Assembly (NCBI GenBank): GCA_903825285.1
Contig: CAIJZY010000060.1
Coordinates: 1-64,000 of the forward strand
DNA: 64,000 bases
Reading direction: 5' to 3'
Origin: an uncultured Opitutia bacterium
Lineage (GTDB): Bacteria > Verrucomicrobiota > Verrucomicrobiia > Opitutales > Opitutaceae
The notes under the pieces were generated by a model, which saw only the letters and a list, made by a program, of their open reading frames with translations, was not told the DNA's origin and made no database searches. Shown here one piece after another: positions 1 through 64,000 of this stretch. How positions within the stretch are numbered: position 1 is the stretch's first letter; each line of letters starts with the position of its first letter. The position numbers and the translations under genes were made by a program.

Positions 1-78
1 CCATTTCTTTATACCCACCCCACCTAAAATAGGCGCTTTTTGCCGAACATCCACGGACCAGAAATTTCTGTCCTCACT

Positions 79-180
79 CTAAGAAAAGTCAGCGAACATT
101 GCGCTGAACATCGGCGAAAAAATCTGGGGGCCGACCTCGAAATACTGCTGCATCATCGGGGTGAGTTTCTCGGCCGCCAT
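79..180 (-). pseudogene. truncated MutS N-terminus (33-codon remnant)
   Basis: Read on the minus strand from the ATG at 180, this ORF begins MAAEKLTPMMQQYFEV and reaches a stop at 79. The LTPMMQQYFE stretch matches the conserved opening of the mismatch-repair ATPase MutS, which normally continues into an FxxxGDFYE block. Here the reading diverges after about 15 residues and ends, and I find no MutS-like continuation in any minus-strand frame up to the window edge. It is best read as the broken 5' end of a mutS copy. The match is short, so a chance or assembly origin is possible. It is too short for the ORF track. Confidence 0.5.
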
Positions 181-195
181 GAAGAATCCCGAGGA

Positions 196-224
196 AACCA
201 CGAAACCCACGAAGCACACGAAAA
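196..224. repeat. CACGAA-type short direct repeat
   Basis: Three imperfect tandem units of the type (C)CACGAA(A) lie between the mutS remnant and the hydrolase gene. They are followed by an A/T run. The role is unknown. The unit looks like a dispersed intergenic repeat rather than coding sequence. Confidence 0.4.
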
Positions 225-261
225 TTTTTCAGAACCTTGCCTGCCTATTGTTTTCGGGTGA

Positions 262-4186
<3,925 letters not shown>

Positions 4187-4199
4187 CCCGCAGCGTCCG

Positions 4200-4274
4200 A
4201 TGTAGGGCGGGGTCGCCGACCCCGCCTGCTCGTCCTTCAACGTTAAAGGCGGGGTCAGCGACCCCGCCCTACAT
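4200..4274. repeat. composite palindromic repeat, family A (copy 1)
   Basis: Two 27-bp arms in inverted orientation flank about 21 bp. Each arm is itself a hairpin with a GGCGGGGTC stem; the left arm has a GCC loop and the right an AGC loop. The outer ends read ATGTAGG and CCTACAT. The arms differ at one position. It lies between the convergent ends of lacZ and holB, where it could act as a bidirectional terminator. A second copy with the same arm order is at 27147-27299. Confidence 0.85.
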
Positions 4275-4297
4275 CGGGCATGGCGCGGCTCTGCGAC

Positions 4298-5254
4298 TTA
4301 CTTTTGGGTCCAGAGCCGCAGGGACCCGAGCATGAAATCCTCGAGCGCCGCGGCCTCGTTGAGGTTCAGGCGCAGCAGTCCGACGTTGTGCTCGAGCTTC
4401 TCGATGGCGGCGGGATAGGCGCGGCGGGTCTTCTCGTCGCCGGTCGCCAGGCGCGGCAGTGAAAAGTCGCGCGTCGCGGCCTCGATCTCGGCGAAGAGCC
4501 GGGCGCGGAGTCCATTTGCGATGCCCGTCTCGATGGCAACCTGCTCGTCATCGGCCAGGTCGGCCGGCAGTTTTTCCTTCTGCCGCTTCCAGACCTCCTC
4601 GGTGCCGGCGTCCAGCACGGCGGAGAACCGCGCCACGAGGCCGTAGAGGGTGAAAATCTGCTCGGCGGCGGCGCCCTTGCCGCTCACGCCGCCGGCAAGC
4701 CGGCCCAGCCAGGCGCGGTAATCCTCCAGCCAGGCGGCCCAGCCGTCGGCCGCGACGGCGGTGGCGACGGCGGCGAAGCGGAAATGCAGGACGCGGCTCC
4801 GGATGGTCGGCAACAGCGCATAGGGACGGGTCGTCAGCAGGAGCAGCGTCGTGTTGGCCGGCGGCTCCTCGAGGGTCTTGAGGAACACGTTGGCCGCGGC
4901 GGTGTTCATGCGATCCACCTCGTGGAGGATGGCCACCTTGCGGGGCGCGACGGCGGGGGAGACCTGCACCTTGCCGATCAGGTCGCGCGTGGCGTCGGCC
5001 GAGATCTGCCGCATCTTGCCCGTGGGCCGCAGCACAAAGCAGTCGGGGTGCTGCTCGGGCGCGAACTGCGCGGGGGCCGGGGGCGCGTTCAGCAGCCGGT
5101 CGGCGATGGCGAGGGCGACGGACACCAGCGTGTCGTGGTCGTCGCCGTGGAGCAGCAGGCTGTGGGACAGCCGGTGGCGGGCGATGGCCTGCTCGATCAC
5201 GGCGACCGCGGGGGTGCCGGCGAGCGCGTCGGGCCAGGGCGAGGCGGCGGTCAT
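4298..5254 (-). CDS. holB: DNA polymerase III subunit delta' (clamp-loader)
   Basis: 318 residues of a delta'-type AAA+ clamp-loader subunit that helps load the sliding clamp on DNA. Recognisable parts are HSLLLHG near residue 30, a degenerate P-loop as expected for delta', VAILHEVDRMNTAAANVFLKTLEEPP (Walker B-like and sensor region) and a TIRSRV segment in the position of the SRC motif. The cysteine-rich zinc module of some DnaX/HolB proteins is not obvious. The stop is separated from tmk by 10 bp; tmk-holB is a widely conserved pair, which supports the call. Confidence 0.88.
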   Translation of the reverse strand: MTAASPWPDALAGTPAVAVIEQAIARHRLSHSLLLHGDDHDTLVSVALAIADRLLNAPPAPAQFAPEQHPDCFVLRPTGKMRQISADATRDLIGKVQVSPAVAPRKVAILHEVDRMNTAAANVFLKTLEEPPANTTLLLLTTRPYALLPTIRSRVLHFRFAAVATAVAADGWAAWLEDYRAWLGRLAGGVSGKGAAAEQIFTLYGLVARFSAVLDAGTEEVWKRQKEKLPADLADDEQVAIETGIANGLRARLFAEIEAATRDFSLPRLATGDEKTRRAYPAAIEKLEHNVGLLRLNLNEAAALEDFMLGSLRLWTQK

Positions 5255-5264
5255 GGTGCGGTGC

Positions 5265-5912
5265 TCAGCCCAGCCGCTCGCGGACGGTGGCCCAGATCTT
5301 CTTCTCCAGGACGTCCGGGGACAGCGTGCCGTCGAACACGGCGAAGCGGTCCGGCAGGCCCTGCGCGAGCACGAGGTAGCCCTCGCGGATTTTTTTGTAG
5401 AAATCGATGTTCTCGCGCTCCATCCGGTCCGGCAGGTCCGACGCGCGCTGCCGGATGCGGGCGAGGCTGACCTCGGTCGGCACGTCGATCACGATGGTGA
5501 GGTCCGGCATGACATTGCCGACGGCGAAGCGGTTGATCTGGGCGACCGGGTCAGCGGCGAGGTTGCGGCCGATGCCCTGGTAGACGGTGGACGAGTCGAG
5601 GTAGCGGTCGCTGAGGACGATGGCGCCGCGGGTGAGGGCGGGGGCGATGACCTCGCGGACGACCTGGGCGCGCGCGGCCGTGAAGAGCAGCAGCTCGGTC
5701 TCGGCGGACATCTCGTCGCCCTTGGAATTGTGCACGATGATGTTCCGGATCTGCTCGCCGATCTCGGTGCCGCCCGGCTCGCGCGTGGTGACGACCTCAC
5801 GTCCGGCTTCCTCGAGGCGCGCCGCAAGCCGCGACATCTGGGTGGACTTGCCGCTGCCTTCGGATCCCTCGAACGTGACGAGCCGGCCGGTGCGTTTGGT
5901 CTTCAGGGGCAT
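5265..5912 (-). CDS. tmk: thymidylate kinase
   Basis: 215 residues. The P-loop is FEGSEGSGKSTQ near the N-terminus, the TMP-binding segment is TREPGGTEIGEQIR, and DRYLDSSTVYQG provides the DR(Y/F) motif. A lid-like segment (RIRQRASDLPDR) follows. The enzyme phosphorylates dTMP to dTDP in the cytoplasm. It is co-directional with the upstream PfkB kinase gene (19-bp gap) and the downstream holB gene. Confidence 0.95.
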   Translation of the reverse strand: MPLKTKRTGRLVTFEGSEGSGKSTQMSRLAARLEEAGREVVTTREPGGTEIGEQIRNIIVHNSKGDEMSAETELLLFTAARAQVVREVIAPALTRGAIVLSDRYLDSSTVYQGIGRNLAADPVAQINRFAVGNVMPDLTIVIDVPTEVSLARIRQRASDLPDRMERENIDFYKKIREGYLVLAQGLPDRFAVFDGTLSPDVLEKKIWATVRERLG

Positions 5913-5930
5913 GGCGGGAGTCTGGAGGGA

Positions 5931-7043
5931 TTATTTCCAGTTCGCGAGGAACGTTTCGAGGTCGCCCAGCGAGGGGCTGCGGGCGGTGCGGACGTAGTGG
6001 CCGCTGGTGCAGACGCCGAGGGCGAGGGCGGACTCGGGCGGGCAGCCGAGCAGTTGCGCGGCGACAAAGCCGGCGTTGAAATGGTCGCCGGCACCGGTGG
6101 TGATCACCGGCTGCGCGCAGTAGGGTCCGGGCACCCAGCACGTGCCGTCGCGCGTGGCGCAGGCGGCGGACTCCTTCGGATGGATCACGACGGTGGTGAG
6201 GTCGAGGCGCGTGCGGATCTTGGCCGCCATGGCGCGCAGCCCGCTCTCGGTCTCCGTCTCCGTGCCGAAGCCCAGCACGCGGAAGACCTGCTGGGCCTCC
6301 TTGAGGTTCAGGCCGAGGGTGACGCGGCCGAACTGCTCGAACTTCGCCATCGTCTCCAGCGCGTAGGCCAGGTCGGCGGCCGAGCGCTTCTCCGGGTCCG
6401 CGAGGTCGAAGAAGAAGATGCGCCCCGGCCGCACCGGCACCTGCGGCAGCACGCGGGTCACGAGGTCCGTGAGCACCGCGGTGAGGTTGGGGATCATGGT
6501 CCAGTTGACCACGCCGACCAGGTCGGCGGCGGCGAGCGCGGCGCGGTAGGCCTCGGCGCCCATGACGGCGGTGATCTTTTCCGGCGTGATCTCGTCGAGG
6601 CTGCGCATCATGCCCAGCATGAGCTTGCCGTCGGTGAACTCGACCGCGGTGGTGGCCGCGGGCTCACAGAGCGAGACGACGGTCGCGTGCTTCGCGAAGT
6701 CGGCGAAGGCGGGATGGATGGCGCCCCGGCCGAGCGCGCCGATGTAGGTCAGCTGCGCGCCCTGGGAGAGGAGGGCCTGGGCCATGATCGGGCCGTTGCC
6801 GCCGAGCTTTTCCATGCGCGGGTAGAACTCGAGGTTGGTGCTCTTGCCCGCGGCGCCGAGGATGCGCTGGCCGAAGTCGGCGATGGTCGCGATGGGCGTG
6901 AAGTTCTCGCCCTGCCCGGCGCGCAGCGCCACGGGCGCCACAATCGTGTCGACGAAGCCGTCGAAGCCGATGACCGCCTGCTTGGCGGCGAGCTGGCCGC
7001 GGCGGGCGCGGAGTTCCTGCAGGGCGGTCGTCTTGAAGTCCAT
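5931..7043 (-). CDS. PfkB-family carbohydrate/nucleoside kinase
   Basis: 370 residues. The C-terminal PfkB signature ITTGAGDHFNAGF contains the catalytic Asp and the anion-hole glycines, and the N-terminal half has the GGNGP substrate-side segment after a DGFVDTIVAP opening. The family phosphorylates sugars or nucleosides with ATP; the substrate here is not evident. The ORF could run upstream to 7082, but the ATG at 7043 (MDFKTTALQ) is preferred because the added residues look like untranslated leader. It is probably the first gene of a minus-strand unit with tmk and holB and is divergent from exbB. Confidence 0.8.
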   Translation of the reverse strand: MDFKTTALQELRARRGQLAAKQAVIGFDGFVDTIVAPVALRAGQGENFTPIATIADFGQRILGAAGKSTNLEFYPRMEKLGGNGPIMAQALLSQGAQLTYIGALGRGAIHPAFADFAKHATVVSLCEPAATTAVEFTDGKLMLGMMRSLDEITPEKITAVMGAEAYRAALAAADLVGVVNWTMIPNLTAVLTDLVTRVLPQVPVRPGRIFFFDLADPEKRSAADLAYALETMAKFEQFGRVTLGLNLKEAQQVFRVLGFGTETETESGLRAMAAKIRTRLDLTTVVIHPKESAACATRDGTCWVPGPYCAQPVITTGAGDHFNAGFVAAQLLGCPPESALALGVCTSGHYVRTARSPSLGDLETFLANWK

Positions 7044-7153
7044 GCGAGGGTGCAGCGAAAAATCCCTCGCCCCCGCCCGCAAACAGAATCGCTCCCCGCC
7101 GCGCGGGAATTTCCGTTGAACGCGCCCCGCAAACCCTCCAACTGTTGCCGGTG

Positions 7154-7855
7154 ATGCCCGCCACGCTCCCGCTCCCCTCGCTTCTCGCCACCACCAATCT
7201 CTTCGAAGTCTTCCTCCGCTGCGACCCGGCCGGCCAGGTCATCACCAGCGGACTGGCCGTCTTCAGCATCATCGCCTGGTCGATCATGCTCGGAAAGCAC
7301 TTCGAGCTGAAGCGGCTCCAGCAGCTGAACCACTCGTTCGAGGCGCACCTCAACGACCAGAAGCGGCTGCTCGACCTGCCGGAGTCCTTCCGGAACAAGC
7401 GCTCGATCCCGTACGCCGACCTCTTCACCGACGCGGTGGAGGCCTACTGGCGCGCCGCGGCGATCAGCAAGGAGAAGGGCGACAACAACCCGCGCGCCCG
7501 GCTCGAGCACGCGGAGAACGCCCTGCAGCGCGCGCTTTCGCGCCAGACGCTGCGGTACGAGTCGAGCATGATCTTCCTCGCCACCATCGTCACGGGCGCG
7601 CCGTTCCTCGGCATGCTTGGCACCGTCTGGGGCGTGATGGAGGCCTTCAGCGCCGTCGCGGTGCAGGAGTCCGCCAGCATCAAGACCCTCGCGCCCGGCG
7701 TGTCCGCCGCGCTGCTCACGACCATCGCCGGCCTCGTGGTCGCGATCCCCTCGGTGTTCGGCTACAACCTGCTGCTCGGGAAATCCAAGCAGCTGATCAC
7801 CGAGCTGGAGAACTACGCCAGCGCGCTGGCCGACCGTCTCGAGCTCGAGACCTGA
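7154..7855 (+). CDS. exbB: MotA/TolQ/ExbB proton-channel family protein
   Basis: 233 residues with a hydrophobic N-terminal segment (about 28-48) and two C-terminal membrane segments around 140-160 and 175-200. The conserved LGMLGTVWGVMEAF and the SAALLTTIAGLVVAIPSVFGYN block are characteristic of ExbB/TolQ. With ExbD it forms the inner-membrane proton channel that energises TonB. The ATG at 7154 is chosen over TTG 7145. exbD starts 5 bp after its stop. Confidence 0.92.
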   Translation: MPATLPLPSLLATTNLFEVFLRCDPAGQVITSGLAVFSIIAWSIMLGKHFELKRLQQLNHSFEAHLNDQKRLLDLPESFRNKRSIPYADLFTDAVEAYWRAAAISKEKGDNNPRARLEHAENALQRALSRQTLRYESSMIFLATIVTGAPFLGMLGTVWGVMEAFSAVAVQESASIKTLAPGVSAALLTTIAGLVVAIPSVFGYNLLLGKSKQLITELENYASALADRLELET

Positions 7856-7860
7856 CCGCC

Positions 7861-8295
7861 ATGGCCCGGACCTTCCGCCGCAAGAGCGCCCAGCATCCGA
7901 TCTCGGAGCTGAACGTCACGAACCTCATCGACCTGGGCTTCACGCTCCTGATCATCTTCATGATCGCGACGCCCCTGATCCAGCAGGAGCAGACGATCCC
8001 GGTAAACCTCCCGCAGGAGTCGAAGAGCGCGCAGGCCAAGCCCGACAAGAACACGCGCTACGTCGCGATCGCCATCGACGCGCGGGGCAACTTCTACCTG
8101 GACAACCGCACCGCGCCGGTGTCGTTCGCCGAGCTGCGGACGCGCCTGCGCGGGTACGCGGCCGAGCCCAAGACGCCGATCATCCGGATCCGGGGCGACG
8201 CCAAGCTGCCCTACGAGAAGGTGGTGCAGCTGATGGACGAGCTGAAGAAGAACAACCTGCTCAAGTTCACCCTCGACACCCAGTCCCCGAACTGA
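7861..8295 (+). CDS. exbD: ExbD/TolR biopolymer transport protein
   Basis: 144 residues with one membrane segment, LIDLGFTLLIIFMIATPLI, carrying the protonatable Asp typical of ExbD/TolR. A periplasmic domain of about 95 residues follows and ends in the TPIIRIRGDAKLPYEKVVQLMDEL pattern of the family. It pairs with the upstream ExbB and probably with the TonB protein encoded 50 bp downstream. Confidence 0.92.
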   Translation: MARTFRRKSAQHPISELNVTNLIDLGFTLLIIFMIATPLIQQEQTIPVNLPQESKSAQAKPDKNTRYVAIAIDARGNFYLDNRTAPVSFAELRTRLRGYAAEPKTPIIRIRGDAKLPYEKVVQLMDELKKNNLLKFTLDTQSPN

Positions 8296-8345
8296 GGCCC
8301 GGCGCCTAACAAAATCCCGGAACGAGCGTATAGTTTCCTGCTCCC

Positions 8346-9242
8346 ATGACCGCCCGCTCGCCCAGCGCCCTGCTCCTGTCGGCCACCCTGCACGGGTTGC
8401 TGGTGGGCATCGCGCTGCTGCTGGCCTACGCGGTCGAGAGCGACGTGAAGGAGCAGCCCAAGGTCTTCGAGCTGGTGGCAGGGGAGGGCGACAACTACGG
8501 CGCGCTGGAGGCCCCCGCGCTCGGCGTGCCCGGCGGCGTCAAAATCTCCATTCCCGAGCCACCCGCCGCGGCCCCCACACCGCCGGCCCCGGCACCGGTC
8601 GCCCCGCCACCGCAGGAGGCCGTCCCCGAGCCGGTGATCACCAAGGCGCCGGAGGAAAAGCCCGTGAAGGCCACGCCCAAGCCGGCGGAGACCAAGGCCC
8701 CGGATTTCTCGAAGCAGATCAAGCGGAAGATCATCCGCAGCGAGGCCAAGGCCAAGGCCGAGGTGAAAAAGGAGCGCGAGGCCGAGCAGAAGCGCCTCTC
8801 CAAGGAGGAATTTGACCGCCAGAACCGCGCCCGCGTCGCCGCGGCCAGCGGCGGGCGGGTGCAGCATGTGGACGCCGAAGGCATCGCGGGCGGCGTGGTC
8901 GGAGGCTCCGCCGCCAACAAGACCGGCGGCGCCGGGGGCAAGGCCCTGTCGCGCGAGGCAGGCGACCTGATGGACGCGTATTTCTCGCTGGTGAAGCGGA
9001 AGATGAAGGACGCCCTCGACAAGCCGCCGGGGCTCAGCGACTCGCTGACCGCAGTGGCGGAGTTCCACCTGGGGTCCGACGGCTCCGTCTCCGGCGCCCG
9101 GATCTCCCGCTCGTCGGGCAACGCGGAATTCGACCGGGCCGTGCTGGATGCCGTTTCCCGCTACCGCACGATCGGGGCGCGTCCGGATCACAAGGGCGAG
9201 ACGCTCGCCCTCACGTTCAAGATGAAGGAGGAGGACGACTAA
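8346..9242 (+). CDS. tonB: TonB-like energy transducer
   Basis: 298 residues. An N-terminal membrane anchor (about 7-28) contains the His of the LHGLLVGIALLL segment. A Pro/Ala-rich spacer (about 75-105) and a long Lys/Glu-rich, probably helical region follow, then a C-terminal TonB/TolA-like domain (about 215-298, VAEFHLGSDGSVSGARI). It should transmit energy from ExbB/ExbD to outer-membrane receptors. A TATAGT hexamer 10 bp before the ATG hints at a local promoter, but no convincing -35 box is seen. Confidence 0.85.
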   Translation: MTARSPSALLLSATLHGLLVGIALLLAYAVESDVKEQPKVFELVAGEGDNYGALEAPALGVPGGVKISIPEPPAAAPTPPAPAPVAPPPQEAVPEPVITKAPEEKPVKATPKPAETKAPDFSKQIKRKIIRSEAKAKAEVKKEREAEQKRLSKEEFDRQNRARVAAASGGRVQHVDAEGIAGGVVGGSAANKTGGAGGKALSREAGDLMDAYFSLVKRKMKDALDKPPGLSDSLTAVAEFHLGSDGSVSGARISRSSGNAEFDRAVLDAVSRYRTIGARPDHKGETLALTFKMKEEDD

Positions 9243-9250
9243 AAAGTCCT

Positions 9251-9279
9251 TGCCTTCGCGCGCGGAAGTTTGATTTTCC
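9251..9279 (+). promoter_or_regulatory. possible promoter of tRNA-Ala
   Basis: TTGCCT, a 17-bp spacer and ATTTTC lie about 23 bp upstream of the tRNA. The same layout (TTGCCA, 17 bp, CTATTT) precedes tRNA-Lys at 38708-38736. The assignment is by pattern only. Confidence 0.4.
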
Positions 9280-9301
9280 ACACCTCCCGTAGTTGGGAAT
9301 C

Positions 9302-9377
9302 GGGCTCTTAGCTCAGTTGGTAGAGCGCCTCAATGGCATTGAGGAGGTCACCAGTTCGAACCTGGTAGGGTCCACCA
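9302..9377 (+). tRNA. tRNA-Ala (anticodon GGC)
   Basis: A 76-nt cloverleaf. The acceptor strands GGGCTCT and AGGGTCC pair with two G-T wobbles. The D arm is GCTC/GAGC, the anticodon stem CCTCA/TGAGG has loop ATGGCAT (anticodon GGC), and the T arm is ACCAG-TTCGAAC-CTGGT. The CCA end is encoded. It decodes GCC, a preferred alanine codon in this GC-rich sequence. Confidence 0.97.
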
Positions 9378-9384
9378 CTTTACA

Positions 9385-9407
9385 CCCCGTCGAAAGACGG
9401 GGTTTTT
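9385..9407 (+). terminator. Rho-independent terminator after tRNA-Ala
   Basis: A 7-bp stem CCCCGTC/GACGGGG with a GAAA tetraloop is followed directly by five T residues, 7 bp past the tRNA end. Confidence 0.9.
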
Positions 9408-9478
9408 GCTTTCATCGGCGCCGCACTGCGACGCACGGCGGACTTGAAAAGTGACGGTGAGTGACAGAGGGTTCCGTC

Positions 9479-10348
9479 ATGATTCTTCCGCCGGTTCTGC
9501 GGCGCTGGTGGCCGGTCTGTTTTCTGCTGGCCAGCTTGGCCGCACCGCTTGCCGGCCAGCACACGCTGTTCGCCGAGCGCGACGGAAAATTCTTCCTGGT
9601 GCGCAGGGTGCACGGGAATACCCCGATCATGGAGGTTGAGGGAAAGCAGGTAGTGGCGGACGAGGGACAATACAGCCTGAAGCCGTGCGACGACTACCTG
9701 CCGGTCTTTGTCGAGGTGCGGGACGTGGAAGTGAAGGTCCGCCACCATAACTTGAGGGGCGCCACGATGAACCGCGAGTGGATGTTCCAGGCCACTTGTG
9801 AAACACCCTACGCCCTGGACGATGTTTATGTCGTCTTGGTCATGACGTCGGCGACCAAGGAGGAATTGCTCTTCGTGCAGGAGGTCGGGACCTTGGAACC
9901 GCACCAGTCCAAGTTGGTCGCGGCGAAGCTGCGCCTGGCCTTTGATCTGGGCAAAGGGAAGTACACGCTGCACCTGTTCTCCGGAGGTCAGGAGGTGCTG
10001 CAGTCGAGAATTCCGCCCGCGGAGCGCGAGGCGGCACTGGACCGCATGACGGCCCGGCGCATCGCCGGAGTGCAGGACGCCGCGCCCCAGCTTTTCACCG
10101 GAGCGTCGCCGGAATATCCACGCGAGCTCCTGAAGGAGAAGTCCAAGGGGCAGGCGGTCATTTCCCTTCGCATCGGCCCAAACGGCCAGGTTTACGATGC
10201 GGCCGTCAAGCACGCGACCGATTCGGCCTTCGGCCGATCCGCGCTGGAGGCCGTGCAGCAATGGCGTTTCCTGCCCCGGGTGCAGGGCGGCCGCCCGGTG
10301 GAGACGCGGGTGGATGTGCCGTTCAATTTCACGCCGCCCGCCAAATAG
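9479..10348 (+). CDS. exported protein with C-terminal TonB domain
   Basis: 289 residues. It starts MILPPVLRRWWPVCFLLASL, a signal peptide with likely cleavage after AGQ (about residue 27). The middle part has no recognised domain. The last 80 or so residues (GQAVISLRIGPNGQVYDAAV ... ALEAVQQWRFLP) form a TonB C-terminal domain. Unlike true TonB it has no Pro-rich spacer and seems to be secreted, so it may be a periplasmic protein using the fold for partner binding. The ATG at 9479 is chosen over GTG 9461 because the signal peptide starts there. Confidence 0.7.
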   Translation: MILPPVLRRWWPVCFLLASLAAPLAGQHTLFAERDGKFFLVRRVHGNTPIMEVEGKQVVADEGQYSLKPCDDYLPVFVEVRDVEVKVRHHNLRGATMNREWMFQATCETPYALDDVYVVLVMTSATKEELLFVQEVGTLEPHQSKLVAAKLRLAFDLGKGKYTLHLFSGGQEVLQSRIPPAEREAALDRMTARRIAGVQDAAPQLFTGASPEYPRELLKEKSKGQAVISLRIGPNGQVYDAAVKHATDSAFGRSALEAVQQWRFLPRVQGGRPVETRVDVPFNFTPPAK

Positions 10349-10372
10349 ATATAGGCCGGGCCAGGTGCATGG

Positions 10373-10398
10373 GTGGGAGCGAGCTTGCTCGCTCCCGC
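10373..10398. repeat. REP-like palindrome, family B (single copy)
   Basis: A near-perfect palindrome with a GGGAGCGAGC stem between two convergent genes. It shares GTGGGAGCGAGCTTGCTCGC with the two REPIN-like units at 16561 and 16768. Confidence 0.85.
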
Positions 10399-10433
10399 AG
10401 TCGACCCGTTCACCTAGTTAACCTAATTTCCAC

Positions 10434-11960
10434 TCAGGCCTTCGTCAGCCGGGCCAGCAATGCCGCGCGGGCATCGTCCACGCTCCAGTAGGTCTCCACG
10501 ACCTTGCCGTAGCTGGGCATGACGAACCCCAGCAGGCATTTTCCCAAATAATTCTTGAAGCCAGGCGCGGCCTTGTCCGCGAGATAGGCGCTCTGGGCCC
10601 GCACGAGCGCCGTCATGTCCCGCCGTGCGGCCAGCGCCTGCAGGTCAGCGGTGTGCGCGGCGTAGAGATTCGCTGTCCGGTGCCTATTGTAGAGGAAGGG
10701 TCCAACGAGGTTGAGCAAATGCCGCTGGGAAGCGACCAGGTCGCCCAATCCCTGCTCACCGGCTTTCTCCGTGATGAACGTACACTCGATGGCGAGCAGG
10801 TGTCGCACACCGGCCTCGCCGCTGATGCCGAGGGTGAGCGCAGTGGCCAGCCGCGCGCGCATGGCCGGCGAGACCACCGCGTGGTCCAAGACAAAGCCAC
10901 TGGTGGTCACGGCGAGCTTCTGCAGGACGCGGGCGACCATCGCACGAACCAAGGTGCGAGACGAGGGCTCAAGCTTAAGGCTCACCTGCAGCAACGGCAG
11001 CAGCGTCGCGATCGCATCGTCACCCCGGCCCGCGAGCGCCTGCAGGCCGGCGATGGCGCACGCATGCTGGCCGTAGGAGCGGAACGGGGAGAAGGCGATG
11101 ACCTCGGCATCAAGGCGGGCCGGCGTGAGATCGCCAATTCGGTCAGAACGGTTGAGCTCCTCAATCCAGGCCCGGACCGGCGCGAGATCCGCCCAGTCGG
11201 CCTCGACGGCCTCCCGGTGCCGCGTGAGCCAGGCCGTCCACTCGGCCGGCTTGCTTGCATCAACGAACCGGTCGGTACCCGAGAAAATGCGATCCGGCGC
11301 CTTGAATCCCTTGCCGAGCGGATGATACCGGCCGTAGCGCATGAGCACGTTGAAGCTCGCCTCCGCCTCGGGAAAGCCGGGCGAGAGTTGCTCGAGCGAG
11401 ACCGGGGCCACCAGGCGGGGGTCGTCCACGGCGAGATACGCCAGCAGGGACACGATCACAACGTAGCCCGCGGCAATCCTGGGCCACGAGCGGAGCCGCC
11501 ACACGACGATTGTCACCATCACCGGGAGGACCACGACCAAGCCGAAGAGGTAGCCCAGGTCGGTCAAGGGATTGAAGGACAGGTATGCGGCCAGCGGGTC
11601 CACGATGTCGGCGTAGAATCTCGACAGCACCGCCAGGTCCGCCACCAGCACGGCCGCGAGCATCAGCCCGGCATAGACCAGACTGCGCGAGCGCTGCGCC
11701 CACAGTCGCCAGCCGAACAACGCACAGGCCAGCACCGTGAACGCGAACAGCGCGGCGGCCGGCCCGAGGTTGCCCGGCACCTTGGGCAGCCCGCTCTGCA
11801 TCAACCGAGTGACAAACGAGGCGGAATGGGGGAGCAGCGCCAGCGCGCCCAGGTCGACCAGGAAGGACGCGCCGAGGGCAAGGACCACGCGAGCCACGAC
11901 CCGCAGCAGCGTGTTCCAGGCCGGCAGTGCCGACGGGGCGGGTTGCTCAGCGGGATTCAT
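10434..11960 (-). CDS. unrecognised multi-pass membrane protein
   Basis: 508 residues, function not recognised. About five hydrophobic segments lie in the first 190 residues (around 17-45, 68-88, 92-115, 130-155 and 163-185), followed by a soluble part of about 310 residues. The soluble part is helical and Ala/Leu-rich without motifs I know. The codon pattern and length support a real gene. It is convergent with the TonB-domain gene and divergent from the lipoprotein gene. No neighbour suggests a role. Confidence 0.65.
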   Translation of the reverse strand: MNPAEQPAPSALPAWNTLLRVVARVVLALGASFLVDLGALALLPHSASFVTRLMQSGLPKVPGNLGPAAALFAFTVLACALFGWRLWAQRSRSLVYAGLMLAAVLVADLAVLSRFYADIVDPLAAYLSFNPLTDLGYLFGLVVVLPVMVTIVVWRLRSWPRIAAGYVVIVSLLAYLAVDDPRLVAPVSLEQLSPGFPEAEASFNVLMRYGRYHPLGKGFKAPDRIFSGTDRFVDASKPAEWTAWLTRHREAVEADWADLAPVRAWIEELNRSDRIGDLTPARLDAEVIAFSPFRSYGQHACAIAGLQALAGRGDDAIATLLPLLQVSLKLEPSSRTLVRAMVARVLQKLAVTTSGFVLDHAVVSPAMRARLATALTLGISGEAGVRHLLAIECTFITEKAGEQGLGDLVASQRHLLNLVGPFLYNRHRTANLYAAHTADLQALAARRDMTALVRAQSAYLADKAAPGFKNYLGKCLLGFVMPSYGKVVETYWSVDDARAALLARLTKA

Positions 11961-11988
11961 GAATTGTCAGCCGGATTCGGTGGCGAAT

Positions 11989-12015
11989 CCGGTGTCACGC
12001 CTACAGTGACACCGG
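11989..12015. repeat. palindromic repeat, family F (copy 1)
   Basis: CCGGTGTCAC, a 7-bp loop and GTGACACCGG form a perfect 10-bp stem in the 248-bp divergent intergenic region 11961-12208. A smaller hairpin (GGATTCG/CGAATCC) precedes it. A near-identical 27-bp element lies at 47438. The rest of this region shows no ORF; it must hold the promoters of both flanking genes, but I cannot place them. Confidence 0.75.
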
Positions 12016-12208
12016 CCTTGTCACGGGGCAATCCCGGTCTGCCGGAAGATATGCGTAGGAAGGGTCCGACGAGCGTGCCGGCCCTAAAGCCGGTCTTATT
12101 TTGACGCTCCCGCTTCACGCCGGGCTTGCCAGCCGCGGGCGGGCGCGCAGGGCTTACGTCAGGCCGGGTCCGACGCATCTCACGCCCGGTCCATTCAACC
12201 CGTTCACC

Positions 12209-12745
12209 ATGAAAACCCGGTGCCTCCGCCTTTGCACGCTCGCAGGATTTGTCCTGCTCGCCGGCTGCCAGTCCGCCCACCTGACTGCCGCCCGTATCCA
12301 GGAAAAGTCCGCCCTCTTCGCTGCACTGCCGGCGGACAAGCAGCAGAAGCTCCGCGACGGCATCGTCGAGGTCGGCGACACGGCCGACATGGTCTACATC
12401 GCGCTCGGCCAGCCGAACCGTGCCGAGATCACGGCGGACGGGACGGTGGGCGTGTGGACGTACGAAAACTTCTACCCGTCGGCCGCCGTCTCGCCGCATC
12501 CCCTCTACGCCGTCCGGCCGCATGTCCACTCGCACACGATGCTCGACACCGGTCCGTCCGATCCGGGCATGCGTGATGGCGTCATCAACGAAGGGCCGAT
12601 GATGGGCGCGACACCGCAGTCGGTGGAGGCCAGCCGGAACGTGAGCGGCGTGGCTTCGCTGCCCGACCTCCGTCCGGTCACCCTGCGCCTCGCCTTCCGC
12701 GAAGGCCGGGTCTTCCACCTCGGGCTGGAAGAGCACCGCGGCTAG
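12209..12745 (+). CDS. predicted lipoprotein, function unknown
   Basis: 178 residues. The N-terminus MKTRCLRLCTLAGFVLLAGC is a lipoprotein signal peptide with the lipobox LAGC (Cys20). The mature part has a segment (VGDTADMVYIALGQPNRAEI) resembling the start of the BamE/SmpA-like fold seen in many small lipoproteins, but the match is weak. The ATG at 12209 is chosen over the upstream TTG-initiated extension because the signal peptide begins there. Its 3' end overlaps the convergent transglutaminase-like gene by 4 bp. Confidence 0.75.
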   Translation: MKTRCLRLCTLAGFVLLAGCQSAHLTAARIQEKSALFAALPADKQQKLRDGIVEVGDTADMVYIALGQPNRAEITADGTVGVWTYENFYPSAAVSPHPLYAVRPHVHSHTMLDTGPSDPGMRDGVINEGPMMGATPQSVEASRNVSGVASLPDLRPVTLRLAFREGRVFHLGLEEHRG

Positions 12746-14121
12746 GCGGACTTGCGCGCAGCGGCGATGCCGAGCAGGCCAAGCGCGAGCACCAGCGCGG
12801 CGAACAAGCCCTGCCGCACGCGGTAGGTGTGCGGGCCGTCGGTGGGCAGTTTCGAGTAGGCCGCCGGCGGGTCGTAGAGGTAGCGCTTGAAATTGGTCCA
12901 GGCGAAGGTGCGGTTCTTCAGCAGCATCGAATACACGCCGCGGATGTCCTCCACGTTCGGCGGGTGCCGGTACTTGATGATGGCCTGCCGGCTGTACTCC
13001 TGCTTCGCGAGCCAGTTCACCGAGGCGAAGGGCACCTTGACCGGCGTGAACGGCCGGGCGGCGACGGGCAGGTTCTTCCAGTGCCAGTCCTTGAAGATCA
13101 TGGCGGTGATGCCGTCGAAGGCGTCATGCTCGCACAGGTCGAGGATGTCCGCCGTGTTGAGCAGCGCGCCGTGCTTGTCCGCCACGCCGTACAGCGACTG
13201 CGTCATGTCCACGTAGGTCCAGCGGTTCTGCTCCTTCACCCAGGACTCCGCCCAGGAGTGGCCGTTGTAGATGATGACATCGTCCTGGGTGTTGGCACCG
13301 AAGACGAAGCGGGTGGGGATGCCCGCGCGGTTGGCGAAGAAGACGTAGATCTGGGCGTTCTGCGTGCACCAGCCCTTGCCCGTGCCGTTGATCATCTCCT
13401 GGCACATGCTCCACGGGTCCATCCAGCGGAAGTCGTCCTTCGGCACGCCGCCGGAATCGGCCAGCTTGGTGCGGAGGTAGCGCATGACCTTCGCGATGCG
13501 CGTGAGGGTGTCGTCGGCCTCGGTCACGCCCATGTCCTCGCGCACGACCCGGTCGGCCGCGGCGAGCCGGTCGGCGCCGACGTAGGCATAGTCGTCGGCC
13601 CAGTAGCTGAGCGGCTTCCGCTCAAACTTGCCGACCGGCACGTCGGTCTGGACGAGGTAGATGTCGTTCGCGAACTGCATCCCGCTCTTCCGGTAGAACT
13701 CCGCCGAGATCTCGTTCACTGTGAAGCTGAGGTCGGGGCCGAAGCCGGCGGGCAGCGGCTTCAGGGTGTAAGTGTGCCGGAAATCCTCGAGCGCCTTGCT
13801 GCTGGAGCCGTCGAAGATCGGACCCGCCACGTAGATCCGCGGGGCCGAGCCGGGCATGACCTGCCCGGGCTGGCCGTCGACCAGCAGCTGCCACCGCTCC
13901 GGCTCGCGATTCCAGGCGAGGTCGAGGCGGAGGACGTTGCCCTTCTCGACGGTCCACTCGCGCAGGGTGGGCATGTCGAGCGGGTAGTAGAGCGAGGCGT
14001 AGCTCTGGGGGAGGTAGGATGACTCCCAGTCGCGCTTGAAGAAAACGTAGAGGTTCGCGGCGAGGACGATCAGGCAGAGCAGGCTCAGGCCGCGCAGGTT
14101 CTTCCGGGTGGGCAAGGTCAT
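12742..14121 (-). CDS. membrane-anchored transglutaminase-like protein
   Basis: 459 residues. There are hydrophobic segments near both ends (about 11-28 and 435-455). The papain/transglutaminase-like core has Cys252 in GKGWCTQNAQ, His288 in GHSWAESW and Asp305 in YVDMTQ, the catalytic triad order of the family. The N-terminal 150 residues resemble no domain I can name. The core is probably extracytoplasmic between the two anchors. The family includes proteases and amidases; the substrate is unknown. Confidence 0.78.
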   Translation of the reverse strand: MTLPTRKNLRGLSLLCLIVLAANLYVFFKRDWESSYLPQSYASLYYPLDMPTLREWTVEKGNVLRLDLAWNREPERWQLLVDGQPGQVMPGSAPRIYVAGPIFDGSSSKALEDFRHTYTLKPLPAGFGPDLSFTVNEISAEFYRKSGMQFANDIYLVQTDVPVGKFERKPLSYWADDYAYVGADRLAAADRVVREDMGVTEADDTLTRIAKVMRYLRTKLADSGGVPKDDFRWMDPWSMCQEMINGTGKGWCTQNAQIYVFFANRAGIPTRFVFGANTQDDVIIYNGHSWAESWVKEQNRWTYVDMTQSLYGVADKHGALLNTADILDLCEHDAFDGITAMIFKDWHWKNLPVAARPFTPVKVPFASVNWLAKQEYSRQAIIKYRHPPNVEDIRGVYSMLLKNRTFAWTNFKRYLYDPPAAYSKLPTDGPHTYRVRQGLFAALVLALGLLGIAAARKSA

Positions 14122-14185
14122 GGTGCGGATGTGCCGCCATCAAACAGGATTTTTCCCTCGTGGCCAGCGGCAAAGCCCGGCGCGC

Positions 14186-14953
14186 TCAGGGCGCCGGCCC
14201 GTTGAGCAGCGGCGGCTCCACGGCCGGCGGCGCGGCGGCCAGCCGGGCCAGCATCTCCCGCCACTCCGCGTCCTCGCGCTCGCGCCGCAGCACCGCGCGG
14301 TACTCCGCCTGTCCGGCAAAATAGATGAAGCCGAAGAGCACGGCGGTCAGGTAGCTCCGGAAGACAAACGCCGCGATGAGGCCGGCCAGCAGGGCGAGGA
14401 TCCGTCCGACCTGCGCGGCCCAGTACGTGGCCCGCAGGTACGGCAGGCGAGAGGCCAGCACCGCCCGTAGGATCCGGCCGCCATCCATGGGGAAGACCGG
14501 GAGCAGGTTGAACAGCCCCATCCAGAGGTTGGCGTTCAGCAGCAGCTGGCCGAAGCCCGTGGCATCGGCCGGATAATCGTCGCCGCCGAAGCCGACCAGC
14601 GGCCAGAGGATCGCGACGATGGCGAAATTCACCGCGGGGCCGGCCAGTGTGATGAGGAACTCGCGGCTCGGCTGCCGCGGGATCGAGTCGAACTCGGCCA
14701 TGCCGCCGATGGGCATGAGCAGGATCCGGCGCACACCTACGCCGAAGTGCATCGCGGTGAAGGAATGCCCGAGCTCGTGCAGCACCACGCAGGCGAAAAA
14801 CGCCCCGAGGATGCCCACGCTCCACAGCATCTGCTCCCAGCCGCCCTCGTTCCAGCCATCGAAGGCCACGTAGGCGAGCAGGAGGAGGAAGCTCGCGTGC
14901 AGGGCGAGCTGGATGCCGCGGATGCGGAACAAGTTGATTGACCAGCCTAGCAT
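14186..14953 (-). CDS. site-2-protease-type M50 metalloprotease
   Basis: 255 residues and largely hydrophobic. The zinc motif HELGH (H59, E60, H63) lies in one membrane segment and the third ligand region [11 protein letters not shown] (Asp157) in another, as in intramembrane M50 proteases. No PDZ or CBS domain is visible, so it is a minimal form. The ORF track runs to 16390, but that extension is antisense to the NtrC gene; the ATG at 14953 starts the homologous part. It is divergent from the NtrC-type regulator. Confidence 0.85.
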
Positions 14954-15022
14954 GCCGGTAATCAAATCGCCGCCCGGCAAAGCGCCAGCGCGCTCTTTGC
15001 CCCCGGGATTCACCCCCCTGCC

Positions 15023-16540
<1,518 letters not shown>

Positions 16541-16560
16541 CCGCCGTCCCAGGCCTGAAG

Positions 16561-16619
16561 GTGGGAGCGAGCTTGCTCGCGACTTTCGCCGCGGAGGTCG
16601 CGAGCAAGCTCGCTCCCAC
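16561..16619. repeat. REPIN-like element, family B (intact)
   Basis: Two perfect 23-bp inverted arms beginning GTGGGAGCGAGCTTGCTCGC are separated by 13 bp. Each arm contains its own palindrome, the layout of a REP doublet. Confidence 0.88.
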
Positions 16620-16767
16620 ACCCACTGGACCGGATTCAAGCCAGCCAGTTATTCCGGGTAGTCCCGTCCGGATGGGCGGAGTGCCTTTTCAGGCACCGCT
16701 ACCAGCTGGGACTCACACCTACGGCAGCCAAAGAAATAGCTGCCGTAGCGCAGTCCGAGGGCCGAAG

Positions 16768-16826
16768 GTGGGAGCGAGCTTGCTCGCGACTTTCGCGCCG
16801 GAGGTCGCGCGCAGGCTCGCGACCAC
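16768..16826. repeat. REPIN-like element, family B (decayed right arm)
   Basis: The second copy in the duplication. The left arm is identical to the one at 16561. The right arm has several substitutions that break the pairing. Confidence 0.82.
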
Positions 16827-16855
16827 ACCCACTGGACCGGATTCAAGCCAGCCAG

Positions 16856-17845
16856 CTATTCCGGGTAGCCGTCCGGATGGGAGGAGTGCCATTTCCAGGC
16901 CGTCGCCACGATGCTGTCGATGGTCGGAAACTTCACCTTCCAGCCGAGTTCGCGCTGCGCCTTGGTCGAATCCGCGTAAAGCGCCGGCGGATCTCCCGCT
17001 CGGCGCGCGCGCTCCAGCACGGTGATCTTGCGGCCGGTAACCAGCTCGACGGCGCGGATGACCTCGCGGTTCGAGGTCGGGCGTCCGGTGCCGAGGTTGT
17101 AGAACAAAGCCGCGCCAGGGGAGGCCAGCCGCGGGAACACCGCGATGTGGGCGCGGCTGAGGTCGTCCACGTGCACGTAGTCCCGCAGGCAGGTGCCGTC
17201 CGGGGTGGGGTAGTCCGTCCCGTACAACTCGAGGTTCGGCCGGCGGCCGGTTGCAGCGTCGATGGCGAGCGGGATGAGATGCGTCTCGGGCGAGTGATCC
17301 TCGCCTATCACGCCGTCCTCCGAGGCGCCGGCGGCATTGAAGTAGCGGAACGCGGCAAAGCTCATCCCGTGCGCCGCCGCGAGCGCGAGCAGCACGCGCT
17401 CCACGTCGAGCTTGGTCTGGCCGTAGGGATTGATGGGCGCCTGCGGCATGTCCTCCGTGAGCGGCAGCGCCACCGGCACGCCGAACGTTGCGCACGTGGA
17501 GGAGAAGACGAACTTGCCGACCCCCGCCGTGCGCATCGCGGCCAGCAGGTGCAGGGTCGCGGCCACGTTGTTGAGGTAGTACTTGAGCGGCTCCTTGACC
17601 GACTCCCCGACATAGCAGAACGCGGCGAAGTGCATCACGAGCTCGATCTTCTCCGCCTGCAGGACGCGCGCGACCGCCGGCTCGTCCCCGAGGTTCAGCT
17701 CATGCAGGGCCACGCCCGGCGCGACGGCGGCACGGTGCCCGTAGACCAGGTTGTCGAGCACCACGGGGCGATGGCCCGCGGCGAGCAGCTGGCGCACACA
17801 ATGACTGCCGATGTAACCGGCGCCTCCGACGACGAGCACGTTCAT
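16856..17845 (-). CDS. galE: UDP-glucose 4-epimerase
   Basis: 329 residues of the extended SDR family. NAD-binding VVGGAGYIGSH is at the N-terminus; the catalytic residues are Ser116/Thr117 in FSSTCATFG and Tyr141/Lys145 in NPYGQTK. It interconverts UDP-glucose and UDP-galactose for galactose use or envelope glycans. The 3' end lies inside the duplicated junction; the copy with the intact frame stops with TAG at 16856. It is divergent from the acyl-chain cluster (59-bp gap). Confidence 0.93.
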   Translation of the reverse strand: MNVLVVGGAGYIGSHCVRQLLAAGHRPVVLDNLVYGHRAAVAPGVALHELNLGDEPAVARVLQAEKIELVMHFAAFCYVGESVKEPLKYYLNNVAATLHLLAAMRTAGVGKFVFSSTCATFGVPVALPLTEDMPQAPINPYGQTKLDVERVLLALAAAHGMSFAAFRYFNAAGASEDGVIGEDHSPETHLIPLAIDAATGRRPNLELYGTDYPTPDGTCLRDYVHVDDLSRAHIAVFPRLASPGAALFYNLGTGRPTSNREVIRAVELVTGRKITVLERARRAGDPPALYADSTKAQRELGWKVKFPTIDSIVATAWKWHSSHPDGYPE

Positions 17846-17904
17846 GCGTCGAGGCTTGTATTGCTTTCGGCGGCGGGTTGGCTAGCGATTTCCGTTCTTC
17901 CGCA

Positions 17905-19143
17905 ATGAAGCCCTCCCGCATCGTCATCACCGGCATCGGCCTGACCGCCCCCAACGGCGACTCCCTGGCCCAGTTCCGCCAGAACCTCCTGAATGGCGTC
18001 GCGGGCATCGAGCGGATGGAGATCCGCTACATGGGTTCGCAGCTCGCCGGGGTCTGCCATTACGACCCGCTCCGCTACCAGACGAAGAAGGAGGTCCGCG
18101 TCGGCACGCGCGCCGGCAGCATCAGCATCTACTGCGCCCGCGAGGCGGTGAAGGACAGCGGGCTCGACTGGGCCGCCCAGGCCAAGGACCGCGTCGGCAT
18201 CTACATCGGCTGCACCGAGCACGGGAACGTCGAGACCGAGAACGAAATCTACAACATCTCCCAGTTCGCCTACGACACGAAGTACTGGTCGCACTACCAC
18301 AACCCGCGCACGGTCGCGAACAACCCCGCCGGCGAGGCCTCGCTCAACCTCGGCGTCACGGGTCCCGCCTACACGATCGGCGCCGCCTGCGCCGCGGGCA
18401 ACCTCGGGCTCATCCACGCCACGCAGATGCTGCGCCTCGGCGAGGTGGACCTCGCGATCTGCGGCGGCATCAGCGAGAGCATCCGGACCTTCGGCATCTT
18501 CGCCGGATTCAAGAGCCAGAACGCGCTGGCCACCCACGCGGACCCGCTCAAGGCCAGCCGGCCGTTCGACAAGGCTCGCAATGGCATCGTCGTGTCCGAG
18601 GGTGGCTGTCTCTACACGCTGGAGCGGCTGGAGGATGCCCAGGCCCGCGGCGCGAAGATCTACGCGGAGATCGCCGGTTATCACGTGAATTCCGACGCCA
18701 GCGATTACGTGCTCCCGAACCCGGTCCGCCAGGCCGAATGCATCCGCGCCGCGGTGCGTCACGCCGGGCTCACCCCCCGCGACATCCACATCGTCAACAC
18801 CCACGCCACGGCCACTCCACTGGGCGACATCCAGGAGTGCGAGGCGATCCGCGCGGTCTTCGGCGAGGGCTGTCCCGACACCCATATCAACAACACCAAG
18901 AGCTACATCGGGCACTGCATGGGCGCGGCCGGTGCCCTGGAGCTGGCGGGCAACCTGCCATCGTTCACGGACCTCACCGTGCATCCCACCATCAACGTGG
19001 ACGACCTCGACCCGGCCTGCGCCCTGCCCGGGCTGGTGCTCAATCACCCGCGCAAAGTGGCCAAGGTGGACACCATCCTGAATAACTCCTTTGGCATGCT
19101 TGGGATAAATTCCACGTTGATTGTTAAACGCTTTCTGCCGTAA
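17905..19143 (+). CDS. beta-ketoacyl-ACP synthase, KAS II type
   Basis: 412 residues with a thiolase fold. The Cys-His-His active site is at Cys162 (AACAAG), His300 (NTHATATP) and His337 (YIGHCMGAAG), nearly the spacing of E. coli FabF (163/303/340). It condenses malonyl-ACP with an acyl-ACP. The ATG at 17905 is chosen over an upstream start because homology begins at KPSRIVITGIG. It is the first gene of a co-directional cluster with ACP, dehydratase, enoyl reductase, two flavoproteins and OleA/OleB-like genes, suggesting a dedicated pathway rather than housekeeping fatty-acid synthesis. fabD is elsewhere (32000). Confidence 0.92.
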   Translation: MKPSRIVITGIGLTAPNGDSLAQFRQNLLNGVAGIERMEIRYMGSQLAGVCHYDPLRYQTKKEVRVGTRAGSISIYCAREAVKDSGLDWAAQAKDRVGIYIGCTEHGNVETENEIYNISQFAYDTKYWSHYHNPRTVANNPAGEASLNLGVTGPAYTIGAACAAGNLGLIHATQMLRLGEVDLAICGGISESIRTFGIFAGFKSQNALATHADPLKASRPFDKARNGIVVSEGGCLYTLERLEDAQARGAKIYAEIAGYHVNSDASDYVLPNPVRQAECIRAAVRHAGLTPRDIHIVNTHATATPLGDIQECEAIRAVFGEGCPDTHINNTKSYIGHCMGAAGALELAGNLPSFTDLTVHPTINVDDLDPACALPGLVLNHPRKVAKVDTILNNSFGMLGINSTLIVKRFLP

Positions 19144-19162
19144 GACCCTACCTCCAGCTAAT

Positions 19163-19426
19163 ATGACCAAAGACGAATGCAAGAAGGTGGTAGTCGATAT
19201 TATCGCCGACATCGCGCCGGATGAAGACCTGTCGAACCTGAAGCCCGAGGTGCGCCTGCGTGACCAGCTGCAGCTCGATTCCATGGACTTTCTCGACATC
19301 GTGATGGAGCTGCGCAAGCGGCACGGCATCGAGGTGCCCGAGGCCGACTACATCCAGCTCGCGTCGTTGGACAGCTGCGCGGAGTACCTGACGCCGAAGT
19401 TCAACGCGCTCGCGGCCAAACGCTGA
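19163..19426 (+). CDS. acyl carrier protein
   Basis: 87 residues. The phosphopantetheine attachment Ser40 lies in LQLDSMDFLDIVMEL, with DSM in place of the usual DSL. It is 19 bp behind the ketoacyl synthase gene and is probably its partner. It would carry the growing chain for this cluster. Confidence 0.92.
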   Translation: MTKDECKKVVVDIIADIAPDEDLSNLKPEVRLRDQLQLDSMDFLDIVMELRKRHGIEVPEADYIQLASLDSCAEYLTPKFNALAAKR

Positions 19427-19569
19427 GCGCCGCTGGCGCGGCGCAGTTGGTGGTTGAAGGTTGAAAATTGAAAGCGGGGCAGAGTCGCGTCGCCGCATGG
19501 CGATGCAGCCGCACGGGTTTTGCTTTCAACCCGCGACATTCAACTTTCAACTAGCGGGCGAAGCCCGCT
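19427..19569. repeat. inverted-repeat element between ACP and flavoprotein genes (family G)
   Basis: This 144-bp co-directional gap has three inverted structures. There is a GCGCCGC/GCGGCGC hairpin at 19427-19444. There is an imperfect inverted pair of GTTGAA-type units (about 19452-19475 and 19522-19549). There is an AGCGGGC-GAA-GCCCGCT hairpin at 19553-19569 ending one base before the next start codon, with the only GAAG-like ribosome site in its loop. It looks like a dispersed repeat inserted within the cluster. Confidence 0.65.
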
Positions 19570-19570
19570 T

Positions 19571-21004
19571 ATGAATTCCCGCACGCACTACGATGTCGCC
19601 ATCATCGGCGCCGGCATGTCCGGACTCGCCGCCGGCATCCGGCTCGCGCACTTCGGCAAGCGCGTCTGCATCTTCGAGCGGCACAACACGGTCGGGGGCC
19701 TGAACAGCTTCTACAGCATCGGCGGACGCAAGTTCGACGTCGGCCTGCACGCGATGACCAACTTCGTCCGCCCGGGCGTGAAGGGCACGCCGCTCGGCAA
19801 GCTGCTGCGCCAGCTCCGCATCGACCGCGACGAGTTCGCCCTCTGCGAGCAGAAGCAGTCGCGGATCGCGTTCGGCGCCCGCGGCGAGACCTCGCTGCGC
19901 TTCACCAATGATTTTGCCGTGCTCGAGTCCGAGGTCGCCACGCGGTTTCCCGCGCAGGTCGACGGCTTCCGCCGGCTCGCGGCGGCGGTCCGGGCGCATG
20001 ACGATGTCGCCCTCGACGCCCAGCCGGTCTCCGCCCGGCAGGTGGTTCGCCAGCACCTCACCGACCCGCTGCTCGAGGACATGCTGTTCTGCCCGGTCAT
20101 GTACTACGGCAGCGCCACGGAGCACGACATGGATTTCGGGCAGTTCACCATCATGTTCAAGGCGCTCTTCTTCGAGGGGTTTGCACGGCCGTTCGACGGC
20201 GTGCGGGTGATCCTGCGCGTGCTGCTGGACAAGTACCGGGCCGCCGGCGGCGAGCGCCGCATGAAGGCAGGCGTGCGGCACATCGTCGCCCAGGCCGGCC
20301 GCGCCACCGCGCTGATCCTCGACCAGGGCGAGGAGATCACCGCCGACCATGTCATCTCCTCCATCGGCGCCCCCGAGACCGCCCGCCTGGTCCAGTCCGG
20401 CCACCATCCGGCGACCGCGATCGCGCCCGGACGCCTCTCGTTCGTCGAGACCATCACCATCCTCGACCGCCAGCCGGCGGAACTCGGGTGGGGGAGCGAC
20501 ACCATCGTGTTCTTCAACGACTCCGCCCGCTTCGACTATGCCTGTCCCAAGGACCAGGTGGACCCGCGCAGCGGCGTGATCTGCATCCCGAACAACTTCG
20601 ACTTTGGCGCCGGGCGCCACCTGCCTGAGGGCATCTTCCGCTGCACCTGCCTCGCGAACTACGAGCGCTGGGCTCATCTGCCCGAGGGCGCCTACCGGGC
20701 CGACAAGCAGCGCTGGTACCAGTCGCTGCAGCGGAGCGCGCAGCGCTTCCTGCCAAAGCTCGCGGATCCCGCCGCGCTGGCGCACGCCACCGTGACGACC
20801 GACATGTTCACCCCCCGCACCATCACGAAGTTCACGGGCCACCTCGGCGGGGCCATCTACGGCGCGGCCCAGAAAAACCGCCAGGGCCGCACCGAGCTGG
20901 CCAATCTCTATCTGTGCGGCACGGATCAGGGCTTTCTGGGCATCGTGGGCGCCATGCTGAGTGGCATTTCCATGGCCAACTACCATATTCTCCAAAAGAG
21001 CTAG
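19571..21004 (+). CDS. FAD-dependent oxidoreductase, phytoene desaturase/isomerase-like
   Basis: 477 residues. The N-terminal dinucleotide motif is VAIIGAGMSGLAAGIRLA with the following Glu in IFERHNTVGG. The C-terminal FAD-closing segment is NLYLCGTDQGFLGIVGAMLSG. The family covers CrtI-type desaturases, carotenoid isomerases and retinol saturases, which dehydrogenate, isomerise or saturate hydrophobic chains. No carotenoid genes are nearby, so an acyl chain made by this cluster is the likelier substrate. The start at 19571 is preceded by a hairpin. Confidence 0.8.
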   Translation: MNSRTHYDVAIIGAGMSGLAAGIRLAHFGKRVCIFERHNTVGGLNSFYSIGGRKFDVGLHAMTNFVRPGVKGTPLGKLLRQLRIDRDEFALCEQKQSRIAFGARGETSLRFTNDFAVLESEVATRFPAQVDGFRRLAAAVRAHDDVALDAQPVSARQVVRQHLTDPLLEDMLFCPVMYYGSATEHDMDFGQFTIMFKALFFEGFARPFDGVRVILRVLLDKYRAAGGERRMKAGVRHIVAQAGRATALILDQGEEITADHVISSIGAPETARLVQSGHHPATAIAPGRLSFVETITILDRQPAELGWGSDTIVFFNDSARFDYACPKDQVDPRSGVICIPNNFDFGAGRHLPEGIFRCTCLANYERWAHLPEGAYRADKQRWYQSLQRSAQRFLPKLADPAALAHATVTTDMFTPRTITKFTGHLGGAIYGAAQKNRQGRTELANLYLCGTDQGFLGIVGAMLSGISMANYHILQKS

Positions 21005-21058
21005 GCCATATGGCACGAATCCAACCTTTTGCGGTCTATTCCTGAATCCCCATCCCCA

Positions 21059-22348
21059 ATGAAGACCCCAATCTGCTTTCGCATTTCCACCGGGCTGCTG
21101 CTCGGCCTGACTCTGGCACTGGGAGGACTCACGCCGGCCCGGGCCGCTGAGCCGGTGCCCGTTTCCTCCGGTTATCTCACCCTGACACCGCAGCAGCTCG
21201 AGCAACTGCTTGGCCCGATCGCACTCTACCCCGATGCCCTGGTCGCGCTCATCCTCCCGGCCTCGACGAATCCCACAGAAATCGTACTGGCGGCACGGTA
21301 TGTCAGTTCCGGGGGCGACCCGACGCAGGTGGACCTGCAGCCTTGGAGCGACCCGATGAAGGCGCTCGCCCGGTATCCGGAGGTGGTGAAGTGGATGGAT
21401 GAAAACCTCGAGTGGACCCAGCAGCTCGGGACCGCCTTCCAAAGCCAGCCGGACGCGGTGATGGATGCGATTCAGCGTCTGCGCTCCCGCGCCGTGGCGA
21501 CCGGGGCCCTGGTCAGCACGCCGCAGCAGAAGGTCGTGGTGGAGGACGGCGAGATCGAGATCGTGCCGGTCCAGCCGGACGTCATCTACATTCCCCGTTA
21601 CGACCCCGACGTTGTCTACGACATGCCGCCTCCGGGGTACATCTACCCGTACAGCTCGTACCTTTCGTTCGGTGTCGGCTATCCGGCTGGTGCGTGGCTC
21701 AGCTTCGACTTCGACTGGTATCACCGCACGATCTGGGTGGGCGACCGCCGCCATGACTGGCGTGAGCACCGCGACTGGCGGCACCACGAGACCTCGAACG
21801 CACATGTCAGTCCCAGCAACTCGAACTGGCACGCCTGGCATCCGCCGGCGAACCGTCCGCTGCCGCCCAGCGACCATCGCCACCCCAACTCCGTGATAGA
21901 GCACCCGCGGCCGCTGCCCGGAGTTCCCGTTGCGCCGCGTCCGCCGCACCGCACCGACGAGCCGCGCCAGACGCATCCGGAGACGACTCTCCATCGGCCC
22001 CCGGCGAACATCCCCAGCGTGCAGGCCCCGCCACATTCAGACCGCCCGGCGAGGACGGAGCGTCCGCCGGCGCCCGCGGCGAAGCCGGTGCCGGCACCCG
22101 CCGCGGTCACACCCAACCCGCGGACCGCCCCGGAGCGTCCGGCCTCGGCGCCCAACCCGCCCGCCCGCACCTTCCAGCCGCCCGCGACGCAGCCCGTGCG
22201 GACGCCGCCCGCGCCGGCGAACCTCCCGCCGCCCGCCAGCCGCCCGGCGCCGCAGTACAATCCCCCGGCGCACGTGGTGAATCCCTCGACCGCGACGACG
22301 CCGCCCACCCGGAACAAGGATCCCGACGCCAAGGACAAGCCGAACTGA
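21059..22348 (+). CDS. DUF3300 exported protein
   Basis: 429 residues. The signal peptide is MKTPICFRISTGLLLGLTLA with likely cleavage after ARAA (about 30). The DUF3300 domain (about 45-250) opens with LEQLLGPIALYPDALVALI and has a Tyr/Pro-rich part (PRYDPDVVYDMPPPGYIYP). The last 180 residues are low-complexity and rich in Pro, His, Arg and Thr. The function of DUF3300 is not known to me. It is an envelope protein placed between two flavoprotein genes of the acyl cluster, same strand, with 54- and 78-bp gaps. Confidence 0.82.
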   Translation: MKTPICFRISTGLLLGLTLALGGLTPARAAEPVPVSSGYLTLTPQQLEQLLGPIALYPDALVALILPASTNPTEIVLAARYVSSGGDPTQVDLQPWSDPMKALARYPEVVKWMDENLEWTQQLGTAFQSQPDAVMDAIQRLRSRAVATGALVSTPQQKVVVEDGEIEIVPVQPDVIYIPRYDPDVVYDMPPPGYIYPYSSYLSFGVGYPAGAWLSFDFDWYHRTIWVGDRRHDWREHRDWRHHETSNAHVSPSNSNWHAWHPPANRPLPPSDHRHPNSVIEHPRPLPGVPVAPRPPHRTDEPRQTHPETTLHRPPANIPSVQAPPHSDRPARTERPPAPAAKPVPAPAAVTPNPRTAPERPASAPNPPARTFQPPATQPVRTPPAPANLPPPASRPAPQYNPPAHVVNPSTATTPPTRNKDPDAKDKPN

Positions 22349-22426
22349 GGCGGGCGGGGGTTTTGACAGGGGCGGGTGCAAAACCCCTTGCCCTCGTCCC
22401 GGCGCCGCTTTCACTCTGCCCCTTCC

Positions 22427-23881
22427 ATGGCTTATGACTGGCTCAAAGGGGTCGCCGACGAGTATGACGTGATCGTCATCGGCAGCGGTCTCGGCGGATT
22501 GACCGGCGCGAACGTGCTGGCCAAGGCCGGGCACAAGGTGCTGCTGCTTGAGCACCACTACCAGTTCGGCGGACTCGCCACGTGGTTCACGCGGAAGGGC
22601 GGGCACATCTTTGACATCTCGCTGCACGGCTTCCCGGTCGGGATGATCAAGTCCTGCCGCAAGTACTGGACCAAGGAGATCGCCGACGCGATCGTGCAGC
22701 TGAAGGACATCCGCTTCATCAACCCCCAGATGGACGTCTGGACGACGTTCACGCGCGAGGACTACACGCGGGTGCTCGTGGAGCAGTTCCACCTCGACCG
22801 CGCGCACGTGGAGCAGTTCTACGATCACCTCCGGTCGATGAACTTCTACGACAACAACCCGGAGACCACCGGCGAGATGCTGGATCGGTTCTTCCCGGGC
22901 CGCGACGACGTGAAGCGCCTGCTGATGGAGCCGATCGCCTACGCGAACGGCTCGACGCTCGACGACCCGGCCATCACCTACGGCATCGTCTTCTCCAATT
23001 TCATGGGCTCCGGGGTCTACACCTTCCGCGGCGGCTCCGACCTGCTCATCGAGAAGATGGTCGCGGAGCTCAAGAAGAACGGCGTCGAGGTGCGGAAGAA
23101 GGTCATGGTGGAGCGCATCCTCGTCGAGGAGCGCGACGGCCGGAAAGTCGTGGCCGGCATCGTGGGCGCCAACGGCCGCGTCGTGCGCGCCAAGGCCGTG
23201 CTCTCCAACGCGAACATCAAGAACACCATCTTCCGCCTCGCGGGCGAGGAGAACTTCCCGGCCGACTACGCCGCGGCCGCGCGCGCCGTGCGCATCAATG
23301 CCAGCTCCTGCCAGGTCTACCTCGGCATCCGCCAGGGCGAGACCCTCCCGCACATCGGCGACCTCGTGTTCACCTCGGAAAACCCGCACTTCAGCAGCGA
23401 GGAGCTCACCGACTTCCACACCACCAGCCGCACGTTCTCGGTGTACTACCCCGAGACGCGTCCGGGCTCGGGCCGGTACACGGTCGTGGTCTCGCTGAAC
23501 GGCAAGTATGGCGACTGGCAGGGTCTGGACGAGGCCGCATACGAGCGGGAGAAGGCCCGGCTGGTGGAGGAGTCCATCGCCGCCCTCGAGCGCTACATCC
23601 CCGGCGTGCGCGCCAAGATCGACTGGTCCGAGGCCGCCACGCCGCGCACCATCGAGCGCTACACCACGCATCAGGGCGGAACCTCGTTCGGCACGAAGTT
23701 CGAGGGTCTCAAGGTCTCCATGGACCTGCCCGAGAAGCTCCCCGGCCTCTTCCACGCGGGCTCCGTGGGGATCATCATGTCAGGCTGGCTCGGGACCATC
23801 AATTATGGCGTGATCACCGCCAACAAGGTCGACCAGTATCTCTTCAACTCGCGTCCGCAACCCGCCGCCACCCCCGCATGA
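22427..23881 (+). CDS. second FAD-dependent oxidoreductase, phytoene desaturase/isomerase-like
   Basis: 484 residues. The FAD motif is [21 protein letters not shown] followed by [11 protein letters not shown]. The C-terminus has [22 protein letters not shown]. It is distinct in sequence from the flavoprotein at 19571, so the pair did not arise by recent duplication. Its stop overlaps the dehydratase start by 4 bp (ATGA), which indicates translational coupling and ties it to acyl-chain chemistry. Desaturation, isomerisation or saturation of a polyene or acyl chain are possible. Confidence 0.82.
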
Positions 23882-24330
23882 GCGCCAGCCCCACGGTCCT
23901 CCAACTCATCCCGCACCGTCCGCCGTTCCTCTTTGTGGACGAGATCGTGTCCGAGGGCGCCGACACGCTCGTGGCCAAGCGCACGTTCCATGCGGAGGAG
24001 GATTTCTACAAGGGGCACTACCCGCACGCCCCGATCACGCCCGGCGTGCTGCTGTGCGAGGCGGTGTTCCAGACGGGCGCGCTGCTGATGGCGCGCACCA
24101 TGACCGGGCAGGGGACCGCCGGCGGCGTGCCGCTCCTCGCCAAGATCAGCGACGTGCGCTTCCGGAATCCCGTGTTCCCGGGCGAGACAATCATCATCGA
24201 GGTCAGGAAAAAGGAGTCGCTCGGCGGCTTCACCATGATGAGCGGGAGCGTGAAGAGCGGCGAGAAACGCGTGCTCACGGTGGAGTTCGCGGTTGCCTGG
24301 AAAACCCCGGAGGGAGCGCCGGCATCGTGA
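23878..24330 (+). CDS. 3-hydroxyacyl-ACP dehydratase, FabZ-like
   Basis: 150 residues with a hot-dog fold. His47 in YKGHYPHAP and Glu61 in GVLLCEAV match the His/Glu catalytic pair of FabZ, with the usual 14-residue spacing. It removes water from 3-hydroxyacyl-ACP. It overlaps both the flavoprotein stop and the enoyl reductase start by 4 bp. A cluster-specific ketoreductase (FabG) is not present in the window. Confidence 0.9.
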
Positions 24331-25166
24331 GCGACTTCCTCCAGCTGTCCGGCCAGACCTTCCTCGTGTTCGGCGTCGCCAACCGGAAGAGCGTGGCGTG
24401 GTTTGTGGCGAAGTCCCTCGAGGAGCAGGGCGCCCGCGTGCTCTACAGTGTGCGCTCGGAGGCGCGGCGGAAATCCCTCGAGGCCCAGCTCGCGGGCAAG
24501 CCCGTCTTCCTCTGCGACGTCGAGCTGCCCGGCGCCGTCGAGCGGCTGGCGGCCGAGGTGGCCGCGGCCGGCCACACCGAGCTGCACGGCATCGTGCACT
24601 CGATCGCCTTCGCGAACTACAGCGAGGGCTTCCAGCCGTTCCACGAGACCAAGCGCGCCGACTTCCTCCAGGCCACCGGCGTCTCGGCCTTCTCGCTCGT
24701 GGAGATCGCCCGCGCCTTCAAGCCGCAGCTCGCGCGCCAGGCGTCCGTGGTGACCATCGGCATCTCCTCGCTCCAGGTCACGCCCGACAACTACGGCTAC
24801 ATGGGCCCGATCAAGGCCGCGCTCGAGTCCTGCGTGCGCTTCCTCGCCAAGTCCTTCAGCGCCGACACGGCCGTGCGCTTCAATGCCGTCGGCGCCGGCC
24901 CGCTCAAGACCAGCGCGTCGGCCGGCATCCCGGGCTACCTCGAAAGCTATCTCTACGCGGAGAAGCTCACGTTCCGGAAGAAGAACCTCGAGACCCAGGA
25001 GGTCGCGAACGCCGTGCTGTTCCTGCTCAGCGCGCGCAGCAGCGGCATCAACGGCACCACGCTGGTTGTGGACGCCGGCCTTGGCTCGAACTACTTCGAC
25101 GCGGAGATCATCCGGCTGGCCATGCGGACGCCGGTTCCGCCGGCGCCCACGCCAAAGGCCACATGA
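24327..25166 (+). CDS. enoyl-ACP reductase, FabI-like
   Basis: 279 residues with a GTG start overlapping the dehydratase stop (GTGA). It is an SDR with the FabI-type nucleotide motif FGVANRKSVAW and the catalytic pair Tyr156/Lys163 in NYGYMGPIK, the same residue numbers as in E. coli FabI. GPLKTSASAGIPG follows, as in FabI. It reduces the 2-enoyl bond of ACP-bound chains with NAD(P)H. The ORF track shows it only as part of a longer ORF starting at 24054. Confidence 0.9.
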   Translation: MSDFLQLSGQTFLVFGVANRKSVAWFVAKSLEEQGARVLYSVRSEARRKSLEAQLAGKPVFLCDVELPGAVERLAAEVAAAGHTELHGIVHSIAFANYSEGFQPFHETKRADFLQATGVSAFSLVEIARAFKPQLARQASVVTIGISSLQVTPDNYGYMGPIKAALESCVRFLAKSFSADTAVRFNAVGAGPLKTSASAGIPGYLESYLYAEKLTFRKKNLETQEVANAVLFLLSARSSGINGTTLVVDAGLGSNYFDAEIIRLAMRTPVPPAPTPKAT

Positions 25167-25221
25167 GCAAACGCCAAACCGGCCGAACCCACGGATGCGT
25201 TGGGCGGGGAAATCCTGGCCG

Positions 25222-26256
25222 ATGAAATTTGAGCACGTGTGCATCGAGTCGCTGGCGGTCGCGCTGCCCGAGGAGGTCTGGACTTCCGCGCAGATCGAGG
25301 ATCGGCTGCGCCCGCTGTACGAGCGCCTGAAGCTGCCCGAGGGCCGGCTGGAGCTCATGACCGGCATCCGCCAGCGGCGGATGTGGCCGGCGGGCACGCG
25401 ACCCTCCGACGCCAGCGCCGCCGCCGGCAAGGCGGTCCTCGCCAAGTCAGGCCTGGCGGCATCCCAGGTCGAGCTGTTCATCCACGCCGCCGTCAGCCGC
25501 GACATGCTGGAGCCCGCCACGGCGTCGTTCGCGCACCGCAAGATCGGGCTGCCCGGCACCGCGCAGATCTTCGATGTCTCCAACGCCTGCCTCGGCTTCC
25601 TCAATTCCCTCACCGTGGCCGCCGGCCTGATCGAGTCGGGCCAGATCCGCTGCGCGCTCGTCGTGGCCGGCGAGAACGGCCGACCGCTAGTCGAGCAGAC
25701 CCTGGCCACGCTGCTCGAGCGCCCGCTGAACCGGAACGAGATCAAGCCGTACTTCGCCAACCTCACCATCGGCTCCGGCGCGGTGGCGGCGGTGGTCTGC
25801 CACGACTCGCTCGTGCGCGGCCGCGCCCACCGGCTGCTCGGCGGTTTCGCCCGCGCGGCCACCCAGCACAGCGAGCTCTGCCAGGGCGACACCCACGGGG
25901 CCGACGCGCTGGCGATGCAGACCGACTCCGAGTCGCTCCTCGTGGCGGGCGTGGCGCTCGCGCAGGAGACCTGGCGGGAATTCATCGGCCCGAACGGCTG
26001 GCCCGGTGCCGGCTTCGACCGCTTCATCTGCCACCAGGTCGGCAGCACGCACCGGCGCAAGCTCTACGAGCAGCTCGGGCTGGACCTCGCAAAGGACTTC
26101 TCAACCTTCGAGACGCTGGGCAACACCGGCTCCGTGGCGCTGCCCGCGACGCTCGCCGCCGCGATCGACGCCGGAGCCGTGCGCGAGGGGAGCCGCGTCG
26201 GATTGCTCGGCATCGGCAGCGGGCTCAACTGCCTCATGCTCGCCCTCGAATGGTGA
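25222..26256 (+). CDS. OleA-like thiolase-fold condensing enzyme
   Basis: 344 residues of the KAS III/OleA group. The active-site residues are Cys123 (DVSNACLGF), His271 (ICHQV) and Asn301 (LGNTGSV). Glu97 in SRDMLEPATAS lies 26 residues before the Cys, the position of the OleA-specific Glu117 relative to Cys143 in Xanthomonas OleA. The C-terminus LLGIGSGLNCLM is also OleA-like. OleA joins two acyl-CoAs head to head to a 2-alkyl-3-ketoacid. The next gene is OleB-like, which supports this call over FabH. The true donor (CoA or ACP) is unknown. Confidence 0.82.
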   Translation: MKFEHVCIESLAVALPEEVWTSAQIEDRLRPLYERLKLPEGRLELMTGIRQRRMWPAGTRPSDASAAAGKAVLAKSGLAASQVELFIHAAVSRDMLEPATASFAHRKIGLPGTAQIFDVSNACLGFLNSLTVAAGLIESGQIRCALVVAGENGRPLVEQTLATLLERPLNRNEIKPYFANLTIGSGAVAAVVCHDSLVRGRAHRLLGGFARAATQHSELCQGDTHGADALAMQTDSESLLVAGVALAQETWREFIGPNGWPGAGFDRFICHQVGSTHRRKLYEQLGLDLAKDFSTFETLGNTGSVALPATLAAAIDAGAVREGSRVGLLGIGSGLNCLMLALEW

Positions 26257-27143
26257 CCGCTGTCCAGCTCCCCGCGGACCTGGCCCGCGAGTATCCGTTT
26301 ACGCCGCAGGCATTCGTGACGCCGCGCGGCGCCCGGATGAGCTACCTCGACGAGGGTCCGCGGTCTGACGAGGCCGTGCTCCTGCTGCACGGCAACCCGA
26401 CCTGGTCGTTTTATTACCGGATTCTGGTGCGAGAACTGGCCCCGAAACTTCGCTGCATCGCCCCCGACCACATCGGCATGGGGCTCTCGGACCAGCCCGA
26501 GGACTACGATTACACGCTCGGCACGCGCATCGCCGACATCGAGGCGCTGGTCGCGTCGCTGGGCCTGCGCCGCATCCACCTCGTGGTGCACGACTGGGGC
26601 GGGGCGATCGGCTTCGGCTTCGCGGCGCGGCATCCCGAGATGATCGGCCGGATCGTCGTGCTGAACACCGCGGCCTTCGCCTCGCCACGCATTCCTTTTC
26701 GCATCGCGCTATGCCGGCTGCCCGGGATCGGGCCGCTGCTGGTGCGCGGGCTCAATGGCTTCGCGTGGCCCGCGACTTGGATGGCGATGCACCGCCGGAG
26801 GCTCACGTCGGCGCAGAAGCGCGGCTACCTGCTGCCGTACGGGTCATGGCAGGCGCGCATCGCGGTGAGCGCGTTTGTCCGCGACATCCCGCTGGCGCCA
26901 TCGCATGTGAGCTGGGCGCCGCTGGCCGAGACCGCCGCCGCGCTGGGAAAATTTCGGGACCGGTCGATGCTGATCGTGTGGGGTGGGCGGGACTTCTGCT
27001 TTGACGACACCTTCCTCGCGCGCTGGCGCGAGCTGTTCCCCGCCGCCAACTGCGTCCGCCTGGACGACGCGGGGCACTACGTGCTCGAGGACGCCGCGGA
27101 GGAAGTGATTCCGCTCATTCGCGACCACCTGCTTGCGCAGTAG
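26250..27143 (+). CDS. OleB-like alpha/beta hydrolase (haloalkane dehalogenase type)
   Basis: 297 residues. HGNPTWSFYYR (Asn49), nucleophile Asp115 with Trp116 in VVHDWGGAIG, Asp248 in WGGRDFCF and His276 in DAGHYVLED are the dehalogenase/OleB triad and pocket residues. OleB is known to decarboxylate beta-lactones to olefins. The ATG at 26250 overlaps the end of the OleA-like gene by 7 bp, so the two are coupled. OleC and OleD genes do not follow; the cluster ends at a family A repeat and the convergent malQ gene. Confidence 0.8.
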   Translation: MVTAVQLPADLAREYPFTPQAFVTPRGARMSYLDEGPRSDEAVLLLHGNPTWSFYYRILVRELAPKLRCIAPDHIGMGLSDQPEDYDYTLGTRIADIEALVASLGLRRIHLVVHDWGGAIGFGFAARHPEMIGRIVVLNTAAFASPRIPFRIALCRLPGIGPLLVRGLNGFAWPATWMAMHRRRLTSAQKRGYLLPYGSWQARIAVSAFVRDIPLAPSHVSWAPLAETAAALGKFRDRSMLIVWGGRDFCFDDTFLARWRELFPAANCVRLDDAGHYVLEDAAEEVIPLIRDHLLAQ

Positions 27144-27146
27144 GTG

Positions 27147-27299
27147 TGTAGGGCGGGGTCGCCGACCCCGCCAATTGGGCCTTGGCCCGATTCTGAAGTC
27201 GGCGTAATGCCGACAAACTCGCGGTGATTCGTTTCTATTTCCAGCAAGCGCAGGGCGCTGGTTATTCCGAGCAAGGCGGGGTCAGCGACCCCGCCTTGC
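27147..27299. repeat. composite palindromic repeat, family A (copy 2)
   Basis: It has the same left arm (TGTAGGGCGGGGTC..., GCC loop) and right arm (AGC loop) as at 4200, but the arms are about 100 bp apart here. The right arm extends to a 13-bp stem (GCAAGGCGGGGTC). It fills the convergent oleB-like/malQ gap. Confidence 0.85.
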
Positions 27300-27309
27300 A
27301 ATTACTTGG

Positions 27310-28833
27310 CTATCGGCGATACAGCTCGGCGAGCTCGAGCAGGTATTTCGCGGCGTTGCGCTGCAGCGTGGCGAGGTCATCGGCGCGGTAGCGCCAGGAC
27401 CAGTTGCACTGTGGCTCGCCCGGGGTGTTGAAGCGGGCGCTGGAACCGAGCCCGAGCAGGTCCGGCAGGGGAACGACCGCAAGCGCGCAGACGGAGGCGT
27501 AGGCGGAGCGCAGGAAGTCCCAGTGGATGTCCTGGCCGCTCACGCGGAGGTAGCGGCGCACGTGGTCGCGGGTCTTTTCCGCGGCGGCGGCATACCAGCC
27601 GATCGTCGTGTCGTTGTCGTGGGTGCCGGGGTACACCACGCAGTTCGCGCGCTGGTTGTGCGGCAGATAAAAGTTGTCCGACTCGCCGCCAAACGCGAAC
27701 TGCAGCACCGCCATGCCCGGCAGGCCGGTGGCGTCGCGGAGCGCCAGCACCTCGGGGGTGAGGGTGCCCAGATCCTCGGCGATGAGGCGCGCGTCGGGCA
27801 GCGCGGCGTGGACGGCGCGGAAAAAGTCTAGCCCTGGTCCGTGCACCCAGCGGCCGGGTCGGGCGGTGGTCGACCCAGCCGGAATGGACCAGTAGGATTC
27901 AAAACCGCGGAAATGGTCGATGCGCACGACGTCAAAGAGCGTGAAATTCGCCCGCAGCCGGGCGAGCCACCAGGCGTAGCCGGTCTTGGCGTGAGCCGGC
28001 CAGTCGTAGAGCGGGTTGCCCCAGAGCTGGCCGTCGGCGGAGAAATAGTCCGGCGGACAACCGGCGACGGCGATCGGTCGGGAAGTCTTGGAATCGAGCT
28101 GGAAGAGCGCCGGGTTGGCCCAGACATCGGCGCTGTCCAAGGCGGCGAAGATGGGCGCGTCGCCGATGATGGAGATCTCGCGCTTGGCGGCTTCGGCCCG
28201 GATCAGGGCCCATTGGCCGAAAAAGAGGTATTGGATGAACTCGTAGGCCTCGATGCGCTCGGCGAGCTGCTTGGGCAGGGATGATTTCCGGGCCGCAGCG
28301 GGCGTCCGGGCCGCGGCGGGCCATTCCCACCAGGGCTGGCCACCGAAATGACCCTTCAGGGCGGAGAACAGGGCGTAATCGGGCAACCAGGCCGCGTGCT
28401 GGCGCCGGAACTCGGCAAAGTCGCCGTAGGGCGCCTGGCGACGTCCGCCGGCCACGAACTGCGCATGCGCCCGGAACAGGGCGGGCCACTTGACCTGATA
28501 AAGCTGACCGAAATCCACGCGGTCCGCCGGCAGCGCCTTCAGCGCTGCAACATCCGCCGCAGTAAGCAAACCCGCGCTCACCAGCGCCGCGACATCAATC
28601 AGGTAGGGATTTCCCGCGAACGCGGAGAAACATTGATAGGGTGAATCGCCGTATCCCGTCGGTCCGAGCGGGCAGATCTGCCAAGATTTGAATCCTGCCG
28701 CGGCCAGAAACTCCAGGAAGGCGACCGCATTCTCGTCCAACGAACCAACCCCAAAGCCGCCGGGGAGCGAGGTCGGGTGCAGCAGCACACCCGCATGGCG
28801 ATCCCTCAACCATGAATAGAGCGGCTCAGTCAT
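27310..28833 (-). CDS. malQ: 4-alpha-glucanotransferase
   Basis: 507 residues of GH77 (amylomaltase). Visible motifs are RHAGVLLHPTSLPG and GYGDSPYQCFSAFAGNPYLI near the start, nucleophile Asp in VRIDHFRGFESYW, acid Glu in IAEDLGTL, and THDNDTTIGW. It transfers maltodextrin segments between glucans in maltose or glycogen metabolism. The ATG at 28833 is preferred to the TTG at 28839. A TATATTATG box lies about 20 bp upstream on the minus strand, possibly its -10 element. Confidence 0.94.
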   Translation of the reverse strand: MTEPLYSWLRDRHAGVLLHPTSLPGGFGVGSLDENAVAFLEFLAAAGFKSWQICPLGPTGYGDSPYQCFSAFAGNPYLIDVAALVSAGLLTAADVAALKALPADRVDFGQLYQVKWPALFRAHAQFVAGGRRQAPYGDFAEFRRQHAAWLPDYALFSALKGHFGGQPWWEWPAAARTPAAARKSSLPKQLAERIEAYEFIQYLFFGQWALIRAEAAKREISIIGDAPIFAALDSADVWANPALFQLDSKTSRPIAVAGCPPDYFSADGQLWGNPLYDWPAHAKTGYAWWLARLRANFTLFDVVRIDHFRGFESYWSIPAGSTTARPGRWVHGPGLDFFRAVHAALPDARLIAEDLGTLTPEVLALRDATGLPGMAVLQFAFGGESDNFYLPHNQRANCVVYPGTHDNDTTIGWYAAAAEKTRDHVRRYLRVSGQDIHWDFLRSAYASVCALAVVPLPDLLGLGSSARFNTPGEPQCNWSWRYRADDLATLQRNAAKYLLELAELYRR

Positions 28834-28886
28834 GCACAAAACAACTTAACATAATATACATTGTGCGTGGTTTACCTATGGGAAAG

Positions 28887-30191
28887 CTACCGGGCAGGAC
28901 CCCAATGTCGGCTTAGGGGGTAATAGATGAACAAGGGCCGGCCCATGACCTCGCTGGCCGGGACAAAACCCCAGTAACGGCTATCCATGCTGTAGCCGGA
29001 ATTGTCTCCCATGGCGAAGAAGGAGTTGGGCGGGACCACCACGGATTCATCGGCAGTAAGCAGATAGTGGGCGCCGTTGTCGGCCGGACCGACATAATAG
29101 CCGCGATAGACCCCTTCGCGGCGGGCGTTCTTCTCAAAAGCGGAGGCGCCGGTGATCGGACGGCCGTTGCGGTAGATCATGGGCTCCCGGATCTGGAGCG
29201 TGTCGCCGGGCAGTCCGACCAGCCGCTTCACGAAATACTGGTCGGAACCGATCAGCGGGATGTTGCGGGTCGCGAAGACGAATCCCTGCCCTACTTCCGG
29301 CCGGACGAAATTGTAGCTGAGCCGGTCCACGAAGAGCTGGTCGCCGGTCAGTTCATCAAAGGAGAGCATGCGATCGCCGGCCTTCACCATGCGGCCGGTC
29401 CGGATGCAGTAGGTCGGCACGCCATTGACCAGGCGGGTCTCGTAGGCGCCGCTGCGCATCTTTTCCTGCAGCCGGGACGAGAATTCGCGGATGTTCTTGC
29501 TGTTGGTGCCGCCAAAGAAGGCCTCGGAGATCACCCAGTCGAAATCGAAGTCCAGCGGGAGCTGCACCGTGACCGGCTTTTCGTCCACGAAGAGCGTGTA
29601 TTCGCGCAGCTGGGTCGGGAAAATGATCCACGTGCGGCCGGGGACCAAGTGCGAATGCACAAGTCCTCGGTTCTCGGTGCCGCCGCCGATGGGCACGATG
29701 ATCTCGCCATCAACCGGGGCGTCGAGGCGGTGCGGCCAGGCGCCGAACGCGATGGCCCGCGCGACCACGGACACCGGGCCGGGCTCGTCGGCCGGATGCG
29801 CGAAAATCTCAGGTGTCATGCCGTTGTACGTCGGCCACATGGAGTTCGTCGGGATCTTGAACGGCTGCACGAAGAACGTGCGGAGGCCGATGATCACGAT
29901 CGCCGCGACCAGGAGGAACTCGACGTTCTCGACCAGCGCGGTCTTCGGGTAGATCGAGCCGCCGGTGCGGCGGAGCACTTCCTCCAGTGCCTCGATGCTC
30001 AGCTTGAGCTGCGCGGTCTCGGCCTTCGCCTTGAGGCGCTGCCGGAGCGCATCCGTCCGCTGCTGCAGCTCGGCGCCCTCCTTGGCCGTGATGACGTCGC
30101 GGCGGAAGTGCCAGACCTTCTCCGCGACCTCGAGCCAGTTGGCCGCGTTTTCGCGCATCTTGGTCGCTTGTGAGTCGAACAGGCCGAACAT
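28887..30191 (-). CDS. lepB: signal peptidase I, long form
   Basis: 434 residues, far longer than most type I signal peptidases. The N-terminal 85 residues are charged and probably helical; one membrane segment (about 90-108) follows. Catalytic Ser117 is in IPTNSMWP and the general-base Lys322 in QYFVKRLVGLPGD, so about 205 residues separate them against 55 in E. coli. MGDNSGYSMDSRYWGFV and a C-terminal YYPLSRHWG complete the family motifs. It cleaves signal peptides at the inner membrane. It lies 9 bp behind lepA, the same order as the E. coli lepA-lepB operon. Confidence 0.9.
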   Translation of the reverse strand: MFGLFDSQATKMRENAANWLEVAEKVWHFRRDVITAKEGAELQQRTDALRQRLKAKAETAQLKLSIEALEEVLRRTGGSIYPKTALVENVEFLLVAAIVIIGLRTFFVQPFKIPTNSMWPTYNGMTPEIFAHPADEPGPVSVVARAIAFGAWPHRLDAPVDGEIIVPIGGGTENRGLVHSHLVPGRTWIIFPTQLREYTLFVDEKPVTVQLPLDFDFDWVISEAFFGGTNSKNIREFSSRLQEKMRSGAYETRLVNGVPTYCIRTGRMVKAGDRMLSFDELTGDQLFVDRLSYNFVRPEVGQGFVFATRNIPLIGSDQYFVKRLVGLPGDTLQIREPMIYRNGRPITGASAFEKNARREGVYRGYYVGPADNGAHYLLTADESVVVPPNSFFAMGDNSGYSMDSRYWGFVPASEVMGRPLFIYYPLSRHWGPAR

Positions 30192-30200
30192 GGGAGAAAA

Positions 30201-32000
30201 TCAGTTGTTCTGGAGGACCTTGATGAAGGCATCAGGTGGGATGGACACCTTGCCAATTTGTTTCATCTTCTTTTTGCCCTCTTTCTGCTTGTCGAGGAGC
30301 TTCCGCTTGCGGCTGATGTCGCCGCCATAGCACTTCGCGGTCACGTCCTTGCGCATCTCGCGGACGTTGTCGCGGGCGATGATCTTGCCGCCGATGGCGG
30401 CCTGGATGGCGACCTTGAACATCTGCGGCGGGATGATCTCCGCGAGCTTCTCGCAGAGCTGGCGGCCCTTCCCGTCGGCCTTCTCGCGGTGCACGATGCA
30501 GGCGAAGGCATCCACCGGGTCGCCATTGATGAGGATGTCCATCTTCACGAGGTCCGAGACGATGTACTCGCCGAGCTCGTAGTCCATCGAGCCGTAGCCA
30601 TGCGTGATGCTCTTCAGGCGGTCGTTGAAATCGACCAGGATCTCGTTCAGCGGCAGGATGCAGTGCAGCATCACCCGGTTCATGTCCAGGGTGTCGGTGT
30701 GCTCACACACGCCGCGCTTCTCCATGATCAGGGAGAGAATGTCGCCCATCCCGTCGTTGGGGATGATGAGCGAGGCCTTGATGGTGGGCTCGCGGATCTC
30801 GAGGATGGTGCCGGGGTCCGGCATGTTCACCGGGTTGTCGACCTCCATCAGCTCGCCGCCGTGCTTGATCACATGGTAGATCACGCTCGGGTACGTGGAG
30901 ATGATCTCCACGTCGTGCTCGCGGCGGATGCGCTCCTGGATGATCTCCATGTGGAGCAGGCCGAGGAAGCCGCAACGGAAGCCGAAGCCGAGCGCCAGCG
31001 AGCTTTCCGAGGCGTAGACGAAGGCCGAGTCGTTCAGGCGCAGGCGGCCCAGCGCCGCCTTCAGCTTCTCGTAGTCGTCGCTCTCCAGCGGATAGAGTCC
31101 GCAGAACACGAGCGGCCGCACCTCCTTGTAGCCGGGCAGCATGGCCGTCGCCGGGCGCGCGGCGTGCGTGATGGTGTCGCCGGTCTTCACGTCGGAGGTG
31201 TTCTTGATGCTGGAGACGACGTAACCGACATCGCCGGCGCCGAGCGATGCGATCTTGGTCATCTTCGGCATGAACACGCCGACCTCCTTCACCTCGGCCT
31301 TCTGGCCGTTGCTCATCAGCATCATCATCTCGTTTGCCTTGATCGTGCCGGAGAACACCCGGACGTAGGCGATGCAGCCGCGGTAGGAATCGTACAGCGA
31401 GTCGAAGACCAGCGCGCGCAGCTGCGGGTAGTCCGCCCAGCGCGGCGGCGGCACGCGGCTGACCACGGCCTCGAGGATGTCCACGATGCCGATGCCGGAC
31501 TTGCCGCTGGCGAGGATGGCCTCCTCGGCCGGGATCGAGAGGATGTCCTCCAGCTGGCGCGTGCAGAGCTCGAGGTTGGCGCTCGGGAGATCGATCTTGT
31601 TGATGACCGGGATGACCTTGAGCTTCTGGCCGAACGCGAGGTGCGCGTTCGCCACGGTCTGGGCCTCGACGCCCTGCGCGGCGTCGATCAGCAGCACCGC
31701 GCCCTCGCAGGCCGCGAGGCTGCGCGAGACCTCGTAGGAGAAGTCCACGTGGCCCGGCGTGTCCATGAGGTTGAGCTTGTAGTCATGCCCATCCTTCGCG
31801 CGGTACGTCATCGTCACCGGATGCGACTTGATCGTGATGCCGCGCTCCTTCTCGAGGTCCATCGAGTCGAGGTGCTGGTCGGTCATGACCCGGTGCGCGA
31901 CCGTGTTCGTGAACTCGAGCAGGCGGTCAGACAGCGTGGTCTTGCCGTGGTCGACGTGCGCGATGATGCAAAAGTTGCGGGTGTATTTGGGCGACATCAT
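30201..32000 (-). CDS. lepA: elongation factor 4 (LepA GTPase)
   Basis: 599 residues, the normal LepA length. The P-loop AHVDHGKTT, switch segment RGITIKSH, DTPGHVDF and NKIDL are all present, along with the LepA-specific C-terminus ending in KKKMKQIGKVSIPPDAFIKVL. It is a ribosome-associated GTPase. Its ATG overlaps the stop of fabD by one base (TGATG), indicating coupled translation; ATG 31997 is an alternative. Confidence 0.97.
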   Translation of the reverse strand: MMSPKYTRNFCIIAHVDHGKTTLSDRLLEFTNTVAHRVMTDQHLDSMDLEKERGITIKSHPVTMTYRAKDGHDYKLNLMDTPGHVDFSYEVSRSLAACEGAVLLIDAAQGVEAQTVANAHLAFGQKLKVIPVINKIDLPSANLELCTRQLEDILSIPAEEAILASGKSGIGIVDILEAVVSRVPPPRWADYPQLRALVFDSLYDSYRGCIAYVRVFSGTIKANEMMMLMSNGQKAEVKEVGVFMPKMTKIASLGAGDVGYVVSSIKNTSDVKTGDTITHAARPATAMLPGYKEVRPLVFCGLYPLESDDYEKLKAALGRLRLNDSAFVYASESSLALGFGFRCGFLGLLHMEIIQERIRREHDVEIISTYPSVIYHVIKHGGELMEVDNPVNMPDPGTILEIREPTIKASLIIPNDGMGDILSLIMEKRGVCEHTDTLDMNRVMLHCILPLNEILVDFNDRLKSITHGYGSMDYELGEYIVSDLVKMDILINGDPVDAFACIVHREKADGKGRQLCEKLAEIIPPQMFKVAIQAAIGGKIIARDNVREMRKDVTAKCYGGDISRKRKLLDKQKEGKKKMKQIGKVSIPPDAFIKVLQNN

Positions 32001-32911
32001 CAGGCGGCCACGTCGGCGTATTCGGCGAGGCTTTTCACCACCCAGCTTTTCTCCGTGCGCCGGGCCAGGCCCGCCAGCACGCCACCCGGTCCCAGTTCCC
32101 AGAACTCGGTCGCCCCGGCGGCCGCCGCGGACCGCATGCAGTCCTCCCAGAGCACCGACGACACGACCTGCTTCACCAGCGCCGCCTTGAGGTCCGCCGG
32201 CTCGCGCACGGCCTGGCCGGTGGTGTTCGTGAAGACGGTGAATCGCGGCGCGGCGAAGGCCACGCCCTCGAGGTGCGCGGCGAAGGCGGCCCGGGCGGGC
32301 TCCATCAGTCGCGAGTGATAGGCGCCGGCGACATTGAGGGGGATGATCTTCTTGATGCCCCGCTCCTTGGCGGCGGCGACCGCGGCGTCGATGCGGGACT
32401 TCTCGCCCGAAACGATGATCTGGCCGGGGGCGTTGAAATTGGCTGCCTCGATGTCGAACTCGCGGCAGAGTTCCGACACCTTGCCGCGCTCCTCACCCAT
32501 GATGGCGGCCATGCCGCCGGTGGTCTGCTCGCACGCCTGCTGCATGAGCCGGCCGCGCTCGGCCACGACGCGGAGCCCGGTCGAAAAATCAAACACTCCG
32601 GCCGCGCAGTAGGCCGTCACCTCGCCGAGACTAAGCCCCAGCGCGAAGTGCGGCTCGCCCGCCGGCAGCTTGCCCAGCTCCCGCAACGCGGCCAGCAGCG
32701 CCATCCCGTGCACGAACAGCGCCGGCTGGCAGACCTTCGTCTGCGTCAGCTCCGTCTCGGGACCCTCAAAGCACACCTTGGCCAGATCCCAGCCCAGCAC
32801 CGCGTTCGCCTCGTCGTACAGCGCCCGGGCCGCCGGCGACTGCTCCGCAAGCGTGCGTCCCATGCCGACTTTTTGGGCGCCCTGACCGGAAAAAATAAGT
32901 GCCAATGCCAT
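32000..32911 (-). CDS. fabD: malonyl-CoA:ACP transacylase
   Basis: 303 residues. FSGQGAQKVGMG opens the protein, the nucleophile elbow is GLSLGE (Ser94) with Leu where most FabD proteins have His (GHSLGE), and the substrate Arg lies in AERGRLMQ. The catalytic His is in AGAYHSRLM. It loads malonyl groups onto ACP and would serve both housekeeping synthesis and the cluster at 17905. It is an unusual operon partner for lepA. Confidence 0.93.
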   Translation of the reverse strand: MALALIFSGQGAQKVGMGRTLAEQSPAARALYDEANAVLGWDLAKVCFEGPETELTQTKVCQPALFVHGMALLAALRELGKLPAGEPHFALGLSLGEVTAYCAAGVFDFSTGLRVVAERGRLMQQACEQTTGGMAAIMGEERGKVSELCREFDIEAANFNAPGQIIVSGEKSRIDAAVAAAKERGIKKIIPLNVAGAYHSRLMEPARAAFAAHLEGVAFAAPRFTVFTNTTGQAVREPADLKAALVKQVVSSVLWEDCMRSAAAAGATEFWELGPGGVLAGLARRTEKSWVVKSLAEYADVAA

Positions 32912-32955
32912 GGTGAAACGATTAGAAAATGGCCCACCGCCTCAAAAACCAAGCC

Positions 32956-33879
32956 CTAAAAGCGCTTCAGCTGCTTGAAATACTTCGCATCGCTCGACGG
33001 CTTGAGCGGATCGGCCGGCGGAGGAGCCTCCGGCGGCGGGGTTTGGTCGACCCGGACCGTCGTGTTCGCCGGTGCGGCGGGGCCAAAACTCGGCAGGCCC
33101 GGCGCGGTGGTTCCCGGGGCCTCCTTCACGGTTTCCAGCCCGGGAATCGGCCCGAAATCGGCCACGTACGGGTTGGCCTTGGTCTCGCCGGCCGGGTTCG
33201 CCAGCGGCGCCGGCGGCGGGACGGATTCACCCCGCAGCAGGCTGTCGAGATTCGCCGGATCACCGCCGCGCGACGCGGTGGTTCCCTCGGGGATCGGCGC
33301 CAGGCTGTTGTCCGCCGGCTTCACCTTCAGCACGTCGTAATCCCTCGGCGTCATCCAGCCCGCCATGTAGTTCGACAGCGGGTTGTCCGCGTTGACGGGG
33401 GGCTTGGCCGCACGTTCACGCTTTGACTCGGTCGCAACGGAGGCTTCCGTCGTGCCCGCCAGGGCGAGATGCGCCGGATCCACCTCGTCGCTGCCGGTGC
33501 CCAGCGTTGCCGTGCCGTCCTTGTCCTTCTCGCCCGTCTTCTGCTCGTTCATGGCGTCGAGGAGCCAGCTGGAGGAGCGCTTCGCCTTGCCGCCGGCCTT
33601 CTCCTTGTCGCGCTGCTTCTCGGCGGCCTGCATGGCGAGGAAGGCGGTCAGCTCGTCATTGGACATCTGCGGCGGCGGCGCGGTCACGCCCTGGACCTGG
33701 ACGTCGAGCCGCTGCTGCTCGGCCGGGGCACGGGCACTCTTGATGGCCTCGAACTGCCGCTTGGCGGCCGTGATCGAGTCCTCCGTCGGGACCGGCGGAG
33801 CGGCAGCCGGGTCCGCGGCCTGCGCGCCCCCCGCGAGAGCCGCGAGCAACAGGAGGTGGCTGCACCGCGGACCGCGCAT
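32956..33879 (-). CDS. exported Pro/Ala-rich protein, unknown
   Basis: 307 residues, function not recognised. The signal peptide is MRGPRCSHLLLLAALAGGAQA. The mature protein is rich in Ala, Pro, Lys and Glu, has predicted helical stretches (TAAKRQFEAIKSARAPAEQQ and MQAAEKQRDKEKAGGKAK) and a Pro-rich C-terminal third, and looks largely disordered. It sits 8 bp after pilT and before fabD on the same strand. A link to type IV pili is possible from position only. Confidence 0.6.
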   Translation of the reverse strand: MRGPRCSHLLLLAALAGGAQAADPAAAPPVPTEDSITAAKRQFEAIKSARAPAEQQRLDVQVQGVTAPPPQMSNDELTAFLAMQAAEKQRDKEKAGGKAKRSSSWLLDAMNEQKTGEKDKDGTATLGTGSDEVDPAHLALAGTTEASVATESKRERAAKPPVNADNPLSNYMAGWMTPRDYDVLKVKPADNSLAPIPEGTTASRGGDPANLDSLLRGESVPPPAPLANPAGETKANPYVADFGPIPGLETVKEAPGTTAPGLPSFGPAAPANTTVRVDQTPPPEAPPPADPLKPSSDAKYFKQLKRF

Positions 33880-33887
33880 GCGGAGGG

Positions 33888-34979
33888 TCAGGACTTGATG
33901 AAGATGCCCTTGAGGTTCATCTCCAGCGCCTGCGGGTTCGGCGAGAACCGGAGGCCCTCGGCCTTGCTGATCTTGCCCGCCTTGATCAGGCGGAAAATGT
34001 CCTTGTTGAAGGAGAAGCTGCTCGAGTCGGTGCTGCCTTCCAGGATGCCCTGGATCTTCTCGAACTGGCCCTCGAGGATGAGGTTCTTCACGACGACGTC
34101 GGCGTTGAGGATCTCGTTCGTCGGCACGCGGCCGCCGCCCTCCATCGCCGGGATGAGCTTCTGGCAGATGAAGCCGCGCAGCGAGCCCGAGATCGCGCGC
34201 CGGGCCTGGATCTGCTCCTCGGGCGGGAAGAACTCGAAGAGGCGCGTCAGCGACTGCGACACCGTCGCGGCGTGCATGGTCGAGAACACCAGGTGGCCCG
34301 TCTCGGCCGCGGAGATCGCGGTCTCGAAGGTCTCCCGGTCGCGCATCTCACCGATGAGGATGATGTCGGGGTTCTGGCGCAGCACCGCCTTGATCGCCAA
34401 CTCGAAGCTCGGGACGTCGAGGCCGATCTCGCGCTGCTGGAACAGCGACTTCTCATCCTGGAACGTGTACTCGATCGGGTCCTCGATCGTGACAATGTGC
34501 TTGTCCATGTTCTGGTTGATCCAGTTCAGCATGGCGGCCATCGTGGAGCTCTTGCCCGAGCCCGTGGCGCCGCAGATCAGCAGGATGCCGTCCTTCGCCT
34601 GCGCCAGCTTCAGCAGCGGGTCCTGCTGGATGCCGAGGTCCTCGAAGTTCGGCACGCGGCTCTTGATGTGACGCATGACGATGCTGACGAGCCCGCGCTG
34701 GTGGAAGGCGTTGACGCGAAAGCGCCCCACGCCGTCGGCGGCATAGGCGAAGTCCACCTGGCCGTCGTCGTCCCACTTCTTCTTGAAGACCTTGGGCACG
34801 TGCTCGTCCACGAAGGCCTGGGCCTCCGGGCAGGAAATCGGATCCATCTCCACGGGCTTCAAGCGCCCCGAAAGCCGCACGTAACCGGGTTTGTTGGATT
34901 TGACGACGATGTCGCTCGCGCCGCTGTCGACGGCGAGCTTCAGCAGGTCGTTGATGATTTCCGTGTGAGGTGTGGCCAT
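33888..34979 (-). CDS. pilT: type IV pilus retraction ATPase, PilT/PilU family
   Basis: 363 residues. It has an N-terminal PAS-like domain, Walker A GATGSGKSST, the Asp box VTIEDPIEYTF, Walker B PDIILIGEMRDRET and the His box TGHLVFSTMHAA. The family powers pilus retraction at the inner membrane. Between PilT and PilU I cannot decide. No other pilus genes are in the window. Confidence 0.9.
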   Translation of the reverse strand: MATPHTEIINDLLKLAVDSGASDIVVKSNKPGYVRLSGRLKPVEMDPISCPEAQAFVDEHVPKVFKKKWDDDGQVDFAYAADGVGRFRVNAFHQRGLVSIVMRHIKSRVPNFEDLGIQQDPLLKLAQAKDGILLICGATGSGKSSTMAAMLNWINQNMDKHIVTIEDPIEYTFQDEKSLFQQREIGLDVPSFELAIKAVLRQNPDIILIGEMRDRETFETAISAAETGHLVFSTMHAATVSQSLTRLFEFFPPEEQIQARRAISGSLRGFICQKLIPAMEGGGRVPTNEILNADVVVKNLILEGQFEKIQGILEGSTDSSSFSFNKDIFRLIKAGKISKAEGLRFSPNPQALEMNLKGIFIKS

Positions 34980-35050
34980 GGGTAAAAAAGCGTTGCGGAT
35001 TCCCTATTTCACCATGCGCTCTACGGCAAGGCTACATTGCCCCTGCTCCC

Positions 35051-35938
35051 ATGAAACTCCGCCCGCTGACTGGAACGATCACGGCGCTCGTCACGCCCTT
35101 CAGAAATCACGAGGTGGCCTACCGCGACCTCGCGAAGCTGGTGGAGTATCAGATCAAAGGCGGCGTCAACGGGCTCGTCCCGGTCGGCACGACCGGCGAG
35201 TCCCCCACGCTGAGCCACGAGGAGCACATGGAGGTGGTCCGCGCCGTGATCGCCGCGGCCCGTGGACGCGTGCCGGTGATCGCCGGCACGGGCTCCAATT
35301 CCACACACGAGGCCGTCGAGCTGACCCAGCACGCGCATGCGGCCGGCGCCGACGGCATGCTCGTGGTCGCGCCCTATTACAACAAGCCCAACCAGGAGGG
35401 CCTGTTCCGCCACTTCTGCGCCGTGGCCGAGGCCACCGACCGGCCGATCATCCTCTACTCCATCCCGGGCCGCTGCGGCATCGAGATCGGCGTCGGCGTG
35501 GTCGAGCGGCTGCGCGCCCGCTACGGGCACGTCCGGTGGATCAAGGAGGCCGGCGGCAACGTTGACCGCGTCGACCAGCTCAAGTCGGCCCTGGGCGCGG
35601 ACATCACCGTGCTCAGCGGCGACGACTCCCTCACCCTGCCCTTCATGGCCGTGGGCGCCGAGGGCGTGATCAGCGTCGCCTCCAACCTGGTCGTCCGCGA
35701 GGTCAGCCAGATGGTGCGCCTCGCCCTCGCCAACGACTTCACGCAGGCGGCCCGGCTGCACCGGCGGCTCTATCCGCTGTTCAAGGCGGTGTTCCTCGAC
35801 CCGAACCCGGTGCCGATCAAGGTCCTCCTCGCCCGGGCGAAGCTCATCGGCTCCCCGGCCGTGCGCCCGCCGCTGTGCGAGCTCACGCCCGCCCACCTCC
35901 CGATCCTGCTCAAGGCCCTCGCCACCGCCCGCCGCTAA
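35051..35938 (+). CDS. dapA: 4-hydroxy-tetrahydrodipicolinate synthase
   Basis: 295 residues with a TIM barrel. The Schiff-base lysine is Lys165 in WIKEAGGN, catalytic Tyr136 is in LYSIPGRCG, and GTTGESPTLS holds the Thr-Thr pair of the proton relay. It condenses pyruvate with aspartate semialdehyde, the first committed step of lysine and diaminopimelate synthesis. The ATG at 35051 is chosen over the track start at 34970. dapB follows after 4 bp. Confidence 0.95.
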   Translation: MKLRPLTGTITALVTPFRNHEVAYRDLAKLVEYQIKGGVNGLVPVGTTGESPTLSHEEHMEVVRAVIAAARGRVPVIAGTGSNSTHEAVELTQHAHAAGADGMLVVAPYYNKPNQEGLFRHFCAVAEATDRPIILYSIPGRCGIEIGVGVVERLRARYGHVRWIKEAGGNVDRVDQLKSALGADITVLSGDDSLTLPFMAVGAEGVISVASNLVVREVSQMVRLALANDFTQAARLHRRLYPLFKAVFLDPNPVPIKVLLARAKLIGSPAVRPPLCELTPAHLPILLKALATARR

Positions 35939-35942
35939 TCCC

Positions 35943-36674
35943 ATGGCTCCCCGTATCCTCATCAATGGCGCCAAGGGCCGCATGGGCCAGGCGATCGCCG
36001 CCGCCGCGCCGGAGCTCGGCCTGACGGTCGGTGCCGCCGTCGACGTCGGCGACGACCTCGGCCGCGCCCTCGACTCGGCCGACGTCATCGTCGACTTCAG
36101 CTCCCACCACGCGACCCGCGCGGTGCTCGAGCTCGCCGCGGCGCGCCGCAAGGCCGTCGTGATCGGCACCACCGGGCACAGCGCCGCGGCCAGGGCGGAG
36201 CTGCTCGCGCTCGCCGCCAAGGTGCCCTGCGTGTGGGCCGGCAACTTCTCGGTCGGCGTGAACCTGCTCTTCGCCCTCACGCGCCGCGCCGCCGCCGTCC
36301 TCGGCTCCGACTACGACGCGGAGGTCGTCGAGATGCACCACCGGTTCAAGAAGGACGCGCCCAGCGGCACCGCCGCGCGCCTGCTCGAGATCATCCTCGA
36401 GGAGCGCAAGCTCACCGCCGCGGCGCTGCGCCACGGCCGCCAGGGCATCACCGGCGAGCGCACGCCTTTCGAGGTCGGCATCCACGCGCTGCGCGGCGGC
36501 GATGTCGTCGGCGACCACACCGTGATCTTCGCCGCGCTGGGCGAGCGCCTCGAGCTGAGCCACAAGGCCAGCGACCGCGGCATCTTCGCGCGCGGCGCCC
36601 TGCGCGCCGCCCAGTGGGTCGCCACCCAGCCGCCGGGCGTGTACGACATGCAGGATGTGCTGGGGCTGAAGTGA
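35943..36674 (+). CDS. dapB: 4-hydroxy-tetrahydrodipicolinate reductase
   Basis: 243 residues. The N-terminal dinucleotide motif is ILINGAKGRMGQAI, followed by VDFSSHHAT, and the signature EMHHRFKKDAPSGTA carries the catalytic His and Lys. It catalyses the second step of the pathway after DapA. It is slightly shorter than the E. coli enzyme (273). Confidence 0.95.
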   Translation: MAPRILINGAKGRMGQAIAAAAPELGLTVGAAVDVGDDLGRALDSADVIVDFSSHHATRAVLELAAARRKAVVIGTTGHSAAARAELLALAAKVPCVWAGNFSVGVNLLFALTRRAAAVLGSDYDAEVVEMHHRFKKDAPSGTAARLLEIILEERKLTAAALRHGRQGITGERTPFEVGIHALRGGDVVGDHTVIFAALGERLELSHKASDRGIFARGALRAAQWVATQPPGVYDMQDVLGLK

Positions 36675-36678
36675 CGCC

Positions 36679-37269
36679 ATGATCACCTCCATCCAGGGCA
36701 CGCTGACCGCGGCCACGCCGTTGCACGCGGTCGTTGAGCTCAACGGCTTCGGCTACGAGGTGAACATCCCGGTCACCACGGCCGAGAAACTCCCGGCCCC
36801 CGGCGCAACCGTCAAGCTGCACACCCACGTGATCTACCGCGAGGACGCGCAGACCCTCTACGGCTTCGCCACGCCCGCCGAGCGCGACTTCTTCCGGCTG
36901 ATGATCGAGCACGTCACCGGCGTCGGCCCGAAGGTCGCACTGAGCATCATGAGCCGGCTCTCGCTCCCCCTGCTGGAGGAGGCCATCCGCATCGGCGACA
37001 TCGCCACGCTGGCCAAGTGCCCGGGCATCGGCAAGAAGACCGCCGAGCGACTCGTGGTGGAATTGAAGTCCAAGGTCGGCGGCACCGCGACCACCGTGGA
37101 GCCCGGCGCCCCGGCCGAGGTATCGCCGAGTTCGCACCGGGATGCCGTCGCCGCGCTCACCGCACTGGGCTACAAGGCCGCGGACGCCGACCAGGCGGTC
37201 CGGCGGGCCGCGCTCACGCTCGGGCCGAAGGCCACGACGGAGGCGCTGATCAAGAAGGCGCTGGCCTGA
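36679..37269 (+). CDS. ruvA: Holliday junction branch-migration subunit RuvA
   Basis: 196 residues. It has an N-terminal OB fold (MITSIQGTLTAATPLHAVVELNG with YGFATPAERDFFRLM), two helix-hairpin-helix motifs (VTGVGPKVALSIMS and CPGIGKKTAERLV) and the C-terminal RuvB-binding domain. It binds four-way DNA junctions with RuvB. ruvB and ruvC are not adjacent. It is 4 bp behind dapB and ends 1 bp from the convergent anti-sigma gene. Confidence 0.95.
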   Translation: MITSIQGTLTAATPLHAVVELNGFGYEVNIPVTTAEKLPAPGATVKLHTHVIYREDAQTLYGFATPAERDFFRLMIEHVTGVGPKVALSIMSRLSLPLLEEAIRIGDIATLAKCPGIGKKTAERLVVELKSKVGGTATTVEPGAPAEVSPSSHRDAVAALTALGYKAADADQAVRRAALTLGPKATTEALIKKALA

Positions 37270-37270
37270 C

Positions 37271-37933
37271 TTACTTCTGGAAGCGGACGGCGGCCATCTC
37301 GACCTTGCCCTGGAACGGGCGCACGGTGCGGATCGCGCGGTTGTTGGCCGGCAGCGGCGTGCGCCCGTCGAAATGCAGGTCGTCGATCGAGACCGTCTCC
37401 ATCGAACTGAGGCGGACGTCGTTCATCCAGTCACCGAAGGCCACCTGGTCGCCGTTGGAGGCCAGCTCGACGGCCTCCCCGGTCGTCTCGCGCAGATTGA
37501 GCGAGCGCGGGCCGAGTACCGGCTGCAGGACCGGGCGGGCGGCGGTGGTCGCGGCCATGGCCGGGACCGCGGCGGGCGCGGTGACCTGGGCCATGGTGTC
37601 GGGAGCCACGGCGACCGGGCGGTGCGAGCGAACGACAAAGACGAGCGCGAGGCAGGCCGCGGCGGCCACCAGCGTGCCGGCGTAGGCCGGCCAGCCGAGG
37701 GTGCGGCGCGGCTTGATGGCCACGGTTTCGGGCGCGTGCGCGGGCTCGGGGGCCTCGGTGCGGAACGCCTCGCCCAGCTGCACGCAGGCCTTCTGCATCT
37801 GGCAGTACTGGCGATAGACAACGCGGCGCTCGGGACTTGAGCGAACCTCGGCCTCCAGCAGCGCGGCATCTTCCGGGCTGATCTGGTGGTCAACGTAGAG
37901 GTTCAGGAGTTCGATGAACTTGGACTCTTTCAT
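37271..37933 (-). CDS. probable anti-sigma factor
   Basis: 220 residues. A cytoplasmic N-terminal region (1-80) begins MKESKFIELLNLYVDHQIS, one membrane segment (about 83-102) follows, then a periplasmic tail of about 115 residues. The canonical HxxxCxxC zinc motif is not present, although a His and two Cys residues occur. It is inferred to be an anti-sigma factor from its topology and its place 41 bp after the ECF sigma gene. Confidence 0.7.
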   Translation of the reverse strand: MKESKFIELLNLYVDHQISPEDAALLEAEVRSSPERRVVYRQYCQMQKACVQLGEAFRTEAPEPAHAPETVAIKPRRTLGWPAYAGTLVAAAACLALVFVVRSHRPVAVAPDTMAQVTAPAAVPAMAATTAARPVLQPVLGPRSLNLRETTGEAVELASNGDQVAFGDWMNDVRLSSMETVSIDDLHFDGRTPLPANNRAIRTVRPFQGKVEMAAVRFQK

Positions 37934-37974
37934 GGTGGTGTTGGGTCAGGTGCGGCAGAGGTCAGGCTGCCTGG

Positions 37975-38580
37975 TCAGGTCTTGAAATCTTCTCCGAGCT
38001 TGGCGCGCAGGCTCTCGCGGGCGCGGGCAATGCGGCTTTTCACGGTGCCGACGGAAATGCCGAGGATGTCGGCGATCTCCTCGTAGGACAGGTTCTTGAT
38101 GTTGCGGAGGGTCAGGATCTCGCGGTGCTTCGCGCTGAGCCGCTCCATCGCCTGCCCGATGCGGGCGACGAACTCCGAGGTCACGGTGATGTCGCCCGGG
38201 GTTTCCACCTCAGCCGGGATCAGGTCCGCCAGGGTCGTCGGGTTGTCTCCGCTCACCGGGGCGTCGAACGACACGGACTTGTCCCGCTTGCGGCGCCACC
38301 AGTACCAGTAGCGGTTGCGGGCCAGGTTGGTCGCGATCTGGTAAAGCCAGGTGGAGAACGCCGAGTCGCCCCGGAAGTTGACCAGCCCGCGGTGGGCCCG
38401 GATGAAGGCGTCCTGGGTGACCTCCTCGGCATCCTCCGCATTGCGCAGCAGCTGGTGCACCATCGCGTAAATGCGGTCCCAATAGCGCGAAACCATTTCA
38501 TCGAACGCCGCCTGGTCGCCGTTTTTGAAGCGATCGACGAGCATCTGATCAAGGGCTACTTCCTGAGCTTTGGTTGACAT
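37975..38580 (-). CDS. ECF-type sigma-70 family RNA polymerase sigma factor
   Basis: 201 residues from the ATG at 38580 (MSTKAQEV); the track start at 38625 adds 15 unlikely residues. Region 2 is seen in YAMVHQLLRNAEDAEEVTQDAFIRAHRGLVNFRG with STWLYQIATNLARNR. Region 4 is in LSYEEIADILGISVGTVKSRIARARESLR. It resembles the SigW/RpoE group. It would respond to a signal through the downstream anti-sigma gene; the regulon is unknown. Confidence 0.92.
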   Translation of the reverse strand: MSTKAQEVALDQMLVDRFKNGDQAAFDEMVSRYWDRIYAMVHQLLRNAEDAEEVTQDAFIRAHRGLVNFRGDSAFSTWLYQIATNLARNRYWYWWRRKRDKSVSFDAPVSGDNPTTLADLIPAEVETPGDITVTSEFVARIGQAMERLSAKHREILTLRNIKNLSYEEIADILGISVGTVKSRIARARESLRAKLGEDFKT

Positions 38581-38707
38581 GCGTTCAACCTCGCTCTGAT
38601 GGGCATATTTCTGGATTGTTCCCAATTTCGTGGTGAGTGGATGCGTGGATTATGCCGGCGCGTCGGTGCGGTCAATGCCGCCCCGTCGCTCTCGCCCCCG
38701 AAATTAC

Positions 38708-38736
38708 TTGCCAAAGCACGATGGCGGAACCTATTT
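38708..38736 (+). promoter_or_regulatory. possible promoter of tRNA-Lys
   Basis: TTGCCA, 17 bp, CTATTT, ending 25 bp before the tRNA. It has the same geometry as the element before tRNA-Ala. Confidence 0.4.
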
Positions 38737-38761
38737 CGCGCTTTTCCTTTACTTTGCCCGG

Positions 38762-38836
38762 GGGCTGGTAGCTCAATGGTAGAGCAGTTGCCTTTTAAGC
38801 AATTGGTTCTGGGTTCGAATCCCAGCCGGCCCACCA
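38762..38836 (+). tRNA. tRNA-Lys (anticodon TTT)
   Basis: 75 nt. Acceptor GGGCTGG/CCGGCCC, D arm GCTC/GAGC, anticodon stem GTTGC/GCAAT with loop CTTTTAA (anticodon TTT), T arm CTGGG-TTCGAAT-CCCAG, encoded CCA. It is followed after 36 bp by the NarL-type regulator gene. Confidence 0.97.
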
Positions 38837-38872
38837 TCTTTACAACTCCGCCCACAACCTGCGATCGCCCAA

Positions 38873-39520
38873 ATGAAGCGTCTGATCATCATTGAAGACC
38901 AAACAGCGGTGAGGGAGATGCTTGCGGAGATTCTTAGACTCGATCCGAACTACGAGCTCGTCGGTGAGAGCGGCGACGGCCAGAACGCCGTGGCGCTCTG
39001 CCTGGAAACCAAGCCCGACCTCCTGATCCTCGACGCCAAGCTCCCGGGCCTCAACGGCGTCGATATCCTCCGGCGGACCGCCAAGAAATTGCCCGGCATG
39101 CGCGTGCTGGTGTTCTCGGGCTACGAGAACCCCGTCCTGGTCCGCGAGATGCTCGAGGCCGGCGCCCATGGCTTCGTGGAAAAGACCGCCGGCCTCGGCG
39201 AGTTCAAGAAGGGCCTCGAGACGGTCGGCAACGGCGGCACCTACTTCGGACCCGCGGTCGCCGCCCTGCTGCGGGACGTGGTCGCGAACCCCGACGCCAG
39301 CAGCGCCTCCGACTTCCTCACCGACCGCGAGCGCGAGATCCTGCAACTCGTCGCCGAGAGCCACAGCACCCGCGAGATCGCGGCCAAGCTGGGCATCAGC
39401 ATCAAGACCGTCGACAACCACCGCACCAACCTCATGCGCAAGCTCAACCTCCACGACATCGCCAGCCTCACCCGCTACGCGCTGGAGGTCGGCCTGATCG
39501 AGCAGAAGAAGGCGCAGTAA
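38873..39520 (+). CDS. NarL/FixJ-family response regulator
   Basis: 215 residues. The receiver domain (about 1-120) has [11 protein letters not shown] with the acidic pocket, phospho-acceptor Asp in [13 protein letters not shown] and Lys in FVEKTAG. The C-terminal LuxR helix-turn-helix (about 148-210) is [43 protein letters not shown]. No kinase gene is adjacent. It starts 36 bp after tRNA-Lys, so it may share that transcript. Confidence 0.92.
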
Positions 39521-39580
39521 AACCTTGCCGCCGCGGACTCGTTGCCCAATAGAATTTCACCGACCACCCTCGACCACTCC

Positions 39581-40132
39581 ATGAATATCGCCTCGAAGAA
39601 ACTGATCCTCGTCATCGCCAGCGCCGTGTTCCTCCTTGCGGGCTGCAAAAAGAAGCCGGCACGCCCCGATCCGAGCGCGACGGTGCTCGGGCCCACCGGC
39701 ACAGTTTCGCCGGAGACGCTCGCGCCGGCTGCTGATCCGAACGCGGCCGGACTCCAGCAGCGCGACCCGAACATCATCGAGACGGACGACATGATTAAGG
39801 GCCTGCTCGGCGCGGTCTACTTCGACTTCGACAAGTCCAACGTCAAGGAGAGCGAGCGCGCGAAGATCCAGGCCGCGAAGGACTACCTCGCGAAGAACCC
39901 GACGCACCGCATCCTCTTCGAGGGCCACTGCGACTGGCGCGGCACCGACGAGTACAACCTTAGCCTCGGCGACCGCCGCTCCACCGCCGCCAAGAAGTAC
40001 CTCATCTCGCTCGGCGTTCCCGCCGACAAGGTCGAGGCCAACTCCAAGGGCAGCCTCGAGGCCGCCAAGAACGCCGACGACGCGACGATGGCCAAGGACC
40101 GCCGCGCCGAGATCATCGTGCTGAAGAAGTAA
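39581..40132 (+). CDS. pal: peptidoglycan-associated OmpA-family lipoprotein, Pal-like
   Basis: 183 residues. The lipoprotein signal MNIASKKLILVIASAVFLLAGC gives a lipidated Cys22. After a linker, the OmpA C-terminal domain (about 82-183) has YFDFDKSNVK, FEGHCDWRGTDEYNLSLGDRRS and KDRRAEI, the peptidoglycan-binding motifs of Pal. It ties the outer membrane to the cell wall. TolB is not adjacent; ExbB/ExbD/TonB-like genes lie at 7154. Confidence 0.9.
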   Translation: MNIASKKLILVIASAVFLLAGCKKKPARPDPSATVLGPTGTVSPETLAPAADPNAAGLQQRDPNIIETDDMIKGLLGAVYFDFDKSNVKESERAKIQAAKDYLAKNPTHRILFEGHCDWRGTDEYNLSLGDRRSTAAKKYLISLGVPADKVEANSKGSLEAAKNADDATMAKDRRAEIIVLKK

Positions 40133-40153
40133 ACTTCCCCCACTCTGCCAAAA

Positions 40154-40182
40154 AGCCCCGGTGCAAACCGGGGCTTTTTTTT
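40154..40182 (+). terminator. Rho-independent terminator after pal
   Basis: A 9-bp stem AGCCCCGGT/ACCGGGGCT with loop GCAA and a run of eight T residues, 21 bp past the pal stop. Confidence 0.93.
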
Positions 40183-40186
40183 GGTC

Positions 40187-40308
40187 GTCCGGGCGAACGC
40201 CGAACGCTCAACGCCGCACGCCCAACGTCCTTGTGAATTTCAGCGCGCGGCTAGGCCGCGGGAACGATGCTTCGACGTTCGATGTTCGGCGTTGGGCGTT
40301 CGTCCGGA
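40187..40308. repeat. inverted-repeat element, family C (copy 1)
   Basis: Imperfect inverted arms of about 38 bp built from GAACGCC/GGCGTTGGGCGTTCG-like words flank a middle part with GCGCGGCTAGGCCGCGGGAAC. It lies between the convergent pal and M20 peptidase genes. A related element is at 45188. Confidence 0.75.
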
Positions 40309-40318
40309 AACGCAATAT

Positions 40319-41692
40319 CTACGGCTGCGCCAGCGCCGCAAGAATTCGCTTCGAGGTCGCGATGCCTTTCTTCATGACCTCGAGGTTGAAGCTCTCGTTC
40401 GGCGCGTGCAGGTTGTCCTGCGGCAGGAAGAGGCCCATCATCACGGAATCGAGTCCGAGCACGCGCTTGATCTCGCCGATGATCGGCACGCTGCCGCCCT
40501 CGCGAAGATAGAGCGGGGCCCGGCCCCAGATCTCGGTCACGGCGGCATCCGTCGCGCGGAACGCCCGTGCCAGCACCGGCGACTGGTCCTTGGGGGTGTT
40601 CGTGCGGTCGGGTGGCACCACCACGTAGGGCTCGCCGCTGTGCCCGGGCACAATTTTCAGGCGCACGCCCTTCGGCGCCCGCGCCTCGATCGCGCTGATG
40701 ACGAGGGCCCGGATCTTGTCGGGCACCTGGTTCGCCACGAGCCGGCACGTGATCTTCACGAAGGCGCGGCTGGGGATCACCGTCTTGCTGCCCTCGCCCT
40801 GGTAGCCGCCGCCAAATCCATTGAACTCCAGCGTCGGGAGGAAGCGCACCGCCTCGAAGGGCGTGATGCCCGGCGGCACGTGAAACGCATCAATGCCGAG
40901 GAATTTCCGGTAGTCCTCCTCCTTCGCCCCTAGCTTGCGCAGCTCCTCGCGCTCCCACGGCTCCACGTCGAGCACGTCGTCATAGAAGCCGGGGATGTTC
41001 ACGCGGCCGTCGGGAGTGTGCAGCGACGCGCACAGCTCGGCGAGCGCCTGGATCGGGTTCAGGAGGACGCCGCCGTGCAGCCCGGAATGCAGGTCGCTGT
41101 TCGGGCCCGTCGCCTCGACCTCGAGCGCCACCAGCCCGCGCAGCCCGGCCGTGATCACCATCTGCTGCTCGTTCGGGATGCCCGTGTCGGAGAGAAACAC
41201 AAAGTCCGCGGACTTCAGCCGCTCGCGGTAGGCGCGGATGAAGGGCCCGAAGCTGGGGCTGCCCATCTCCTCCTCGCCCTCGATCATGAACGTGATCCGC
41301 AGCGGCAGATTCGGATTCTCCTCGAGCAGCTGGCCGACCGCCGTGATGTGCGTCAGGAGCGGTCCCTTGTTGTCGGCCGCGCCGCGACCGTACATGCGGT
41401 TGCCGCGGATGGTCGGCTCGAAGGCCGGCGACTCCCACAGGTTGAGCGGGTCCGCCGGCTGCACGTCGTAGTGGCCGTAGATGATCACGTGCGGCCAGGA
41501 CGCGGGGCCCGGGCGCTGCGCCAGGATGATCGGATGCAGGTCGGTCTTCACCACCTCCACGTCAAAGCCCATCGAGCGGAGCAGGCCGGAGACGAACTCC
41601 TGGGCGCCCCGCATGCCGTCCTTGAACTTGGAGTCGGCGGAGACGCTCGGTTGGCGGATGAATTCCTTCAGTTTTTCAACGGGGTCGAACAT
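40319..41692 (-). CDS. M20-family metallopeptidase (dipeptidase-like)
   Basis: 457 residues. Zinc-site motifs are IIYGHYDVQP (His, with the following Asp), GRGAADNKGPLL (bridging Asp) and IEGEEEMGSPS (catalytic Glu-Glu). A dimerisation domain is inserted in the middle. The GHYDVQP/GRGAADNKG pattern is that of the carnosinase/CPG2 dipeptidase group. Probably cytoplasmic. The ATG at 41692 (MFDPVEKLKEF) is preferred over the track start 41734. It is co-directional with purH upstream. Confidence 0.88.
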   Translation of the reverse strand: MFDPVEKLKEFIRQPSVSADSKFKDGMRGAQEFVSGLLRSMGFDVEVVKTDLHPIILAQRPGPASWPHVIIYGHYDVQPADPLNLWESPAFEPTIRGNRMYGRGAADNKGPLLTHITAVGQLLEENPNLPLRITFMIEGEEEMGSPSFGPFIRAYRERLKSADFVFLSDTGIPNEQQMVITAGLRGLVALEVEATGPNSDLHSGLHGGVLLNPIQALAELCASLHTPDGRVNIPGFYDDVLDVEPWEREELRKLGAKEEDYRKFLGIDAFHVPPGITPFEAVRFLPTLEFNGFGGGYQGEGSKTVIPSRAFVKITCRLVANQVPDKIRALVISAIEARAPKGVRLKIVPGHSGEPYVVVPPDRTNTPKDQSPVLARAFRATDAAVTEIWGRAPLYLREGGSVPIIGEIKRVLGLDSVMMGLFLPQDNLHAPNESFNLEVMKKGIATSKRILAALAQP

Positions 41693-41749
41693 GCCGCCAC
41701 GCTGGCGCATTTCCCGCGCCCACGCCAACCGCAAAACAGCCCGCTCGGC

Positions 41750-43297
41750 TCAGTGCTTGAAGTGCCGGATGCCGGTGAAGACCATCGCCACGCCGCGCTC
41801 GTCGGCCGCCTTGATGACCTCGTCGTCGCGCACCGAGCCGCCCGGCTGGATCGCCGCCGTGGCGCCCGCGTCGGCCGCGGCGATCAGGCCGTCGGCAAAC
41901 GGAAACAGCGCCTCGCTCGCCACCACCGAGCCCTTCAGGTCCAGCCCGGCCGCGCCGGCCTTCCAGACCGCGATGCGCGAGCTGTCCACGCGGGCCATCT
42001 GCCCTGCACCCACGCCGAGCGTCTGCTCGCCGCGACAGTACACGATGGCGTTCGACTTGACGTGCTTGCCCACGATCCAGCCGAACATCAGGCCCGCCCA
42101 CTCCTCCGGCGTCGGGCTGCGCTTCGTGACGACCTTGAACTTGGACGGATCCCCGAGCGTGGCGTTGCGGTCCTGCACCAGCATGCCGCCCACCACGCTG
42201 CGCACCTCGCGGAGCGAGTCGGCCCCGAGCCCGCCCTTCGCGATCATGAGCCGGAGGTTCTTCTTCGCCGCGAAGATCGCCAGCGCCTCGTCGCTGAACC
42301 GCGGCGCGATGATCACCTCGGTGAAGATCTCGGCGATCGTCCGCGCCAGCGGCGCCTCCAGTGTGCGGTTCACCACGATGATCCCGCCGAACGGCGCCTG
42401 CCGGTCGGTCGCGAACGCCTTCTCCCACGCCGCCTCGAGCGTGTCCGCGCTCGCCACGCCGCAGGGGTTCGTGTGCTTCAGGATCGCCACGGTCGGACGC
42501 TGGAACTCGCCGATGAGGTACGTCGCCGAGGTGATGTCCAAGATGTTGTTGTAGCTGAGCTCCTTTCCCTGGAGCTGCTGGAAGTGCTCGTGGAAGCTCC
42601 CGTACAGCGCGGCCTGCTGGTGCGGGTTTTCGCCGTAGCGAAGGCTCTGCGCCTTCCGGTAGGTCAGCGTCAGGTTCTCGGGGAAGCCGGCCAGCGCCGC
42701 GAGGTCCGGACCCGCGGCCTGCGCCTCGAGGTACTGCGCGATCGCGGTGTCGTAGCGGCCGGTCCGCTGGAAAACCTTCAATGCGAGCCGGCGCCGCAGC
42801 TCGGCCAGCGCGGCCGGCTGAGCCAGGGCCGCGAGCACCGCGCCGTAGTCGGCGGGATCGCAGACCACCGTGACGCTCTCGTGGTTCTTCGCGGCGCTGC
42901 GCAGCATGGAGGGCCCGCCGATGTCGATGTTCTCGATCGCCTCCTCCAGTGTCACATGCGGCTTCGCCACCGTGGCCTCGAAGGGGTACAGGTTCACGAC
43001 CACGAGGTCGATCAGGTCGATGCCGGCCTTCGCCGCCTGGGCCAGGTGCTCGGGCTTGTCGCGCCGGCACAGCAGGCCGCCGTGGATCTTCGGGTGCAGC
43101 GTCTTCACGCGCCCCTCCATCATCTCGGGAAAGCCGGTGTGCTGGCTCACCTCCGTCACGGGCAGCCCGCGCTCCGCGAGGAGCCGGGCGGTGCCGCCCG
43201 TCGAGAGGAGCGTGTAGCCGTGCTGCCGCACGAGGGCCGTGGCGAAGTCCGCCAGGCCGTTCTTGTCGCTGACGGAGAGAAGGGCGTATTTGGCCAT
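41750..43297 (-). CDS. purH: bifunctional AICAR transformylase / IMP cyclohydrolase
   Basis: 515 residues. The N-terminal MGS-like cyclohydrolase domain (about 1-145) starts [15 protein letters not shown] and has [11 protein letters not shown] and [10 protein letters not shown]. The C-terminal transformylase domain contains KHTNPCGVA. It carries out the last two steps of purine synthesis. The ATG at 43297 is where homology starts; the track extends to 43468 into the divergent apaG gene. The start position is derived from the track reading frame. Confidence 0.95.
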
Positions 43298-43386
43298 GCT
43301 GGATCCCGAGTGTTGAGCCCGCGCCAAACCGCCAGCAAGTCCGAAAGCCTCTTGCTCCGCGCAAGTTCCCGCGTCTCTTATGCGGC

Positions 43387-43770
43387 GTGTCCTGCTCCTG
43401 CGAACTTCCCGGCCTCTCCGCGCGCCTTGACCAGCTCCATTACCACCACGGGGGCGCCACGCTGCCACCGGACCAGCCGCACGCCTTCGTCTATTACATC
43501 ACGATCCGCAACGGCTCCGACCGCACCGTCACCCTGCTGGGCCGCAAGTGGGTCGTGGAGCACGCCAACGGCAGCCAGCTCGTGATCGAGGGCGACAAGA
43601 TCGTCGGCGAGACGCCCCGGCTGGCCCCGGGCGAGCAGTTTTCCTACAACAGCTACCACGTGACCGGCTGCGACGCCACCGCGCGCGGCTCGTTCCATGG
43701 CGTGGACGAGCTCGGGCGCCGCATCCACGTGCTGCTGCCCGCGTTCACCATGACCATCCCGCGGAGCTGA
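43387..43770 (+). CDS. apaG: ApaG domain protein
   Basis: 127 residues, the typical ApaG (DUF525) length. [48 protein letters not shown] and [13 protein letters not shown] match the fibronectin-like ApaG fold. Its biochemical role is unsettled. The start is GTG at 43387. It is divergent from purH and precedes the beta-CASP nuclease gene. Confidence 0.88.
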
Positions 43771-43821
43771 GAAAAAGAACCTCGTTCTCCGGTGCTTTCT
43801 CGTTCTGTGTCGGCCCACTAA

Positions 43822-45180
43822 ATGAAGCTCATTGATTTGAACCGCGACGGTGGCATCGGCGCCAACAGCATGTTTGTCCAGCTGGGCGACCTCCGCCTCC
43901 TCATCGACTGCGGGCTTCATCCCAAGAAGGCCGGCCGCGGCGCGACCCCCGACCTTTCCCTGCTGCGCGGCCAGGCCCTCGACCTGATCATCATCACGCA
44001 CTGCCACCTCGACCACATCGGGAGCCTGCTGGTCGCGATGCGGGAGCACCCGAACACGCCGGTGATCATGACCACCTCCAGCCGCATGCTGATCGAGCGC
44101 ATGCTGCACAACTCGGCCAACGTGATGCTGCGCCAGAAGGAGGAGAACAACATCCCGGAGTACCCGCTCTTCACCCATGACGAGATCGACCGCTGCGCCG
44201 GGCGCATGACGGGCCTGCCGTTCGGCCACGCCAAGAAGTTCCGCGGCGCCAAGGACGAGATCGAGGTCATCTTCCATCCCGCCGGCCACGTCGCCGGCGC
44301 CGCCGGCGTCGAGCTCCACCACAAGCACCGCCAGGTGTTCTTCACCGGCGACGTCCTCTTCGAGAACCAGCGCACGCTGCCCGGCGCGAAGTTTCCCGCC
44401 GGCCACTTCGACACGCTGGTCATGGAGACCACCCGCGGCACCACCGAGCGGCCGCTCGGCAAGGAGCGCGTCAACGAGGTCGCCCGCCTCATCCAGAGCA
44501 TCAACGACACCATCAAGCGCGGCGGCTCCTTCCTCATCCCCGTCTTCGCCCTCGGCCGCATGCAGGAGATCCTGGCGATCATCCACGACGCCCGGAAGTT
44601 CGGCCGCCTCGCCGAGTGCCCGATCTTCGCCTCCGGCCTGGGCATGGACCTCGCCGACTACTTCGACGAGATCAGCCGCAAGACCCGGCACGTGAACTTC
44701 AACCGCGGCATCATCAAGGAGCTCAAGATCAAGCCCACGCCGCGCAAGCTCACCCCCGGCGAGGACCCGCAGCAGAACGCGCTCTACATCATCAGCTCGG
44801 GCATGCTCGTGGAGCGCACGCCGAGCTACACGCTCGCCTCCGGCCTGGTCGGCCACGCGCGCAACACGATCGGCTTCGTCGGCTACTGCGATCCCGACAC
44901 CCCCGGCGGCCGCCTGCTCGCCGCCAAGCCGGGCGACACCATCCTGTTCGAGACGGCCCACGTGAAGGCCAAGCTCAAGGCCCACGTCGAGCGCTTCGAG
45001 CTCAGCGGCCACGCCGACCGCGAGGAGCTGCTCGAGTTCGCCATCCAGACCCAGGCCCGCTGCATCGTGCTGACCCACGGCGACCCGCCCGCCCGCGCCT
45101 GGTTCGCCGCCCAGCTCGCCGCCCAGGCGCCCAAGATCAAGGTGCTCGATCCGGTGCCGCTGAAGACGTACCAGGTGTAG
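43822..45180 (+). CDS. metallo-beta-lactamase/beta-CASP family nuclease
   Basis: 452 residues. The MBL core has THCHLDHIG (HxHxDH), HPAGHVAGAAGVEL and FTGDVLFENQ. The beta-CASP insert follows (ETTRGTTERPLGKE, GSFLIPVFALGRMQEIL, ISSGMLVERTP) and the C-terminal FELSGHADREELLEF and LTHGDPPARAWF supply the last metal ligands. The family includes CPSF-73-like and RNase J-like RNA nucleases. It should act on RNA, possibly in mRNA turnover. Confidence 0.88.
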   Translation: MKLIDLNRDGGIGANSMFVQLGDLRLLIDCGLHPKKAGRGATPDLSLLRGQALDLIIITHCHLDHIGSLLVAMREHPNTPVIMTTSSRMLIERMLHNSANVMLRQKEENNIPEYPLFTHDEIDRCAGRMTGLPFGHAKKFRGAKDEIEVIFHPAGHVAGAAGVELHHKHRQVFFTGDVLFENQRTLPGAKFPAGHFDTLVMETTRGTTERPLGKERVNEVARLIQSINDTIKRGGSFLIPVFALGRMQEILAIIHDARKFGRLAECPIFASGLGMDLADYFDEISRKTRHVNFNRGIIKELKIKPTPRKLTPGEDPQQNALYIISSGMLVERTPSYTLASGLVGHARNTIGFVGYCDPDTPGGRLLAAKPGDTILFETAHVKAKLKAHVERFELSGHADREELLEFAIQTQARCIVLTHGDPPARAWFAAQLAAQAPKIKVLDPVPLKTYQV

Positions 45181-45187
45181 AGAATCA

Positions 45188-45274
45188 GACGAACGCCCAA
45201 CACCGAAGCTGATTCCAGCACGCGGCTGGGCGGCAGGAGGAACCTTCGACGTTGGACGGTCGGCGTTCGCCCGG
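45188..45274. repeat. inverted-repeat element, family C (copy 2)
   Basis: Arms GACGAACGCCCAAC and GTCGGCGTTCGCCC with a middle GCACGCGGCTGGGCGGCAGG similar to the element at 40187. It lies between the convergent beta-CASP and inositol-phosphatase-like genes. Confidence 0.72.
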
Positions 45275-45283
45275 TGGCCCGCC

Positions 45284-46081
45284 CTACTCCGCCACCAGTT
45301 TCCGCAGCGTCGCGCAGATCTCGGGATTGCCGGCGATGTAGCGGATGCGGGCCATGTCCTGGTCGAACTGCCTCAGGGGAAACTGCTCGCCGTTGAGGAA
45401 CTCCACGCAGCCGCCGGCCGCGAGGCACAGCGGCACCGCCGCGGCGATGTCCCAGATCTTCACATTGTGGTCCACCGTGCCGTCAAGGATGCCGGCCGCC
45501 ACGTAGGCGAGGTGGAGCGTGCTGCTGCCGAGCGCCCGGATCTTGAAGTTCTCCACGAGCGTCCGCGCATGCGGCGCGTAGCGGCGGTCGTAGGGCGTGT
45601 GAAAGCCGATCACCGTCTGCGGATTCGGCGGCTCCGTCCGCACGCGCACCTCCCGGTCGCCGTCGTGCACGCCGAAGCCCGGGCCGCCGTGGATCAGCCG
45701 GCGGCGCGCCAGGTCGTAGACCACGCCATAGACGGGCTGGCCGTGCTCCAGCAGCGCGAGCGAGATGGCGCAGAACGGGATGCCCAGCGCGAAGTTGTTC
45801 GTGCCGTCGATCGGGTCGAGCACCCAGGCAAACCGCCGCGTCAGCGGCCGCGGGCCGTCGCCCTGCGGCAGCTCCTCGCTGAAGATGTCGTCCTCCAGGA
45901 ACTGCGCCTGCAGCGCCGCGGTGATGCCCGCCGAGATCGCCAGATCCGCCGCGGTCACGCGCGACCCGTCGCTCTTCCACTCGCTCTTCACCCGGCCGAA
46001 CTCCCGGTGCAGCCGCTCCGTCTGGCCGAGCACCGCGGACTGCGCGGCGGCAATGCGGACGGTCAGCTCGGGATTCGTCAT
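45284..46081 (-). CDS. inositol monophosphatase family protein
   Basis: 265 residues. Metal-binding motifs are FSEELPQGDG (acidic pair), LDPIDGTNNFALG (the DPIDGT signature) and VKIWDIAAAVPLCLAAGG (WDxAA). The family dephosphorylates myo-inositol phosphates, histidinol phosphate or 3'-phosphoadenosine phosphates; the substrate here is not clear. The ATG at 46081 is preferred; an in-frame ATG at 46102 would add MARTGGA. The track fuses it with an antisense stretch up to 47362. Confidence 0.87.
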   Translation of the reverse strand: MTNPELTVRIAAAQSAVLGQTERLHREFGRVKSEWKSDGSRVTAADLAISAGITAALQAQFLEDDIFSEELPQGDGPRPLTRRFAWVLDPIDGTNNFALGIPFCAISLALLEHGQPVYGVVYDLARRRLIHGGPGFGVHDGDREVRVRTEPPNPQTVIGFHTPYDRRYAPHARTLVENFKIRALGSSTLHLAYVAAGILDGTVDHNVKIWDIAAAVPLCLAAGGCVEFLNGEQFPLRQFDQDMARIRYIAGNPEICATLRKLVAE

Positions 46082-46150
46082 GGCTCCGCCAGTCCGCGCC
46101 ATCCGTGCCCAAGCGCCAATCAAAAAAAATACGGAGGCTTTTGGGTCCAG

Positions 46151-46224
46151 CGCGGAAACGCGGAGGGGCGGAAGCTCGGAAACGGAGGGATCCCTCCGCT
46201 CGCCCGCTCCTCTGCGTCTTCGCG
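46151..46224. repeat. nested inverted repeat, family E
   Basis: Imperfect 21-bp arms (CGCGGAAACGCGGAG... and ...CTCTGCGTCTTCGCG, 17 of 21 positions pairing) enclose a perfect CGGAGGGATCCCTCCG palindrome (46183-46198). It fills the dinB/inositol-phosphatase gap, where both genes run on the minus strand. Confidence 0.7.
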
Positions 46225-46233
46225 ATGAATCCC

Positions 46234-47412
46234 TCACCCTTTCGGCGGGTCCCGCGTGAGCTGGTGACCGTGCCGCACCACCTGCTCCCGGCCGCCGCGA
46301 TTCAGGTGGTCGAGCACGCCGGCGAGCCGGCGGCGTTTCTCCGTGTCCTGCGCAAACATCTCCAGCTGGCCGCCGCCCTCCTCCACCCCGGAGAACCGCA
46401 CGCTCACCAATCGCAGCGGCCGGCGGCGCCGCCAGGCCGCGCGGAGCAGCGGCGCGATGAGGGGATAGAACGGCGCCTCCAGGTCCGTGGCCGATTCCAG
46501 GCTCTGGCCGTGCGCCTCCTGCGTGAAGTCCGGGTAGCGCACCTTCACCGTCAGGGTGCGGACGCGCTTCCCGTCCGCGCGGATCTTCGGCAGCAGCTCG
46601 TCCACCATCCCCTTGGCCACGCGCTCGATGGCGGCGAAATCCCCGATGTCCTCGCCAAAGGTCTCCTGCTGCGAGTAGCTCTTCGCGTCGTCGCGCTCGG
46701 TCTCCACCGGACGGTCGTCCTGGCCGAGGGCGATGGCCCGCATCTCCCGCAAGCCGGGGCCGAAGATGGCCTCCAGCTCGCTTTCGTTCCGCGCGGTCAG
46801 GTCGCGCACGAGCCGCAGGCCGTGCCGCTCCGCCAGCGCCGCCTCCGTCTTGGCGCCGATCCCGGGCAGCTTGCCGAGTGGCAGCGGCGCAAGGAACTCC
46901 GCCTCGGCGCCCGGGGGCACGACCACGAAGCCGCGGGGCTTGCGCAGCTTCGAGGCGATCTGGGCGATGAGCTTGTTGGCCGCGAGGCCGAAGGAGACCG
47001 GGAGCTCCAGCTCGCGCGCGATGCGCGCCTGCAGGCCGCGGACCTTCGCCTCCACCGCGGCGGCGGTCGTGAAGCCGCACGGCCCGAGGTCGAGGTAGCC
47101 CTCGTCGATCGAGTTGCGCTGCACAAGCGGCGTCAGCGTCTCGCAAAGGTCGAACATGCGCCGCGACATCTTGCCGTACAGGCCCGAGGTGTGCGGCAGC
47201 AGGATCAGGTCCGGGCAGACCTTGAGCGCCCGCGCCGTCGGCATCGGCGTGTACACGCCGCAAGCCCGCGCCTCGTAGCTGGCGGACGAGATGATGCCGC
47301 GCTCGCGCCCGCCCACCGCGCACTTCGTCCCGCGCAGCTCCGGCTTCAACGCCAGCTCGCACGACACGAAAAACGCGTCGGCATCGAGATGCACGATGAG
47401 CGGCAGCGGCAT
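46234..47412 (-). CDS. dinB: DNA polymerase IV (Y family)
   Basis: 392 residues. Catalytic acidic motifs are VHLDADAFFVSCE at the N-terminus and NSIDEGYLDL, with Gly where most DinB proteins have Ala (SIDEAY). Fingers YEARACGVYTPMP, a helix-hairpin-helix (KLPGIGAKTEAAL) and the little-finger domain follow. It performs translesion DNA synthesis. It lies 57 bp after uvrA on the same strand. No TGTTC-N4-GAACA type LexA box is visible just upstream. Confidence 0.93.
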   Translation of the reverse strand: MPLPLIVHLDADAFFVSCELALKPELRGTKCAVGGRERGIISSASYEARACGVYTPMPTARALKVCPDLILLPHTSGLYGKMSRRMFDLCETLTPLVQRNSIDEGYLDLGPCGFTTAAAVEAKVRGLQARIARELELPVSFGLAANKLIAQIASKLRKPRGFVVVPPGAEAEFLAPLPLGKLPGIGAKTEAALAERHGLRLVRDLTARNESELEAIFGPGLREMRAIALGQDDRPVETERDDAKSYSQQETFGEDIGDFAAIERVAKGMVDELLPKIRADGKRVRTLTVKVRYPDFTQEAHGQSLESATDLEAPFYPLIAPLLRAAWRRRRPLRLVSVRFSGVEEGGGQLEMFAQDTEKRRRLAGVLDHLNRGGREQVVRHGHQLTRDPPKG

Positions 47413-47437
47413 GCCGGTAGTTCAGACCCGGCCAACC

Positions 47438-47464
47438 CCGGTGTCACGCCCTACGTGAAACCGG
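47438..47464. repeat. palindromic repeat, family F (copy 2)
   Basis: CCGGTGTCAC, 7-bp loop, GTGAAACCGG: the same 27-bp element as at 11989 with one mismatch in the stem. It sits in the uvrA-dinB gap. Confidence 0.75.
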
Positions 47465-47469
47465 CGCGG

Positions 47470-50331
<2,862 letters not shown>

Positions 50332-50409
50332 GGAGTGAACGCGCACGTTATCTAAAATCCGGCCACGTCAAAGCGATAAGCGTTGCTCAAAGGTGCCGAT
50401 GCCTGGAAT

Positions 50410-50423
50410 TAGTTCTTGAACTA
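50410..50423. promoter_or_regulatory. palindrome upstream of the DUF1302 gene
   Basis: TAGTTC-TT-GAACTA is a perfect dyad in the 214-bp divergent region between uvrA and the DUF1302 gene and could be an operator. Two further small hairpins (CTGGGC...GCCCGG and CCGGCT-CCG-AGCCGG) follow before 50485. No clear -35/-10 pair is seen. Confidence 0.35.
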
Positions 50424-50545
50424 CCCTGGGCGAAACCGTTTCTTGCCCGGGAAATCACCCCGGCTCCGAGCCGGCCCCAACCACCCCACCGCTGTCCCGC
50501 AGATGGATTCCAGGGAGGAAGTCTGCGTGGCGAAAACACCACCCT

Positions 50546-52531
50546 ATGAACGTTATGTCGTCTCCTCGCCGCCTGCGCCCCCTCGCGCGCATGGCCCTCG
50601 CCCTTGGACTGGGCGCCCTGCTGCTGGCCCCCGCCGGTCGTGCCTTTGAATTCTACAACGGCGACCTGAAGGGCAGCTTCGACAGTACCTTCTCCTTCGG
50701 CGAGCTGTATCGCCTGGAGAACCCCAGCCCCGGTTTCTACGGCACGACCAACTCCTTCGCCGGGGTCGTGGGCCAGCAGAACTCGGTCAACAGCGACGAC
50801 GGCAACCTCAACTACGGCAAGGGCTGGGTCTCCCAGCTGTTCAAGGGCTCGCATGACCTCGAGCTCAAGTACCACGACTACTCGTTCCTCGCCCGCGGCT
50901 ACTACTTCGGCGATCTCAAGTCCGACCACACCATGCGGACGCAGCTGAGCTCCCAGGCCCGCGAGCGCGTCGTGCACGGGTCGGAGCTGCTCGACCTCTA
51001 TGTCGACGCCAAGTTCGACCTGACCCCCGATTTCCCGGTCGACCTGCGCATCGGCCGCCAGGTGCTGAGCCTCGGCGAGAGCACGTTCATCCCGAACGGC
51101 CTCAACGTCGTCAACCCGGTCGACCTCTCCAAGCTCCGCACCCCCGGCGCCGAGCTCAAGGAGGCCTTCCTCCCGGTGAACATGATCCGGCTCTCGGTGA
51201 ACCTCGCCAAGAACGTCACCTTCGAGCCCTTCTACCTCCTCGAGTTCCGCCACAACGAGCTCGAGCCCGCCGGCACGTTTTTCTCGACGAATGACTTCGC
51301 CACCCGCGGCGGCAGCAAGGTCATGCTGGGCTTCGGCACCCTGGCCGACACCGGCACGCTGGGCTCCATCCCGCGCTCCGTGGACCACATGGCGAGCAAC
51401 CACAACCAGTTCGGCGCCTCGCTGCGCATCCTGGCCCCGAGCCTGAACGACACCGAGTTCGGCCTGTATTTCGTCAAGTACAACAGCCGCTCCCCCGTCA
51501 TCAGCGCCACGACCCCGACCGATCCCATCAGCTCGGCCCTGGTCGTCTCCACCGCGACCAGCCTCGCCACCACCAACCTGGTGCCGGTCATGCTCGCCAA
51601 CGGCTACCCGGCCGCCGGCATCCCTTCCGCCCTCAACACCCTCATCGGCGCCGCGCTGACGGGCGTGCCGATCGGCAATCTGCCCGCCACCCTGCAGCCG
51701 TTCTATCCCGCCGCCCAGTCGATCGCCGCCGGCGCGAGCAAGATCGGCCTGCTCACCGCGGCCGCCACCGGCCGCTACTATGACGAGTACCCCGACGACA
51801 TCCGCATGTTCGGCGCCTCCTTCAACACCTCGATCGGCAGCACCGGCATCTCCTGGCAGGGCGAGTTCTCCGTGAAGAACAACGTCCCGCTCCAGATCGA
51901 CGACGTCGAGCTGCTCTTCGAGACGCTGTCCTCGCTCACGCCGACCTTTGGCGCCAACAATCAGGTCGGCAGCCTCCTGGGCCAGTTGAACACTGCCGTC
52001 CCGGGCTACCGCCGCCACCGCGTGGTCACCGCCCAGTCGACCATCACCAAGGTCTTCGGCCCGGTCCTCGGCTCGCAGCAGCTGACGCTCGTCGCCGAGG
52101 CCGGCGGCGTCTGGGTCAACCTCCCGAGCAAGGACTATCTCCGCTACGACGGCCCCGGCACGTTCACCGCCGGCAGCGCATCGGAAATGGTCAACACGGG
52201 CTTCGGGGCGATCCCGCCGACCCCGGCGAGCGCCTTCGCCGATAGCTTCTCCTGGGGCTACCAGGTCCTGGCCAAGCTTGATTACAACAACGTGTTCGCC
52301 GGCGTGAACCTCTCGCCGTCCGTCGCGTTCGCGCAGGACCTGCGCGGCACCACGCCGCTGCCGCTGGGCAACTTCATCGAGGGCCGCAAGAGCCTGACGC
52401 TCTCCGCCGAGTTCACCTTCCAGAATGCGTGGGCGTGGGAGGTCCGCTACGTGAACTACTCCGGCGCCGGCAACTACAACCTGCTCAGTGACCGCGACTA
52501 TGTCGCCACCACGCTGAAGTACTCCTTCTAA
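50546..52531 (+). CDS. DUF1302 family outer-membrane protein
   Basis: 661 residues. The signal peptide runs to about residue 33 (LLAPAGRAF). DUF1302 starts at FEFYNGDLKGSFDSTFSFG and continues with alternating, aromatic-bounded strands to a C-terminal Phe (YVATTLKYSF), the usual ending of outer-membrane beta barrels. DUF1302 and DUF1329 genes commonly occur as neighbours; the cargo is not established to my knowledge. It is first in a co-directional cluster with DUF1329, YCF48-like and RND genes. Confidence 0.87.
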   Translation: MNVMSSPRRLRPLARMALALGLGALLLAPAGRAFEFYNGDLKGSFDSTFSFGELYRLENPSPGFYGTTNSFAGVVGQQNSVNSDDGNLNYGKGWVSQLFKGSHDLELKYHDYSFLARGYYFGDLKSDHTMRTQLSSQARERVVHGSELLDLYVDAKFDLTPDFPVDLRIGRQVLSLGESTFIPNGLNVVNPVDLSKLRTPGAELKEAFLPVNMIRLSVNLAKNVTFEPFYLLEFRHNELEPAGTFFSTNDFATRGGSKVMLGFGTLADTGTLGSIPRSVDHMASNHNQFGASLRILAPSLNDTEFGLYFVKYNSRSPVISATTPTDPISSALVVSTATSLATTNLVPVMLANGYPAAGIPSALNTLIGAALTGVPIGNLPATLQPFYPAAQSIAAGASKIGLLTAAATGRYYDEYPDDIRMFGASFNTSIGSTGISWQGEFSVKNNVPLQIDDVELLFETLSSLTPTFGANNQVGSLLGQLNTAVPGYRRHRVVTAQSTITKVFGPVLGSQQLTLVAEAGGVWVNLPSKDYLRYDGPGTFTAGSASEMVNTGFGAIPPTPASAFADSFSWGYQVLAKLDYNNVFAGVNLSPSVAFAQDLRGTTPLPLGNFIEGRKSLTLSAEFTFQNAWAWEVRYVNYSGAGNYNLLSDRDYVATTLKYSF

Positions 52532-52552
52532 CCGCCCGGATCCACCCCCTCC

Positions 52553-53899
52553 ATGAAAAAGCTCATTCTTTCTACCCTGTTCATCTTCGCCGCGGCGGGA
52601 CTCTCCGCCGCCATCACCGCGGACCAGGCCGCCCGGCTCGGCGCCGACCTCACCCCGCTCGGCGGTGAAAAGGCCGGCAACGCCAGCGGCGTGATCCCGG
52701 CCTGGGACGGCGGCATCACCACCCCGCCCGCCGGCTACAAGGTCGGCGACCACCATCCGGACCCGTACGCCGGCGACCAGCCGCTCTACACCGTCACCGC
52801 GGCGAACCTCGCGCAGTACCAGGACCAGCTCACCGCCGGTCACATCGCGCTGCTCAAGGCCTATCCCGACTACAAGCTGGTCGTCTACGCCACGCACCGC
52901 AGCGCCTCCAATCCGCAGCGGATCTACGACGCGACGAAGCAGTACGCCACCACGGCCCGCCTCACCAACGGCGGCAACGGCATCACCGGCGCCGTCGTCG
53001 GCATCCCGTTCCCCATCCCGGCCAACGGCCTCGAGGTCGTCTGGAACTTCCTCACCCGCTACCGCGGCGTCGCCGCCACGCGCCACATCGGCCAGGCCGC
53101 GCCCCAGCGCAACGGCAGCTACACGCTGGTGGATTTCGAGGATGAGTTCCTGTTCAACTACTGCCGCGAGGGCATCACCGAGGCGGACATCGACAACACG
53201 CTGATCTACTTCAAGCAGGCCGTCGTCGCCCCCGCCCGCCTCGCGGGCACCATCCTCCTCGTCCACGAGACGATGGACCAGGTCACGGAGCCCCGCCGCG
53301 CCTGGGTCTACAACGCCGGCCGCCGCCGCGTCACCCGCGCCCCGAACGTCGCCTATGACAACCCCGGCACCGCCGCCGACGGCCAGCGCACGAGCGACCA
53401 GTTCGACATGTTCAACGGCGCGCCGGACCGCTACACGTGGACGCTCGTCGGCAAGAAGGAGATGATCGTCCCGTACAACTCCTACCGCCTGCACAGCGAT
53501 CACATCAAGAATGCCGACATTCTCCGTCCGCTGCACATCAACCAGGATCTCGCCCGCTATGAGCTGCACCGTGTCTGGGTCGTGGACGCCACGCTCAAGC
53601 CCGGCACCTCGCACCTCTACTCGCGGCGCACGTTCTACATCGACGAGGACAGCTGGCAGATCCTCGCCGCCGACCAGTACGACGGCCGCGGCGCCATCTG
53701 GCGCGTCTCCGAGGCGCACTGCATCAACTACTATGATGCCCACGTCTTCTGGAGCACGCTCGAGGTCCACACCGACCTGCAGAACGGCCGCTACCTGGTC
53801 ATCGGCCTCGATAACGAGGGCCAGACCTACAACTTCAACCTCAAGCGCGTCCCTTCCGACTACAGCCCCGAGTCGCTGCGCCGCGAGGGCACCCGCTGA
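52553..53899 (+). CDS. DUF1329 family exported protein
   Basis: 448 residues. The signal peptide is MKKLILSTLFIFAAAGLSAA. DUF1329 (about 20-440) is recognisable by LGADLTPLGGEKAGNASGVIPAWDGG, PANGLEVVWNFLTRYRG and KKEMIVPYNSYRLHS. The fold is thought to be LolA/LolB-like, which would suit a periplasmic lipid or lipoprotein carrier. It lies 21 bp after the DUF1302 gene and is followed by a terminator-like hairpin. Confidence 0.87.
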   Translation: MKKLILSTLFIFAAAGLSAAITADQAARLGADLTPLGGEKAGNASGVIPAWDGGITTPPAGYKVGDHHPDPYAGDQPLYTVTAANLAQYQDQLTAGHIALLKAYPDYKLVVYATHRSASNPQRIYDATKQYATTARLTNGGNGITGAVVGIPFPIPANGLEVVWNFLTRYRGVAATRHIGQAAPQRNGSYTLVDFEDEFLFNYCREGITEADIDNTLIYFKQAVVAPARLAGTILLVHETMDQVTEPRRAWVYNAGRRRVTRAPNVAYDNPGTAADGQRTSDQFDMFNGAPDRYTWTLVGKKEMIVPYNSYRLHSDHIKNADILRPLHINQDLARYELHRVWVVDATLKPGTSHLYSRRTFYIDEDSWQILAADQYDGRGAIWRVSEAHCINYYDAHVFWSTLEVHTDLQNGRYLVIGLDNEGQTYNFNLKRVPSDYSPESLRREGTR

Positions 53900-53945
53900 T
53901 GCCCCGCCGCGCCGCCCGCTGGTTGCAGCCATAGTAAGGCACAGG

Positions 53946-53973
53946 AAGGCGGGCCTGGGCCCGCCTTCTTTTT
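53946..53973 (+). terminator. terminator-like hairpin inside the DUF1302-RND cluster
   Basis: A 10-bp stem AAGGCGGGCC/GGCCCGCCTT with a 2-bp centre and TTCTTTTT tail. It ends 4 bp before the next ATG, so it overlaps the expected ribosome binding site. It could reduce transcription of the inner-membrane genes relative to the outer-membrane ones. Confidence 0.7.
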
Positions 53974-53977
53974 ATCC

Positions 53978-54895
53978 ATGAATCCCGCCCACCTCGCCCG
54001 CACGTGCCTGCTGGGGGCCGTGCTGGCCGGCGGGGTCATGGCCGGCGAGGTCCGGCCCAACATGCTGCTGCTCGACGGCGCGGTCGCCGGCCCGGCGATC
54101 GTCGCCGTCGGCGAGCGCGGCGCCATCCTGCGCTCCACCGATGGCGCGCACACCTGGGAAGCCGCCGAGTCGCCCACCACCGCCACGCTCACGGGGGTGA
54201 GCTTCGCCGCCGACGCCCGCCACGGCTGGGTGGTCGGCCATGACGCCCTCATCCTCGCCACGACCGACGGTGGCGTCACCTGGCGCAAGCAGTGGCAGGG
54301 GGACAACCTCCAGGATTCCTTCCTCGACGTGCTGGCCCTCGACGCCCGCCGCGTCATCGCCGTCGGCGCCTACGGGCTGTTCGTCACCACCGTCGACGGC
54401 GGTCGCACCTGGACGCGGCGCAAGCTCAGCGAGGACGACTTCCACTTCAACCGCCTCACCCGCGGCCCGACCGGCACGCTCTACCTTGCCGGCGAGCGCG
54501 GCACGCTTCTGCGTTCGCGCGACCAGGGCGGCCACTGGGACCGCATTGACGCGCCCTACGACGGCTCCTTCTACGGCATTCTCCCGCTCGGCGAGCGCAC
54601 GCTGCTGGCGCACGGGCTGCGCGGCCGCATTTACCGTTCCACGGACGACGGCGCCACCTGGACCCTCGTGCCGAACGAGAACCGCGTCCTGATCGCCACC
54701 GCGGCGCGGCTCGATGACCGCCGGATCGTGCTGGGCGGACAGTCGCGCTCGCTGTTCGTGAGCCGCGACGCCGGCGCGACGGTCTCTCCCTGGACCCCCG
54801 GCTTCACCGCCGCCGTCGCGGAGCTCATCGCGCTCCCCGACGGCTCGATCCTGGCGCTCGGCGAGGCCGGCGCCGCCGTCCTGTCTCCGCCCTGA
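53978..54895 (+). CDS. YCF48-like beta-propeller exported protein
   Basis: 305 residues with an N-terminal signal peptide (to about MAGEV, residue 23). At least five Asp-box type repeats occur: STDGAHTWEAA, TTDGGVTWRKQW, TVDGGRTWTRRK, SRDQGGHWDRI and STDDGATWTLV. This is the propeller pattern of the photosystem II assembly factor YCF48 and related proteins, here in a non-photosynthetic setting. Its position directly before the RND gene (7-bp gap) suggests a periplasmic accessory role. Confidence 0.85.
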   Translation: MNPAHLARTCLLGAVLAGGVMAGEVRPNMLLLDGAVAGPAIVAVGERGAILRSTDGAHTWEAAESPTTATLTGVSFAADARHGWVVGHDALILATTDGGVTWRKQWQGDNLQDSFLDVLALDARRVIAVGAYGLFVTTVDGGRTWTRRKLSEDDFHFNRLTRGPTGTLYLAGERGTLLRSRDQGGHWDRIDAPYDGSFYGILPLGERTLLAHGLRGRIYRSTDDGATWTLVPNENRVLIATAARLDDRRIVLGGQSRSLFVSRDAGATVSPWTPGFTAAVAELIALPDGSILALGEAGAAVLSPP

Positions 54896-54902
54896 TCCCG
54901 CC

Positions 54903-57212
54903 ATGCTCGCCAAGTTCGCCACCTGGATGTTCCGCCACCGCCTCCCCCTCGTGGGGCTGATCGCGGTCGTCACGGTCGTGATGGCGGTCTACGCGAGCCG
55001 GCTGCACGTCGACGCGAGCTTCAACAAGTCGCTGCCGCTCGGCCACCCGTACATCCAGACCTTCACCAAGTACCAGAGCGACTTCGGCGGCGCGAACCGC
55101 GTGCTGATCGCGCTCATGACGAAGGAGGGCGACATCTTCACGCCGGAATTCTTCGCCCAGCTGCGCCAGGTCACGGACGAGACCGTGTTCCTGCCCGCCG
55201 TGGACCGGTCGCAGGTCCAATCGCTCTTCACGCCCAACGTCCGCTACATCGAGGTGGTCGAGGACGGCTTCGCCGGCGGCAACGTCATCCCGGCCGACTT
55301 CAAGCCCACGCCGGCGGACTTCGCCCGGGTCCGGGAGAACATCATCAAGTCCGGCAAACTCGGCCAGCTGGTCGCCACCGACTTCAGCGGCGCCATCGTC
55401 AGCGCGCAGCTGCTGGAGGTCGACCCGCGCAGCGGGGCCAAGGTGGACTACATGAAGGTCGCCGCCGGGCTCGAGGCCATCCGCACGCGGGTCGAGCGCG
55501 AGAGCCATGGCGCCATCACGGTCCACATCATCGGCTTTGCCAAGGTCATCGGCGACATCAGCGACGGCGCCCGCGGCGTGCTCACGCTCTTCGGCATCTC
55601 GATCATCATCACCGCGCTCCTGGTCTGGAACTACGCCGGCCGCTGGAAGCTCGCGGCCGCCCCGATCATCTGCTCGCTCATCGCGGTCGTCTGGCAGCTC
55701 GGCGCCCTGACCGCGCTCGGCTACGGCATCGACCCGTTCTCGATCCTGGTCCCGTTCCTCGTGTTCGCCATCGGCGTCAGCCACGGGGTCCAGAAGATCA
55801 GCATGTTCCGGAACGAGATGTTCAAGGGCCACGACGGTCCCACCGCCGCCCGCTCGGCCTTCATGCAGCTGATCGTGCCGGGCGTGGTGGCGCTCATGAC
55901 CGACACCGTGGGCTTCATCACGATCCTCGTGATCAAGATCCCCACCATCCAGGAGCTGGCCATCATCGCCAGCCTGGGCGTCAGCGTGATCGTCATCACC
56001 AACTTCTTCCTCCTGCCGATCATCCTCTCGTACCTGCACCTGCCCGCCACCTACGGCGCCTGGGTGGCCGGCCGCCGCGCCAAGACCGACCGGGTCTGGG
56101 CCCGGCTCGCCCGCGAGATGAAGCCCGGTCCGTCGCTGCTCATCATGCTCGGCTGCTTTGCGCTCGGTGCCTGGGGCTTCTGGAAGGCCGAGCAGGTCCG
56201 CATCGGCGACACCCAGGCCGGCGTGCCGGAGCTCCGGCAGAATTCCCGCTACAACCGGGACACGCGCATCATCACCTCCAAGTTCAGCATCGGCGTGGAC
56301 ATCCTCTCGGTGATCGTGGAGACCGCGCCCAACGGCTGCGTGGACTACGACGTCGTCACGCTGATGGACCAGTTCGAGGGCGTCGTGCGCAACGTGCCGG
56401 GCGTGCAGTCGGTGATCTCGCTGCCTGCCATGGCCAAGCTGGTGAACTCCGGCTACAGCGAGGGCTCGCTCAAGTGGCGCATCCTTCCGCGCAACCCGCA
56501 GGCGCTCGCCCAGGCGGTCTCGCCGATCGAGACCGCCACCGGCCTCCTCAACGCCGACGCGAGCGTGATGCCCGTCATGATCTTCCTGGCCGACCACAAG
56601 GCCGAGACGCTCCACGCGGTCACCACCGCGGTGAAGGCGTTCGCCGCCGCGCATCCCGGCGCCAAGGCCCGGTTCCTCCTCGCCAGCGGCAACGCCGGCG
56701 TCATGGCCGCCACCAACGAGGTGGTGCAGGCTGCGCAGACCCCCATCGTGCTCTGGGTGTTCGGCGCCGTCATCGCCCTCTGCCTGCTCACCTTCCGCAG
56801 CGTCCGCGCCACGCTTTGCATCGTTGTCCCGCTCGCCATCACGAGCTGGCTGGCCTACGCGCTCATGGTCTACCTCGGCATCGGCCTGAAGACCTCCACC
56901 CTGCCGGTCGTCGCCCTCGGCGTCGGCATCGGCGTGGATTACGGCATCTACCTCTTCGCCCAGCTGCACGCGCCGCTGCGGGCCGGGGGCGAGTTCACCG
57001 AGACGATGTTCGCGGCGCTGAAGGACACGGGCGCGGCCATCGTGTTCACGGGCTTGACGCTCGCCATCGGCGTGAGCACGTGGATCTTCTCCGACCTGAA
57101 ATTCCAGGCGGACATGGGCCTGCTGCTGACGTTCATGTTCCTGGTGAACATGCTCGGCGCCATCATCCTGCTGCCGGCGATGGCGCGCTGGTTCTTCCGG
57201 CGCCGGAACTGA
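54903..57212 (+). CDS. RND/MMPL-family transporter
   Basis: 769 residues. There is one membrane segment at 17-35, a large periplasmic loop (about 40-215), a block of membrane segments (about 220-400), a second loop (about 415-600) and a final block (about 605-760). GVGIGVDYGIYLFAQL and FAIGVSHGVQKISMF are the conserved segments of the superfamily. It is about 770 residues with two loops, as in MMPL/HpnN-type lipid exporters rather than drug pumps with adaptor proteins. With DUF1302 and DUF1329 neighbours it may move a hydrophobic compound across the envelope. Confidence 0.87.
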   Translation: MLAKFATWMFRHRLPLVGLIAVVTVVMAVYASRLHVDASFNKSLPLGHPYIQTFTKYQSDFGGANRVLIALMTKEGDIFTPEFFAQLRQVTDETVFLPAVDRSQVQSLFTPNVRYIEVVEDGFAGGNVIPADFKPTPADFARVRENIIKSGKLGQLVATDFSGAIVSAQLLEVDPRSGAKVDYMKVAAGLEAIRTRVERESHGAITVHIIGFAKVIGDISDGARGVLTLFGISIIITALLVWNYAGRWKLAAAPIICSLIAVVWQLGALTALGYGIDPFSILVPFLVFAIGVSHGVQKISMFRNEMFKGHDGPTAARSAFMQLIVPGVVALMTDTVGFITILVIKIPTIQELAIIASLGVSVIVITNFFLLPIILSYLHLPATYGAWVAGRRAKTDRVWARLAREMKPGPSLLIMLGCFALGAWGFWKAEQVRIGDTQAGVPELRQNSRYNRDTRIITSKFSIGVDILSVIVETAPNGCVDYDVVTLMDQFEGVVRNVPGVQSVISLPAMAKLVNSGYSEGSLKWRILPRNPQALAQAVSPIETATGLLNADASVMPVMIFLADHKAETLHAVTTAVKAFAAAHPGAKARFLLASGNAGVMAATNEVVQAAQTPIVLWVFGAVIALCLLTFRSVRATLCIVVPLAITSWLAYALMVYLGIGLKTSTLPVVALGVGIGVDYGIYLFAQLHAPLRAGGEFTETMFAALKDTGAAIVFTGLTLAIGVSTWIFSDLKFQADMGLLLTFMFLVNMLGAIILLPAMARWFFRRRN

Positions 57213-57264
57213 CTTTCGCTCGGTTTTACTTGGCCTGCGTCCGGGCTTGGGCGAAGGTCGCCCC

Positions 57265-58413
57265 ATGTCCGAGAACCCGCCAGGCCCGTTTTTCTCCGCC
57301 GCGCAGCGGCGCGCGCTGGGCGGCGCCCTGGTCCTCCTCGCGAGCACTGCCGCCCTGGCCACCGTCCTCGGCGCGTTCTGGCTCCTGGGCCAGCTCATCA
57401 GCTATTTCGCCGGCGTGCTCTGGCCGCTGGCCGTCGCGGCCGTGCTCGCCCTGATCCTGCGCCCGGTGGTTGCCGTGCTCGAGTCTCGGCTGCACCTCCA
57501 CCGCACGTCCGCCGTGATCCTGCTCTACGGCGTGTTCGTCCTTGCCGCGACGGGCGCACTCGTCCTCGTGGTGCCGCCCATCGCCGACCAGGTCCTCGAT
57601 TTCATCAGCTACGCTCCGACGCTCTGGGACAACGGCCGCGGCTATGTCGAGCAGCACTACCCACAGTGGGTCGAACTGCTCCGCCGCCAGCTGGCCCATC
57701 CGCTCGTGCGCCAGGCCGTGGACCAGGTCGGGGGCGAGCTCCGGACCATGGCCACGCACGCGCTGCCCTCGATCCGCGCCGCCGGCGGCGGACTGCTGGG
57801 GCTGCTCGCCTTCGGCGCGCACCTCGCCATCGTGCCGGTCTACCTGTTCTTCTTCCTCCTCGCCCGCGGCAGCTCCGTCGAGCAGGTCCGGCCGCACCTG
57901 CCGTTCCTTAGGCCGGGCGTGCGCGACGACGTGCTCTTCCTCCTCCGGGAATTCATCGGGATCGTCGAGTCCTTCTTCCGCGGCCAGCTGCTCATCGGGC
58001 TGATCATGGGCGTGCTGCTTGCCCTGGGCTTCACGCTGGTCGGACTCAAGTTCGGCCTGGTTCTCGGGCTCGTGGTTGGCGTGCTCAATGTCGTGCCCTA
58101 CCTGGGCACGATCCTCGGCCTCGCCACGACGCTGCCGCTGGCGCTGCTCCAGCCCGACGGCGGCTGGCGACTGGTCGCTCTGGTCCTGCTCGTGAAGGTC
58201 GTGGTGCAGGCAATCGAAGGCTGGCTGCTCACGCCGCGCATCATGGGGCACCAGACCGGGCTGCATCCCGTGACGATCATCGTGGCCGTCTTTTTCTGGG
58301 GCACCGCCTTCCAAGGCGTCCTCGGCATGCTGCTCGCCATTCCGCTCACCGCCTTCTTTGTGACCGCCTGGCGGCTGCTGAAGCACAAGTACCTGGAGGG
58401 CGCGGAAGGTTGA
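57265..58413 (+). CDS. AI-2E/PerM family permease
   Basis: 382 residues with about seven or eight membrane segments. It opens with paired segments (about 24-70), then a membrane-bounded loop, and ends with the family block LVVGVLNVVPYLGTILGLATTLPLAL and VVVQAIEGWLLTPRIMG. The family is named for autoinducer-2 export but includes Na+/H+ antiporters and others, so the substrate is open. The ATG at 57265 is used instead of TTG 57247. Confidence 0.87.
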   Translation: MSENPPGPFFSAAQRRALGGALVLLASTAALATVLGAFWLLGQLISYFAGVLWPLAVAAVLALILRPVVAVLESRLHLHRTSAVILLYGVFVLAATGALVLVVPPIADQVLDFISYAPTLWDNGRGYVEQHYPQWVELLRRQLAHPLVRQAVDQVGGELRTMATHALPSIRAAGGGLLGLLAFGAHLAIVPVYLFFFLLARGSSVEQVRPHLPFLRPGVRDDVLFLLREFIGIVESFFRGQLLIGLIMGVLLALGFTLVGLKFGLVLGLVVGVLNVVPYLGTILGLATTLPLALLQPDGGWRLVALVLLVKVVVQAIEGWLLTPRIMGHQTGLHPVTIIVAVFFWGTAFQGVLGMLLAIPLTAFFVTAWRLLKHKYLEGAEG

Positions 58414-58468
58414 GGGCCCCGGCCGCGCGCCGAACCGCCTCTCCACCTTCCACGTTCGACCTTCAGCG

Positions 58469-59452
58469 ATGCCCTGGGACATTCATCACCGCAAGGGCCT
58501 CTGGCTGCCCCAGGTTGGCTGGTGGCTCGACGCGCAGGCGCGGGCCGAGCGCTCGTTCGTGTCCCACGCCCACAGCGACCACATCGCGCGTCACCGCGAG
58601 GTGCTCTGCACGGCCGCGACCGCCCGCCTGCTGCATGCGCGCCTGCCGGGCCGGCGCGCCGAGACGGTCCTGCCCTTCGGCCGCACGCACGCGCTCGAGT
58701 TCGGTGTCACGGCCACGCTGCAGCCCGCCGGCCACATCCTGGGCTCCAGCCAGATCCTGCTGGAGCACGAGGACCACGGCTCGCTGCTCTATACCGGCGA
58801 CTTCAAGCTCCGCCCGGGCCTCGCCGCCGAGCCGTGCGCCACGCCCGCGGCGGACACGCTGATCATGGAAACGACCTTCGGCCTGCCGCGCTATGTCTTC
58901 CCGCCGGAGGCCGAGACCATCGCGCGCCTGATCGCGTTCTGCCAGCAGGCCGTTGCCGACGGTGCCACGCCGGTGCTCCTCTGCTACAGCCTCGGGAAAA
59001 GCCAGGAGGTCCTCCGCGCCCTCGCGCCCGCGGGCCTGCCCGTGATGCTGCATGCCGAGACACTGCGGCTCACGCGCATCTGCGAGCAGTTTGGCCTGGT
59101 CTTCCCGCCCTACCGAGAGTTCGACGCCGACACGGCCGCCGGCCACGTCGTGATCTGCCCGCCGTTCTCCACCGGTTTGCTCGCCCGCATCGCCTCGGCC
59201 CGCACGGCGGCGGTCACGGGCTGGGCGCTCGATGCCGGCGCCACCTACCGGCTGCGGACCGACGCCGCGTTCCCCCTCTCCGACCACGCCGGCTACGACG
59301 ACCTCCTGACCTTCGTGGAGCGCGTCCGGCCCCGCCGGATCCTCACTCTGCACGGTTTTGCCAAGGAATTTGCGCAAACATTGCGGGAACTTGGATGGGA
59401 CGCTCTTGCCATAGGGCAAGGCAACCAACTTGAGTTTAAACTGTCCGGTTGA
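58469..59452 (+). CDS. ligase-associated MBL-fold DNA exonuclease-like protein
   Basis: 327 residues. MBL motifs are SHAHSDHIARH (HxHxDH), QPAGHILGSSQILLE and LYTGDFKLRPG, followed by ETTFGLPRYVFPP and a C-terminal FPLSDHAGYDDLL and LTLHGFAKEFA. It resembles the SNM1/Artemis-like exonucleases that usually sit beside an ATP-dependent DNA ligase. No ligase is adjacent here; a partner could lie elsewhere. Confidence 0.82.
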   Translation: MPWDIHHRKGLWLPQVGWWLDAQARAERSFVSHAHSDHIARHREVLCTAATARLLHARLPGRRAETVLPFGRTHALEFGVTATLQPAGHILGSSQILLEHEDHGSLLYTGDFKLRPGLAAEPCATPAADTLIMETTFGLPRYVFPPEAETIARLIAFCQQAVADGATPVLLCYSLGKSQEVLRALAPAGLPVMLHAETLRLTRICEQFGLVFPPYREFDADTAAGHVVICPPFSTGLLARIASARTAAVTGWALDAGATYRLRTDAAFPLSDHAGYDDLLTFVERVRPRRILTLHGFAKEFAQTLRELGWDALAIGQGNQLEFKLSG

Positions 59453-59463
59453 GTTCCAACTTC

Positions 59464-60240
59464 ATGCGTCGACTTTTCATCCTCCCACTCCTCCTGGCCT
59501 CACCCGCCCTGGCCAGCACGCCGCTGGCCCTTCATCCGGGGGAGGAACTCATCTACCGCGTCGCCTGGGGGGTGTTTGGCCATGCCGGCGAGATTCACAT
59601 CACGGCCCGGTCCGAGACCAACGACGGGCAGCCGTGCACGCTGGTGGTGACCACGACGTCCACCCGCGGCGTGCTGCGCGGGCTCTACCAGTTCGATGCC
59701 CGGGCGGAGTCGGTGTTCAGCGACTCCACCAACCGCATGCTCGTCCACACCGAGCGCAGCGCCTCGGGCAAGAAGCCCACCGACACGCTGATGACCTTCG
59801 ACTACAAGGCCCGCACGGCCGAGTACCGCGACTTCATCCGGCCGGAGCGCAACCAGACCGTGCAGGTCCCGGGCGGCGATCCCATGGACCTGATCACCTG
59901 CCTCGTGCAGACGCGGGTCTGGAACCTGAAGCCCGGCGACCAGCGCGATGTCGTGGTGATGTTCGAGGAGGAGCCCTACGAGCTGACGTTTCATGCGCTG
60001 GGCTACGAGACGGTGGAAACCCCGATCGGCACGTTCAACGCGCTGGTGCTCGAGCCCCGGATGGAGCGCACCGCCGCCAAAGGCATGTTCAAGCGCGGCT
60101 CTAACGTGCGCGTCTGGATTTCCCAGGACGAGCAGCACCTGCCCGTGAAATTCGAGGTCGAGTTCAAGTTCGGCGTCGGCGTCTCCACGCTCACCAGCTA
60201 CACGGCGCCACCGGTCGCCCATGCGGATTCTCGTCCTTAG
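59464..60240 (+). CDS. DUF3108 exported protein
   Basis: 258 residues from the ATG at 59464. The signal peptide is MRRLFILPLLLASPALA. The DUF3108 domain covers most of the rest (LHPGEELIYRVAWGVFGHAGEI ... LPVKFEVEFKFGVGVSTLTSY). The function is unknown. The last 20 bp overlap the start of the glycosyltransferase gene, so the two are translationally linked and perhaps act on the same envelope component. Confidence 0.82.
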   Translation: MRRLFILPLLLASPALASTPLALHPGEELIYRVAWGVFGHAGEIHITARSETNDGQPCTLVVTTTSTRGVLRGLYQFDARAESVFSDSTNRMLVHTERSASGKKPTDTLMTFDYKARTAEYRDFIRPERNQTVQVPGGDPMDLITCLVQTRVWNLKPGDQRDVVVMFEEEPYELTFHALGYETVETPIGTFNALVLEPRMERTAAKGMFKRGSNVRVWISQDEQHLPVKFEVEFKFGVGVSTLTSYTAPPVAHADSRP

Positions 60241-61087
60241 GGGCGGCGCGCTGGGCGACTTCCTGGTCACGCTGCCCGCGCTCGCCCGGCTCCGCCAGCA
60301 GTGGCCGGAGGCCCGGCTGGAACTCGCCGGCAACGCCACCGCCGCCGCCTTGGCCGTGCGCCAGGGCCTGCTCGACGCGGCCCACTCGCAACACGAGGCC
60401 CGTTGGAGCGCCCTTTACGCCGACGCCCCGCTCCCGGCCGCCTTCGCCGAATGGCTGGCCGGCTTCGACCTCGTGGTGAATTTCTGGCCCGATCCCGACG
60501 GGCTGCTGGCGCGGCGATTCCCACTGCGGGCGGGCCAGACCTTTCTCACGGCTTCCGCCACGCCCGACACCGTTCCGGCCGCCGCCCATTTCTGCGCGCC
60601 GCTGGCCGCGCTGGGAGCGGCCAAGGGGAATTTTCACCACCCGCTTCGGACCTATACCCCGGTCAAACCTGCGCGCATCGCCCTGCACCCGGGCAGCGGC
60701 TCCCCGCGCAAGAACTGGCCGTTGGACCGCTGGCTGGCACTGGCCCACTGGCTGGAGGCTGACATGGGACTGGACGTGTTTGTCATCACCGGTGAGGCCG
60801 AGCCCGCGGGCCTGCTGTCCGGCGTGGGCCGATCACTGCATGCCCGTCCGCTCGATGACGTGGCGGATCTCCTGGCTGGCTGCCGGCTCTTCATCGGCCA
60901 CGACTCCGGCATCAGCCACCTCGCCGCGGCGGCCGGGGCACCCAGCGTCCTGCTCTTCGGGCCGACCGATCCTGCGATCTGGGCGCCACCGTCGCCGTCA
61001 GTCCGCGTGCTGCGACGCGGCGCCGACCTCAGTGCCATTTCGCTGGATGACGTCTGCCTTGCGGTGCGGGGGGCACTGGCTGGCTAG
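60221..61087 (+). CDS. glycosyltransferase family 9 (heptosyltransferase-like)
   Basis: 288 residues. The N-terminal MRILVLRGGALGDFLVTLPAL is the GT9 opening. The donor-side region has HPGSGSPRKNWP and GHDSGISHLAAAAGAPSVLLFGPTDP. The family transfers heptose or similar sugars to the lipopolysaccharide core at the inner membrane. It is shorter than most heptosyltransferases (about 320-350). The donor is unknown. Confidence 0.88.
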   Translation: MRILVLRGGALGDFLVTLPALARLRQQWPEARLELAGNATAAALAVRQGLLDAAHSQHEARWSALYADAPLPAAFAEWLAGFDLVVNFWPDPDGLLARRFPLRAGQTFLTASATPDTVPAAAHFCAPLAALGAAKGNFHHPLRTYTPVKPARIALHPGSGSPRKNWPLDRWLALAHWLEADMGLDVFVITGEAEPAGLLSGVGRSLHARPLDDVADLLAGCRLFIGHDSGISHLAAAAGAPSVLLFGPTDPAIWAPPSPSVRVLRRGADLSAISLDDVCLAVRGALAG

Positions 61088-61111
61088 GGATCTCGAAGCA
61101 GACCGGAATTG

Positions 61112-61200
61112 ATGTGGGAATCAGGAAATCAGGGAGCGTGCGCCCTGTGCCAGTGCTCACCAATTCCCGGATTTCATCCCTGATTTCCTGAGTCCCACAT
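61112..61200. repeat. 24-bp inverted repeat, family D
   Basis: Arms ATGTGGGAATCAGGAAATC... and ...GATTTCCTGAGTCCCACAT pair over 24 bp with one mismatch and flank 41 bp. It occupies the convergent glycosyltransferase/glycosylase gap and could act as a bidirectional terminator. Confidence 0.8.
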
Positions 61201-61202
61201 CC

Positions 61203-61742
61203 TCAGCATCCGTGCATCAGGAAGCGATAATGCTTCTTCGACCAGACCGGCCCGGCATAACCAACACCGATGCGCGGCGAGGTCTTCACGCGCGGATGCG
61301 GCGCCCCGGTGGGCGGCGCCTCGACCCACACACCCGTCGCCCGGGAGAGCCTTCGGCCGTTGATCCTGCCGGTGATGCCGAGCGCCTTGGTCAGCTTCGC
61401 GGGGCCGTCATGATCCGCGGTGCCGTCGAGCGCGCGAACACCGCGGATGAGCACCGCGGCCGGGTAGCCGGCGGGGCCCGTCACGAAGTTGAGCATCCAG
61501 TGCATCCCGTAGATGAAGTACACGTAGATGTGGCCTGCCTGGCGGAACATGATCTCGTTCCGCGGCGTTTGTCCACGCGCGGCATGGGAGGCCAGGTCCT
61601 CGAAGCCATCGTAGGCCTCGGTCTCGGTGATCAGGTAGCGGCGGATCCGGCCTTTGCGTCGGACCGCCAGCTGGCAGCCCACCAATTCCCGGGCGACCCG
61701 CAGCGTGGGCCGGTTGAAAAAGGAGGCGGGCAGTGGTTTCAT
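61203..61742 (-). CDS. 3-methyladenine DNA glycosylase (AAG/MPG family)
   Basis: 179 residues. SFFNRPTLRVARELVGCQLAV, ITETEAYDG with the catalytic Glu, RNEIMFRQAGHIYVYFIYGMHWMLNFV and AVLIRGVRAL are the conserved blocks of the AAG family. It removes alkylated purines in base-excision repair. It ends LMHGC, a typical compact length. Confidence 0.92.
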   Translation of the reverse strand: MKPLPASFFNRPTLRVARELVGCQLAVRRKGRIRRYLITETEAYDGFEDLASHAARGQTPRNEIMFRQAGHIYVYFIYGMHWMLNFVTGPAGYPAAVLIRGVRALDGTADHDGPAKLTKALGITGRINGRRLSRATGVWVEAPPTGAPHPRVKTSPRIGVGYAGPVWSKKHYRFLMHGC

Positions 61743-61906
61743 GCGAGGGCGACGGATGTCACCGACTTGTCACCCGAGGATGGTCGAAAACTCGCCCAGC
61801 CGGTTGAACATTCTCCCCGGTTCGGTGATGTGTCGCGGGGCATGACTCGATTGTCGTGATTTCGGGCATGACTTTGCCGACCCACGCTGTTTTAGCCTGA
61901 AACCTA

Positions 61907-63328
61907 GTGCACGCAAATCCCGTCCAGGGCAAAAAGGACACGCCGCTCCGCCGGAACCTCCGCTTCAGCACCATCGACGGTGTCTGCGCGATGTCCCTGG
62001 TGGCGCTCAGCCAGCCGGGCAACTTCGTCCTCGCCGCGCTGCTGACCACCACGTTCGCGTTTTCCACCAGCACCTACGGCATCATCACGTCGCTGCCGTT
62101 CTGGTTCAATTTTCTCCAGGTGCTCCTGACGCCGCTGCTGGCCCAGCGGCTGCACGCGCGCTCCATGACGATCCTCAGCGCGTGGCTGCACACCGTCGGA
62201 TGGATCGCGCTGCTGGTCGCCCTGCCCTTCCTGCCGCGCAGCGAGCACCCGCACACCATCGCGGTCTTCGTCATCACGTTCTCGATCATCTCCCTCTCGG
62301 CCGCGATCAACGGCGTCGCATGGAACGCGTGGATGCAGGAGTGCGTGCCGGTGCGGCTGCGCGGCAAGTATTTCGGCTTCCGCAACCGCCTCCTCTATCT
62401 CTCCCAGGTTTGCTTCATGCTCGCCGTCTCCGGCCTGCTCGCGTGGCTCGACGGCGCGCTGCTCGCCTACCAGTTGCTCTTCGGCGGTGCGATCGTGCTG
62501 CGGATCTGCTCGGTGCTCTCGCAGCACCAGATGCACTCCACCTCCGGCGCCCACCAGCCCGCGCCCGAGCCACCCTGGCAGGAGCAGGTCCGCACCGTGT
62601 GGCGCGATTCCAACCTCGTCCGCTTCATCCTCTTTGCGTCCGTCATGGGCTTCACCGTCAACGTCGTCGGTCCGTTCACCCCGGTGTTCATGTTCGAGCA
62701 GCTGAAGCTGACCGCCGCGCACACCAACCTGCTCCTCCTGCTCGGCGTGCTCGGCGCCGCCATCTCGTTCCCGGCGTGGGGCCGGCTGCTCGACCGCTTC
62801 GGCAACGTGCCCGTCATGATCGTGTCCGTGCTGCTCTGGCAGCTTTCGAGCTTCTTCCAGTGCTTTGCCGTGCCGACCAACCACTGGATCTTCTACCTGA
62901 TCATGCCCGCCGGCGGACTGCTGAGCGCCGGCTACGGCATCGGGCTGTTCAGCCTGCTGCTCAAGCTGACGCCGGCCCAGGCCCGCACCATGGGGATGGC
63001 GCTCTTCGTCTCCGTCTCCTCGCTCACCGCCGCGCTCGGGCCGATCACCGGCGGCTTCCTGCTCAACGCCGCCAAGGCGCACGGCATTCCGCTGATGGAC
63101 GCCTACCACGTCGCCTTTGTTGTCAGCTCACTGCTCGTCGCCGCCACCTGCTTCCTGCTCCGCCGCGTCCACGAGCCGAACTCGGCCGACGTCACCGAGG
63201 TCATGGGCGCCATGCGCAGCGTGCGCACCGTCGCCTCGCTCTTCGGCCTCACCTTCCTCGTCAACCAGGTCTTCTTCCGCATCGGCACCGGCCGCTTCTC
63301 GACCCGCCTGCGGAACACGCTGCGCTGA
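61907..63328 (+). CDS. major facilitator superfamily transporter
   Basis: 473 residues with about twelve membrane segments and the two-half MFS layout. RLRGKYFGFRNRLLYL between the first halves resembles the conserved cytoplasmic loop. The substrate is unknown. The start is GTG at 61907, giving a 33-residue cytoplasmic N-terminus before the first segment. The upstream 164-bp divergent gap must hold its promoter, but none is obvious. Confidence 0.83.
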   Translation: MHANPVQGKKDTPLRRNLRFSTIDGVCAMSLVALSQPGNFVLAALLTTTFAFSTSTYGIITSLPFWFNFLQVLLTPLLAQRLHARSMTILSAWLHTVGWIALLVALPFLPRSEHPHTIAVFVITFSIISLSAAINGVAWNAWMQECVPVRLRGKYFGFRNRLLYLSQVCFMLAVSGLLAWLDGALLAYQLLFGGAIVLRICSVLSQHQMHSTSGAHQPAPEPPWQEQVRTVWRDSNLVRFILFASVMGFTVNVVGPFTPVFMFEQLKLTAAHTNLLLLLGVLGAAISFPAWGRLLDRFGNVPVMIVSVLLWQLSSFFQCFAVPTNHWIFYLIMPAGGLLSAGYGIGLFSLLLKLTPAQARTMGMALFVSVSSLTAALGPITGGFLLNAAKAHGIPLMDAYHVAFVVSSLLVAATCFLLRRVHEPNSADVTEVMGAMRSVRTVASLFGLTFLVNQVFFRIGTGRFSTRLRNTLR

Positions 63329-63391
63329 CGCCCGCGGCGTCTGGCCGCTTGCCCCCGGGCACCGGGGCTGTTGACTCCACCCGGCCCGACC

Positions 63392-64000
63392 ATGAGCGCC
63401 TCTCCGCCCATCCTCACGCTGACCGGCAATCTGCTCTGCGAGCGCACCCAGGACTTCGCCGCCTGGGCGCCCGGCCGCACCCAGCGCGCGCAGCGCGAGT
63501 CGTTCCAGGTCGGCGGCAAGGGGATCAACGTCTCCAAGATGCTCCACCGCCTGGGCGCCCCGACCACCGCGCTCTGCTTCCTCGGGGGCGCCACCGGCGC
63601 GGAGGCCGCGGCCTGGCTCCAGGCCCAGCCCTTCCGCCACCACGGCTTTGCCACCCGCACCGCCTCCCGCGCCGGCCTCGTGGTCCGCGGCGGCGGCCAG
63701 CCCGAGACCACCTTCCTCGGCCCCGATGCCGCGCCCGACGCCGCGGCCGTTGCCGCCTGCGCCGCGCATCTCGACGCCCAGCCGGCCGGGACCATTCTCG
63801 CGATCTGCGGCAGTCTCCCGGGCTGGGCCACGCCCGCGTTCGAGCCGCTGCGCGCCGCGCTGGTCCGCTGGCAGCAGCGCGGCGTCCTCGCCGCCGACAC
63901 CTACGGCCCGCCGCTGGCCTGGTTCGCCGCCCAGCCGCTGGCCCTCGTCAAGATCAACGCCACCGAGCTCCGCACGCTGTTTCCCGACGAATCCACGAGC
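63392..64000 (+). CDS. PfkB-family sugar kinase, 5' part (runs off the window)
   Basis: 203 codons are visible from the ATG at 63392 with no stop, so the ORF track omits it. ILTLTGNLLCERTQDF and the first PfkB signature FQVGGKGINVSKMLHRLG are clear; the segment ALVKINATELRTLFP marks the middle of the fold. The order resembles 1-phosphofructokinase/tagatose-6-phosphate kinase types. The catalytic GAGD motif lies beyond the edge. Confidence 0.82.
   Translation, partial: MSASPPILTLTGNLLCERTQDFAAWAPGRTQRAQRESFQVGGKGINVSKMLHRLGAPTTALCFLGGATGAEAAAWLQAQPFRHHGFATRTASRAGLVVRGGGQPETTFLGPDAAPDAAAVAACAAHLDAQPAGTILAICGSLPGWATPAFEPLRAALVRWQQRGVLAADTYGPPLAWFAAQPLALVKINATELRTLFPDESTS

Follow-up and report, generated by a model that had tools for sequence, protein, structure and literature searches.

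A split pathway for head-to-head hydrocarbons, attached to a dissociated acyl synthase with two CrtI-like flavoenzymes, is predicted in an uncultured Opitutaceae bacterium

We analysed a stretch of 64,000 nucleotides (the window) from the genome of an uncultured Opitutaceae bacterium. The window appears to carry the opening half of a pathway for head-to-head hydrocarbons which is complete in the genome but split between loci, and the product of which would be polyunsaturated and similar to C31:9; we put the probability of this reading at roughly 0.7. Putative oleA and oleB genes stand at the end of a gene run which also encodes a small set of fatty acid synthase enzymes and two CrtI-like FAD oxidoreductases (Table 1). 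The membership of these module genes in the Ole pathway is well supported, and from it and from comparison with other bacteria we infer the polyunsaturated product and the chemistry of the CrtI-like proteins.

Table 1 Features of the window, with their positions, strands and the evidence for each assignment.
Feature	Position	Strand	Length and frame	Evidence
FabF-type ketosynthase (KS)	17905-19143	+		NCBIfam FabF 315.6 bits, below equivalog cut-off; Cys-His-His motifs intact
Acyl carrier protein (ACP), DSMD phosphopantetheine site	19163-19426	+		Pfam PP-binding, E = 5.9e-09
CrtIa, CrtI-like FAD oxidoreductase	19571-21004	+		Pfam Amino_oxidase; AlphaFold model; co-occurrence with OleA
DUF3300 protein	21059-22348	+		Pfam DUF3300
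CrtIb, CrtI-like FAD oxidoreductase, carotenoid-isomerase-like by profile	22430-23881	+		NCBIfam carot_isom; AlphaFold model
FabZ-type 3-hydroxyacyl-ACP dehydratase	23878-24330	+		NCBIfam FabZ 101 bits, below equivalog cut-off
FabI-type enoyl-ACP reductase, GTG start	24327-25166	+		NCBIfam FabI models 168 bits, below equivalog cut-offs
OleA, predicted head-to-head acyl-CoA condensing thiolase	25222-26256	+	344 aa, open frame	NF006720; best PDB match; tree
OleB, predicted beta-lactone decarboxylase, haloalkane-dehalogenase-like family	26250-27143	+	297 aa, open frame	Catalytic residues; Desulfobacterota gene order
malQ, 4-alpha-glucanotransferase by sequence	27310-28839	-		Gene after oleB in place of oleC/oleD

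A first-pass annotation had assigned the gene at 25222 to OleA, citing E97 and Cys123, and our comparisons agreed with this. The protein scored 446.9 bits against PRK09258/NF006720 (cut-off 285) vs 89.9 bits against the FabH model (NCBIfam profiles), its best PDB match was the OleA of Xanthomonas (3row, E = 7e-64), and residues E97, C123, H271 and N301 were aligned with those of the Xanthomonas enzyme. The motif published as a signature of OleA, EPxx[AS]x(14,18)DxxNACL (PMC7158056), was present in this protein and in all 38 of the relatives which were extracted, and was missing in the genome's own FabH (contig C3), which has Leu at the position of E97. The same annotation had raised the possibility that the protein might group with FabH in a tree; this did not hold, as the own FabH formed a very long branch far outside every OleA. 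FabH identity was ruled out by the profile scores and by this tree position. On the evidence of its sequence the gene encodes a true OleA, with the non-decarboxylative condensation of two acyl-CoAs as its predicted activity.

The catalytic residues previously listed for OleB (Asn49, Asp115, Asp248 and His276), along with W116, were invariant in 20 of 20 aligned sequences, and the Asp-His-Asp triad and the conserved Asn and Trp of the haloalkane-dehalogenase-like family are in place. The 7 bp overlap reported between oleA and oleB was also found (ATGGTGA), and an overlap of this length is likewise present in clusters from Desulfobacterota, in which oleB directly follows oleA and precedes oleC-oleD. 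Judged by these features the gene encodes an OleB-type hydrolase, predicted to decarboxylate cis-beta-lactones. As had been stated earlier, neither oleC nor oleD adjoins oleAB in the window; oleB is followed instead by malQ, on the opposite strand. Further downstream, approximately 5 kb from oleB and also on the opposite strand to it, a gene for a FabD-like malonyl transferase (32000-32911) adjoins lepA.

The genome of the window (3.74 Mb, 62 contigs, 96% complete) was checked by profile search. The genome-wide search for oleC and oleD, which the first-pass annotation had recommended, found oleC and a probable oleD as neighbours on the minus strand of contig C38 (L011:8326-9324 and 9321-10979), with oleD starting within the last codons of oleC. 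The OleC protein scored 644.7 bits against PRK09274/NF006754, above the cut-off of 478, and 534 bits against the olefin beta-lactone synthetase model NF045786, below its equivalog cut-off of 900. The OleD-like reductase, the gene for which comes directly after oleC, belongs to the 3Beta_HSD fold family, and its best NCBIfam model was NF042422 (2-alkyl-3-oxoalkanoate reductase OleD; 398.5 bits, below the cut-off of 580). According to these matches OleC and a probable OleD are encoded alongside OleA and OleB, giving what appear to be all four Ole proteins in one genome, and the option that OleC and OleD are missing was ruled out. Within a set of 57 genomes (own genome and relatives), OleA was over the cut-off in 51 and OleC in 51. 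In closed relatives oleA and oleC are unlinked (0.72 vs 3.83 Mb in G030 and 4.30 vs 1.06 Mb in G014), and separate oleAB and oleCD loci are regularly found, so far as gene positions indicate, as the rule in the family.

It had been proposed that either OleC and OleD are encoded elsewhere or this OleB handles a different intermediate, with a ketone or another long-chain product formed without OleC and OleD. The first of these alternatives was correct. The second, which would fit the position of oleC and oleD away from oleAB in the window, seems scarcely credible: it found no support, given that the genome encodes OleA, OleC and a probable OleD and that OleA is accompanied by OleC in the phylum as a whole, and in Desulfobacterota the genes form one cluster. 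Since oleC and oleD lie on contig C38 and the split between oleAB and oleC is the family rule, no new substrate is needed for OleB.

The contiguous form of the cluster was found in Desulfobacterota, the phylum of a Thermodesulfobacteriota MAG, from which 395 genomes were sampled. Homologs of CrtIb were present in 22 of these genomes, where 21 scored 680-776 bits and the remaining one was on a short fragment; the orthologs were 53-60% identical to the CrtIb of the window. From the neighbourhoods which were fetched, five genomes contain KS-ACP-CrtIa-CrtIb-FabZ-FabI-OleA-OleB-OleC-OleD as a contiguous set and three contain KS-ACP-CrtIa-OleA-OleB-OleC-OleD-CrtIb-FabZ-FabI. The clusters which were read ORF by ORF, one of which was scanned against NCBIfam, have a gene for a FabG-type ketoreductase between CrtIb and FabZ and therefore encode a full elongation cycle; no FabG was found within the cluster of the window. 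In approximately half of the CrtIb-bearing Desulfobacterota genomes there was no complete ole set within the fetched stretch, and a wider look around the other CrtIb loci added one partial set only (OleB-OleC-OleD approximately 8 kb away in G601). One genome of this phylum (G330) has three CrtIb-like genes (L254, L256 and L257), two of which are outside the cluster.

These contiguous clusters indicate that the window holds the split form of a cluster which is complete elsewhere. The lack of oleC and oleD in the window is a rearrangement, because both genes adjoin the same locus in Desulfobacterota. The first-pass annotation had suggested looking for oleC and oleD beside an equivalent locus in close relatives: they were indeed found adjoining one, but in a distant phylum.

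The presence upstream of oleAB of an ACP, a ketosynthase, a dehydratase and an enoyl reductase, as first described, was supported by NCBIfam and Pfam matches. The motifs AACAAG, THATAT and KSYIGH of the KS are intact, as are the DSMD site of the ACP, the catalytic motifs GHYP and PGVLLCE of FabZ and the Y-x6-K at 156 of FabI. The earlier hint that this discrete fatty acid cluster matters was justified, and it is here that the interest of the locus lies; the same gene run also contains CrtIa and CrtIb, which had not been mentioned. The gene order galE / KS-ACP-CrtIa-CrtIb-FabZ-FabI-OleA-OleB is kept in the genus and in much of the family, and the KS ortholog adjoins ACP/CrtIa in both Opitutaceae and Desulfobacterota. 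The DUF3300 gene is found between CrtIa and CrtIb only in the genus of the window, other genera having other genes or none at this position, and it is probably an insertion which lies outside the pathway.

CrtIa and CrtIb resemble carotenoid enzymes in fold: the AlphaFold models (pLDDT 89.5 for CrtIa and 88.5 for CrtIb) both had gamma-carotenoid desaturase 4rep as their best PDB fold, with TM values of 0.73 and 0.77, respectively. CrtIb, for which there is a possible in-frame GTG start upstream at 22376, had carot_isom as its best NCBIfam match (117 bits vs a cut-off of 587) and is not a member of that family, and CrtIa scored 65 bits vs a cut-off of 587 on the carotenoid enzyme model. Neither protein was above any curated cut-off for carotenoid desaturases or isomerases (CrtI, CrtD, CrtISO).

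To describe the co-occurrence of CrtIa, CrtIb, OleA and OleC we used profile and homolog searches of a sample of 195 Verrucomicrobiota genomes. CrtIa was found in 50 genomes, OleA in 49, CrtIb in 48 and OleC over the cut-off in 48. CrtIa and OleA were found together in 47 genomes and were both absent from 143, with CrtIa alone in 3 and OleA alone in 2 (Fisher: P = 6e-39, treating genomes as independent and ignoring shared ancestry). At least 12 families have members with all four proteins, and these include genomes in which the genes are not adjacent. The five genomes which break the CrtIa/OleA pattern are G156, G196, G231, G100 and G173. G100 and G173 (L259 and L260; family f41) have OleA and OleC without a CrtI-like partner and their OleA is on a separate long branch; their Ole pathway is probably fed by other chains. 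Two KS-like genes are close to oleA in G100. G156 (L262), which is 99% complete, has CrtIa, CrtIb and an adjacent OleC-OleD pair, with no OleA over the threshold.

The shared fold might suggest that the CrtI-like enzymes serve carotenoid or other terpenoid metabolism and neighbour the ole genes through coincidence or shared regulation. We consider this very unlikely, as in two phyla these genes stand between those for ACP and FabZ, they are kept or lost together with OleA and OleC even in genomes in which oleA is not their neighbour, and their scores on the carotenoid enzyme profiles are far below the cut-offs.

Several known systems resemble the locus in part. As in the oleABCD pathway of Xanthomonas, Shewanella and Micrococcus, there are four enzymes with the family signatures, and the same order of chemistry is expected; here, however, oleAB and oleCD are in two loci and oleAB is attached to a type II synthase and two CrtI-like flavoenzymes. 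In pfa-ole clusters a secondary acyl synthase which is thought to supply polyunsaturated chains is likewise genetically coupled to ole genes. Geobacter bemidjiensis, which has such a cluster, makes C31:9, and the C31:9 of other bacteria is attributed to the joining of Pfa chains by Ole enzymes (PMC4882568). The synthase described here differs in being small and dissociated and in having CrtI-like proteins in addition, and no PfaA-type megasynthase was found above the TIGR02813 cut-off in the own genome and relatives (0 of 57), which ruled out a Pfa synthase as the source of the chains.

Desulfotalea psychrophila makes C31:8 and C31:9 with no known PUFA pathway, and has phytoene-dehydrogenase-like genes (DP2405, DP2406 and DP1860) in FASII clusters (Rattray et al. 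2009, PMC2649909). CrtI-like flavoenzymes were proposed there for oxygen-free synthesis of polyunsaturated hydrocarbons, and by their published description they may correspond to CrtIa and CrtIb; in contrast to the present locus, that paper does not mention any ole genes. The candidate ladderane cluster of anammox bacteria (FabZ, two KS and a CrtI-like protein) brings together genes of similar kinds, but its CrtI-like protein is approximately 25% identical and on a separate deep branch, which ruled out close kinship, and there is no radical SAM gene in the cluster of the window. The best PDB match of the window's FabZ was an anammox FabZ (7qv0), barely better than other FabZ structures. The CrtI-like proteins of anammox bacteria made no lycopene and no new lipids in E. 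coli (PMC4790861). Across the anammox loci L129-L147, the order FabZ-KS-KS-CrtI-like was the same wherever the contig was long enough, and represents a conserved core of the ladderane candidates.

In the pathway which we propose, a dedicated type II synthase (KS, ACP, FabZ and FabI, with a ketoreductase from elsewhere) would build special acyl chains on its own ACP, and CrtIa and CrtIb would add or isomerise double bonds without oxygen. OleA would join two acyl chains to a beta-keto acid, which OleD (contig C38) would reduce; OleC (contig C38) would close the beta-lactone and OleB, in the window, would remove CO2 to give a cis-olefin, following the published order of reactions (PMC7158056). 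The polyunsaturated chains are suggested because Desulfotalea makes C31:8 and C31:9, PfaA was absent above the cut-off from all 57 genomes, Pfa and Ole enzymes are credited with C31:9 elsewhere and the two additional flavoenzymes call for a function. Their synthesis would probably be oxygen-independent. Against this reading stand the distant kinship of the anammox CrtI-like protein and the negative result of its kind in E. coli, the lack of a FabG in the window's cluster, the CrtIb-bearing Desulfobacterota genomes with no complete ole set in the fetched stretch and the five Verrucomicrobiota exceptions.

An unlikely version of the same Ole pathway would have the synthase make ordinary saturated, branched or monounsaturated chains, with the CrtI-like enzymes in a minor role such as the introduction of one double bond. 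The classical Ole products of Xanthomonas and Micrococcus do have few double bonds, which favours this version, but it is hard for it to account for a dedicated set of KS, ACP, dehydratase and enoyl reductase with two conserved flavoenzymes, and the presence of both CrtI genes follows that of oleA across 12 or more families. We keep to polyunsaturated chains as the preferred reading. More specifically, the odds seem about even that the module is the type II counterpart of the Pfa megasynthase: a dissociated synthase which makes polyunsaturated acyl chains without oxygen, in which the CrtI-like pair desaturates or isomerises ACP-bound chains during elongation and which, in Verrucomicrobiota and Desulfobacterota, is reserved for providing OleA with the chains of C31:9-like hydrocarbons.

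The presence of ole genes in Opitutae has already been reported (PMC5673642, PMC7064751), Verrucomicrobia are among the phyla with producers (PMC7158056) and the idea that CrtI-like enzymes take part in a FASII route to polyunsaturated hydrocarbons was put forward in 2009 (PMC2649909). In a literature search which mostly lay outside subscription journals, we found no paper which joins this idea with ole genes or describes the KS-ACP-CrtI-CrtI-FabZ-FabI-ole set. It should also be noted that surveys which demand oleBCD within 5 kb of oleA miss split pathways such as this one. Polyunsaturated C31 hydrocarbons occur in bacteria for which no PUFA synthase is known, and the source of their chains has been a question since the work on Desulfotalea in 2009, and the set of ten genes (the acyl synthase, two CrtI-like proteins and oleABCD), as a conserved unit in two phyla, names candidate genes for it. 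If our reading is true, this would be a second oxygen-free bacterial route to polyunsaturated chains, and CrtI-like flavoenzymes would gain a role on fatty chains which would be relevant to the unsolved ladderane pathway.
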